Notes under the pieces: model-generated
Database searches by the model: none
What the model was told of the DNA's origin: nothing
Seen by the model: the letters and a program-made list of their open reading frames with translations, nothing else
Program-made: the position numbers and the translations under genes
From: a candidate division WOR-3 bacterium
GTDB taxonomy: Bacteria; Hydrothermota; Tepidihabitantia; SM23-42; JAOAFX01
DNA: 41,613 nt
Direction of reading: 5' to 3'
Assembly (NCBI GenBank): GCA_039802205.1
Contig: JBDRWD010000017.1
Span: 1 to 41,613, forward strand
Part shown: positions 1-41,613 of the stretch, in pieces
Numbering within the stretch: the first letter of the stretch is position 1
Layout of the letters: each line of letters starts with the position of its first letter

Positions 1-2877
1 TAAATCACATCGTTCAACTCGTATGCCCTATATATTTCAATATTATTCACGGTTGAGTCTTCGTAAACATAGTTTATCAGTCCATTGGGGTGAACATCAA
101 CAAAGGGATGGTGTGCGAATCTTCCATCTTGTGAAACCTGACTTCTATCAACAACCTGATGATTCACAATATCCCATTTTATCCTGAAGATTTTGTCTTC
201 ACGCTGGAATGCAATATAGAGATAATTGCCACCCTGACTGATTGATGGAAACCCACAGCGAATTGGAGCAATGGCAGACTCTAACTCACTGAATTGAACA
301 TTTGCAGGGTTATTAATCTCAAACCATCCGAGACAGAGATGGGAAGTTGGTCCATTCATAAACCGGTCGCGCCATTCAAAGACCATATAACCGATATTCG
401 TTAAAGGGTCAATTATGAAACTGGGTGGATTGACATCAAGATTGAATGGACCGGTAAAAGAGGCAAGTAGGTATGGTTCGCTCCAGTTCGTCCCATCATA
501 CCTTGAAAACCACAACTCACCGCCAGCAACCTGTGGTGTCGGTTCAATATTCCGTTGCCAGATTACACAGGGGTTACCAATATCATTCATTGCAAGACAA
601 GGATTTTCACCTTCTCCAAGCATCCGACGATGAATAGCGTTGGTCGCGGTATAGAGGGAGGCAAATATCCTACCAGCACTTTGATATACTGTCCAGAAGT
701 TTGGTTGTGCTGTGGGATATGCAATCTTGGCTGCTTCATAGGCTGTGGATAATGGCGATGATGATAGATTATAAGGCAGATACCGATAGAGAACTGTCCC
801 TCTATCACCTACCGCATATCCGTGATAGGGGTCAGGGAAACAGACTTCCAAGAGGTCTGTTTCAATGCCACCGTCTTCTTGAAACCAAGAATTTCCTGCA
901 TCAACTGTGCCAAGGATTAATCCATTTTGCCCTACTATCCAGCCGAATGTTGGGTCGATGAATTCAATTGCCCTTCCGCCATGTCCGGGATAATCCAGCG
1001 CCTTAACATCCCAGGTTAACCCTTGGTCAGTAGTAAACCCGACTTTTGGATTTCTGGTTACTGGTTCTACTCCAACTATCCAGGCTGAATCTGGAGATAA
1101 TGGGCAGACATCAATCCAAGCTCTTGCAAGGGGTCTCAAAGACCAAGTTTCCCCACCATCGGCTGTGAACCACACACCTAAAGGAGGTTCCACTGCCCAA
1201 CCATAGTTTTGGTCAAAGAATCTTACTCGAGAGAAGGATATGCTCTGTAGTTGAACTTCCCAAGTATACCCACCATCGGATGAATGCAATATCGCACCGG
1301 TGGAATGGTTGTACCACCCTTGAGTAACCGCCCAACCTTCGTTTTGATTTACAAAGTCCAAATCAACTAATGCTTGCCAAGGAAGGCGGGAGATATAATC
1401 CCAAGTGTTGCCACTATTAGAGGAATAGGCAATAACGCCACTTCCGGTCCCTGCTAAAGTGTAGCCACAGGTCCAGCCTCTCTGATTATCAATGAAATCA
1501 ATTCCTCTACCAATAATCTGCGCTTCTAATTCATTGATATACTGATATCCCCAAATGGTCCCGCAATTCGTGGTTCTCAAAATCATACCATGGTCACCGT
1601 GAAGCCAACCATTCTGTGCATCTACAAAACTGACATCGCAGAGAGTAAGACCACCCCAAGTTTCTATGTTCCAAACCATGAACCTACGACTCATTATCAA
1701 ACCGTTGTCTCCGACTACCCAACCAAAATTAGGAGAAGTAGTAATCTGATTGACTTTAAAACTATGGCACTTGAAGTTCATATCATCAAGCCAATTTGAA
1801 CCGCCGTTAGTTGTTCTTAGCACTGCCGGATGATAATTACTCGTGTAGTAACTCCTAAGAACTAATAACCAGCCTTCATTTGCATTATCAAAGCAGACAT
1901 CAATGATAGGACCTTCCCAGAGAAATTGAATTGACCAACTATCACCTCCATTTGTAGTGTAAAATAAGGCTTGTGATTGCCACGCATACGAAGTATGTGA
2001 GACAACCCAGCCAGTTTCGCTATTTACAAAGCAAATCTCAGAATAACCATAATCAGCAGAAGGAGTTTGGTTGGTCCAGGAAATACCGCCATCAGTAGTA
2101 TGATAAATAATGCCAGGGGGAAATCTATCCCATACGAATTCCTCACCATCTTTTGAAGATTGTGGATCTAACCAGATATATCCTGTGACCCACCCTTCAC
2201 TTTGAGAGACAAACTCCAAGTCGGACAAGACGAATTTATAGTCTGGTCCAGGAGGCGACGGTAGGTTCGGGATCTCGCGAGAATACCAAGAAACGCCGCC
2301 GTTGGTCGTAAATAAGAGGGTGCCAGTGTTATTCGCTGTTAGCCAAACTAAGGCATAACCGTTTTGGTTATCTAAGAATTGAATATCAGAGATACACAAT
2401 GTTGTTGGTGGATATTGGAATTCAAAAGTATTTCCGCCATCATTAGTGTGAAGAATAACACCATTTTCACCACAAACTCATCCTTCCAGTGCATTTAAGA
2501 AGAAAACACCCATCAAATTCACTGTACTCGGGGAATTTAGCCGAATCCAGTTATTACTAACAGGGTCGTGTTTGATGATATATCCACTATCACCGACAGC
2601 ATAAACTAGCCCAGGCACGACATCAACAGCAAAGGCATCGTTCAGGTTAACCTTGAATGTTTCTGTTCTTTGAAGTTGCCACAATAGTTGTTTTACAGGA
2701 GTATATCTAAACAGAAATTCGGATGTGTACATGTCCGTTGGGGCGGACATCGCTATTCCTCTTACCCTATCAAACTCATTCTCAATCGAAAATTCAAATT
2801 GAGAGAGGTCAGAGGATAGGGTATATGAACCTTGAGCAAAGAGAATACTCAATAGTCCGATAGATAGCGCGTAGCAT
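1..2877 (-). pseudogene. Secreted YCF48/Asp-box beta-propeller protein, interrupted, 3' end outside window
   Basis: On the minus strand one frame stays open from 2852 to the window edge except for a single TGA at 2475-2477. It encodes about eleven ~50-70-residue repeats that end in Asp-box-like motifs (TTDGGISW, TTNGGDSW, SSDGGYTW, TADGGETW) and contain GW(V/A)VG-type strands. This is the pattern of YCF48-like propellers, which bacteria often secrete. After the repeats come about 270 residues without them, possibly another propeller. The TGA falls where the other repeats have Trp (EG-stop-VCGENG beside EGWVTG and FGWVVGDNG), so TGG to TGA is the simplest reading. A strong ribosome site (AAAGGAGG, 2883-2890) precedes an ATG at 2875-2877, but that ATG is out of frame with the hydrophobic signal peptide (YALSIGLLSILFAQ) encoded just after it. 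The gene therefore shows two lesions: real decay or two sequence errors. The family is clear; the role is unknown. Confidence 0.8.
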
Positions 2878-2949
2878 CTTTACCTCCTTTCACCCTCACC
2901 TTTATCCTCTCCCTTCAAGGGAGAGGACTTCATTTATAATTCTAATTTA

Positions 2950-2977
2950 AGTATAATAACTTTTTGAGAATTGTCAA
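2950..2977 (-). promoter_or_regulatory. Sigma70-like promoter of the YCF48 gene
   Basis: Reading the minus strand, TTGACA (2977-2972), a 16-bp spacer and TATACT (2955-2950) form a near-consensus promoter. It would give a leader of about 65 nt containing a perfect palindrome (CCTCTCCC/GGGAGAGG, 2906-2926) before the ribosome site. The -35 box is separated by 12 bp from the end of the MITE-like element at 2990. Confidence 0.75.
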
Positions 2978-2989
2978 GGGGCAATCACA

Positions 2990-3280
2990 CTGAGTCCTCT
3001 CTATTTTTTATATCTTTATGAAGGGACGATGAAACTCATGGGCAAGATTTGTAAGGGTAATCAATAATTTAGCGTTGGATACTTTTGTAGGGCAAGGCTT
3101 TCGCCTTGCATAAATAAAAAATGCCAACCCGAGGGAATAACCGGTAAAATGGTAGGCGCAGGCTTTAGCCTGCGGATAAATGTTTTTAAATCTTAGGGTA
3201 TTTCGCACCCTGAAGGTGCGGTTACCTCTAATAATCCAGCGCGCATAAAATTAATTTGACAAAAAGCGGAGAGGACTCAA
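2990..3280 (+). mobile_element. MITE-like element, copy 1 (complete)
   Basis: A 291-bp non-coding unit is bounded by imperfect 12-bp inverted repeats, CTGAGTCCTCTC at 2990-3001 and GAGAGGACTCAA at 3269-3280. It is flanked by the perfect 9-bp direct repeat GCAATCACA (2981-2989 and 3281-3289), as expected for a target-site duplication. Inside are three REP-like hairpins: 3087-3109 (GGCAAGGC/GCCTTGC), 3152-3174 (GCGCAGGC/GCCTGCG) and about 3204-3221 (CGCACC/GGTGCG, opposite polarity). An outward TTGACA lies near the right end (3256-3261). No transposase is encoded, so it must be moved in trans. A second complete copy lies inverted at 12875-13171, and truncated copies lie near 25352 and 40517. 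The 9-bp duplication suits several IS families (for example IS4 or IS5 groups), but I cannot name the parent. Confidence 0.85.
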
Positions 3281-3289
3281 GCAATCACA

Positions 3290-3499
3290 AAATTTTTTAA
3301 TTAACGAAACTAATAGCAGGCAAGGTTGACCACTACAAATATAAAATTCTTACTAAATTAACTCCAGCAAATTCATAGTTTGATGACATAGTCGCCAATA
3401 TGCTCATTGGGTATAGTCTTATGGTCAATTACCTAAATCGTGAAAAATCTTCGTAACTCTTTCAATTTATCATCGTCAGTATTTATGATGGAGGTCAGA
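3290..3499. other. Intergenic, no gene recognised
   Basis: This AT-rich stretch lies between the element and the YHS gene. A short open frame before the YHS start (about 3380-3450, translating to a FDDIVANMLIGYSLMVNYLN-like string) reads like a protein fragment, but I could not assign it to a family. The ribosome site GGAGGT at 3490-3495 belongs to the YHS gene. Confidence 0.4.
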
Positions 3500-3793
3500 A
3501 TGAAACAAGCAATTTTTAATAGATTTTCATTTCCTTTTTTGCTCTTTTTAATGATGAGCACAGTTTTAATCTCCTGTGCTGGAGTCAATAAAGAAAAAGT
3601 TGATGCCTCAATGATTGGTAAAGAGGTCATCTGTCCTGTCACTGGTGAAAAGTTTAAGATCACCCAGCATACAAGGTTCGTTGATTATCAGGGAAAAAGA
3701 TACTATTTCTGCTGTCCGGGGTGTGACAAGCAGTTTCTCAAGGACCCGAAAAATATATCAACCAGATGCATGAAACCTGGAATAAAGATGTAG
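3500..3793 (+). CDS. YHS-domain lipoprotein
   Basis: The encoded 97-residue protein has a hydrophobic leader (RFSFPFLLFLMMSTVL) ending in a lipobox-like LISC-AG, so it is probably a lipoprotein. A YHS domain follows. The CPVTGEKF start, the VDYQGKRYYFCCPGC core and QFLKDPKN are typical, with Cys residues suited to metal or thiol chemistry. YHS domains accompany heavy-metal pumps and chaperones, and the next DNA is a remnant of a CusA-type pump, which supports a metal-related role. I chose ATG 3500 because GGAGGT (3490-3495) lies just upstream and the signal peptide starts there; an upstream in-frame start at 3440 would add residues before the signal sequence. The metal bound is not known. Confidence 0.8.
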   Translation: MKQAIFNRFSFPFLLFLMMSTVLISCAGVNKEKVDASMIGKEVICPVTGEKFKITQHTRFVDYQGKRYYFCCPGCDKQFLKDPKNISTRCMKPGIKM

Positions 3794-4164
3794 ACTCGGT
3801 AAACGGTCAACAGATTTCTTAAGTCTGGGTTGGATTCATTGCAGTCTTTGGCATTGCCGATGATGATGCAATCTTGATTACTACATACTTGGACCAGGTC
3901 TTTGCCCGGAGAAAACCAAAGACAAAAAGCGAAGTCATTGAAGCGACGGTTGAGGCTGGTAAGGCACGTTTCAGACCTGCATTTATGACCGTTACTACAA
4001 CCTTTCTGGCTTTACTACCAATCTTTATCTTTGGCAGTACCGGCAAAGAAATAATGCTACCAATGGCAATACCGAGTTTCGGTGGTATGGTTGTTCATAT
4101 GATAACCTGGTTCATCGTTCCGGTCGTATATTCCTGGTTTGGGGAGAGGAAAATTAAACCTTGA
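3793..4164 (+). pseudogene. C-terminal remnant of a CusA/CzcA-type RND heavy-metal efflux pump
   Basis: The frame encodes VWVGFIAVFGIADDDAIL, TTYLDQVFARRKP, EAGKARFRPAFMTVTTTFLALLP, then KEIMLPMAIPSFGGMVVHM and a final hydrophobic helix. This matches the last roughly 115 residues of CusA-like inner-membrane pump proteins (family usually over 1000 residues). The GIA-x-DD transmembrane motif and the PMAIPSFGGM motif are recognisable. An in-frame TAA at 3820-3822 interrupts it and nothing of the remaining protein is present upstream, where the YHS gene ends. It is a 5'-truncated relic. Its final TGA overlaps the -35 box of the next promoter. Confidence 0.85.
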
Positions 4165-4189
4165 CAAAACCCTACTTTTTTGATATACT
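4161..4189 (+). promoter_or_regulatory. Promoter of the rrf2-type gene, predicted leaderless
   Basis: TTGACA (4161-4166), a 17-bp spacer and TATACT (4184-4189) lie just before the ATG at 4198. Transcription would start within a few bases of the start codon, leaving no room for a Shine-Dalgarno site, and none is seen. The promoter overlaps the stop codon of the pump remnant. Confidence 0.75.
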
Positions 4190-4197
4190 ATTATGCT

Positions 4198-4620
4198 ATG
4201 AAGTTAACAACTAAAACCAGATATGCGGTAAGGGCAATGGCTTATTTGGGATGTCGGTTCGGCAAGAGGACAGTTAACCTTAGAGAGGTTGCCTGTAGCG
4301 AGGAGATAACCGAGAAATATTTAGAGCAGATTTTTTATAGATTGAATAAGGCAGGACTTCTCAGGACAAAGAAGGGACCCGGTGGTGGATATGAACTTAC
4401 AAAGAGGCCTTCGGCGATAAAGTTAATAGATATAATGTCTGCAGTAGGAGAAACCCTTGCCCCGGTATTCTGTGTTGCGGATAAAAAGTCAAAATCCTGT
4501 CCGAGAAGTAGAAACTGTCCAGCACGACCATACTGGCTGAAATTAAAGAGAACAATAGAAAAATTCTTTAGAGACCATACCCTTGCTGACATTTGCAAAA
4601 AATTCCCTAAATATGGCTAA
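4198..4620 (+). CDS. Rrf2-family iron-sulfur transcriptional regulator
   Basis: This is a 140-residue winged-helix protein of the Rrf2/IscR family. The N-terminus KLTTKTRYAVRAMAYL, the recognition helix region (ITEKYLEQIFYRLNKAGLL) and the wing (KGPGGGYEL) are diagnostic. Three cysteines in CVADKKSKSCPRSRNC (spacing C-x7-C-x5-C) match the cluster-binding region of Fe-S-sensing members. The family start (MKLTTKTRY) is the ATG at 4198; a longer version from a TTG at 4180 would begin inside the promoter. The stop codon overlaps the start of the PP-loop gene by 8 nt, so the two are co-expressed. An Fe-S or redox input controlling the sulfur-related genes downstream is a reasonable inference. Confidence 0.9.
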   Translation: MKLTTKTRYAVRAMAYLGCRFGKRTVNLREVACSEEITEKYLEQIFYRLNKAGLLRTKKGPGGGYELTKRPSAIKLIDIMSAVGETLAPVFCVADKKSKSCPRSRNCPARPYWLKLKRTIEKFFRDHTLADICKKFPKYG

Positions 4621-5596
4621 GGCAATCGGTTTACTCTCTGGTGGTCTTGATTCAACCCTTGCGGTAAAACTGATGATTGAGCAAGGGATAGAAGTTATTG
4701 CTTTAAATTTTGTTACCCCTTTCTGCACCTGCACAAAAAAGGGTTGTCAGAATGAGGCAAAAAAGGTTGCCGAAAAATTAGGTATTGAATTAAAGATTAT
4801 CGGTCTTAAAGAAGAATATATTAACCTGGTAAAAAATCCCAAGTATGGCTATGGCAAGAATATGAATCCCTGTATTGATTGCAGGATTTATATGTTTTCA
4901 AAGGCGCGAGAATATATGGAAGAAATGCAAGCGGATTTTGTCTTCACCGGTGAAGTGCTCGGCGAGAGACCAATGTCTCAGAATTTAAGGGCGATGGAGA
5001 TAATTGAAAAAGAATCCGGACTTAAAGGAAGGTTATTGAGACCTTTGAGTGCAAAATTTTTTGAACTAACGATTCCTGAGATAGCAGGGATTGTAAATCG
5101 TGAAAAATTGCTCAATATCAGTGGTCGCTCACGAAAGCCCCAGATTTCACTTGCAAAAGAGAAGAATATCTCTGACTATTCCTGTCCTGCTGGTGGTTGT
5201 CGCTTAACCGACCCGAATTTTGCCCGAAGATTAAAAGAGGCATTTGAGCACAATGAAGATTCTTTTGAAGATATTATGCTTTTGAGATACGGCCGCCACT
5301 TCCGCCTGCCCAGTGGTGCAAAGGTAATCGTGGGAAGGAATGAGTCAGAAAATACCATATTAACAAACTACGCAAGAAATAACGCCTATATTGCACTTGA
5401 GGTTAAGGATTTTGTTGGACCAATAACACTTCTTTATAAACACAAAAACGAAGATGATGTTAAAATTGCGGCCCGACTCTGCCTCACTTACAGCGATTAT
5501 AAAAAAGAAATGCCAACCTGGGTCAATGTTGGCGGCAAAGAATTGATTTTAGCAACGCCGATGCTGCCTCAGGAAATTTTGAGATTTAAAATATGA
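4613..5596 (+). CDS. PP-loop ATPase, tRNA thiolation (MnmA/ThiI)-like, with C-terminal NFACT-R-like domain
   Basis: The 327-residue protein starts with the PP-loop motif SGGLDST, which binds ATP in adenylating sulfurtransferases. Cys-rich motifs CTCTKKGC and NPCIDCR follow, then GEVLGERPMSQN and CPAGGCRLTDPNF. This order is seen in a family annotated as MnmA/ThiI-related tRNA thiolation proteins. The C-terminal third (LRYGRHFRLPSGAKVIVGR, LEVKDFVGP) resembles the NFACT-R/DUF814 RNA-binding domain. Activity is probably sulfur insertion into a tRNA base, but the target position cannot be read from sequence. ATG 4613 is chosen because the family N-terminus MAKAIGLLSGG starts there. It overlaps the regulator upstream and the next gene downstream, so it sits in a tight operon. 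Confidence 0.8.
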   Translation: MAKAIGLLSGGLDSTLAVKLMIEQGIEVIALNFVTPFCTCTKKGCQNEAKKVAEKLGIELKIIGLKEEYINLVKNPKYGYGKNMNPCIDCRIYMFSKAREYMEEMQADFVFTGEVLGERPMSQNLRAMEIIEKESGLKGRLLRPLSAKFFELTIPEIAGIVNREKLLNISGRSRKPQISLAKEKNISDYSCPAGGCRLTDPNFARRLKEAFEHNEDSFEDIMLLRYGRHFRLPSGAKVIVGRNESENTILTNYARNNAYIALEVKDFVGPITLLYKHKNEDDVKIAARLCLTYSDYKKEMPTWVNVGGKELILATPMLPQEILRFKI

Positions 5597-6264
5597 TAAA
5601 GAGTTGTAAATTTATACTTGTATTTCTGGTTATGCTCAATGCAGAATATTGCAGGCAACAATCCAAAGAACATAATCAACCACTTCTCCTCTTGATCGGC
5701 AAAGATCCAGAGGGTCATTATAGTGGCAAGACATTCCTTGCCTTAGCCAAAAACGGTGTTGATGAAAGAATGAAAGTTGTTGGCTCTCCTGGCCGACTGC
5801 CAATATTTAGAAATCTAACCAGGGAAGAAATAAGTGCATTCAGGGAACAAGTTCAAGTTGTAGATATGATCGGCTGCGAAGATGCAAGTCTAATCGTTGA
5901 GAAAATCAAAGAGCTCGGTTCTCTTTCATTAAAAGAAATAACCGGCAGAAGTAAATTTACCAGGACAGTTGCGGCGCCAATTATCCAGGCAAAAGAGACA
6001 AAAAAAGTAAAGATGGACAAAGCCGGTTATTTTGTAATTATTCCACAGGCACAAAAAGGGATTATAGTTGTAGAACATTATTCTAATAGAAATGAGTTAT
6101 TGCGGGTGATTGAAGGCAAAGATGCGGCAAGTACCTATAAGACGATTATTGAAAATGGCTGGGTTAATCAACTCTCTCACGCCGCTTATCTTGGAAAGGA
6201 ACTAATAAAGGCTGAACTTTCAATGAAACTTGGACTTAAATATATCCAGGATGGTGCATATTAA
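5593..6264 (+). CDS. MtrA-like / DUF4346 protein
   Basis: In this 223-residue protein the segment LLLLIGKDPEGHYSGKTFLALAKNGVDERMKVVGSPGRLP resembles tetrahydromethanopterin S-methyltransferase subunit A (MtrA). The C-terminal segment (DKAGYFVIIPQ, GIIVVEHYSNRNELLRVIEGK, IIENGWVNQLSHAAYLGKELIKAELSM) matches DUF4346, a domain often joined to MtrA-like modules. The expected MtrA N-terminal part is absent; in its place is a hydrophobic stretch (KFILVFLVMLNAEYC) that looks like a signal or membrane anchor. No other methyl-transfer gene is nearby. It overlaps the PP-loop gene by 4 nt. Family assignment is fairly firm; function, cofactor (a corrinoid in MtrA) and location are unknown. Confidence 0.7.
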   Translation: MIKSCKFILVFLVMLNAEYCRQQSKEHNQPLLLLIGKDPEGHYSGKTFLALAKNGVDERMKVVGSPGRLPIFRNLTREEISAFREQVQVVDMIGCEDASLIVEKIKELGSLSLKEITGRSKFTRTVAAPIIQAKETKKVKMDKAGYFVIIPQAQKGIIVVEHYSNRNELLRVIEGKDAASTYKTIIENGWVNQLSHAAYLGKELIKAELSMKLGLKYIQDGAY

Positions 6265-6265
6265 A

Positions 6266-6388
6266 ATGGTCTATGATACAATTCTTGATACAACCGGCAT
6301 TGCTGATACACTAATTCGTATGTCAGTTGGCATTGAAAATTGTGATGATTTAATTGAGGACATAGACCAGGCGCTGGCACAAATATGA
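6266..6388 (+). pseudogene. C-terminal remnant of a Cys/Met-metabolism PLP enzyme
   Basis: A 40-codon open frame encodes GIADTLIRMSVGIENCDDLIEDIDQALAQI. This is the conserved C-terminal end of the cystathionine gamma-synthase/gamma-lyase and O-acetylhomoserine sulfhydrylase family (LIRxSVGIEDxxDLIxDLxxAL), normally about 390 residues. No lysine site or PLP core is present and the upstream DNA is the MtrA-like gene, so this is a relic. It begins just after the preceding stop codon. Its presence suggests a lost sulfur amino-acid gene in this cluster. Confidence 0.75.
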
Positions 6389-6420
6389 TAGCGGTGAAGC
6401 AAAAACAAATATAACTAATT

Positions 6421-6693
6421 ATGGAACGACTATATAAAAAAGGGCTACATCTTGAATATTTTACCGTTGGTTATAATGTCATTGAAGCCATTGTCTCAAT
6501 CACATTTGGAAGGATTGCAAATTCCATCGCTTTGGTTGGATTTGGTCTTGATAGCATAGTTGAATCATTATCGGGCTTAGTTTTGATCTGGCGTCTGAAT
6601 CAACATAAAAGGATATCATATGTCCTATTCCCTTTAATAATCGCGCTATTTTTATTTAAAGAAGGGTTGGAAGGTTGGGAAGAATCAGAATAA
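6421..6693 (+). pseudogene. Internally shortened cation diffusion facilitator-like protein
   Basis: The 90-residue product begins like small CDF-type cation transporters: LEYFTVGYNVIEAIVSITFGRIANSIALVGFGLDSIVESLSGLVLIWRL contains the first two membrane segments and the SIALVGFGLDS motif. Full-length relatives have about 200 residues and four more helices. Here the sequence jumps to one more hydrophobic helix and a KEGLEGWEE end that resembles the family C-terminus. The middle appears to have been deleted in frame. It could still be made as a short membrane protein, but transport is unlikely. It lies 16 bp before the TonB receptor gene. Confidence 0.65.
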
Positions 6694-6709
6694 AAAGGAA
6701 AGGAGTAAT

Positions 6710-8497
6710 ATGGCAATGTTATCTATCCGTAAAACAATGGCAATAACCCTTTTAGATATCCTTGTTCTATGTTTTGCACAGGAAGTTTACGAGATTGAGC
6801 CATTAGTCGTTATTGCCACGCGGTATCCCCAAAATATTATGGAAATCACAAGGACAGTCACGATTATTGATTCTACAGAAATAATAAAACACACCTCGCT
6901 TGTTGAATTACTTGATGGAATCGCCGGAATTGACATAAAAATAAGGGGCGATAATATTCAGGCCGACCCAAGTATCAGGGGTGCAACATTCCAGCAGGTT
7001 TTAGTGATGATTGATGGTGTTAGGGTCAATGACCCCCAGACCGGCCATCATAATTTAAATATCCCTGTGCCCTTAAGCGAGATTGAAAGGATAGAGATTC
7101 TCAAGGGCACCGCCTCTTCACTCTATGGCTCTGATGCCTGTGGTGGTGTAATAAATATCATTACCAAAAAGTCTGGGCAGATTAATGGGCGATTAGGGAT
7201 TGGCAGTTTCTCCTATCATAATCTTGGTGCCAGTATAGGTAATAAAAGTTTCTACATAGATTTTGAAAACAAATCATCTGCGGGCTATGAACCTGGTTAT
7301 GAGTATCAAATACATAATCTTTTTAGTAAAGTAAATATACCCATTGGCAGGAATATTAAAAATGATTTCTCAATCGGCTATTTAAATAAGATATTCGGCG
7401 CAAAAAACTTTTATGCACCCTATCCTTCCTGGGAGGCGAATAAGGCAATCTTTGTTAGTCTGAATAGCCAATGGATTGTTTCGCCCAATTTTATCCTTAA
7501 CACTGACCTATCATTTCGCACCCACATTGACACATTTGTTCTTGACCGAAACAACCCATCATTTTATGCCAATCACCATCAAACTTTTACCTATGGTGGA
7601 CAGATTATTGGAACTCTTGATACCAGAAGGGTGGGTATTATCGCAATAGGGGCTGAATTATCTATTGATTCATTAAATAGCACAAGACTCGGACAGCGAA
7701 AACAACAAAGAACTGCATTCTTTCTCCAGATTGAAAATAAATTATTAAAAGATAGAATAATTTTGATTTCTGGCATCCGTGATGATTACTACCGACAAAT
7801 TGAGAATTCCATAAATCCCCATTTGAGTTTATGCTACAGAATTCTTCCATCACTAAAATTGAGGACTGCTTTGGGCAGTTCATTTCGGGTGCCTTCATTC
7901 ACTGAACTCTATTATCGAGATCCAGCAAACAAAGGCGATTCATTGCTCAAACCGGAATCGGGTATTGAGTATGAGTTCGGTGCCGACCTTCAGAATAAAA
8001 GCACATCTATTCAGATTACGCTTTTCAATCGTTTGACCGAGGATGATATTGATTGGGTGAAGAAATCTAATGAAACTTTATGGCAGGTGATGAATATAGG
8101 TAAAACAAGGTTCAGTGGTCTTGAATCAGCGGTAAATTTGAATCCCAACCCCTGGCTAAGACTGAAGACCGGAATGTGTTATATTTATATAACCAAAGAC
8201 TTACCAGGGGAGTATGTATCAAAGTATGCCTTACAGATTCCGAAGATTAATAGCTACTTAACCATTACTACTCTATCAATACTTGACTTCAATCTGGTGT
8301 GGCAATATTATGATGAGAATGATACCCGATTCCTGTTCAATACCGCTCTAAACAAAAAATTTAGAATTTCCAAAAAGATTGGGTTGGATTCTCGTTTTAT
8401 TATTGACAATCTTTTAGATAAAAGATATGAAGATTTTCAGGGTGTTCCCTTGCCCGGACGGGAATTAAATGTTATGTTAAATATTTTAGTATCATAG
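6710..8497 (+). CDS. TonB-dependent outer-membrane receptor, BtuB-like
   Basis: A signal peptide ends near CFAQ, a TonB-box-like segment follows (IEPLVVIATR), and the plug domain is clear: LVELLDGIAGIDIKIRG, DPSIRGATFQQVLVMIDGVRVNDPQTGHH, IERIEILKGTASSLYGSDACGGVINIITKK. The remaining ~430 residues form the beta-barrel with the usual LKPESGIEYEFGAD and FSGLESAVNL motifs. Length (595) fits vitamin B12/siderophore receptors such as BtuB; the ligand is not determined. The ribosome site AAAGGAGTAAT precedes ATG 6710, and a second ATG (6716) is equally possible. The last residues (LNILVS) lack the usual terminal aromatic. The next gene starts 15 bp downstream, so ligand handling may be linked to the AIR-synthase-like protein and permease. 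Confidence 0.9.
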   Translation: MAMLSIRKTMAITLLDILVLCFAQEVYEIEPLVVIATRYPQNIMEITRTVTIIDSTEIIKHTSLVELLDGIAGIDIKIRGDNIQADPSIRGATFQQVLVMIDGVRVNDPQTGHHNLNIPVPLSEIERIEILKGTASSLYGSDACGGVINIITKKSGQINGRLGIGSFSYHNLGASIGNKSFYIDFENKSSAGYEPGYEYQIHNLFSKVNIPIGRNIKNDFSIGYLNKIFGAKNFYAPYPSWEANKAIFVSLNSQWIVSPNFILNTDLSFRTHIDTFVLDRNNPSFYANHHQTFTYGGQIIGTLDTRRVGIIAIGAELSIDSLNSTRLGQRKQQRTAFFLQIENKLLKDRIILISGIRDDYYRQIENSINPHLSLCYRILPSLKLRTALGSSFRVPSFTELYYRDPANKGDSLLKPESGIEYEFGADLQNKSTSIQITLFNRLTEDDIDWVKKSNETLWQVMNIGKTRFSGLESAVNLNPNPWLRLKTGMCYIYITKDLPGEYVSKYALQIPKINSYLTITTLSILDFNLVWQYYDENDTRFLFNTALNKKFRISKKIGLDSRFIIDNLLDKRYEDFQGVPLPGRELNVMLNILVS

Positions 8498-8512
8498 AAA
8501 TGAGGAGGCTAA

Positions 8513-9583
8513 ATGGCAAAACTACCAGAGATTGGTAAGATATCGGCGGAAGTATTTAATGAACTGATCTATCCCCATTTAGGAGCAGAAAATAAACATA
8601 TTCTTGTTGGTCCTCAGCATGGAGTGGATGTGGGGATTGTTGAGATCGGAACAAAGGCAGTGGCGATGACCTCGGATCCGGTCTTTATCGTGCCTGAATA
8701 TGGATTTAAAAGGGCGGCCTGGTTTGCGATACACATCCTTGCGTCAGATGTAGTAACTTCTGGTCTGCCCCCGACCTATCTAACAATCGATTTGAACCTG
8801 CCACTGTCGATGACGGAAGATGAACTTACTACAATCTGGACAACGATAGATGAAGAATGTAAAAAGATGGGGATGGCGATTGTCTGCGGTCACACTGCCC
8901 GTTATTATAATTGTTTCTATCCAATGGTTGGCGGTGCTACAGTATTGGCTGTTGGTGATTTAGATAAGTATGTTTCACCAAAATTTTGCCGCAAAGGCGA
9001 CAAGATAATCATTACTAAAGGTCCAGCAATTGAGGCAAGTGGTATATTTGCTACGATGTTTCCGAATTTACTGAAAAAAGAATTTGGCGAAACATTTGCG
9101 AAAAGAGCCGAAAATCTATTTTATAAAATGTCAGTCGTTGAAGATGCTATGACTTCTGTAAAAGTGGGTGTCCGTGATAATGGTATTTCAGCAATGCATG
9201 ATGCTACTGAATGCGGGGTATGGGGTGGTCTCTATGAAATAGCCCAGGCGGCAAATCTTGGCGTTCGGATAGAGAAAGAAAAGATTGTGATTGAGGATTG
9301 TGTAAAAGAAATCTGTAACTTTTTTGGAATTGATCCCTATAAGTCAATCAGTGAAGGGACGTTGATCATCACCTGCCGTGAACATAAGGCAGAAAAAGTG
9401 ATAGAAACCTTAAAAGAAAAAGGGATAAGGGCTTCTATTGTTGGTGAGCTAATTGATAAAAAATATGGGATGGTTTTAATAGAAGAAGGGAAAGAAAAGC
9501 CCCTTGAACATCCCAAAGTCGACCCATTCTGGAAGGCATTCTACGACGCCCTGCAGAATTATGGAAAATTGGAAAAAGCATGA
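8513..9583 (+). CDS. AIR synthase/HypE-family protein
   Basis: The encoded 356-residue protein belongs to the superfamily of AIR synthase, HypE, ThiL and selenophosphate synthetase. Visible features are the metal/nucleotide motif VAMTSDPVFIVPEYGFKRAAWFAIHILASDVVTSGLPP, the GHTARYYNCFYPMVGG strand, ISAMHDATECGVWGGLYEIA, and C-terminal TLIITC and ASIVGEL. The DATECGVWGGLYE segment is closest to HypE-like proteins found in many anaerobes and archaea outside hydrogenase operons. No hydrogenase genes are nearby and the substrate is unknown. It lacks the Cys/Sec N-terminal motif of selenophosphate synthetase. AGGAGG lies just upstream of ATG 8513. The stop overlaps the permease start by 4 nt (ATGA). 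Confidence 0.8.
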   Translation: MAKLPEIGKISAEVFNELIYPHLGAENKHILVGPQHGVDVGIVEIGTKAVAMTSDPVFIVPEYGFKRAAWFAIHILASDVVTSGLPPTYLTIDLNLPLSMTEDELTTIWTTIDEECKKMGMAIVCGHTARYYNCFYPMVGGATVLAVGDLDKYVSPKFCRKGDKIIITKGPAIEASGIFATMFPNLLKKEFGETFAKRAENLFYKMSVVEDAMTSVKVGVRDNGISAMHDATECGVWGGLYEIAQAANLGVRIEKEKIVIEDCVKEICNFFGIDPYKSISEGTLIITCREHKAEKVIETLKEKGIRASIVGELIDKKYGMVLIEEGKEKPLEHPKVDPFWKAFYDALQNYGKLEKA

Positions 9584-10503
9584 CCTGGGGTATAAATCTT
9601 ATCTTTAACCAATGCTGTCCTGAGACACCGGGATTTTTTGAGGCTTTATTCCATTATCTCATTGAAGTTGGTCCTCCATTGGTCATTGGTTTTCTTTTGA
9701 GTGGTATTGTCAATGAATTTGTGCCGGAAGAATGGGTGGAAAGATATCTTGGGGGTGACGGAGTAAAACCAATTCTGCTTGCGACGCTCATTGGTTCAAT
9801 CTTACCAATCTGTTGCTGGGGTTCATTGCCTCTGGCAGTGAGTTTTCAGAAGAAGGGCGCAAGGTTAGGTCCAATCTTAGCATTTTTAGTGGCAACGCCT
9901 GGAACCTCTATTTCTGCTGTCTTAGTAACCTGGTCTGTGCTTGGATTGAAGTTTGCAATGTATATTTTTGCTGCGGTTATCATCATGGGTATTGTAATGG
10001 GGTTGATTGGCAATCTATTTTCGGTTTCTGGGGTGAATAATAGTGCAGAATCACGATGTCATTGTTGTGAAAACGAGACAAATAAGACAATATCGCAGCA
10101 TATTCTATCAGTTTTAAAATTTGCCTTTATTGATATGATAAAGGACATCGGATTAGAGACACTAATCGGACTTGTTATTGCGGCGATTGTTGCTTCATCA
10201 GACCCGGTCGGTAGGTTTGTAAAACTCTATCTCGGTAATTACTGGGGATTTTTATTTGCCCTCATCTTTGGTATTTTGATGTATATTTGTGCGACCTCAA
10301 GCCCACCAATGGTTGATGCATTTATTACTCGCGGGTTATCATCCGGCGCTGGAATGACAGTGTTGCTTGTTGGTCCGATAACCAGTTATGGAACAATTCT
10401 GGTGATGCGTAAAAAATTCGGATTCAAAATTCTCTTTGTATATCTAATAGCCATCTCCTTGCTTTCTTTGATTTTTGGATATCTGTTCCAAACTATCGCT
10501 TGA
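9580..10503 (+). CDS. ArsP/SO_0444-type membrane permease
   Basis: The 307-residue protein has about eight hydrophobic helices and the family hallmarks GSILPICCWGSLPLAVSFQKKGARLGPILAFLVATPGTSISAVLVTW and YICATSSPPMVDAFITRGLSSGAG. The paired Cys in the first re-entrant segment is typical of permeases of the ArsP/DUF318/SO_0444 group, linked to export of organoarsenicals or divalent metals. A short cytoplasmic Cys/His loop (SRCHCCEN) may bind metal. It is translationally coupled to the AIR-synthase-like gene and followed by an ArsR regulator, which fits a metal or metalloid theme. Confidence 0.85.
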   Translation: MTWGINLIFNQCCPETPGFFEALFHYLIEVGPPLVIGFLLSGIVNEFVPEEWVERYLGGDGVKPILLATLIGSILPICCWGSLPLAVSFQKKGARLGPILAFLVATPGTSISAVLVTWSVLGLKFAMYIFAAVIIMGIVMGLIGNLFSVSGVNNSAESRCHCCENETNKTISQHILSVLKFAFIDMIKDIGLETLIGLVIAAIVASSDPVGRFVKLYLGNYWGFLFALIFGILMYICATSSPPMVDAFITRGLSSGAGMTVLLVGPITSYGTILVMRKKFGFKILFVYLIAISLLSLIFGYLFQTIA

Positions 10504-10534
10504 TTTTACCACAATGCCAAAGAATATTCTCATT

Positions 10535-10577
10535 TCATCATTTCTACAATTGACAAAATGATGATTTTATGTATTAT
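10535..10577 (+). promoter_or_regulatory. arsR promoter and overlapping palindromic operator
   Basis: TTGACA (10550-10555), a 16-bp spacer and TATTAT (10572-10577) lie five bases before the ATG, so the transcript should be leaderless. The 9-bp arms TCATCATTT (10535-10543) and AAATGATGA (10556-10564) flank the -35 box symmetrically. The 13-mer ATTTCTACAATTG (10540-10552) recurs after the gene at 10904. The placement suits autorepression by the ArsR protein. Confidence 0.7.
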
Positions 10578-10582
10578 TGATT

Positions 10583-10897
10583 ATGGAAAGAAGAAAGAAA
10601 ATACCAGAAGTTCATTATCGGGCATCGCGGATATGTCGGATCTTAGGCAATCCTACTGCTTATGAAATTCTACATTTGTTAAGGAATAATATGATGAGAC
10701 CTGAGGAGATAGCGTCAGCACTGGGTGTTAGTATGTCTACAGTTTCCATGACTCTCCGCTCATTAAGACAAATTGATCTGGTGAGATATATCGTAAAATG
10801 GAAAAAGAGGATATACTGGATAAAGGATGAAAAGGTTCTGACCGTTATGGATGAATTGGAAAAATTAGTTAAACGAATCAAGTTTCGTGATTATTAA
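10583..10897 (+). CDS. ArsR-family winged-helix regulator
   Basis: This 104-residue protein has the ArsR-type DNA-binding domain: RICRILGNPTAYEILHLLRNN, then MRPEEIASALGVSMSTVSMTLRSLRQIDLVRYIVKWKKRIYWI with helix-turn-helix and wing. It lacks the CxCxxC motif of arsenic sensors, and its only Cys is near the N-terminus (RICRIL), so the effector is unclear. ATG 10583 is chosen because the -10 box ends at 10577; a TTG at 10577 would overlap the promoter. It follows the permease in the same direction but has its own promoter. It probably binds the palindromes before and after itself, thus controlling itself and perhaps cysK. Confidence 0.85.
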   Translation: MERRKKIPEVHYRASRICRILGNPTAYEILHLLRNNMMRPEEIASALGVSMSTVSMTLRSLRQIDLVRYIVKWKKRIYWIKDEKVLTVMDELEKLVKRIKFRDY

Positions 10898-10905
10898 TTT
10901 ATTAT

Positions 10906-10921
10906 TTCTACAATTGTTGAA
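10906..10921. promoter_or_regulatory. Second palindromic site, upstream of cysK
   Basis: TTCTACAATTGTTGAA is a near-perfect 16-bp palindrome centred on AATT. It shares the 13-mer ATTTCTACAATTG with the arsR promoter region, so it is a likely second binding site for the same regulator. A weak promoter (TTAAGG at 10961, TATAAT at 10983-10988, 16-bp spacer) follows before cysK. Confidence 0.55.
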
Positions 10922-11000
10922 GTGATAAAATGATAGCTAAGGATCGGTATATCAGTAGAGTTAAGGATAAGTGGGGTATCAGTATAATTGGAGACTCGGG

Positions 11001-11924
11001 ATGAAAATTGCTAATGATATAACTGAGTTGATTGGCAATACACCATTGGTGAGATTGAATAGAATGACCAGGGGGATTGATGCGGAGGTCATTGCCAAAC
11101 TTGAGTTTTTTAATCCGCTCTCGAGTATCAAGGACCGCATCGGCTATGCAATGATTAAGGATGCTGAAGAGAAAGGGTATATTAACAAAGATACGGTAAT
11201 AATTGAACCAACTTCGGGTAATACTGGTATAGGTCTTGCCTTTGTTTGTGCTGCAAAGGGTTATCGTTTAATTATTACAATGCCTGAACATATGAGTATT
11301 GAAAGACAAAGGATTCTCAAGGCACTTGGAGCCGAACTGGTTTTAACCCCAAAGGCAGAGGGAATGAGTGGCGCAGTAAGAAAGGCGGAAGAATTATCCA
11401 GGGAAATTCCAAACTCATTCATTCCCCAGCAGTTCAAGAATCCAGCCAACCCTGAGATTCATCGAAAAACAACCGCCCTGGAAATATGGAATGACACCGA
11501 TGGTAAGGTTGATATCTTGGTTGCTGGCGTAGGAACAGGGGGCACAATTACTGGTATAAGTGAAGTTATCAAATCAAAAAAACCAGAGTTTAAGGCAATT
11601 GCGGTAGAACCTGCATCATCGCCAGTTCTTTCTGGCGGGCAGGCCGGACCCCATAAAATCCAGGGCATCGGTGCTGGATTTGTACCAGAGATATTTCGTC
11701 CAGAATTGATCGATGAGATAATCAGGGTATCAGATGATGATGCCATTGCAACCGCCCGGCGTCTGGCAAGAGAAGAAGGAATTTTTTGCGGCATCTCCTC
11801 AGGTGCAGCCACCTGGGCGGCATTGGAAGTAGCAAAAAGGCAGGAAAATAAAAACAAGATGATAGTCGTTATCCTACCCGATACCGGTGAACGGTATTTA
11901 AGTACTGAATTATACGCTGATTAA
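11001..11924 (+). CDS. cysK: Cysteine synthase (O-acetylserine sulfhydrylase)
   Basis: This is a PLP-dependent enzyme that makes cysteine from O-acetylserine and sulfide. At 307 residues it has the normal length. The N-terminus [17 protein letters not shown], the PLP lysine in SSIKDR (about K44), the substrate loop [13 protein letters not shown], the phosphate-binding [10 protein letters not shown], and GISSGAA near the C-terminus are all present. ATG 11001 is chosen from the family N-terminus and the GGAG at 10990-10993; an upstream in-frame GTG would add ten residues without homology. A palindrome shared with the arsR promoter lies about 80 bp upstream. It converges on the EamA gene with a 12-bp gap. 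A variant acting on O-phosphoserine or cystathionine is not excluded. Confidence 0.9.
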
Positions 11925-11936
11925 CCAGAAAAACAA

Positions 11937-12809
11937 TTAAACCTCTTCTTTCTTGGAGATGAAATAGATACCGGCGAGCAAGAATAGTAGTCCGAGGAAT
12001 TGTTCGGCAGTAAAGCGTTCTTTTAAAATCACATATCCCAGAAAAGTAGCAAAGAAAGGAGTGGAGAGTTCCAGGGCGGAAACCTGGGCGGCTTTGATAC
12101 GTTTTAAACCTTCATAATAGAGAATTGTGCCGATGCCAATCACCAAACCCAACAAAATTTGATAGATACTGGTGATTTTTATTCCGTGGTTTAACATAAG
12201 ATAAAGAAAGAATCCCACACCAGCAAACAAGAATCGGTAAAATGCAATGACCTGGGCAGGCAGATCTTTTAAATATTTTCTGGTGGTTATTGCCGTCGTT
12301 GCCCAGGCAAAGGTTGCTGAGAGCACAAGGAGGTCGCCGAAAGTACCAAATTTTAAATTCTTCAGGTTTTCCACCGTTCTGGTTGATACTAAAATTCCCG
12401 CCGTTATCATAAAAATGATGCCCAGATAATCGAATTTTGTCAGCCGGTCAGATTTCAAGAAGAAATATCCGAGAATTACAATAAAAATAGGTTGGATATG
12501 GCCAATAACGACTGCATTTATCACCATCACTTTGGTGAAGGCGTAGGTATAAATGAAATCCGCAAAAAGTGTTGCGGCAAGAGAGAGATAAATCAGCCAT
12601 TTGATTTTTTCTGAGCCAACCTTCAATGTTCTGGGACTTTTTAACAGTGTATAAATCGTGATAATGGTTAAACCGAAGAAAATGCGGGCAGCAAATGTAT
12701 TCAAAACATCCGCGGTCTGGAAAGATAGCTTGGCAAAAATCGGTTCCAATGCCCACATGATACTGGCACCTAAAACCGAAAGTATTCCCACGGTTTTCCA
12801 CGTCGGCAT
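11937..12809 (-). CDS. EamA/DMT-superfamily transporter
   Basis: The 290-residue protein has ten predicted membrane helices in two EamA halves. Each half carries typical motifs: GASIMWALEPIFAKLSF at the start of the first, and ATTAITTRKYLKDLPAQVIAFYRFLFAG and GIGTILYYEGLKRIKAAQVSALELSTPFFATFLGYVILKERF in the second. The family exports metabolites such as amino acids, but the substrate is unknown. No ribosome site precedes ATG 12809; instead a promoter lies immediately upstream (TTGCCG 12842-12837, 16-bp spacer, TATCAT 12820-12815), so the mRNA should be leaderless. It converges on cysK. Confidence 0.85.
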   Translation of the reverse strand: MPTWKTVGILSVLGASIMWALEPIFAKLSFQTADVLNTFAARIFFGLTIITIYTLLKSPRTLKVGSEKIKWLIYLSLAATLFADFIYTYAFTKVMVINAVVIGHIQPIFIVILGYFFLKSDRLTKFDYLGIIFMITAGILVSTRTVENLKNLKFGTFGDLLVLSATFAWATTAITTRKYLKDLPAQVIAFYRFLFAGVGFFLYLMLNHGIKITSIYQILLGLVIGIGTILYYEGLKRIKAAQVSALELSTPFFATFLGYVILKERFTAEQFLGLLFLLAGIYFISKKEEV

Positions 12810-12814
12810 GAAGA

Positions 12815-12842
12815 ATGATATTCAAAATTTTGCTTTCGGCAA
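12815..12842 (-). promoter_or_regulatory. Promoter of the EamA gene, predicted leaderless
   Basis: On the minus strand TTGCCG, a 16-bp spacer and TATCAT end five bases before the start codon at 12809. The -35 box lies 32 bp from the end of MITE copy 2, which therefore sits between two divergent promoters. Confidence 0.6.
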
Positions 12843-12874
12843 TAGTGAAAAGATTTTTTAAGGTTATTAAATCT

Positions 12875-13171
12875 CTGAGTCCTCTCAACTTTTTGTCAAA
12901 TCATTTTCATGCGCGCTGGATTATTAGAGTTACCGCACCCTTCAGGGTACGAAATACCCGGTGAGTTAAAAATATTTATCCGCAGGCTGAAGCCTGCGCC
13001 TACCATTTTACCGGTTACCATCCGACCACCTCAGGCTGGCATTTTTTATTTATGTAAGGCGAAAGCTTGCCCTACAAAAATCCCAGCGCCAAATCATTGA
13101 TTACCCTTACAAATCTTGCCCATGAGTTTTATCGCCCCTTCATAAGATATAAAAAATATTGAGAGGATCAG
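12875..13171 (-). mobile_element. MITE-like element, copy 2 (complete, inverted)
   Basis: This is the same element as at 2990-3280, in opposite orientation, and alignable by eye over its whole length. The left terminal repeat CTGAGTCCTCTC (12875-12886) is intact; the right one (GAGAGGATCAG, 13161-13171) has lost one base. The flanks ATTAAATCT (12866-12874) and ATTAAATTC (13172-13180) agree in the first seven of nine positions, consistent with an aged target duplication. The internal REP-like hairpins are conserved with scattered changes. It separates the divergent EamA and PD40 genes and contains no gene. Confidence 0.8.
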
Positions 13172-13183
13172 ATTAAATTCTTG

Positions 13184-13211
13184 TTGACTTTTTCTGGATT
13201 ATAAATAAAAT
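13184..13211 (+). promoter_or_regulatory. Promoter of the PD40 lipoprotein gene
   Basis: TTGACT (13184-13189), a 16-bp spacer and TAAAAT (13206-13211) are followed by a ribosome site and ATG 13231. The -35 box lies 12 bp from the MITE end, the same distance as at copy 1. The -35 and adjoining bases (TTGACTTTTTC) recur in the promoter at 40821. Confidence 0.65.
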
Positions 13212-13230
13212 TAGAAAAGGAGAGGAAACA

Positions 13231-14223
13231 ATGGATGTAAAAATTTCACACATGGCCATTTGTTTTCTTTTATTTTTCTTTTCTGGATGTCCTGTTCATT
13301 TTGAGTACTGGAAATTGACGACCTCGAGCGAAGAAGGTTATCTTAAATTGACCAAAATAACCACCCGCGAAGACCTGGTAGATACTGATTCCCCATTTGG
13401 ATTAAGCAAAGACGGAACAAAGATTGCATTTATCTCTTGGCGCAGCGGTAATGGTGACATTTATGTTCGGCCCCTTGGCACCGGAAGCAAGACATCAATC
13501 CAGCGGACATTCAGTTCTGAAACGGAGACCCAACCGGTATTTTCTCCGGATGGAAAACAGATCGCCTTTTCCGTCTGGAAAGAAGGTTCACGGAAAATCT
13601 GTCTGATAGAAGCGGAAGGGGGTTCCGCGGTGAGGTTCATTACTACTTCTACTCCACAGAATGCTGAGTATCCTGATTTCGCGCCGGACGGAAATCTGCT
13701 TGCTTTTAATTCTTTTAATATTATTTGGGATTCTAAAACACAACAATGGACACGACAGATCGGTTCCGAGTATATCTGGATTTATGATATCACCACTGGT
13801 AGTTTTACTCAGTATGTCCAAGGATTGATGCCCAAGTTCACCCCTGATGGTAAGAATATTATCTTCAAGCGCCTATCCCAGAAAGGCTGGTATGGACTCT
13901 GGATGCTCAATCTTGCAACCGGCTCGGAAACCCAGATTACTGGAGGTGAAGATTGGGGGGTCGGTTATTTCAGTATTGCACCGGATGGGAAAAAAATTGT
14001 CTTCGCCTCCAATAAAGGCACAAAGGAAAACACGGGGACCCGTCTTAACAGCAATTTATGGGCAGTGAATATTGACGGCTCCAACCTGCTACAGTTGACC
14101 TTCCACCCTGGGGATGATATCTGCCCGGTTTGGTCGCAGGATGGAAAATACATCTATTTCTTAGCTTGCAGGGGTGAAGAAAAAGAGGGGGTGATGAATA
14201 TCTGGCAGATGGAGGTTAGATAA
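13231..14223 (+). CDS. TolB-like PD40 beta-propeller lipoprotein
   Basis: The protein (330 residues) has a signal sequence ending in a lipobox (FFFSGC), so it is probably lipid-anchored in the envelope. Five WD40-like PD40 repeats follow, each marked by PDGK-type turns: SKDGTKIAFISW, SPDGKQIAFSVW, TPDGKNIIFKR, APDGKKIVFASN, SQDGKYIYFLA. They resemble the TolB C-terminal propeller, but no TolB N-terminal domain is present. A ribosome site (AAAGGAGAGG) precedes the ATG. The stop overlaps the start of the next gene (TAATG), so the two are probably made together. A role in envelope protein interactions is an inference from fold only. Confidence 0.8.
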   Translation: MDVKISHMAICFLLFFFSGCPVHFEYWKLTTSSEEGYLKLTKITTREDLVDTDSPFGLSKDGTKIAFISWRSGNGDIYVRPLGTGSKTSIQRTFSSETETQPVFSPDGKQIAFSVWKEGSRKICLIEAEGGSAVRFITTSTPQNAEYPDFAPDGNLLAFNSFNIIWDSKTQQWTRQIGSEYIWIYDITTGSFTQYVQGLMPKFTPDGKNIIFKRLSQKGWYGLWMLNLATGSETQITGGEDWGVGYFSIAPDGKKIVFASNKGTKENTGTRLNSNLWAVNIDGSNLLQLTFHPGDDICPVWSQDGKYIYFLACRGEEKEGVMNIWQMEVR

Positions 14224-14882
14224 TGCTCCGGATTCAGAGAATTATATTCATATTAATATGTAGTACTTCCGTAATTTTTGCTGGTCCGCCTCCAGATGTA
14301 AGCATGGAGGGAGTGCCCATGACAAAGCCCAAAACCAAAGGATTAAGATGGGTAGGTTTTGAATACGGTTGGTATAGTCCATCATTGGCGGAATTAAATG
14401 ATAAGTTTGAGAACACCTTCAGGGGTGAACGGATCGGCACCAACGATTATCTCTCGCTGGGGATTGGTCTTCCCACGCCGGGTAATAACCGGGCAGGATT
14501 CTTTTTTGCCTACTGGGATGGAGGACTTAAAGAAGGCGTGAGCACTCTGAAGTTAAATATGATTATTCTTTCGGGTGAGGTTTCTTTTGGGATAATCCGC
14601 ATCCCCAATCGGGCAATTTTCTCTCCAGGGTTAATAATTAGGGATGTCTTTGGCTGGTGGACATTCAAAAGTGCTGGTATTGATACTACGGAATTTTCAC
14701 TTGTGATGGATATTGGCGCGAAGGGGACCGCCGAATATTATCCGGTGAAAAATATTGGAATAAAACTCGACTTTGGTTGGTTAGCCTGGGGATTGGATTT
14801 AATGCACCTCCTGGGTGAAGATAAAATAAAACTCCAGACCCCCGGGAATATCTTAAAATTGGGGGTAAATTTCTATTACTGA
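14223..14882 (+). CDS. Small outer-membrane beta-barrel-like protein
   Basis: The 219-residue protein has a signal peptide (IIFILICSTSVIFAG) followed by alternating hydrophobic and polar strands with aromatic ends (GLRWVGFEYGWYSP, RAGFFFAYWDGG, AEYYPVKNIGIKLDFGWLAWG) and a terminal LGVNFYY, which fits an outer-membrane barrel C-terminus. I recognise no specific family. It is translationally coupled to the PD40 lipoprotein, so the two may form one envelope unit. Confidence 0.65.
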   Translation: MLRIQRIIFILICSTSVIFAGPPPDVSMEGVPMTKPKTKGLRWVGFEYGWYSPSLAELNDKFENTFRGERIGTNDYLSLGIGLPTPGNNRAGFFFAYWDGGLKEGVSTLKLNMIILSGEVSFGIIRIPNRAIFSPGLIIRDVFGWWTFKSAGIDTTEFSLVMDIGAKGTAEYYPVKNIGIKLDFGWLAWGLDLMHLLGEDKIKLQTPGNILKLGVNFYY

Positions 14883-14999
14883 AAATCAAGGGCGACAAAA
14901 AATTATTTTGACAATGATTTATAAAAATGCCCAGCAGATTTCTGCAGACATCAGATACTGGTAAATCAAATTCCGAAAACACCATGGGGCAATCTTCCC

Positions 15000-15027
15000 T
15001 TGACTTCTTTTTTAAAATATGGATAAT
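15000..15027 (+). promoter_or_regulatory. Promoter of the serpin gene
   Basis: TTGACT (15000-15005), a 16-bp spacer and GATAAT (15022-15027) are followed by AGGAGGTGTT and ATG 15051, in an otherwise empty 168-bp gap after the barrel gene. Confidence 0.65.
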
Positions 15028-15050
15028 CTTTAACAAACACAGGAGGTGTT

Positions 15051-16274
15051 ATGCTCAGGAAATTGCTTTTAACTGATTTGATATTGGTTTTCTTCCTGAC
15101 CGGTATGGGGGGAAGGGCAAAGCTCTCCCAGGATACCTCTCCGGATATGAATATGATTGTTAACGGCAACAATCAATTTTGTTTCAAACTCTATCAACAG
15201 TTGAGGGAAAAAGAGGTGGAAAACATTTTTTATTCACCTTTCAGCATTACCATGGCAATGGGAATGGTCTTTGAAGGGGCAAGGGGCTGGGTTCAGGGTG
15301 AGATGCACGAAGTCTTTAAGTTCCCCCTGAATAACCAGAAGCGTCGGGAATCCTTTCTTGCCCTTTATAAACAGCTCAATAAGAAGAACGCCAAATATAA
15401 ATTGCATGTTGCCAATGCATTATGGATACAAAAAGATTATCCATTTTTACCCAAGTATTTGAAGACAATCCAGAAATTTTATGATGGTTATGCCCGGAAT
15501 GTTGATTTTATTGCCGCACCTGAGCCGACCCGACAATTGATAAACAAATGGGTGGAAGGCAAAACCAATCAAAAGATAAAAGACCTCTTTCCACCTGGAA
15601 CCATTGATCAGCAGTCCCGATTAGTCGTCACGAATGCAATATATTTTAGAGGTCAATGGCTCAAGGAATTTGACAAAACTTTGACTACCGAAGAGGACTT
15701 CTGGGTTACCGGGACCAGAGCGGTCAAGGTGCCAATGATGAAGCGTATTGACCCGGAAGCAAAATTCAACTATGCCGAAACCGAGGAACTCCAGTTGTTG
15801 GAACTACCCTATGATGGTAGTGACCTGGCGATGTTTATATTATTACCTCGGAAGAATGATTTGAGTTCAATTGAAAAAGATTTGACCTACGAAAAGTTTG
15901 AGGAGTTGAAAAAACTTTTGTCTCCCACAAGAGTAGAGGTTTATCTGCCAAGATTTACCTTTAAAACCCGCTATCTCTTGACCCCTTACCTTGCTCAGTT
16001 AGGCATGCCCAACGCCTTTGCACCCCATTGCGATTTTTCCGGGATTGATGGGACTAAAAATTTATACATCCGTTCAGTGGTCCACCAAGCATATGTGGAT
16101 GTAAATGAAGAAGGAACTGAGGCCGCGGCTGCCACTGGAGCTGTTGTCGGTATTACTTCGGTGGGACCGATAATTCCGGTATTCCGCGCTGACCATCCGT
16201 TTATCTTTATAATTCAGGAGAAGAATACTGGTATTATCCTTTTCGTTGGCAGGGTGATTGAGCCGAAAACCTGA
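15051..16274 (+). CDS. Secreted serpin (serine protease inhibitor)
   Basis: This is a full-length serpin of 407 residues with an N-terminal signal peptide (LLLTDLILVFFLTGMGG). Family motifs include NIFYSPFSITMAMGMVFEGARG, the breach/shutter strands (LVVTNAIYFRGQW), LPRFTFKTRYLL and the C-terminal HPFIFIIQEKNTGIILFVGRV. The reactive loop has a good inhibitory hinge, EEGTEAAAAT, with small residues. Counting from the hinge as in antitrypsin puts P1-P1' at about Thr369-Ser370 in VGITSVGP, which would suit an elastase-like or other protease accepting small residues. Serpins are uncommon in bacteria. AGGAGG precedes the ATG. No protease target is encoded nearby. Location: periplasm, surface or medium. 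Confidence 0.9.
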   Translation: MLRKLLLTDLILVFFLTGMGGRAKLSQDTSPDMNMIVNGNNQFCFKLYQQLREKEVENIFYSPFSITMAMGMVFEGARGWVQGEMHEVFKFPLNNQKRRESFLALYKQLNKKNAKYKLHVANALWIQKDYPFLPKYLKTIQKFYDGYARNVDFIAAPEPTRQLINKWVEGKTNQKIKDLFPPGTIDQQSRLVVTNAIYFRGQWLKEFDKTLTTEEDFWVTGTRAVKVPMMKRIDPEAKFNYAETEELQLLELPYDGSDLAMFILLPRKNDLSSIEKDLTYEKFEELKKLLSPTRVEVYLPRFTFKTRYLLTPYLAQLGMPNAFAPHCDFSGIDGTKNLYIRSVVHQAYVDVNEEGTEAAAATGAVVGITSVGPIIPVFRADHPFIFIIQEKNTGIILFVGRVIEPKT

Positions 16275-16424
16275 TGTTGGATGCTAATTGTGCGAGAAAA
16301 AGTCGGGATTAACGAAATCAAATTGATGAATTCGCGGTCTTTTCAGGGTAATAAAAACGCAGGGCGTGGATAATCTGGAGATAAGAAAAAGAATAATTGA
16401 GATTGTGAATAACTTGATAGCAAG

Positions 16425-16793
16425 ATGAACTACCAGGATAAAGAACTTGCCCAAGGAAGATGGTTTCAGTTTGCTTTTATTGAACAGATGGCACATATTG
16501 GTGGTGAAGTTAATAGGGTGGTTAGCTGGCGCGAGAAAAATCGTGCATGCAGTATAAATGCGGTAGAAAGGGCGCTCGAACTTATTGATTTGACGATTAC
16601 CGATCCTAAAAATAAAAGACGCTTAAAGGAATTTTTACGATTGCGTGAGGTGCTTGTTGATTATTTTTATTTTGATAACCAAGACCGTTCTTCAGATAAA
16701 TTATGGCAGAATTATTTTTATCCATTTTTTATGCTGCAAGGAAGGGAAAATGAAGGTTGGAATAATCATTGTATCAGAAAGGAAGAATGGTAA
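16425..16793 (+). pseudogene. Conserved small protein, apparent frameshift near the C-terminus
   Basis: The N-terminal ~100 residues (FAFIEQMAHIGGEVNRVVSW, SINAVERALELIDLTITDP, NKRRLKEFLRLREVLVDYFYFDN, SSDKLWQNYFYPFF) match a conserved uncharacterised bacterial family that I recall ending in YFYxFxYAAR. Here the annotated frame runs off into an unrelated tail. Adding one T to the T6 run at 16725-16730 would give PFFYAARKGK and then a TGA overlapping the next gene's ATG as ATGA, a typical coupled junction. A one-base deletion, or a homopolymer sequencing error, at that run is therefore likely. Function unknown; its neighbour is a flavoprotein. Confidence 0.65.
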
Positions 16794-17571
16794 TTGTGAC
16801 TTACTCGCAAGGTACTCGGAAAAATATTTAAGAGAAAAAGGAGTTACGCCAAATCTTGTATATCTAAAAGATTTTGAGATAAAACAATGTCAGGGATGTA
16901 TGTCCTGTGTTTTTAAGAACGCAAAATGTAAAATTGATGATGACCTTTATAAACTTGCCGAAAAGATTATAAATACTGATGGTTTAATCTTATTTGCACC
17001 AACCTATGTATTAACAATTCCGGGTAAATTAAAAATTTTTCTTGATAGATTTTTGTGCCTTTATCCATTGATTAAAGACAAACCCGAATGGCCCGCAATA
17101 AGTATCGGTGTCGCATCGCCCATAGACTGGAATCAATTCCAGTTGCCCCTGATGAATATTTTCTTGCTGGCGTTTGGTTGCCGGGTTGTTGATAGTTTCT
17201 TTATCTACGGTGCAGGACAGGGAGAGGTATTGCTGGAAGATGGGATAACCAAACTCGAAAGATCAATTAATGGTCTGATTGATTTTAAATGCGAGCCTTT
17301 TGCTTCAGTCGTTTCAAAATACTGCCCAATAGATTTTTGTGATATTTTCCAGCGTATAAAAGGTGATTTATATCGCTGCCCGGTATGTTTGACGACTGCG
17401 AAAGCGGTTGAAGATGGATTTTATTTTGATGCAAAGGATTTGAATAAACATCGCTGGACCAAAGAAAAAATGGAAGAACATTTTAAAGACTGGATTTTAA
17501 CAACAAAAGAAAGATTCCGCAGATTGCTTCCGGAGATTCATAGGAAAAAAAGAGATTTAGGACTCTTTTAA
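16750..17571 (+). CDS. Iron-sulfur flavoprotein (NADPH-dependent FMN reductase-like)
   Basis: A flavodoxin-like domain starts at MKVGIIIVSERKNGNCDLLA (FMN phosphate loop). The compact cluster motif CQGCMSCVFKNAKC (C-x2-C-x2-C-x6-C) is typical of Isf-type iron-sulfur flavoproteins, followed by LFAPTYVLTIPGKLKIFLDR. The C-terminal part has a CPVC pair and a charged tail (KERFRRLLPEIHRKKRDLG) whose role is unclear. The length of 273 exceeds a simple reductase. I chose ATG 16750 because the family begins there; it would overlap the frame-corrected end of the upstream gene by 4 nt. Likely an electron carrier or reductase; the substrate is unknown. Confidence 0.8.
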   Translation: MKVGIIIVSERKNGNCDLLARYSEKYLREKGVTPNLVYLKDFEIKQCQGCMSCVFKNAKCKIDDDLYKLAEKIINTDGLILFAPTYVLTIPGKLKIFLDRFLCLYPLIKDKPEWPAISIGVASPIDWNQFQLPLMNIFLLAFGCRVVDSFFIYGAGQGEVLLEDGITKLERSINGLIDFKCEPFASVVSKYCPIDFCDIFQRIKGDLYRCPVCLTTAKAVEDGFYFDAKDLNKHRWTKEKMEEHFKDWILTTKERFRRLLPEIHRKKRDLGLF

Positions 17572-17631
17572 CCGAGATAATAATCTTAGATTTAAGCAAT
17601 ATAAAATTACACTTAAGTCATAAACGCACAT

Positions 17632-17659
17632 TTGACATATTAAGAAAACTGGCTATAAT
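17632..17659 (+). promoter_or_regulatory. Promoter of the OmpA-domain gene
   Basis: TTGACA (17632-17637), a 16-bp spacer and TATAAT (17654-17659) give a consensus promoter. A strong ribosome site (GGAAGGAGGT) precedes ATG 17697, suggesting high expression as expected for a major envelope protein. Confidence 0.8.
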
Positions 17660-17696
17660 TAAATAAGTGTTATAAGTGAAAGGGGAAGGAGGTTAA

Positions 17697-19535
17697 ATGA
17701 AACGCAACATTATAACGCTATTCGTTGTTATTGCTCTGTGCACTGCTTATTCTAATAATCAGGGTGCATACGGGCTATTCCGCACTGAGTCTGCCTGGAA
17801 TGGCGGTGCTGGACATTTCCATATCGGTTGGTTCGGACGCTACTTCACCGAAACAAGGGATGTGGCAATTATCGGTGAGCCAGCAGGCGAAGCAGTCCAT
17901 GGTGGTGGTGATATGTTTTTTGGTCTTGGTTATGCGATTACCGATAACCTGGCATTCAATATTGCGACTTCATTACATGGAGACGGTGTTAACTATACCG
18001 CAACCGATTACAATCGGGCAAGTTTAGGCTGGGGTGATACAAAACTCGGTTTGAAACTGAGCCTTGGTAAAGAAAACTTTGCCTGGGCAATCGGACCGGT
18101 TTTATCATTACCGACAGGTTCAGACCGCGGGACAAGTCTTACACAGAGAAACTACCCGATTTTCGGCGAAGCCTATGGTAATGATGGTGGTGTTTTTCGT
18201 TATTTCTCCAGTGGGGCAATAGATTACGGTGTTTTAATGGGCGTATCTTTTAAGTCCAAACTGATGACCCTTGATTTGAATGGAGGTTACATTGACCGAA
18301 ATAAGAACGATGATGAAATGGGCTGGCGTAATAATTACACGATTTATCGCGCGGCATTGAGCTGGGATCTGGGTAAAATTACTCCGTTTATTGAAGTCGG
18401 TGGAATTGATTTTTGTGGTGAAGATCAGTTCTTTACATTTATTGATGATGATGCAATCTTTGGCGCGAATGAGGTTTATTATACCCCGGGTATCAGTTTC
18501 CGACCTGGTAGATTCAGTTTGAATCTTGCAGTTGATGTTCGCGCCTGGGAAGGATTGAATGACCACGCATTTCCAACTGCATTGACCGACAGCACAAATA
18601 TTACCACCGGCTGGGGTGTTGCACCACCCTGGGCAGTGATTGCAGGATTCTCTTATTGTGTTGATTTCAAACCTGAAGGTCCAAAATTGGCAATTATTGC
18701 TGGAACTGTTGTCAATGATAAGACAGATGAACCACTCGTTGCTAATGTAGCATTTTACCGTGATGGTTCTCTTGTTAAATCCATTACTTCAAATACCTTT
18801 GGTCAATTTGAATTAAAGGAACTTGAACCCGGTAATTATCGCATTGTTGCATCACTTGATGGGTTTTATGATGAGTCAATTGAATTGCTGGTCGGTGTCG
18901 GAGAAAAGATACCTCTGAGTTTGAGATTGAGGCCGGTACCGACCGAAGGTGAACTGACAGTTAATGTAATTGATTTATCAACCCGTCAGCCAATGGTTGC
19001 GAAGGTTACTATCGGTGATGTTGTAGAAGAGATGACATCTTCAATGACCAAGACATTAAAGGCGGGCACATATACGATAAAGGCAAGTGTCACCGATGAG
19101 AATTATCTACCTTATGAGAGAACGGTAACAATAGAAGCGGGCAAAAAATTAGAACTGGAAATTGCACTTGTGAAGAAAGAATTCAAAATTGTATTGCCAG
19201 AAATTTATTTTGAAACGGCAAAGTCCGAGATAAAACCTGAATCGTATCCAGTCCTTGACGATGCCGCGAAAACAATTGCCGAGATCTTTGCAGGGAATGC
19301 GACCACAACTATTGAAGTTCAGGGTCATACCGATAGCAGAGGTTCTGATAGTTACAATCTTAAACTATCTCAAGATAGGGCAAACGCAGTCAAAGATTAT
19401 CTCGTTACTAAACACAATCTGGATGCGAATCGTTTAATTCCCAAGGGATACGGTGAATCCAAACCAGTTGTGCCGAATACTACACCTGAGAATATGGCGA
19501 AGAATCGCAGGGTTGAATTTGTGATAATTAAATAA
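17697..19535 (+). CDS. OmpA-family outer-membrane protein with two carboxypeptidase-regulatory-like domains
   Basis: The encoded 612-residue protein has, in order: a signal peptide; a beta-barrel-like region to about residue 325 (many aromatic and Gly-rich strands); a CarboxypepD_reg-like domain (about 338-415: AGTVVNDKTDEPLVANVAFY, FGQFELKELEPGNYRIVAS); a second one (about 418-495); and an OmpA C-terminal peptidoglycan-binding domain (about 500-612: EIYFETAKSEIKPESYPVLD, EVQGHTDSRGSDSYNLKLSQDRANAVKDYL, RLIPKGYGESKPV, NRRVEF). The peptidoglycan Asp/Arg residues (HTDSRG, NRRVEF) are present. It anchors the outer membrane to the wall. It is a single-gene unit with its own promoter and a strong terminator. 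Confidence 0.9.
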   Translation: MKRNIITLFVVIALCTAYSNNQGAYGLFRTESAWNGGAGHFHIGWFGRYFTETRDVAIIGEPAGEAVHGGGDMFFGLGYAITDNLAFNIATSLHGDGVNYTATDYNRASLGWGDTKLGLKLSLGKENFAWAIGPVLSLPTGSDRGTSLTQRNYPIFGEAYGNDGGVFRYFSSGAIDYGVLMGVSFKSKLMTLDLNGGYIDRNKNDDEMGWRNNYTIYRAALSWDLGKITPFIEVGGIDFCGEDQFFTFIDDDAIFGANEVYYTPGISFRPGRFSLNLAVDVRAWEGLNDHAFPTALTDSTNITTGWGVAPPWAVIAGFSYCVDFKPEGPKLAIIAGTVVNDKTDEPLVANVAFYRDGSLVKSITSNTFGQFELKELEPGNYRIVASLDGFYDESIELLVGVGEKIPLSLRLRPVPTEGELTVNVIDLSTRQPMVAKVTIGDVVEEMTSSMTKTLKAGTYTIKASVTDENYLPYERTVTIEAGKKLELEIALVKKEFKIVLPEIYFETAKSEIKPESYPVLDDAAKTIAEIFAGNATTTIEVQGHTDSRGSDSYNLKLSQDRANAVKDYLVTKHNLDANRLIPKGYGESKPVVPNTTPENMAKNRRVEFVIIK

Positions 19536-19555
19536 GAATCCACTTATATTTTAAA

Positions 19556-19584
19556 AAAGGGGAGGTTTAACACCTCCCCTTTTG
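19556..19584 (+). terminator. Rho-independent terminator after the OmpA-domain gene
   Basis: An 8-bp GC-rich stem GGGGAGGT/ACCTCCCC, extended by AAAA/TTTT, closes a 5-nt loop and is followed by T's. It lies 20 bp after the stop codon and before the mscL ribosome site. Confidence 0.85.
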
Positions 19585-19608
19585 TGGTTTAAATTCTAAG
19601 GAGGTTCT

Positions 19609-20049
19609 ATGTTTTCTGAATTCAAAAAATTTGCAATGCGGGGTAATGTTATTGACCTCGCAGTCGGTTTTATTATGGGCGGTGCCTTTGGTGCGATTGT
19701 AAACTCGCTGGTGAATGATATCATTATGCCGCCTATAGGGTTGCTGCTGAATAAAGTAGACTTTTCAAATCTATTCATAAACCTTTCCGGACAGCCGTTT
19801 ACAAGTCTGGCAGAGGCAAAAAAAGCCGGTGCTCCAACAATAAATTATGGGCTATTTTTAAATACGGTGATTAATTTTATAATTATTGCCTTTGCGCTAT
19901 TTCTCATGATTAAGCAGGTTAACCGATGGACTGCACCTAAACCCCAGGCACCCGCTCCACCGACGACCAAGGAATGCCCATTTTGTTTTACTGCTATTCC
20001 CATTAAAGCAGTGCGCTGCCCTAATTGCACATCTGAATTGAAAGAATAA
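19609..20049 (+). CDS. mscL: Large-conductance mechanosensitive channel with C-terminal zinc ribbon
   Basis: MscL releases solutes on osmotic downshock. The first helix region ([41 protein letters not shown]) and second helix ([22 protein letters not shown]) are canonical. After a Pro/Ala-rich linker the last 30 residues form a zinc-ribbon-like motif, CPFC-x10-CPNC, in place of the usual short helical bundle; similar tails occur in some MscL proteins. AAGGAGG precedes ATG 19609. It lies after a terminator, so it needs its own promoter, which I could not identify. Confidence 0.9.
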
Positions 20050-20056
20050 AAGGGGT

Positions 20057-20113
20057 GTGGGGCAAGGCTTTAGCCTTGCAGACAAAACCAAAATCTCCGT
20101 AGGGCAAGGCTTT
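20057..20113 (+). repeat. REP-like palindrome, one full unit plus a truncated unit
   Basis: The hairpin at 20057-20079 has arms GGCAAGGC/GCCTTGC around a TTTA loop. After the spacer AGACAAAACCAAAATCTCC a second unit starts at 20099 and is cut off after its left arm. The 42-bp period is the same as in the pairs at 21681 and 22733. An unrelated hairpin (GGTTCT/AGAACC) follows near 20127. Confidence 0.8.
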
Positions 20114-20173
20114 CATCAAAAACCGATGGTTCTTTCAGAACCAGAGGTTAGCATTGGAGACAAAACTTTATTC

Positions 20174-20201
20174 TTGAAAAACATAAAAGAATCAGTATAA
20201 T
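20174..20201 (+). promoter_or_regulatory. Promoter of the VIT-family ferritin-like gene
   Basis: TTGAAA (20174-20179), a 16-bp spacer and TATAAT (20196-20201) lie 29 bp before ATG 20231. No clear ribosome site is seen before that ATG. Confidence 0.65.
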
Positions 20202-20230
20202 CTACCTTAGATGCCAAACTGGATATTACT

Positions 20231-21106
20231 ATGCCTGAATTAGATAGCGTGCTTAGAGAAAAAATAATTAATAGCCAGCGAACAGAACTAACCGAGCATT
20301 ATATCTACAAAAAGCTTTCTAATTTTGTTAAAGAAGAAGAGTACCGAAGGATTCTTATGCAAATTTCTGATGAGGAACTCAAACATTATCAATTTTTTAA
20401 ATCCCTGACAGGAGAAGAACTAAAACCAGATGGATTAAAAATCTTTTTTTATGTCGGGGTTGCACGGATTTTTGGTATAAATTTTGGACTAAAACTTATG
20501 GAAAAAGGCGAGGACCTTGCACAGCAAACATATGATGAAATAAAAAAAGTCGCATCTGAAATAGATAATATAATCAAGGATGAGAACAGACACGAAAATG
20601 AATTAATAAGTTTAATAAAAGAGGAACGTCTGAAATATGTAAGTTCAATCGTGCTTGGTTTGAATGATGCCCTGGTAGAAATAAGTGGGGCACTTGTAGG
20701 ATTTTCTCTGGCACTTCAGAAAACACAGATTGTTGGAATTGTTGGCTTGATTACCGGTATCGCTGGTGCCCTTTCCATGGGTGCCTCTTCCTATTTGTCA
20801 GCCAAGGAAGAGACTTCGGATAAGGTTCCAATGAAAGCAGGTTTATACACTGGCCTTGCTTATATCGGCACGATCGTAATTCTTGTTCTACCGTATTTTC
20901 TGTTGAGAAATATTGTTATGTGTTTGGGATTCACAATTATTACTGTATTCCTCCTCATATATATTTTTAATTACTATGTTGCAGTTGCTAAAGAATTGAA
21001 ATTTAGAGATAGATTTCTTGAAATGGCAGGGATAAGCCTTGGTGTTGCGGCGATAAACTTTTTGATAGGCTTGGCAATGCGCAAAGTGTTTGGAATAGAC
21101 ATATAG
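20231..21106 (+). CDS. Ferritin-like/VIT1 fusion membrane protein (iron or manganese handling)
   Basis: The N-terminal ~135 residues form a rubrerythrin/ferritin-like helix bundle: LTEHYIYKKLS, ISDEELKHYQFFKSL and DENRHENELI supply the Glu/His (ExxH) di-iron ligands. The C-terminal part is a VIT1/CCC1-type transporter (IVLGLNDALVEISGALVGFSLAL, TGIAGALSMGASSYLSAKEE). This fusion resembles MbfA-type iron exporters. It probably moves Fe2+ or Mn2+ across the inner membrane in response to iron status. A shorter VIT relative lies downstream, beyond the RAYT gene. Confidence 0.85.
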   Translation: MPELDSVLREKIINSQRTELTEHYIYKKLSNFVKEEEYRRILMQISDEELKHYQFFKSLTGEELKPDGLKIFFYVGVARIFGINFGLKLMEKGEDLAQQTYDEIKKVASEIDNIIKDENRHENELISLIKEERLKYVSSIVLGLNDALVEISGALVGFSLALQKTQIVGIVGLITGIAGALSMGASSYLSAKEETSDKVPMKAGLYTGLAYIGTIVILVLPYFLLRNIVMCLGFTIITVFLLIYIFNYYVAVAKELKFRDRFLEMAGISLGVAAINFLIGLAMRKVFGIDI

Positions 21107-21109
21107 GAT

Positions 21110-21646
21110 ATGATTTCGCCCCATGTAGGGCAAGGCTTTAGCCTTGCGACAAATAAGAAAGAATACTCTACCCCAAAAATCAAATATAAAAAACGTATTC
21201 GTTTGAAAAATTTTGATTATAAAGGAACCTATCGGTATTTTGTTACGCTGTGTACTGCTAATAAAGGCATGATTTTCGTAAAAAAATCAATTGTGGATTG
21301 GTTAATAAAATTACTTCGTGGGTCATCGGAATCTTTTGGGTTCAAAGTTTGGGCATATTGCTTTATGCCCGATCATTTACATATACTAATAGAGGGGATA
21401 AGAGAAAATTCTGATTTTAGAAAATTTATCGGTCAATACAAACAGATAACAGCATATTATTACAGAAAAATAAAAGGGCGAAGATTATGGCAGATTGGAT
21501 ATTATGAACATGTGCTTCGTAAAAATGAAGATACGATCGCCGTAGCAAAATACATTTTGGGTAATCCTGTGAGAAGGGGATTGGTAGATGATTATAAGAG
21601 TTATGAATTTCTTGGGTCTTTTGAGTTTGATGTTAAGCAAACCTAA
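21110..21646 (+). CDS. REP-associated tyrosine transposase (RAYT, Y1_Tnp family)
   Basis: The encoded 178-residue protein contains the Y1 transposase core: DYKGTYRYFVTLCT, the HUH motif in YCFMPDHLHILIEG, the catalytic-Tyr helix KQITAYYYRKIKG, then LWQIGYYEHVLRKNEDTIAVAKYILGNPVRRGLV. Such enzymes cleave single strands at REP palindromes. A REP (21125-21147) lies inside the 5' end, encoding VGQGFSLA at residues 6-13. An inverted REP (21637-21659) overlaps the stop codon (TAA within its arm), and two more follow. The start is uncertain because no in-frame ATG is closer to the core; ATG 21110 is used, four bases after the VIT1 stop. It interrupts a pair of VIT genes. Confidence 0.85.
   Translation: MISPHVGQGFSLATNKKEYSTPKIKYKKRIRLKNFDYKGTYRYFVTLCTANKGMIFVKKSIVDWLIKLLRGSSESFGFKVWAYCFMPDHLHILIEGIRENSDFRKFIGQYKQITAYYYRKIKGRRLWQIGYYEHVLRKNEDTIAVAKYILGNPVRRGLVDDYKSYEFLGSFEFDVKQT
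21125..21147 (+). repeat. REP palindrome inside the 5' end of the RAYT gene
   Basis: Perfect arms GGCAAGGC/GCCTTGC with a TTTA loop are preceded by GTA-G. In the RAYT frame it reads VGQGFSLA. It is the upstream REP of the RAYT unit. Confidence 0.85.
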
Positions 21647-21659
21647 AGGTTTGTCCTAC
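21637..21659 (-). repeat. Inverted, diverged REP overlapping the RAYT stop codon
   Basis: Read on the minus strand, GTAGGACAAACC-TTTA-GGTTTGC has the same architecture as the other REPs but with compensating arm changes (AACC/GGTT instead of AGGC/GCCT), so the stem is preserved. It faces the upstream REP, giving the convergent pair expected around a RAYT gene. The RAYT stop codon is in its first arm. Confidence 0.7.
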
Positions 21660-21680
21660 ATGTTGAAATATTCCAGTGAT

Positions 21681-21745
21681 GTAGGGCAAGGCTTTAGCCT
21701 TGCAGATAAAACCAAAATCTCCGTAGGGCAAGGCTTTAGCCTTGC
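21681..21745 (+). repeat. REP pair, 42-bp period
   Basis: Two identical hairpins (21681-21703 and 21723-21745) are separated by AGATAAAACCAAAATCTCC. The second lies directly before the ribosome site (AAAGGAG) of the next gene, so an RNA hairpin would form at the start of that mRNA if transcription comes from upstream. Confidence 0.85.
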
Positions 21746-21762
21746 GAACAAAGGAGCTATTT

Positions 21763-22239
21763 ATGCTTAAACATTCATTAAAAACCGGATTTAGTTTTGG
21801 CTCAACATCCGGAATAATAACAACCCTGGGGTTAATGGTGGGACTCCATTCAGGAACCCATTCAAAAATTGTAGTTATCGGTGGTATCCTGACAATTGCA
21901 ATAGCCGATGCCTTCTCGGATGCCCTCGGTATTCACATCTCTGAAGAGTCCGAAAATAGACATACCACAAAAGAGATATGGGAATCAACGATAATGACAT
22001 TTATTGCTAAATTCTTATTTGCCCTTACATTCCTTGTTCCGGTTTTAATCTTTTCTCTTGCTACAGCAATCATTGTCAGTGTTATATGGGGGCTTTTCCT
22101 CATCTGCCTTTTCAGTTTTATGATGGGCAAAGAACAAAATTCCAATCCTTGGACGATAGTAGGAGAACATTTATTTATCACGATTGTGGTTATAGTCATA
22201 ACCCATTTCATTGGTGACTGGATCGCGACATTTAAATGA
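21763..22239 (+). CDS. VIT1/CCC1-related membrane protein
   Basis: The protein (158 residues from ATG 21763) has about four hydrophobic helices. SFGSTSGIITTLGLMVGL and GGILTIAIADAFSDALGIHISEESE resemble the first helices of VIT1/CCC1 transporters, in which these polar helices form the metal path; the cytoplasmic metal-binding domain is absent. AAAGGAG lies six bases before the ATG, preferred over an upstream in-frame start inside the REP. With the gene at 20231 it forms a pair of iron/manganese transporter relatives split by the RAYT unit. Function otherwise unknown. Confidence 0.75.
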   Translation: MLKHSLKTGFSFGSTSGIITTLGLMVGLHSGTHSKIVVIGGILTIAIADAFSDALGIHISEESENRHTTKEIWESTIMTFIAKFLFALTFLVPVLIFSLATAIIVSVIWGLFLICLFSFMMGKEQNSNPWTIVGEHLFITIVVIVITHFIGDWIATFK

Positions 22240-22402
22240 AAGGACCAAAAATGGCGAAAAAGGACTAAAGAGGTCAAAAAGGCGAAAGATGACTAAAGGG
22301 CAGAAGGCGATAAAAAGGGTAAAAAAAGGAAAAGAAGGGTAAACAAGGGTGAAGAAGGGATGTTGAATTTAGGTATTTAGGAATTTAGGTGTTTAGGTAT
22401 TT
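22240..22402 (+). repeat. Purine-rich tract and 8-bp TTTAGG array
   Basis: From about 22240 to 22360 the plus strand is nearly all purine, built of loose GGNNNAAARRNG units. TTTAGG then occurs four times at an exact 8-bp step (22368, 22376, 22384, 22392). No gene is seen; the array ends just before the ribosome site (AAAGGGGG) of the gene at 22421. Confidence 0.75.
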
Positions 22403-22420
22403 TTTTCTAAAGGGGGTTAC

Positions 22421-25264
22421 ATGGCCACATTCATTTTATTTTTGACCCTGCCCTTACCACAACCTGATACCTTATGGAAGGTAGAGCAGAAATATATTTT
22501 TGAAGGTTTGGAACTTTTAAATTTATCAAAAATTGACTTAGAATATGATAAACACTGGATTCAGGATAGTTTTCGGCTAAAGGTCATTAAAAATTTAATG
22601 GATAAACCAATGTCGGTTCCTGATTATGTTTTACATTCGGGAAACACAATAAAAAATTTAAAAACCCCATCGGATTATATTAAATTTTGTGCTGGAGAGA
22701 TTATTGGGCAAAATCTATCTAGGACATTCAATGTAGGGCAAGGCGTCAGCCTTGCAGACAAAACCAAAATACCCGTAGGGCAAGGCTTTAGCCTTGCAGA
22801 ACTTAAATCGGATGTTTTGATCTCTTTAATAAAAGATGTCTATACGGACACAAAAAAACATCTTGATAAGGCATTTATGAAAATCACACCCGAACAAAAA
22901 GATAGTCTAATCTACACCGCCCCATCACTCTGGGCAGATGAGGCCGACTCTATTGAGCGTGGTTATGCGGGTGCTCTGCACAAAGAATTTGGCATTGAGC
23001 GTGACACCGGGACCACGCTTGAAACTGTTGAATTATTAAAATTAGCCAAAAAGATAGATATTTGTGAAATACATTGTGCGGGTATCATTCTTGCCCAAGG
23101 AATTGAAAAGATAAAAGCGATTGCTGAAAAATTATCTAAGCAAGAAAATCTATCTTACAAAGAGATATCAGGGGTTAAAGGACTTGTTTACGATTCTTTT
23201 GAACTGCCCGGCGGATTTAAGGGTGTTATCGGTGGTATTGATGACAATATCTATTACGATGATTTTGCAGTAATCATTGATCTGGGCGGCAATGATACAT
23301 ATCTTGGTCGGTGTGCCGGTGCGGTCGGAGAATTGAATACTCCGGTGAGCTTTGTCATTGACCTTTCTGGTGATGATGTATATAGGAATTATAACAAACT
23401 TGTCAATCAGGGTGCTGGTTTATTTGGTGCAGGGATACTATGGGATTTATCAGGGAATGATACATATACTGGATTCCATATCAGTCAGGGTGCAGGATTA
23501 TTCGGAATCGGTATGCTCATTGACGAAGAAGGTTTTGATAATTATCGGGGTGGTTACTTTGTTCAGGGAGCGGGAAATTTTGGCTCAGGAATTTTAATTG
23601 ATTATAAAGAAGATGACATTTATCATTCATATTGTTGGGCACAAGGGATGGGGGGTGTTTGGGGATATGGACTACTTTTTGATAAAGATGGTGATGATCT
23701 GTATTATGCGGGTGGCAAATATCTCCATATGCCCTTGGATCCTGACCAGTATCGTTCATTTGCCCAGGGTTTTGGTTTTGGTTGGCGGGATGTAGCATCA
23801 GGTGGGATTGGATTTTTGTATGATTGTTCTGGGAATGATAAATATATCTCTGAGGTCTATGGGCAGGCAACCTCATACTGGTTTGCACTCGGTATGCTCC
23901 TTGATGAACAGGGAAATGATTTATATTCTGCAGCCCAATATTCTCAGGGTGCAGGTATACATTTGTCAGTCGGTGGTCTTCTGGATTTAGAAGGGGATGA
24001 CCATTATTTTAGTAGATTTGGTCCTGCCCAGGGCGAAGGTCATGATGTGGCAGTTGGCTGGCTTTTAGATAAGGACGGTGATGATGTATACTATGCATCA
24101 GGTGGGCAGGGGATAGGTCTTACAAACTCTGTTGGAATATTTGTTGATACCAGGGGTAATGATGATTACTGTTCAAGGGAAGGGATGAGTCAAGGGGGTG
24201 CAAACTGGTCAAGGGGGACTGGTGGGATAGGTTTGTTTATTGATTTGCAGGGTGAAGATAGATATGCAGAGAAAGACAAGGGTAAGAATAATCATATTTG
24301 GACTTCTGGCACCTATGCCTTAGGAATGGACCTTGAGGCAGTAGAACCGAAAAAAGAACCCTGGGAAGATACGATTACCACATTCCCCGAACTTGATACA
24401 ATGCAAAGTGATTCCGCGAAAATGGCAAGGCTTTTTTATTATGGTTCGTTGTGGGAGGTCCGGGCGGATATTCCTAAGGCAAAGACAGGCAGAAGGATCT
24501 TAATAAATGAGTTCAAAGAAAGGGCTGTTGAGTATATCTTTAAAAATGAGATGCGGACATTTGATGGTCTCAAACTTCGGGCGATTGAAGAAGTTTTCAA
24601 GGCATTCAAGGACACCGCTGCTTTTTATTTATACCAGGGTCTGCATAATGAAAATGATACAATTGTCAGAAATTCTATTTATCTTTTTGGACAACTCGAA
24701 TACACAAAGGCAAAAGATACATTGAGATTGATGCTTGAGAAGAAGCCCGAAGATAAGGTTGCTGGTGTTTTGATCTATACACTCGGGAAATTGAAGGATA
24801 CCCTTGCGATTCAAATTTTTAATCAATACTACAGACACAAGAACGAAAGAATGAGACTGCGTGTTGCTGAGGCGCTGCAGAATATTAAAGACACAACAGG
24901 ATTGCCGATTTTGGTTAAACTTCTAACGGATTCATCTTATATTGTAAAAGTTGCAGCAATGGAAGGAATGGCACAACTCGGCAAATACGCGCTGGATAGG
25001 GTAGAGGGAGAATTAAAGACCGTGCGGAAAGAACACTATCTTGCCCTTTTAATAAAGACAATGGCGAAGATATACGCAAAAATGGATAACAAGGAAAAGA
25101 CAACTGAGTACAAGAAACATCTTGCTGAAATTGTTAAGAAGTATCTCAAATCTGATTACCCAGCACTGAAAAAAGAAACACAGAAATTTATTGATTTAAT
25201 CGAAGGCAGAGGTCTGCTGGAGTCTGAAGAATTATTTCTTTTTCCCGAAGATATTATGGATTAG
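22421..25264 (+). CDS. Beta-solenoid repeat protein with C-terminal HEAT repeats and an in-frame REP insertion
   Basis: This 947-residue protein is not one I can name. A short hydrophobic N-terminus may be a signal. Residues 105-126 are encoded by two REP palindromes (VGQGVSLA...VGQGFSLA). From about 287 to 615 there are twelve ~27-30-residue repeats with the core D-x2-G-[ND]-D-x-Y and QGAG-x-G-x2-L; examples are DLSGNDTYTG, DKDGDDLYYA, DEQGNDLYSA, DTRGNDDYCS. Their period and Asp/Gly pattern suggest a calcium-binding beta-roll or solenoid. From about 715 to 900 come HEAT-like helical repeats (AEALQNIKDTTGLPILVKLL, AMEGMAQLGKYAL). This suggests a secreted or envelope scaffold. The ribosome site GGGGG before ATG 22421 is moderate. 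Confidence 0.75.
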   Translation: MATFILFLTLPLPQPDTLWKVEQKYIFEGLELLNLSKIDLEYDKHWIQDSFRLKVIKNLMDKPMSVPDYVLHSGNTIKNLKTPSDYIKFCAGEIIGQNLSRTFNVGQGVSLADKTKIPVGQGFSLAELKSDVLISLIKDVYTDTKKHLDKAFMKITPEQKDSLIYTAPSLWADEADSIERGYAGALHKEFGIERDTGTTLETVELLKLAKKIDICEIHCAGIILAQGIEKIKAIAEKLSKQENLSYKEISGVKGLVYDSFELPGGFKGVIGGIDDNIYYDDFAVIIDLGGNDTYLGRCAGAVGELNTPVSFVIDLSGDDVYRNYNKLVNQGAGLFGAGILWDLSGNDTYTGFHISQGAGLFGIGMLIDEEGFDNYRGGYFVQGAGNFGSGILIDYKEDDIYHSYCWAQGMGGVWGYGLLFDKDGDDLYYAGGKYLHMPLDPDQYRSFAQGFGFGWRDVASGGIGFLYDCSGNDKYISEVYGQATSYWFALGMLLDEQGNDLYSAAQYSQGAGIHLSVGGLLDLEGDDHYFSRFGPAQGEGHDVAVGWLLDKDGDDVYYASGGQGIGLTNSVGIFVDTRGNDDYCSREGMSQGGANWSRGTGGIGLFIDLQGEDRYAEKDKGKNNHIWTSGTYALGMDLEAVEPKKEPWEDTITTFPELDTMQSDSAKMARLFYYGSLWEVRADIPKAKTGRRILINEFKERAVEYIFKNEMRTFDGLKLRAIEEVFKAFKDTAAFYLYQGLHNENDTIVRNSIYLFGQLEYTKAKDTLRLMLEKKPEDKVAGVLIYTLGKLKDTLAIQIFNQYYRHKNERMRLRVAEALQNIKDTTGLPILVKLLTDSSYIVKVAAMEGMAQLGKYALDRVEGELKTVRKEHYLALLIKTMAKIYAKMDNKEKTTEYKKHLAEIVKKYLKSDYPALKKETQKFIDLIEGRGLLESEELFLFPEDIMD
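22733..22797 (+). repeat. REP pair inside a protein-coding gene, in frame
   Basis: Two REP hairpins (22733-22755 and 22775-22797) have the same 42-bp period and spacer type as at 21681, with a few substitutions (GTC loop, ACCC spacer end). They encode residues 105-126 of the solenoid/HEAT protein. Of the three forward frames only this one lacks TAG, so the insertion is in the sole tolerated forward frame. Confidence 0.85.
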
Positions 25265-25351
25265 AAAATAAATAATGTGAGGCGAGGTTCCAGCTTAAAG
25301 GAAATAGAAGATGTAAATCTAAAGAGACTGTTTAATGATTCAAATTTTGTT

Positions 25352-25435
25352 GATAGCCGCATTCTGAAGGTAGCGACTACCTCTAATAATCCAGCGCGCA
25401 TAAAATTAATTTGACAAAAAACAGAGGGGCCTAGA
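25352..25435 (+). repeat. MITE-like element, copy 3 (right end only)
   Basis: The last ~80 bp match the right part of copy 1, including CTCTAATAATCCAGCGCGCA and TTTGACA; the terminal inverted repeat is diverged (CAGAGGGGCCTAGAG). The left part is missing. The bases before it (about 25279-25351) stay open in one frame (SSLKEIEDVNLKRLFNDSNF) and may be a fragment of an unidentified gene. It lies between the solenoid gene and the ligA promoter. Confidence 0.7.
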
Positions 25436-25448
25436 GAATGCTGCAGTC

Positions 25449-27492
<2,044 letters not shown>

Positions 27493-27564
27493 TAAGAATC
27501 CGGCACAAAAATCCCAAGTTAGTGGTAGAACTTATTTTGCAAAATTGAATATTGAGGAGGCTGG

Positions 27565-27834
27565 ATGGAGATAAAGCCTGAAAATTATATTGAAAAAATC
27601 GTCCGGGAGGAACTGGATAATCTTTACAAACGCGATGCGACCATCTGCCGTTGCCCCAATTGTTACCAGGATATCATGACCCTGACATTAAATAATCTCC
27701 CCGCCATGTATGTAGCCAGTGATGTTGGTCATATCATGACGATGTTTAATCTCAGCAAGGACCAGATACAAGCGCAGGTCCTGGTAGAACTATTGAAGGC
27801 AGTAGAAAAGGTTCGACAGAATCCCCGCCATTAA
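27565..27834 (+). CDS. ComFB-family late competence development protein
   Basis: The 89-residue protein matches ComFB: NYIEKIVREELDNLYKRDATICRCPNCYQDIMTLTLNNLPAMYV, with the CxCPNC zinc-binding motif and the conserved D-x-TLNNLPxxY, then helices to the end. ComFB proteins are linked to competence in Bacillus and bind cyclic dinucleotides in cyanobacteria; the role here is open. GAGGAGG precedes ATG 27565. Its stop codon overlaps the stop of the convergent minus-strand gene by 3-4 bases, so the two mRNAs may overlap. Confidence 0.85.
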   Translation: MEIKPENYIEKIVREELDNLYKRDATICRCPNCYQDIMTLTLNNLPAMYVASDVGHIMTMFNLSKDQIQAQVLVELLKAVEKVRQNPRH

Positions 27835-28199
27835 AAATTTATTTTGTATAACACGCTGACTTTATCAATATTGCATTCCACATCAAAGTTATACATCTTC
27901 GCACCCACATAGGCATCGGCAACCGCATATCCGAATAAAAACAATTCCCACCACAGAAAGGAATTCCGTGCTGCATAGTCCCTTTCCTGATGATTTTTAT
28001 AGGCAAAATAACCGAGGGCTATCTCACCAGCACCAATACACACGCCGGGTAGATACCGTTCGGTATAAAACTGCCCACCCCCTGGGAGCAAACAGAAAAG
28101 CATCGCCTTGCCCGCAGATTTTTTCCCGCCCCATAATGGATTGATTAATAAAGTCAAAAATATTAAAACCGAGAGCTTTTTGATATCGAAGAGTCTCAT
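27831..28199 (-). CDS. DUF5683-like small membrane protein
   Basis: The encoded 122-residue protein starts with a signal-like helix (LSVLIFLTLLINPLWG) and contains KAMLFCLLPGGGQFYTERYLPGVCIGAGEIALGYFAY, the pattern (PGxGQxYxxxYxxG) of the DUF5683 group of small envelope proteins. A second hydrophobic helix and a FGYAVADAYVGA segment follow. Function unknown. It is the last gene of the valS operon, 12 bp after the previous gene. Confidence 0.65.
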   Translation of the reverse strand: MRLFDIKKLSVLIFLTLLINPLWGGKKSAGKAMLFCLLPGGGQFYTERYLPGVCIGAGEIALGYFAYKNHQERDYAARNSFLWWELFLFGYAVADAYVGAKMYNFDVECNIDKVSVLYKINF

Positions 28200-28211
28200 C
28201 TTTCTGCGGAC

Positions 28212-28622
28212 TTATTTTGTATACTTATAGTCAAACCGCTCAATGGAGTCGATTACTGCGGTAAAGTACATTGACCGGTAAGCCAGCCGCTGTTCATGCA
28301 TGAAGCGAAGCAGATCCGCAAGTCTTTTCAAGGCATTGGGGGCCGATATATAGATTTCAATCCCCTGGTACCGACGGTCAAATTGGCGCATTATTTCTAC
28401 CTCTCCATAGGGAGTTAGTTTATCATCCTGGAATAATTTTTCTACCGGTAATCGTTCAAAATCACTCCTTATGCCTTTCTCGCTCTTTATCGTCTCTTCC
28501 CACATCTTTATCTCTTCCTTCAATCGGTCGGTGCTGTTTTTAACTGGTAGATATTGGGTCCGGTAAAATAAATAACCAAAGATGATAAAGATGACAAGTA
28601 AAATCCAGGGAATGTATCTCAT
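28212..28622 (-). CDS. Hypothetical membrane-anchored protein
   Basis: The protein is 136 residues. One N-terminal helix (WILLVIFIIFGYLFYRTQYLPV) is followed by a charged, partly coiled-coil region (TDRLKEEIKMWEETIKSEKG) and a mixed alpha/beta end (GIEIYISAPNALKRLADLLRFMHEQRLAYRSMYF). The layout is like small PilO/GspM-type assembly proteins, but no such genes are nearby and I cannot assign a family. The start overlaps the valS stop (ATGA), so it is translated with valS. Confidence 0.6.
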   Translation of the reverse strand: MRYIPWILLVIFIIFGYLFYRTQYLPVKNSTDRLKEEIKMWEETIKSEKGIRSDFERLPVEKLFQDDKLTPYGEVEIMRQFDRRYQGIEIYISAPNALKRLADLLRFMHEQRLAYRSMYFTAVIDSIERFDYKYTK

Positions 28623-31234
28623 AGATTTTCAATTGCCTGTTTGATATAGGAAAGCCGTTCCAGAGATTCCTCTAAGCGCCTTTCCTCTTTTTCCTTGATT
28701 TCGGGTTTTACCTGATTTACATACATTGGATTATTCAACCGGTTTTTTATTTCATCAATTCTTCTGGTAAGGAAAGCAATCTCGGCTTCCAGACGCTCTC
28801 TTTCTTTTCTGGTATCAATACCCTGGAGGATCACATAGGCAACGATTTTAGGCATAACGATTGTGGCACAGGAGACCTTGGGCTTATTACCAAAGACAAG
28901 CGTATTTATCTGTGCTAGTCTCTGGAATAGGGGGGTGTTGAAATCAATGCGCTTTTTTCTTTCGTCATCGGTCATGACCACAATATTCAATTTTTCACCA
29001 CTCGGGATTGAGAATAACCCGCGGATATTGCGCAATTCTTCAATCAATTTTATAATTTCGCAGACATATGGAGGGGTTTGTGGGATATCAAGTTTACGGG
29101 GATATTCATCGAGTAGAATACTCTTTTTCTTATCGTGGAATTTCTGGTATAATTCTTCGGTGATAAAGGGGATATAGGGGTGGAATACTTTTAATAATTG
29201 TTTGAGCAGAAATTTTGCACAATTCTTTTTATCATAGGGCGGGATTTTTATTATCTCTAAATACCAGTCGCAGAAGGTATGCCAGAAGAAGTCATAGAGC
29301 CGCTTGCTGAAGGCATTCAACTCAAAATTATTCAAAAATTGTTCACCGTCGGTTAATAAATCATTGAATTCGTTTAAAATCCAGATATCAAAATCATTCA
29401 ATACCTCGGGCAGATCTTCGGGCAGATGGGCAAAAGAGGTAAAGATCAACCGGCTCGCATTCCATAGTTTATTGCAGAATTTCCTTCCTACATCGATTGA
29501 TTTCTCACTATATAGGACATCCTGTTCCCGGGGAGTGATCAGCATAAGTCCCAAGCGCAAGGCATCAGCACCGTATTTTTCAATCAAATCCATGGGTTCG
29601 GGTGAATTCCCCAGGCTTTTTGACATCTTCCGACCTTTCTCATCGCGAATCATCGGGTGAAAGACAACATTGCTGAAGGGTATATTTTTGGTAAACTCCA
29701 ATCCCGCCATGATCATCCTTGCTACCCAGAGGTAGATGATATCCCAACCTGTGGCTAAGGTTTGGGTAGGATAAAAACGTCTGAAGTCTTCAGTATCATC
29801 AGGCCAACCCAAAGTCGCAAAAGGCCAGAGCCAGGATGAGAACCAGGTGTCCAGCACATCCTCATCCTGGTAAATCTCTGTGGAACCACAATTCGGGCAT
29901 CTCTCGGGCTTGGTTTCGGCAACAATAATCCCTTGGATCACGCCGTTTTTCTCTGCCTCCGGGTTATAACATTTTTTACAGTAATATATCGGAATCCGAT
30001 GACCCCACCAGAGTTGCCTGGAGATGCACCAGTCCTTTACATTCTCCAGCCAATGATTATAAAGATTTATCCACCGTCTGGGGTAGATTCTGATTTTGCC
30101 TTCTTTTACCACCCTGAGTGCAGGTTCGGCCAGGGGTTTCATCCGGACAAACCATTGTTTTGACAGCCGTGGTTCAATCGGTGTTCCACAACGCTCGCAG
30201 ATACCCATGGGCACTGTATAATTTTCAATCCGCTCCAAAAGTTTTAGCCGATCAAGGTGTTCAATGATTCTTTTTCGTGCTTCAAACCTTTCAATCCCTT
30301 GGTATTCGCCTGCATTCTCATTGAGAGTGCCATCAGGGTTCATGATATTTATAATTGCCAGTTTGTGTTTTTGAGAAAGTTCAAAATCAAACGGGTCATG
30401 GGCAGGAGTTACTTTTAAGGCGCCAGTTCCAAATTCGGGGTCCACATAACTGTCCGCAATAATTGGAATTTCCCGGTCCATAATCGGCAGGATTGCGGTT
30501 TTACCTATTAAATTCTGGTATCTCGGGTCGTCAGGATTCACACAGACTGCAGTATCGCCCAGCATCGTCTCGGGCCTGGTCGTCGCCACCGTGATGAATT
30601 CCGGGGTATTCTTTATAGGATATTTGATATAATAAAGTTTTCCGGCTTTATTTTCGTTCTCCACCTGCTCATCAGAGAGGGCAGTAAGACATCGGGGACA
30701 CCAGTTGATGATTCTTTCACCCCGATATATCAACCCTTTTTTATAGAGGTCAACAAAGACCTTTATCACTTTCTTTGAGTATTCTTCAGAAAGGGTGAAA
30801 TGTTCCCGTGTCCAGTCTAATGCACAGCCCATCTTCTTTAACTGCATCCTTATTACATCGGCATATTCTTCCTTCCATCTCCAGACTTCTTCCAAAAATT
30901 TTTCCCGGCCCAGTTCTTCCTTTTTAATCCCTCTTGGCAAGAGTCTTTCTTCTTCTACCTTTACCTGGGTTGCAATTCCCGCATGGTCCATTCCCGGAAC
31001 CCAGAGTGTCTCATACCCGCACATTTTCTTATATCTAATCAGAACATCCTGTATTGTATTATTGAGAATATGTCCAAGGGTGAGCCTTCCTGTTACATTG
31101 GGTGGAGGAATGGTGATTGTGTAAGTTGGTTTGTTTGAATTTAAATCCGGGGTGAATAGCTTTTCTTTTAACCAGAAATCGTATATCCGGTCTTCAATCC
31201 CTTTCGGTTCATATCGGGTTGAGAAATCTTCCAT
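28619..31234 (-). CDS. valS: Valyl-tRNA synthetase
   Basis: ValS charges tRNA-Val. It is a class I synthetase of 871 residues. Visible are the HIGH-type motif in PPPNVTGRLTLGHILNNT (TLGH variant), the editing domain (TVATTRPETMLGDTAVCVNP, PAHDPFDFE), the zinc-like CERCGTPIEPRLSKQWF and CPNCGSTEIY segments, KMSKS in GRKMSKSLGNSPEPMDLIEKYGADALR, the anticodon domain, and a C-terminal coiled coil (RERLEAEIAFLTRRIDEIKNRL). There is no ribosome site. The promoter ends six bases before ATG 31234, so the mRNA should be leaderless. It heads a three-gene operon. Confidence 0.97.
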   Translation of the reverse strand: MEDFSTRYEPKGIEDRIYDFWLKEKLFTPDLNSNKPTYTITIPPPNVTGRLTLGHILNNTIQDVLIRYKKMCGYETLWVPGMDHAGIATQVKVEEERLLPRGIKKEELGREKFLEEVWRWKEEYADVIRMQLKKMGCALDWTREHFTLSEEYSKKVIKVFVDLYKKGLIYRGERIINWCPRCLTALSDEQVENENKAGKLYYIKYPIKNTPEFITVATTRPETMLGDTAVCVNPDDPRYQNLIGKTAILPIMDREIPIIADSYVDPEFGTGALKVTPAHDPFDFELSQKHKLAIINIMNPDGTLNENAGEYQGIERFEARKRIIEHLDRLKLLERIENYTVPMGICERCGTPIEPRLSKQWFVRMKPLAEPALRVVKEGKIRIYPRRWINLYNHWLENVKDWCISRQLWWGHRIPIYYCKKCYNPEAEKNGVIQGIIVAETKPERCPNCGSTEIYQDEDVLDTWFSSWLWPFATLGWPDDTEDFRRFYPTQTLATGWDIIYLWVARMIMAGLEFTKNIPFSNVVFHPMIRDEKGRKMSKSLGNSPEPMDLIEKYGADALRLGLMLITPREQDVLYSEKSIDVGRKFCNKLWNASRLIFTSFAHLPEDLPEVLNDFDIWILNEFNDLLTDGEQFLNNFELNAFSKRLYDFFWHTFCDWYLEIIKIPPYDKKNCAKFLLKQLLKVFHPYIPFITEELYQKFHDKKKSILLDEYPRKLDIPQTPPYVCEIIKLIEELRNIRGLFSIPSGEKLNIVVMTDDERKKRIDFNTPLFQRLAQINTLVFGNKPKVSCATIVMPKIVAYVILQGIDTRKERERLEAEIAFLTRRIDEIKNRLNNPMYVNQVKPEIKEKEERRLEESLERLSYIKQAIENL

Positions 31235-31240
31235 ATATTA

Positions 31241-31268
31241 AATATACATAGAATTTTCTTTAAGTCAA
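31241..31268 (-). promoter_or_regulatory. valS promoter, predicted leaderless
   Basis: On the minus strand TTGACT (31268-31263), a 16-bp spacer and TATATT (31246-31241) are followed by six bases and then the start codon. No Shine-Dalgarno site is possible in a transcript starting at the usual distance. Confidence 0.8.
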
Positions 31269-31298
31269 TATATCCTTATTTTTCACATTCCCATATCT

Positions 31299-31349
31299 GT
31301 AGTGGCAGAGCTTACTCTGCAATAATCAATGTCGAGCAAACTCGACTAC
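31299..31349. repeat. Inverted pair of a second REP family
   Basis: GTAGTGGCAGAG-CTTA-CTCTGC (31299-31320) faces GTCGAG-CAAA-CTCGACTAC (31331-31349), which read on the minus strand also starts GTAGT. The two hairpins share the GTAG head but not the arms. They lie upstream of the valS promoter. Confidence 0.65.
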
Positions 31350-31565
31350 CACAAAAGATGGTTATTGGGCATGGATGCTGGTATAATAATTGGTCTTTGG
31401 TTTTAAATATGGAGTTAATCCGTAAGGATTTTATCTATTAAAATCCCCTTTAGTCCCCCTTTTCTAAAGGGGGAAAGAGCGAGATTAGTAGGAACAAGCG
31501 TAGCACTCCTGCGAATGAAATGATCCCGCATCTCAATTTTTCGAAATCCGCAATGCCGTTCTCAA
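31350..31565. other. Intergenic with hairpins, no gene
   Basis: This is the downstream end of the mutM operon. It holds a strong hairpin (CCCCCTTT-TCT-AAAGGGGG, 31455-31473) that may act as a terminator or be another dispersed repeat, and an imperfect GTAGGA...TCCTGC repeat near 31488-31512. I see no open frame of interest. Confidence 0.5.
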
Positions 31566-32444
31566 TCACTTCTGGCATTTTGGACAATATCGCGTTGACC
31601 GATTACCTACCTTTGTCAACACGATCCTTGCCCCACACTTCTTACAGGGTTTGCCTTCCTGGTCATAAACATACAAAAAATTCTGGAAATTACCGGTTTT
31701 TCCGTCCGTCCTTCTGTAATCAGATACTGTTGTTCCGCATTCATCAATCCCTTTCTTTAATACCTGTTTTATCGCCAATAGGAGTTTGAATATCTCATCG
31801 GTCTTTAATGTATTTGCCCTTCTTGTCGGTCTTATTCCAGCATGGAACAGTGCCTCATCTGAATAGATATTCCCCACACCCGCACATATACACTGGTCAA
31901 GCAATACAGATTTTATCTTTGCCTTGCGATTTTTTATTTTATCTTTGAAATACGCGAAGTCGTATTCCGGTGATAATGGTTCATAACTCAGGTTAAAGAA
32001 TCCTTTTAAAACCCTTGGCCTTTCGTCTTCTTCTATCAAATAAACCCTTCCCAGTGCCCTCGGCTCACTGAAGAGAAGCAATTTATCTTCTAACTCTATT
32101 ATCAACCTCACAAATTTTGCTTTTTCATTAAACACAAATGTTTCTAATTTGGAGTTTAAAAACTGTTTAGGATTTGCGATTTTTGGTTTTTTTAGAATGA
32201 ATATCCTTCCTGACAATCGCAAATGAAATATCAATCTTTTCCCATTGCTCAAAACAATGATGAGATATTTTGCCCTTCTTATTACATCTAAGACTCTTTC
32301 ATTTATCAAATTCCTACAGAATTTCTCGGGTAAGGGATAGCCGATTATATCTCTTCTTAGAATTTCACAATCAAGAATCCTCTGGTTTATTATTTCTGAT
32401 TTTAATTCTCTTTTTATCGTTTCAACCTCAGGTAGTTCTGGCAT
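31566..32444 (-). CDS. mutM: Formamidopyrimidine-DNA glycosylase
   Basis: This repair enzyme removes oxidised purines. The N-terminus MPELPEVETI supplies the catalytic Pro2 and Glu3; the beta-lyase region (IIFHLRLSGRIFI), the helix-two-turn-helix (LLDQCICAGVGNIYSDEALFHAGIRP) and the C-terminal zinc finger (CKKCG...RSTRYCPKCQ) follow. The 292-residue length is normal. An unusual internal stretch (KKPKIANPKQFLNSKLETF) lengthens one loop. The start overlaps the AsmA stop by one base (TAATG), so translation is coupled. Confidence 0.95.
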   Translation of the reverse strand: MPELPEVETIKRELKSEIINQRILDCEILRRDIIGYPLPEKFCRNLINERVLDVIRRAKYLIIVLSNGKRLIFHLRLSGRIFILKKPKIANPKQFLNSKLETFVFNEKAKFVRLIIELEDKLLLFSEPRALGRVYLIEEDERPRVLKGFFNLSYEPLSPEYDFAYFKDKIKNRKAKIKSVLLDQCICAGVGNIYSDEALFHAGIRPTRRANTLKTDEIFKLLLAIKQVLKKGIDECGTTVSDYRRTDGKTGNFQNFLYVYDQEGKPCKKCGARIVLTKVGNRSTRYCPKCQK

Positions 32445-34714
32445 TATTTCTTGAACAAATCTCTTAGTTTCTTCTCCAGTTCCTTCTTCTTTTTATCGTA
32501 TTCTTCTTTTATCTTACCCTTGAGGCGTTCTTTTATCTTATCTGTATCCAGCCTGAACTGAGGGGAGAATAACTTGCCAGTGGCAAGGATATCCAGTGTT
32601 GCCCTTCCTTGGGGGTCATAGGATAATAACCAGTCTGCATGGTAATTTTTGAGCAGGTCCGATTCCCTCTTATTAAGGGTAAGGGTGAGGTTGAGTCTTA
32701 TGTCGCCATCAAGTTTTACATAGCCATCAACCAGAAAATTTCCTATATCGGTCGCCATAGACCAGTCTTCGATATGGGCACGGCCATTCTCAATCTTGTA
32801 AGATAAGACAAGGTCATTGAAGTTAATGGTCCTTCTCTCCTTGAAGCCAAGCCATTCGCATAACCGATTGAGAAATTCAAAGTTGTTAAAGGCTCCGTTG
32901 AGGAGTTTTACATTACCTGAAGCCGAGAGGTTGGCGATCACCTGTTTCTGCTGGAAACCCATACCGCTGAAATTGTTCACACCGGTGAGTCTGCCGGTCA
33001 GGTTTTCAAATTTCAGAAAGCGCTTTAAGATTTTCTGGACATTTATATTCTCCATCAAGCTGTGAATCCGGTAGGGTTCTGGACTGTTGATATTGTAGTA
33101 AAAATCAAACTGGACCTTGCCATCAAATGTCTCAGCACTACAATTCCGGAGGTCAATGATCCCGTTTTCATATTTAATGGTGGTATTGATATTTTTGAAT
33201 TCCATATCCATCCCTGTGAGCCGGTTTATCTTCACATTACCCTGGATTGTCACGGGAATTCCTTTCTGTTCAGCCTTTTTTTCTTGGCGGGTTTTTGGGA
33301 ATAATTCATCTAAATCAATAAGATTGGATGAATTATTGATCTGGATGATAGGGTGCTGGAAGTTCGATACATAACCATTCAAGGAAAAATCTGACCGGCC
33401 GATGTGCCCTGAGCATTCGGTAATCTTTGCTCCGTCATTCTGAACGGTCCCTTTAACCCGGAAATTGGTTATCGGCTTTGCCAGTCCGATTCCATCAATG
33501 GTTGCATCGGTGATTGCATACTCGCCAAAATAAGTAATCTTTTCTATACTTCCTTTCAGGGCAATATTCAAACTGACATCCCCAGATAATTTCATACCCG
33601 CACTCTGGTCTGAGAGGTTTTCAATATCCCTAAGATTCAGCGCTGATTTTACAATGAGGTCAAGAAGGGGCTTTTTTAGGTCATTTATTGATCCAGTGAT
33701 ATCGAACCGTGAGTTTCCTATCAGCCCCTGGATGATGATATTCTTGATGGAGTTGAGGTCGAAGGAAAAACTACCGTTGATTTTCTGGATTGGTTGTTTC
33801 AGTTCGGGTAATTTAATTGTGATATTCACCAGTTCACATTGACCATTTATTTTGGGTTCTTTTGTATTACCCAGGATTTTTGCCTCAGCCCTTATTGAGC
33901 CGGATAAGCGTTCAATCTTTACCTTTTGTGGAAAGAGCTCCCGCAATTTCGCTATTTCGGGGATGAGTAAATGTGCATTCAGGTTCAATAATTCTGCTTT
34001 TTCAATTGTGCCCGAAACCTGGACTTCGATCGGATCATAGACAATTTTTAATTCTTTCAGGTCGATATTTCGGGTCAGGGTATCATACTCTAAGGTGTTG
34101 TTTATCTTCAAGGCGACCACCGGTAGCGTTTTACTTTTTGCCTCCATAGTCTGTTGGCCGCTGATGGTAAGGAGGTTTTTGGCGATGGTGATTTGCTGTT
34201 TTATATCCTGGATATTGAAGGTGGTATTGGTTATCGCATCTTCATAGGAAAGGCTTGTCCGTTCAATATCAATCCGGTCAATGACGATGCGAAAATCCGG
34301 TCCCTCAAATTTTTGTAAGCGCGGGATTGTGATATTGTAGTAATTATCCTTATTCCTTTCAATGTTGAACTTGGCACCGTCAATGGTGATGCTATTGACA
34401 ACAACCTGGCGCCTGAATAGGGGAAAGAGCCGCAAATTCAATCGCACTTCTTTTATCTCCACCATTTTTCGGTCACTGAACCCGGGCGGATTCTTCAAAG
34501 ATAGATCTTCAATACCGATGGAAATCTTAAATCCTAATTTCAACGCAACATTTCCTACATCTACCGGATAATTGATGGCTTCAGATGCCATCCGGGCAAC
34601 TAAATTCTTGAGATAAGCGGGTGTGAGAAATGATCGGATTGCGATATAACCGATCACGATTAAAAGTACGATTATTCCGAGAATGATCCCTAAAATTTTT
34701 AATAATTTCTTCAT
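32444..34714 (-). CDS. AsmA-family protein
   Basis: The encoded 756-residue protein has one N-terminal helix (ILGIILGIIVLLIVIGYIAI) followed by a long periplasmic beta-rich region. The N-terminal AsmA signature is clear (VDVGNVALKLGFKISIGIEDLSLKNPPGFSDRKMVEIKEVRLNLRLFPLF), as is the C-terminal AsmA_2-type domain (FNFSGMGFQQKQVIANLSASGNVKLLNGAFNNF, DWSMATDIGNFLVDGYVKLDG). Such proteins form bridge-like channels for phospholipid traffic between the membranes. A coiled, charged tail (KEEYDKKKKELEKKLRDLFKK) ends the protein. AGGAGG precedes ATG 34714, 12 bp after the protease gene. Confidence 0.85.
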   Translation of the reverse strand: MKKLLKILGIILGIIVLLIVIGYIAIRSFLTPAYLKNLVARMASEAINYPVDVGNVALKLGFKISIGIEDLSLKNPPGFSDRKMVEIKEVRLNLRLFPLFRRQVVVNSITIDGAKFNIERNKDNYYNITIPRLQKFEGPDFRIVIDRIDIERTSLSYEDAITNTTFNIQDIKQQITIAKNLLTISGQQTMEAKSKTLPVVALKINNTLEYDTLTRNIDLKELKIVYDPIEVQVSGTIEKAELLNLNAHLLIPEIAKLRELFPQKVKIERLSGSIRAEAKILGNTKEPKINGQCELVNITIKLPELKQPIQKINGSFSFDLNSIKNIIIQGLIGNSRFDITGSINDLKKPLLDLIVKSALNLRDIENLSDQSAGMKLSGDVSLNIALKGSIEKITYFGEYAITDATIDGIGLAKPITNFRVKGTVQNDGAKITECSGHIGRSDFSLNGYVSNFQHPIIQINNSSNLIDLDELFPKTRQEKKAEQKGIPVTIQGNVKINRLTGMDMEFKNINTTIKYENGIIDLRNCSAETFDGKVQFDFYYNINSPEPYRIHSLMENINVQKILKRFLKFENLTGRLTGVNNFSGMGFQQKQVIANLSASGNVKLLNGAFNNFEFLNRLCEWLGFKERRTINFNDLVLSYKIENGRAHIEDWSMATDIGNFLVDGYVKLDGDIRLNLTLTLNKRESDLLKNYHADWLLSYDPQGRATLDILATGKLFSPQFRLDTDKIKERLKGKIKEEYDKKKKELEKKLRDLFKK

Positions 34715-34726
34715 CTCCGCCTCCTT

Positions 34727-35365
34727 TTAAATCAAAATATGCCCGGAAAAAATAACGCTGAACAATTTTACAAATGGGCCAATCCAGCCCCAGAGTACCG
34801 GGAAGCCCAGGTTATCGATGAATATCAGCGCAAGGAGTAAGAAAAAACCATACCGTTCCATTTCATACTCCAGGGATTTATATTGATAAGGAAGGAGGTT
34901 GAATAGTATTTTGGAACCATCCAGAGGTGGAATTGGGATGAGATTAAAAGCACAGAGCACAAGATTGAAATAGAGACTCAATTTTAACATTAGCAATATT
35001 GGAAAAATGACAGCAGGACTGAAATGTGTGGTGTTAAGCAGACGCAGGAGTAAGCCCGAGACCATGGCGAGGAGGAAGTTTGCACCTGGCCCGGCAAGGG
35101 AGGTGAAGATTATTCCCTTTTTAAGATTATAAAAGTTATACGGATTTACTGGAACCGGTTTTGCCCAGCCAAATCTGAAGAACAAAAATGCAAGAAATCC
35201 AATCGGGTCAATATGTTTCAGGGGATTGAAGGTCAGTCGTCCCTGCCACTTTGCGGTTGGATCGCCCATTCGTAAGGCAGCAAACCCGTGGAAGTATTCA
35301 TGGACAGTGAGGGCGAGGAGAAGTGGGGGAAGCGACAATAATAACTCTAAGATACGTTCAGCCAT
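34727..35365 (-). CDS. Site-2-protease-like M50 membrane metalloprotease
   Basis: This 212-residue integral membrane protein carries the zinc motif HEYFH (HExxH) in the first helix, LTFNPLKHIDPIGFLAFLFFRFGWAKPVPVNP, and the third zinc ligand in NLIPIPPLDGSKIL (the NPDG motif). No PDZ domain is present, placing it in the short S2P/M50 group. It probably cleaves a membrane-anchored substrate within the bilayer; the substrate is unknown. Its start overlaps the end of the nucleotidyltransferase gene by 19 bp. Confidence 0.9.
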   Translation of the reverse strand: MAERILELLLSLPPLLLALTVHEYFHGFAALRMGDPTAKWQGRLTFNPLKHIDPIGFLAFLFFRFGWAKPVPVNPYNFYNLKKGIIFTSLAGPGANFLLAMVSGLLLRLLNTTHFSPAVIFPILLMLKLSLYFNLVLCAFNLIPIPPLDGSKILFNLLPYQYKSLEYEMERYGFFLLLALIFIDNLGFPVLWGWIGPFVKLFSVIFSGHILI

Positions 35366-36513
35366 TTTTTGATCACCTCCAACGACTCTTTTTTTGATTT
35401 CACCAATCCATCGAGTTGCATCTTATGGATCCCGGAGAGGACTTCTCTAAATATCGGTCCGGGTTTTAGATTCAACGCCAGCAGGTCATTGCCCCGGATA
35501 AGGGGTTTTATCTTGCTTAAGATATAATACCTCCTTATTTTTTTTCGCAAACTTTTATACAGTCTACCCAGCAACCTTATGACCCGGGGATTGACATTAC
35601 GCAGGGCATAAAAGATTTCGCTATTCAGTTTCGCATCCTTTAATGTATTCCGGATGCGCTGGAGATTCTGAAAATTGCTCACGAGTTCTTCTTCCTCTTT
35701 GCTCAGAGGAAATTTATCCTCCAGAAGACTCAAAAAATAGTAAAGTCTCAAATCCTCGGGAATTTTTTTAATTAAGTTGAGTTTCTTGATATCAAATTCC
35801 AGGACCTCGTATTTATGGAGATCTTTTAAAGTACGCAGATAGGTTTTTTCTTCAAAAATCAAACGCAGTTCATTCAGGATGCGCTGTTTTGATACTTTTT
35901 TCAATACCCGCAACCATACCGCTTCATAGATTAATTTCTCGGTCTTGGGTTCTAATTTGAAATTAAGCCGGTTTTTGTAGCGTAATGCCCGGAAGATCCG
36001 GGTGGGGTCATCCAAAAAACTCTTGGGATGGATTACCCGTATCCAGCGTTTTTCAAGATAGATGCGACCTAAGAAAGGATCAAGCCATCTTATTCGTTCT
36101 TTTTTTAATTCAAGAGCCATTGCATTTATCGAAAAATCCCGGCGCCGTAGGTCGCCGTGGATATCGGATTCAAATACCTGGGGCAGGGCACCGGGCTTGG
36201 GATAAATTTCATCTCTGGTCATCGCAATATCAACCCGGGTTCGATTCTTAAAAATCGTCGCTGTGCCAAAGTCCGGATGGATTTCCAGTTTGCCCTGGAG
36301 GATTTTATTTAATTCCCGGGCAGCTTTCAATGCATCCCCATGGACTGCGATATCAATATCCCTGGTCTTCCTTCCTAAAAGGGTGTCTCTAATGATACCA
36401 CCGACCAGGTAAGCTTCGTATTCTGAGTTAAGAAAGAAATCGACGACCTTACTTAAAACCGATTTCTTTCTCTTCTTTACCAAAGATTTTAATTTTTCCA
36501 AACCGTTCTTCAT
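35347..36513 (-). CDS. CCA-adding enzyme / poly(A) polymerase-type nucleotidyltransferase
   Basis: This class II nucleotidyltransferase carries AYLVGGIIRDTLLGRKTRDIDIAV (GG and DxD catalytic motifs), DFGTATIFKNRTRVDIAM, the RRRDFSINAMAL motif, DDPTRIFRALRYKNRLNF and the ERhxxE-like neck. It probably adds CCA or part of it to tRNA; with one such gene in view, CCA versus A-adding cannot be separated. The start is uncertain: ATG 36513 and TTG 36534 are both in frame and both overlap the DUF3467 gene by over 60 bp, but no start codon exists closer to the conserved part, so the overlap looks real. Confidence 0.9.
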   Translation of the reverse strand: MKNGLEKLKSLVKKRKKSVLSKVVDFFLNSEYEAYLVGGIIRDTLLGRKTRDIDIAVHGDALKAARELNKILQGKLEIHPDFGTATIFKNRTRVDIAMTRDEIYPKPGALPQVFESDIHGDLRRRDFSINAMALELKKERIRWLDPFLGRIYLEKRWIRVIHPKSFLDDPTRIFRALRYKNRLNFKLEPKTEKLIYEAVWLRVLKKVSKQRILNELRLIFEEKTYLRTLKDLHKYEVLEFDIKKLNLIKKIPEDLRLYYFLSLLEDKFPLSKEEEELVSNFQNLQRIRNTLKDAKLNSEIFYALRNVNPRVIRLLGRLYKSLRKKIRRYYILSKIKPLIRGNDLLALNLKPGPIFREVLSGIHKMQLDGLVKSKKESLEVIKKWLNVS

Positions 36514-36739
36514 ACTTTTTGAGATTCTCTTCAAGGGCCTCTTTCAATAAATAGGCATTCTGTGGGGTCATTATGATTCTTGAGAACACCTTTGCTTTTT
36601 GGAGCCCTGGTAGCATCCGTGCAAAGTCAAGGATGAACTCCGAAGGTGAATGGGCAATCAGCACAAAATTAGAGTATACTCCATCCGAGTGTTCGGGACT
36701 TAATTCAATATTGATGGGTGGTCTTTTTTCTTCATCCAT
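36449..36739 (-). CDS. DUF3467 protein
   Basis: The encoded 96-residue protein matches DUF3467: INIELSPEHSDGVYSNFVLIAHSPSEFILDFARMLPGLQKAKVFSRIIMTPQNAYLLKEALEENL is the family core almost complete. Function is unknown; the family is small, cytosolic and widespread. AAAGGAG precedes ATG 36739. It is the first gene of a five-gene operon (nucleotidyltransferase, M50 protease, AsmA, mutM), so it shares their promoter. Confidence 0.85.
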   Translation of the reverse strand: MDEEKRPPINIELSPEHSDGVYSNFVLIAHSPSEFILDFARMLPGLQKAKVFSRIIMTPQNAYLLKEALEENLKKYEERFGKIKIFGKEEKEIGFK

Positions 36740-36757
36740 TATCGCTCCTTTTGTTTA

Positions 36758-36785
36758 ATTATATCCAATAACGGCTGTTAATCAA
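36758..36785 (-). promoter_or_regulatory. Promoter of the DUF3467-mutM operon
   Basis: On the minus strand TTGATT (36785-36780), a 16-bp spacer and TATAAT (36763-36758) lie 18 bp before ATG 36739, with AAAGGAG between. Confidence 0.8.
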
Positions 36786-36820
36786 GTCTGAATAAATTTT
36801 CAAAAACCGATTATACTCTA

Positions 36821-39800
36821 TTATTTTTTCTGTGCACCAGAACCGGGTTTAAAATCTTTTGCTACTTCTTCAATGCGGTGTATCAATCCCAGTTCCTTAA
36901 AAAGGGCTGACGCCTTTGCAAAATAAGTGGCGGACCCTTCTGTTATCATGACCGGTGATTTTTGTTCCTCAAGATTTTTCAGCAAACAGGCATACTCGAA
37001 ATAGCATTCTGCCAGTTCTTTTTTCTGCCTTAACTCGGTGTAGATTTGTATCGCCTTTAAGAAATATTCTTCTGCTTTCGGGGAATGGTGGGCATCCGGA
37101 TAATGTGCGTATATTTTGCCGTAGGTGAAATAACAATTTGCCTTTTCCGGTTTTGAATTTATCTCTTCAGCAAATTTATAGCCCTTATCCACCAACCCGA
37201 TTACTTCTTCAAAATCTCTCCCTTGGCGCAGTAAAACTTGGGCGAGCAAACAGTAGGTATGTATCAGCGTGGATTTATCACCAATCAGTTCCAAAACTTC
37301 TTTTGCGTTTAAAAGATAACCTTCGGCTTCTTTCAGTTCATCAATTTTCAAATTCACCATTCCGAGATTGTTATTAACAATGCCGATGCCCTGTTGATTA
37401 CCGGTTCGTTCAAAAATTGCCAACGATTGCTGATAGACTTCCCTTGCCTGGTCGTATGCCCCGATATCATAATACACCAATCCTAAGTTGCTCCCGGTAA
37501 CAGCAAAACCATGTTTATCACCGATTTCTTCAAAAATTTCCCGGGTTTTCTTATACACCGCTATCGCCCTATCATAGGCATTTTCCTTGTAGTAAATAAT
37601 CCCCAGATTGATGTGGGCGATACCCAGACTTCTCCGGTCACCGATTTCTTCAAAGATTTTTAGAGCCTGCTGGTATGCACCTATTGCATCTTTATAATCG
37701 CCCTTATCCATATAGACATTGCCCAGATTATTCATGGCAATGCCAGTGCCGCGTTTATCACCTACTCGTTCATAAATTGCCAATGATTTTTTATAGGCTT
37801 CAATTGCCTGGTCATACTTCCCTTTATCATAGAGAATCGTTCCCCAGTTATTGAACCCTTTCGCACGTATGTTTTCCAACCTCGGGTTTAGATGGGTCGT
37901 CGACAGTTTCTCAGTTATCTTCAATCCTTCTTCGATTTCTTTTAGTGCCTCCTCCATCATTCCCTTGATTCTTAAGGAGGTGGCTCTTGAGAAATGAATT
38001 TCGGCTTTTTCCATCAGTCCTTCTGGAGAATTATCTGTCAACTTTACTAACTCCTCGCCCAGCACCATCAATGCCTCATCCCAGCTTCCCTGATTCTGAT
38101 AGACTCCGGCAATCTTTCTTTGTGCCATCACTTTAGTGATTGTATCATCAGTTACATTAAAAACCTCTTCATAATTTTTGATTGCCTTTTCATATTCCCC
38201 TTTTAGGGCATAAATATCGCCGAGGGCTTCCAATGCCTCAATGAAAACCGATTGATAATCTGTCTCTGGAGGTTGTTCTTCTTTTATCATCGATAAAATT
38301 TTTTCAAAATATCCCTTTGCCTCTTCATTCGCATACCGGTCTTTTGCCTTCTTTCCAGCCTTTTTTAGCCACTCCAGCGCCTTTTTCAGTTCATCGCTCT
38401 GGCTATACTGATAGGCGAGAATCTCGGTGAAATCATCCAGTCGGTGAGAAAATGCCTGCTCTATCGCCGCGCCGACGCGGCGGTGGAGTTCCCGGCGTTT
38501 TTTCTTCACCAGACTGTTATACACCACCTCCTGAATCAGGGGATGATTAAAGGTATAGGCTAAATCCGATTCAGTCTCCAATCTTCTGATATATCCCATC
38601 TCCTCCAGGGTGGCTAAATGGAATGTGAGCATGAGTTCTTCAAACCCATTGAGCATTTCTAATATCCGCACATAGAAATTCCTGCCCATCACCGCAGCAG
38701 CCTGGAGAATTTTGCGGAGTTCTGGACTGAGCCTGTCTAATCGGGCAGTGAGTAAAGCCTGGAGCGTATCCGGTATGGCAATGGATTGGATATCAGCGGT
38801 CATGCGCCAGACACCAGCTTCCAGCACCAGATAGCCACCATCAATAAGAGACCGTATGAGTTCTTCCAGATAAAAAGGGTTGCCCTCAGCCTTTTTAAGC
38901 AATTTATCGCACAGTGTCTGAGGAAAACCGGGACTTTTTAATAAATTAGCGATAATCTGGCTACTGGCATGGATATCAAGGGGCTTGAGGATTATTTTCA
39001 AATAAATATCCGGCAGTCTTTTCTTTAGTTTTTCTATAAAACGGTAACCCGGCAGTTCTGTTTCAAGCCGCAATATCGCGAGCAGAAAAAAGGGAAAGGG
39101 CCGGGGTGAAGAGAAGATGAAATCCAATAATTCCAGGGATTCGGCATCTATCCAGTGGAAATCGTCAATTGCGAGAATAACCGGCTGGTCATGGGCTATC
39201 CGGGCAAAAAGCCTGCATACACTCAAAAAAATCTGGAGTTTCAAATCCCGGGGTGTGAGATATTTAATCTTTTCTTCTAATTCCTCAGAAAAACGGATGG
39301 AAAAAAGATAGCCTAAATAGGGGAGCACCTCTCCATATTCATCTCTGAAGAATTCCTGAGCCTTTTTGAGCAATTTTGCTTGTATCACTTCTAAGGAATC
39401 GGCATCAGAAATTTTAAAGATTTGCTTTATTATCTGTAAAATCGGCAGAAAAGGAATTGCATCACCAAAGGAAAGGCAAGCAGTCTCAAGAAGCAGAAAG
39501 GGTGTTGAGACTTCAGAGGAGAGGTATTTTTTAAATTCCATAAAAAGCCTTGATTTGCCAATACCGGCATCGCCCAAGATAAAGCCGGCGCCAAATTCAC
39601 CTTTTGCTATCTTTTTTACCCATTCCTGAAGCAATGCCAACTCCTCGTCCCTTCCTACAAGGGGTGAGGATATCCCGTGAATTCCTCTTTTGGGTTCGGG
39701 TTTTTCTTTTAACCTCAAAGGTTTGAAAATCCTCACCGGTTTTTCTATGCCTTTCACCACCACTGGGTCCAATATCTCATATTCAAAAAGATACCTTGAA

Positions 39801-40288
39801 GCCCGGTAGACCGTTTCTGAGACGATGATTTCACCCCTCTGGGCAATATCTTTTAATCGGGAAGTCAAGTTTACTACATCGCCCATCACTGTCCATTCTT
39901 TTTTCTCTTCGGAACCGACTTCGCCTGCGACCACAATCCCGGAATTGATACCTATATGGAGGCCCAGATCCGTCTTTTTCTTTAATTTTTTGCTGATACA
40001 CTCGTTCACCTCGGGAATGAGTTCCAGCATTCTTAATCCCGCCTTTATTGCCCTTTCCGGGTCATCTTCATGGGCAAAAGGCAGTCCGAATAAAGCAATC
40101 ACCAGATCGCCTTCATACTTATGGACTATGCCACCCTGGTCAATGATAGGTTTATTCAATATCTCAAAAGTGGTATTTGCAACTTCCTGGACATCTTCAG
40201 GGTCAAGTTGGGAAGATAAGGCAGTAAAGCCCGAAAGGTCCGCGAAGATGATGGTGATAAGTCTTCTTTCCTGAGGTTTAAGGTCCAT
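36821..40288 (-). CDS. Class III adenylate/guanylate cyclase fused to a STAND-type ATPase and TPR repeats
   Basis: The order in this 1155-residue protein is as follows. A cyclase domain (1-190) has metal Asp17 (FADLSGF) and Asp61 (KYEGD), Lys57, Thr133 at the purine-specifying position, and transition-state Asn140 and Arg144 (VNLTSRL). It is complete and of IIIb type. An AAA_16/STAND ATPase follows, with Walker A (GDAGIGKS, 239-246) and Walker B (VILAIDDFHWID). The C-terminus has helical and about eight TPR units (AIEAYKKSLAIYERVGDKRG, AIGAYQQALKIFEEIGDRRS and so on). Such proteins are thought to couple ligand or protein sensing by TPRs to cyclic-nucleotide output. It is monocistronic. The TPR array is nearly perfect at the DNA level in places. 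Confidence 0.92.
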   Translation of the reverse strand: MDLKPQERRLITIIFADLSGFTALSSQLDPEDVQEVANTTFEILNKPIIDQGGIVHKYEGDLVIALFGLPFAHEDDPERAIKAGLRMLELIPEVNECISKKLKKKTDLGLHIGINSGIVVAGEVGSEEKKEWTVMGDVVNLTSRLKDIAQRGEIIVSETVYRASRYLFEYEILDPVVVKGIEKPVRIFKPLRLKEKPEPKRGIHGISSPLVGRDEELALLQEWVKKIAKGEFGAGFILGDAGIGKSRLFMEFKKYLSSEVSTPFLLLETACLSFGDAIPFLPILQIIKQIFKISDADSLEVIQAKLLKKAQEFFRDEYGEVLPYLGYLFSIRFSEELEEKIKYLTPRDLKLQIFLSVCRLFARIAHDQPVILAIDDFHWIDAESLELLDFIFSSPRPFPFFLLAILRLETELPGYRFIEKLKKRLPDIYLKIILKPLDIHASSQIIANLLKSPGFPQTLCDKLLKKAEGNPFYLEELIRSLIDGGYLVLEAGVWRMTADIQSIAIPDTLQALLTARLDRLSPELRKILQAAAVMGRNFYVRILEMLNGFEELMLTFHLATLEEMGYIRRLETESDLAYTFNHPLIQEVVYNSLVKKKRRELHRRVGAAIEQAFSHRLDDFTEILAYQYSQSDELKKALEWLKKAGKKAKDRYANEEAKGYFEKILSMIKEEQPPETDYQSVFIEALEALGDIYALKGEYEKAIKNYEEVFNVTDDTITKVMAQRKIAGVYQNQGSWDEALMVLGEELVKLTDNSPEGLMEKAEIHFSRATSLRIKGMMEEALKEIEEGLKITEKLSTTHLNPRLENIRAKGFNNWGTILYDKGKYDQAIEAYKKSLAIYERVGDKRGTGIAMNNLGNVYMDKGDYKDAIGAYQQALKIFEEIGDRRSLGIAHINLGIIYYKENAYDRAIAVYKKTREIFEEIGDKHGFAVTGSNLGLVYYDIGAYDQAREVYQQSLAIFERTGNQQGIGIVNNNLGMVNLKIDELKEAEGYLLNAKEVLELIGDKSTLIHTYCLLAQVLLRQGRDFEEVIGLVDKGYKFAEEINSKPEKANCYFTYGKIYAHYPDAHHSPKAEEYFLKAIQIYTELRQKKELAECYFEYACLLKNLEEQKSPVMITEGSATYFAKASALFKELGLIHRIEEVAKDFKPGSGAQKK

Positions 40289-40372
40289 TGTATCAACCCT
40301 ACTTTCTACGATTGCTCAGGAAAAAGAAGTGGTTTTAAAATCGGTTCGGTCATTTTACCATTTCCTGAATTT

Positions 40373-40400
40373 ATTCTACTGATATTTTTCCGCCTGTCAA
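40373..40400 (-). promoter_or_regulatory. Promoter of the cyclase gene
   Basis: On the minus strand TTGACA (40400-40395), a 16-bp spacer and TAGAAT (40378-40373) would give a leader of about 80 nt. Only a weak ribosome site (GTAGGGTTG) precedes ATG 40288. Confidence 0.7.
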
Positions 40401-40407
40401 GAAAAAT

Positions 40408-40516
40408 GAATTTTTAGGGCGAGATTGTAGCCTCGCAAAAATGGTAGTCGCTGGCTTTAGCCTGCACCGAATTTTATTGATGATCCACCCGGTAGTCGCA
40501 GGCTTCAGCCTGCGCC
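40408..40516 (+). repeat. Cluster of three REP-like hairpins
   Basis: Three palindromes follow each other in the same orientation: GGGCGAGATTGTAGCCTCGC (about 40417-40436), GTAGTCGCTGGC-TTTA-GCCTGC (about 40443) and GTAGTCGCAGGC-TTCA-GCCTGCG (about 40493). They share the GTAG head and GGC/GCC core with the REPs elsewhere. Confidence 0.7.
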
Positions 40517-40804
40517 GAAATATCTCATGTGCAAATTTGTAAAGAAATATCTCATGTGCAAATTTGTAAAGGTAATCAATGATTTAGCGTTTGGTATTTT
40601 TGTTGGACAAGGGTTTCACCTTGCATAAATAAGAGATGCCAATTTGAAGTCATCGGATAGTAACCGGTAAAATGGTAGTCGCTGGCTTTAGCCTGCGGGT
40701 AAATCTTTTTACATCCCAGAATATTTCGCACCCTGAAGGGTGCGGCTACCGCTAATAATCCAGTGCATAAAAATAATTTGACAAAAAAATTGGAGTGGAG
40801 TCAG
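40517..40804 (+). mobile_element. MITE-like element, copy 4 (left end lost), with a 27-bp tandem duplication
   Basis: From about 40550 the sequence follows copy 1 (GTAATCAATGATTTAGCG, the internal REP-like hairpins, CTAATAATCCAG, AATTTGACAAAA) to a diverged right terminus (GGAGTGGAGTCAG, ending 40804). The left terminal repeat is missing. A perfect 27-bp tandem duplication (40517-40543 and 40544-40570) sits at the broken edge. Confidence 0.75.
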
Positions 40805-40820
40805 AAAATCACTCGCCGTC

Positions 40821-40848
40821 TTGACTTTTTCAGGATTTTGAATATGAT
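40821..40848 (+). promoter_or_regulatory. Promoter of the right-edge secreted protein gene
   Basis: TTGACT (40821-40826), a 16-bp spacer and TATGAT (40843-40848). The -35 region (TTGACTTTTTC) is shared with the promoter at 13184. MITE copy 4 ends 16 bp before the -35 box. Confidence 0.7.
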
Positions 40849-40917
40849 ATTATTAACAACAGGGAGGTGAAACATAAAAAATCTTTAGGCACTATATTGA
40901 GCATGAAAGGGGGTGTT

Positions 40918-41613
40918 ATGAGAACAATCGTAATAACTCTAATCCCTTTTGTATGTGCTCTTGCTCAAAATCTGCTCGTCAATGGAGATTTTGAGCAGGA
41001 TATAAGTGTAGGGTGGACTAAGGATACTTCAGGTTATTCTATCTATATCGACCGTGCTACCGATTATGAACCAGACCCTGATTATGAGCTGCGTGTAGAA
41101 AAACAGACGAGTAGTGGTTATGCCCGGGTGAAACAGATTGTTGATATTCCATCGGTAAATAATATCACCTTTTCGGTCAAGGCAAAACTCTATGCCTATG
41201 ATAATAATGCGGATACATTGACCTTCGCGGCTGCTGCGGTTATCATTGGCTATCGTAATTCAAGTGGTGTTCTTTTAGGTGAGACTCGAATCTGTCAGTT
41301 TACTGCACCCTGTCCTTGGCAGAATACTCCAACCTGCCATCTGATTATGGTGAACGATTCGCTCTGGCATACTCATTCATTTAGTTTATCGAGTGAGTTG
41401 CAGAATCTACCTGGTGTGAATCCGGCGAATGTTCAAAAGATTGAAATTGCTTTTTATGATACCACTGCCCATACTTGCTGAGGGGCACAGCAATTGGCGA
41501 AGGTCTTCGCCGATGATGTGCAATTGCTCTATTTGGGCAATAAACCTTATTTAGTACTTTCCCGCACCTCAGTCGTCAATGACAACAATAACAACGGCAA
41601 ACTCGATCCAGGC
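40918..41613 (+). pseudogene. Secreted protein with carbohydrate-binding-like domain, interrupted by TGA, 3' end outside window
   Basis: ATG 40918 follows AAAGGGGGTG and begins a signal peptide (RTIVITLIPFVCALAQ). A jelly-roll, CBM-like domain comes next: NLLVNGDFEQDISVGWTKD, VKQIVDIPSVNNITFSVKAKL, VQKIEIAFYD. A TGA at 41479-41481 interrupts it, but the same frame continues to the window end with AKVFADDVQLLYLG (the expected last strand of the domain) and SRTSVVNDNNNNGKLDPG, a linker typical of large secreted peptidases or repeat proteins. As the residue before the stop is Cys (HTC), TGG to TGA is a simple explanation. Mutation or sequence error cannot be told apart here. Confidence 0.7.

Follow-up and report, generated by a model that had tools for sequence, protein, structure and literature searches.

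In-frame GTAG-type REP sequences in a HEAT-repeat gene of a WOR-3 bacterium and in type IX sorting domains of this bacterium and its relatives

Results

Genes and REP elements at the locus

The window analysed here is the whole stretch of 41,613 nucleotides of the WOR-3 contig (phylum Caldifarciminota in the NCBI naming), from the genome that we call G000. The locus under study comprises a host gene with an in-frame REP pair, a gene for a RAYT (REP-associated tyrosine transposase) and several related REP elements, which are as follows in window coordinates:

20057-20157, + strand: composite of a REP, the same spacer as in the in-gene dimer and a degenerate REP of the long type (59 nt); marks the left border of the segment missing in the sister genome G001
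20231-21106, + strand: Rubrerythrin-like/VIT1 gene, which together with the RAYT gene makes up the segment missing in G001
21110-21646, + strand: RAYT ORF (NF047646, 95.9 bits, cutoff 80; Y1_Tnp, 46.1 bits)
21125-21147, + strand: REP at the 5' end of the RAYT ORF, found by copy search and read in frame near the N-terminus
21681-21745, + strand: REP dimer 3' of the RAYT, 60/65 identical to the in-gene dimer, spacer included
22421-25264, + strand: host gene (ORF of 947 aa) with a helical N-terminal part, a Gly/Asp-rich repeat middle and C-terminal HEAT repeats
22733-22755, + strand: first in-gene REP, GTAGGGCAAGGCGTCAGCCTTGC, 2 mismatches, residues VGQGVSLA
22756-22774, + strand: spacer of the in-gene dimer, AGACAAAACCAAAATACCC
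22775-22797, + strand: second in-gene REP, a perfect copy, residues VGQGFSLA

The host protein matches HEAT_2 at 767-849 (E 8e-10), and homologues of its gene are present in 123 of 150 relatives. A single-sequence model of its N-terminus was poor (pLDDT 35) and placed the insert within predicted coil. The non-coding tract directly 5' of the gene (22240-22420) is purine-rich and ~97% identical to G001, an identity that exceeds that of most neighbouring coding DNA.

The two GTAG-type hairpins at 22733-22797 have a period of 42 nt from start to start and encode residues 105-126 of the host protein, as a first-pass annotation of this DNA had proposed from the letters alone. Its further statements that the in-gene unit has diverged slightly and that a RAYT gene lies 1.1 kb away agree with the comparison to the dimer at 21681-21745 and with the 1,087 nt measured from the end of the RAYT ORF to the insert. 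Of the forward frames of the in-gene dimer, VGQGVSLADKTKIPVGQGFSL alone is open while the other two hold stops, and the open one is indeed the frame used; two reverse frames, which the annotation did not mention, are open as well.

Each REP unit consists of GTAG, a G and an 8-bp hairpin, and the 23-nt unit folds with -10.6 kcal/mol (z -2.6). The REP sequence GTAGGGCAAGGCTTTAGCCTTGC is found seven times in the window with 3 or fewer mismatches, where shuffles predict 0.00 copies, and 56 times genome-wide with no more than 1 mismatch, the reversed control giving 0; the genome stretches examined hold 57 short-type REPs, plus variants with compensated stems. A short palindrome with the GTAG tag at its base, numerous dispersed genomic copies and a cognate RAYT with the same REP on both sides place these elements in the GTAG class of REPs. 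An Rfam scan of 19500-25500 returned zero matches. A second hairpin type, GTAGGCGCAGGCTTTAGCCTGCG (e.g. at window position 3152), occurs in 15 copies in the G000 stretches examined, ~60-75 nt from copies of the first type, and its stem is different yet fully paired. If the predicted starts are right, the RAYT ORFs of G000 (window 21110-21147) and of its congener G002 (L134) include their own REPs in frame close to the N-terminus, as one and three copies, respectively.

Relatives show an insertion in a constrained gene

The sister genome G001, which belongs to the same genus, carries a REP at the same nucleotide position of the host gene (~91% nucleotide identity), and the insert junctions are identical on both sides in G000 and G001. 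The insert is found in these two genomes only, being absent from the congener G002, from G003 (same family) and from more distant homologues; the region spans 36 residues in G002 and G003 versus 38 plus a 22-residue insert in G000. The genomes compared are metagenome-assembled or were treated as such, and the insert is backed by two separate assemblies. The alignment with homologues, which the first-pass annotation had itself suggested, therefore bears out its central claim of a REP pair in frame within a coding gene: relatives carry the gene without the element, and the frame has been kept, as in the coding palindromic elements of Rickettsia (RPE).

Between G000 and G001, codons 1-102 have an omega of 0.23 and those beyond the insert one of 0.08, and thus the codons before the insert are translated and both sides are constrained; the host gene is under purifying selection on either side of the insert. 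A translation start after the insert, which the annotation had named as an objection to its own reading, was looked for and rejected, since the part before the insert also has homology from the start codon onwards in relatives.

The neighbourhood differs between the sister genomes. G001 lacks the segment with the rubrerythrin/VIT-like and RAYT genes (window 20057-21745, with related REP elements at its borders) and has a clean junction there, where the flank to the left of its intergenic REP is that of one G000 element and the flank to the right is that of the other. In G000, the dimer spacer AGAYAAAACCAAAATMYCC is present three times (20078, 21702 and 22754), always at this locus (20078-22781); two of them flank the RAYT-containing segment and the third lies in the host gene, and a search of G001-G003 found none. 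The intergenic and coding REPs of G001 are identical to each other; however, the long type is common in that genome (17 copies), so that copying within the locus can be diagnosed from the G000 spacer alone. The first insertion cannot be assigned to the neighbouring RAYT, since G001 carries the insert but no RAYT at the locus, and the local RAYT as its sole source was rejected. There may be a link between the nearby RAYT and the form that the insert now takes in G000.

One reading frame and one recurrent host domain

Short REP sites were collected at up to 3 mismatches from G000-G003 and the distant genome G087, and counted as intragenic with at least 20 residues on each side of the REP. By this count, 22 of 177 distinct sites lie within ORFs of at least 180 aa, and all 22 are read in sense frame 0 (VGQGFSLA). 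The unit is open in this frame at 174 of the 177 sites, in anti-0 at 177 and in anti-1 at 173. Under equal use of these three open frames, the chance of such uniform use is ~2e-5 when ~10 events are counted, as related copies are not independent. The frame-bias test on VGQGFSLA units in genes, again a suggestion of the annotation, thus yielded one sense frame where three of six are open.

In-frame short or long REPs were found in 19 host genes (RAYT left out), 14 of which carry them in a type IX sorting domain, the C-terminal secretion tag of exported proteins, although these 14 cases may not all be independent. The sorting-domain REPs sit in one loop, between the strand ending ...IP and IYDxxGR. 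The remaining hosts are:

the window gene in G000
its orthologue in G001
L021, a sigma-54 response regulator, with the REP before the Fis domain
L083, a protein of G003, with the REP just after an apparent signal peptide
L235:1501-1523, an AsnB-like protein of G087, with VGQGFSLE in frame in a linker

Sorting domains were called with TIGR04183 and PF18962, and most hosts scored above cutoff, with L080 just below (22.3 vs 23). TIGR04183 has 149 matches in G000, covering ~1.2% of the genome, and the sorting domain accounts for 4 of the 6 hosts of this genome (P ~3e-7, or ~2e-5 if L027 and L093 are counted once). In a model of a G087-type sorting domain (pLDDT 88.6), residues F27-Y32 form a strand, FSLAIY following as a strand after the VGQG loop, and the solved T9SS C-terminal domains 8qb1 and 5ag8 are among the fold matches. 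At the REP position, a paralogue on the same contig that has no REP reads VSLAIYD, which indicates that the REP replaces the native strand start; the model suggests that the next beta-strand can begin with FSLA. A pattern scan of 84,980 species gave seven matches. Three lie in frame in a sorting domain (two contigs of one genome and one of SKW300), and the other four are out-of-frame chance matches, three of these in Candidatus Scalindua. We therefore rejected a spread of sorting-domain insertion over many phyla.

That most of the sorting-domain cases arose by the copying of whole sorting domains between genes, with few entries of REPs, has a chance that we put somewhat short of even: near-identical domain segments occur in different proteins (L004, L067, L121, L249), L027 and L093 are paralogues, and the orthologues L004 and L269 differ downstream of a repeat tract inside the domain. 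Several entries are favoured by the distinct flanks in L012, L140/L158, L062 and L080, as well as in G087, a distant member of the family (L172, L174).

Among the subtilases, the orthologues L004 (G000) and L269 (G001) are nearly the same as far as CAAATCCCAAAATCCAAAC; beyond it, within the sorting domain, they diverge in a way that looks like a swap of the domain end. The sorting-domain loops of L258, L269, L062 and L080 contain other, apparently repeat-derived peptides (AIRNPKSEISL, HLTIQPFNQ).

Probable exchange of REP types without loss of frame

In the host gene, the insert is a 65-nt dimer in G000 (VGQGVSLADKTKIPVGQGFSLA) and a 59-nt long REP in G001 (VGQGFLQEPMVLSEPEVSLA). Differences in type are seen elsewhere too: the orthologues L012 (G000) and L246 (G001) have closely similar flanks and an exact 36-nt indel inside the REP, the step from the short to the long type, and the same 36-nt REP difference separates L121 and L249, which are paralogous sorting domains in G001. 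By simple arithmetic, units of 23, 59 and 65 nt each leave a remainder of 2 when divided by 3, and an exchange of one type for another is thus frame-neutral. These comparisons suggest that intragenic REPs have been swapped for other versions while the gene stayed unbroken, and we infer that the equal modulo-3 length matters for REP survival.

Discussion

Our preferred reading, to which we give a probability of roughly 75%, is that a GTAG-type REP was inserted in frame in the ancestor of G000 and G001, was kept as a tolerated passenger and was later rewritten in place. In this common ancestor, the REP would have entered a variable part of the host gene, presumably through the action of a RAYT, and would have been retained owing to its placement on the sense strand, in the stop-free VGQGFSLA frame, and to a net length that is a multiple of three. 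Later, a REP from elsewhere may have overwritten the coding copy, by conversion or by template switching at shared hairpin arms, the donor in G000 probably being one of the two REP elements that flank the RAYT segment; swaps among 23-, 59- and 65-nt units would have left the frame unshifted. This rewriting is read from end states, as the genomes compared hold neither the ancestor nor an intermediate.

Taken alone, the host-gene picture fits rewriting in place and two insertions at one preferred target alike. Separate insertions of different REPs into the same target in G000 and G001 would explain why the two inserts differ in type, and site reuse is possible given that IS200/IS605-type enzymes choose their targets by short guide sequences (PMC8266576). 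We nevertheless consider this unlikely, in view of the identical junctions on both sides and of the type differences at other orthologous and paralogous REP sites, once as a clean 36-nt indel within the unit.

The first-pass annotation had called the insert domesticated, and here our results depart from it: the in-frame insertion, the open forward frame, the nearby RAYT and the likeness to Rickettsia elements all stand, but only two sister genomes have the insert and the peptide that it encodes was not conserved after insertion, so that nothing indicates that it gained a function. An open frame in two species and purifying selection around the insert are what one would expect had the REP-encoded peptide been given, and kept for, a function in the host protein; with peptides of the sister species wholly different except at their ends, and close homologues that manage without any, such domestication seems improbable. 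We read the in-gene insert, from these sequence comparisons, as a tolerated passenger that was rewritten in place. An origin as a native peptide of the protein or as a chance likeness to a REP can be practically dismissed, as a VGQGFSLA-type peptide is missing from all homologues outside G000 and G001 and shuffles yield 0.00 expected copies.

A wider proposal is that REPs of this family act as frame-neutral, exchangeable coding cassettes that recurrently occupy one sorting-domain loop, are replaced by one another there and add diversity to the tags of exported proteins. It builds on the shared modulo-3 length of the three unit types and on a single frame that reads as a loop plus a beta-strand, and we hold it as tentative and on balance doubtful.

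In-frame intragenic REPs are known from Rickettsia and, for the GTAG class, from Opitutus and others (PMC3733652), and the Rickettsia likeness drawn by the annotation therefore extends to GTAG REPs outside that genus. Di Nocera et al. (2013, PMC3733652) describe intragenic GTAG-class REPs that share with ours the GTAG tag, the hairpin, a genomic RAYT and the occurrence of dimers within ORFs, where they code for 20 to 30 residues. The hosts stressed in that survey are DNA synthesis and repair proteins, e.g., in Opitutus terrae, whereas here they are mainly type IX sorting domains; compared with what is described there, our REPs are always read in one frame and their types are exchanged at the same coding site. 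The RPE likewise are palindromic repeats in frame within genes, but R. conorii RPE-4 and RPE-6 are assigned to the CGTC superfamily in PMC3733652, and are set apart by their tag from the GTAG class with RAYT genes seen here. Among the Group 3 REPtrons of Stenotrophomonas and Marinomonas (PMC8266576), the S. maltophilia REPs resemble ours in their 23-nt length, GTAG and perfect 8-bp stem, and the Marinomonas REPs do so in their TTTA loop; this likeness is one of REP features, and those REPs were studied as DNA substrates, whereas here they are considered as coding sequence. Gene conversion has long been proposed for REP evolution, going by the title of Higgins et al. 1988 as cited in PMC8266576. 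A literature search of partial coverage found no paper tying REPs to type IX sorting domains, and the recurrent host domain, the exclusive frame and the frame-neutral switching appear to be new.

REPs are usually defined as extragenic elements, while in the family described here one reading frame is safe, one protein domain recurs as host, and there is evidence of coding copies exchanged for other REP types with the frame intact. Comparison of close relatives could reveal the ways in which REPs move and undergo conversion, and in which secreted proteins gain sequence from a selfish repeat.
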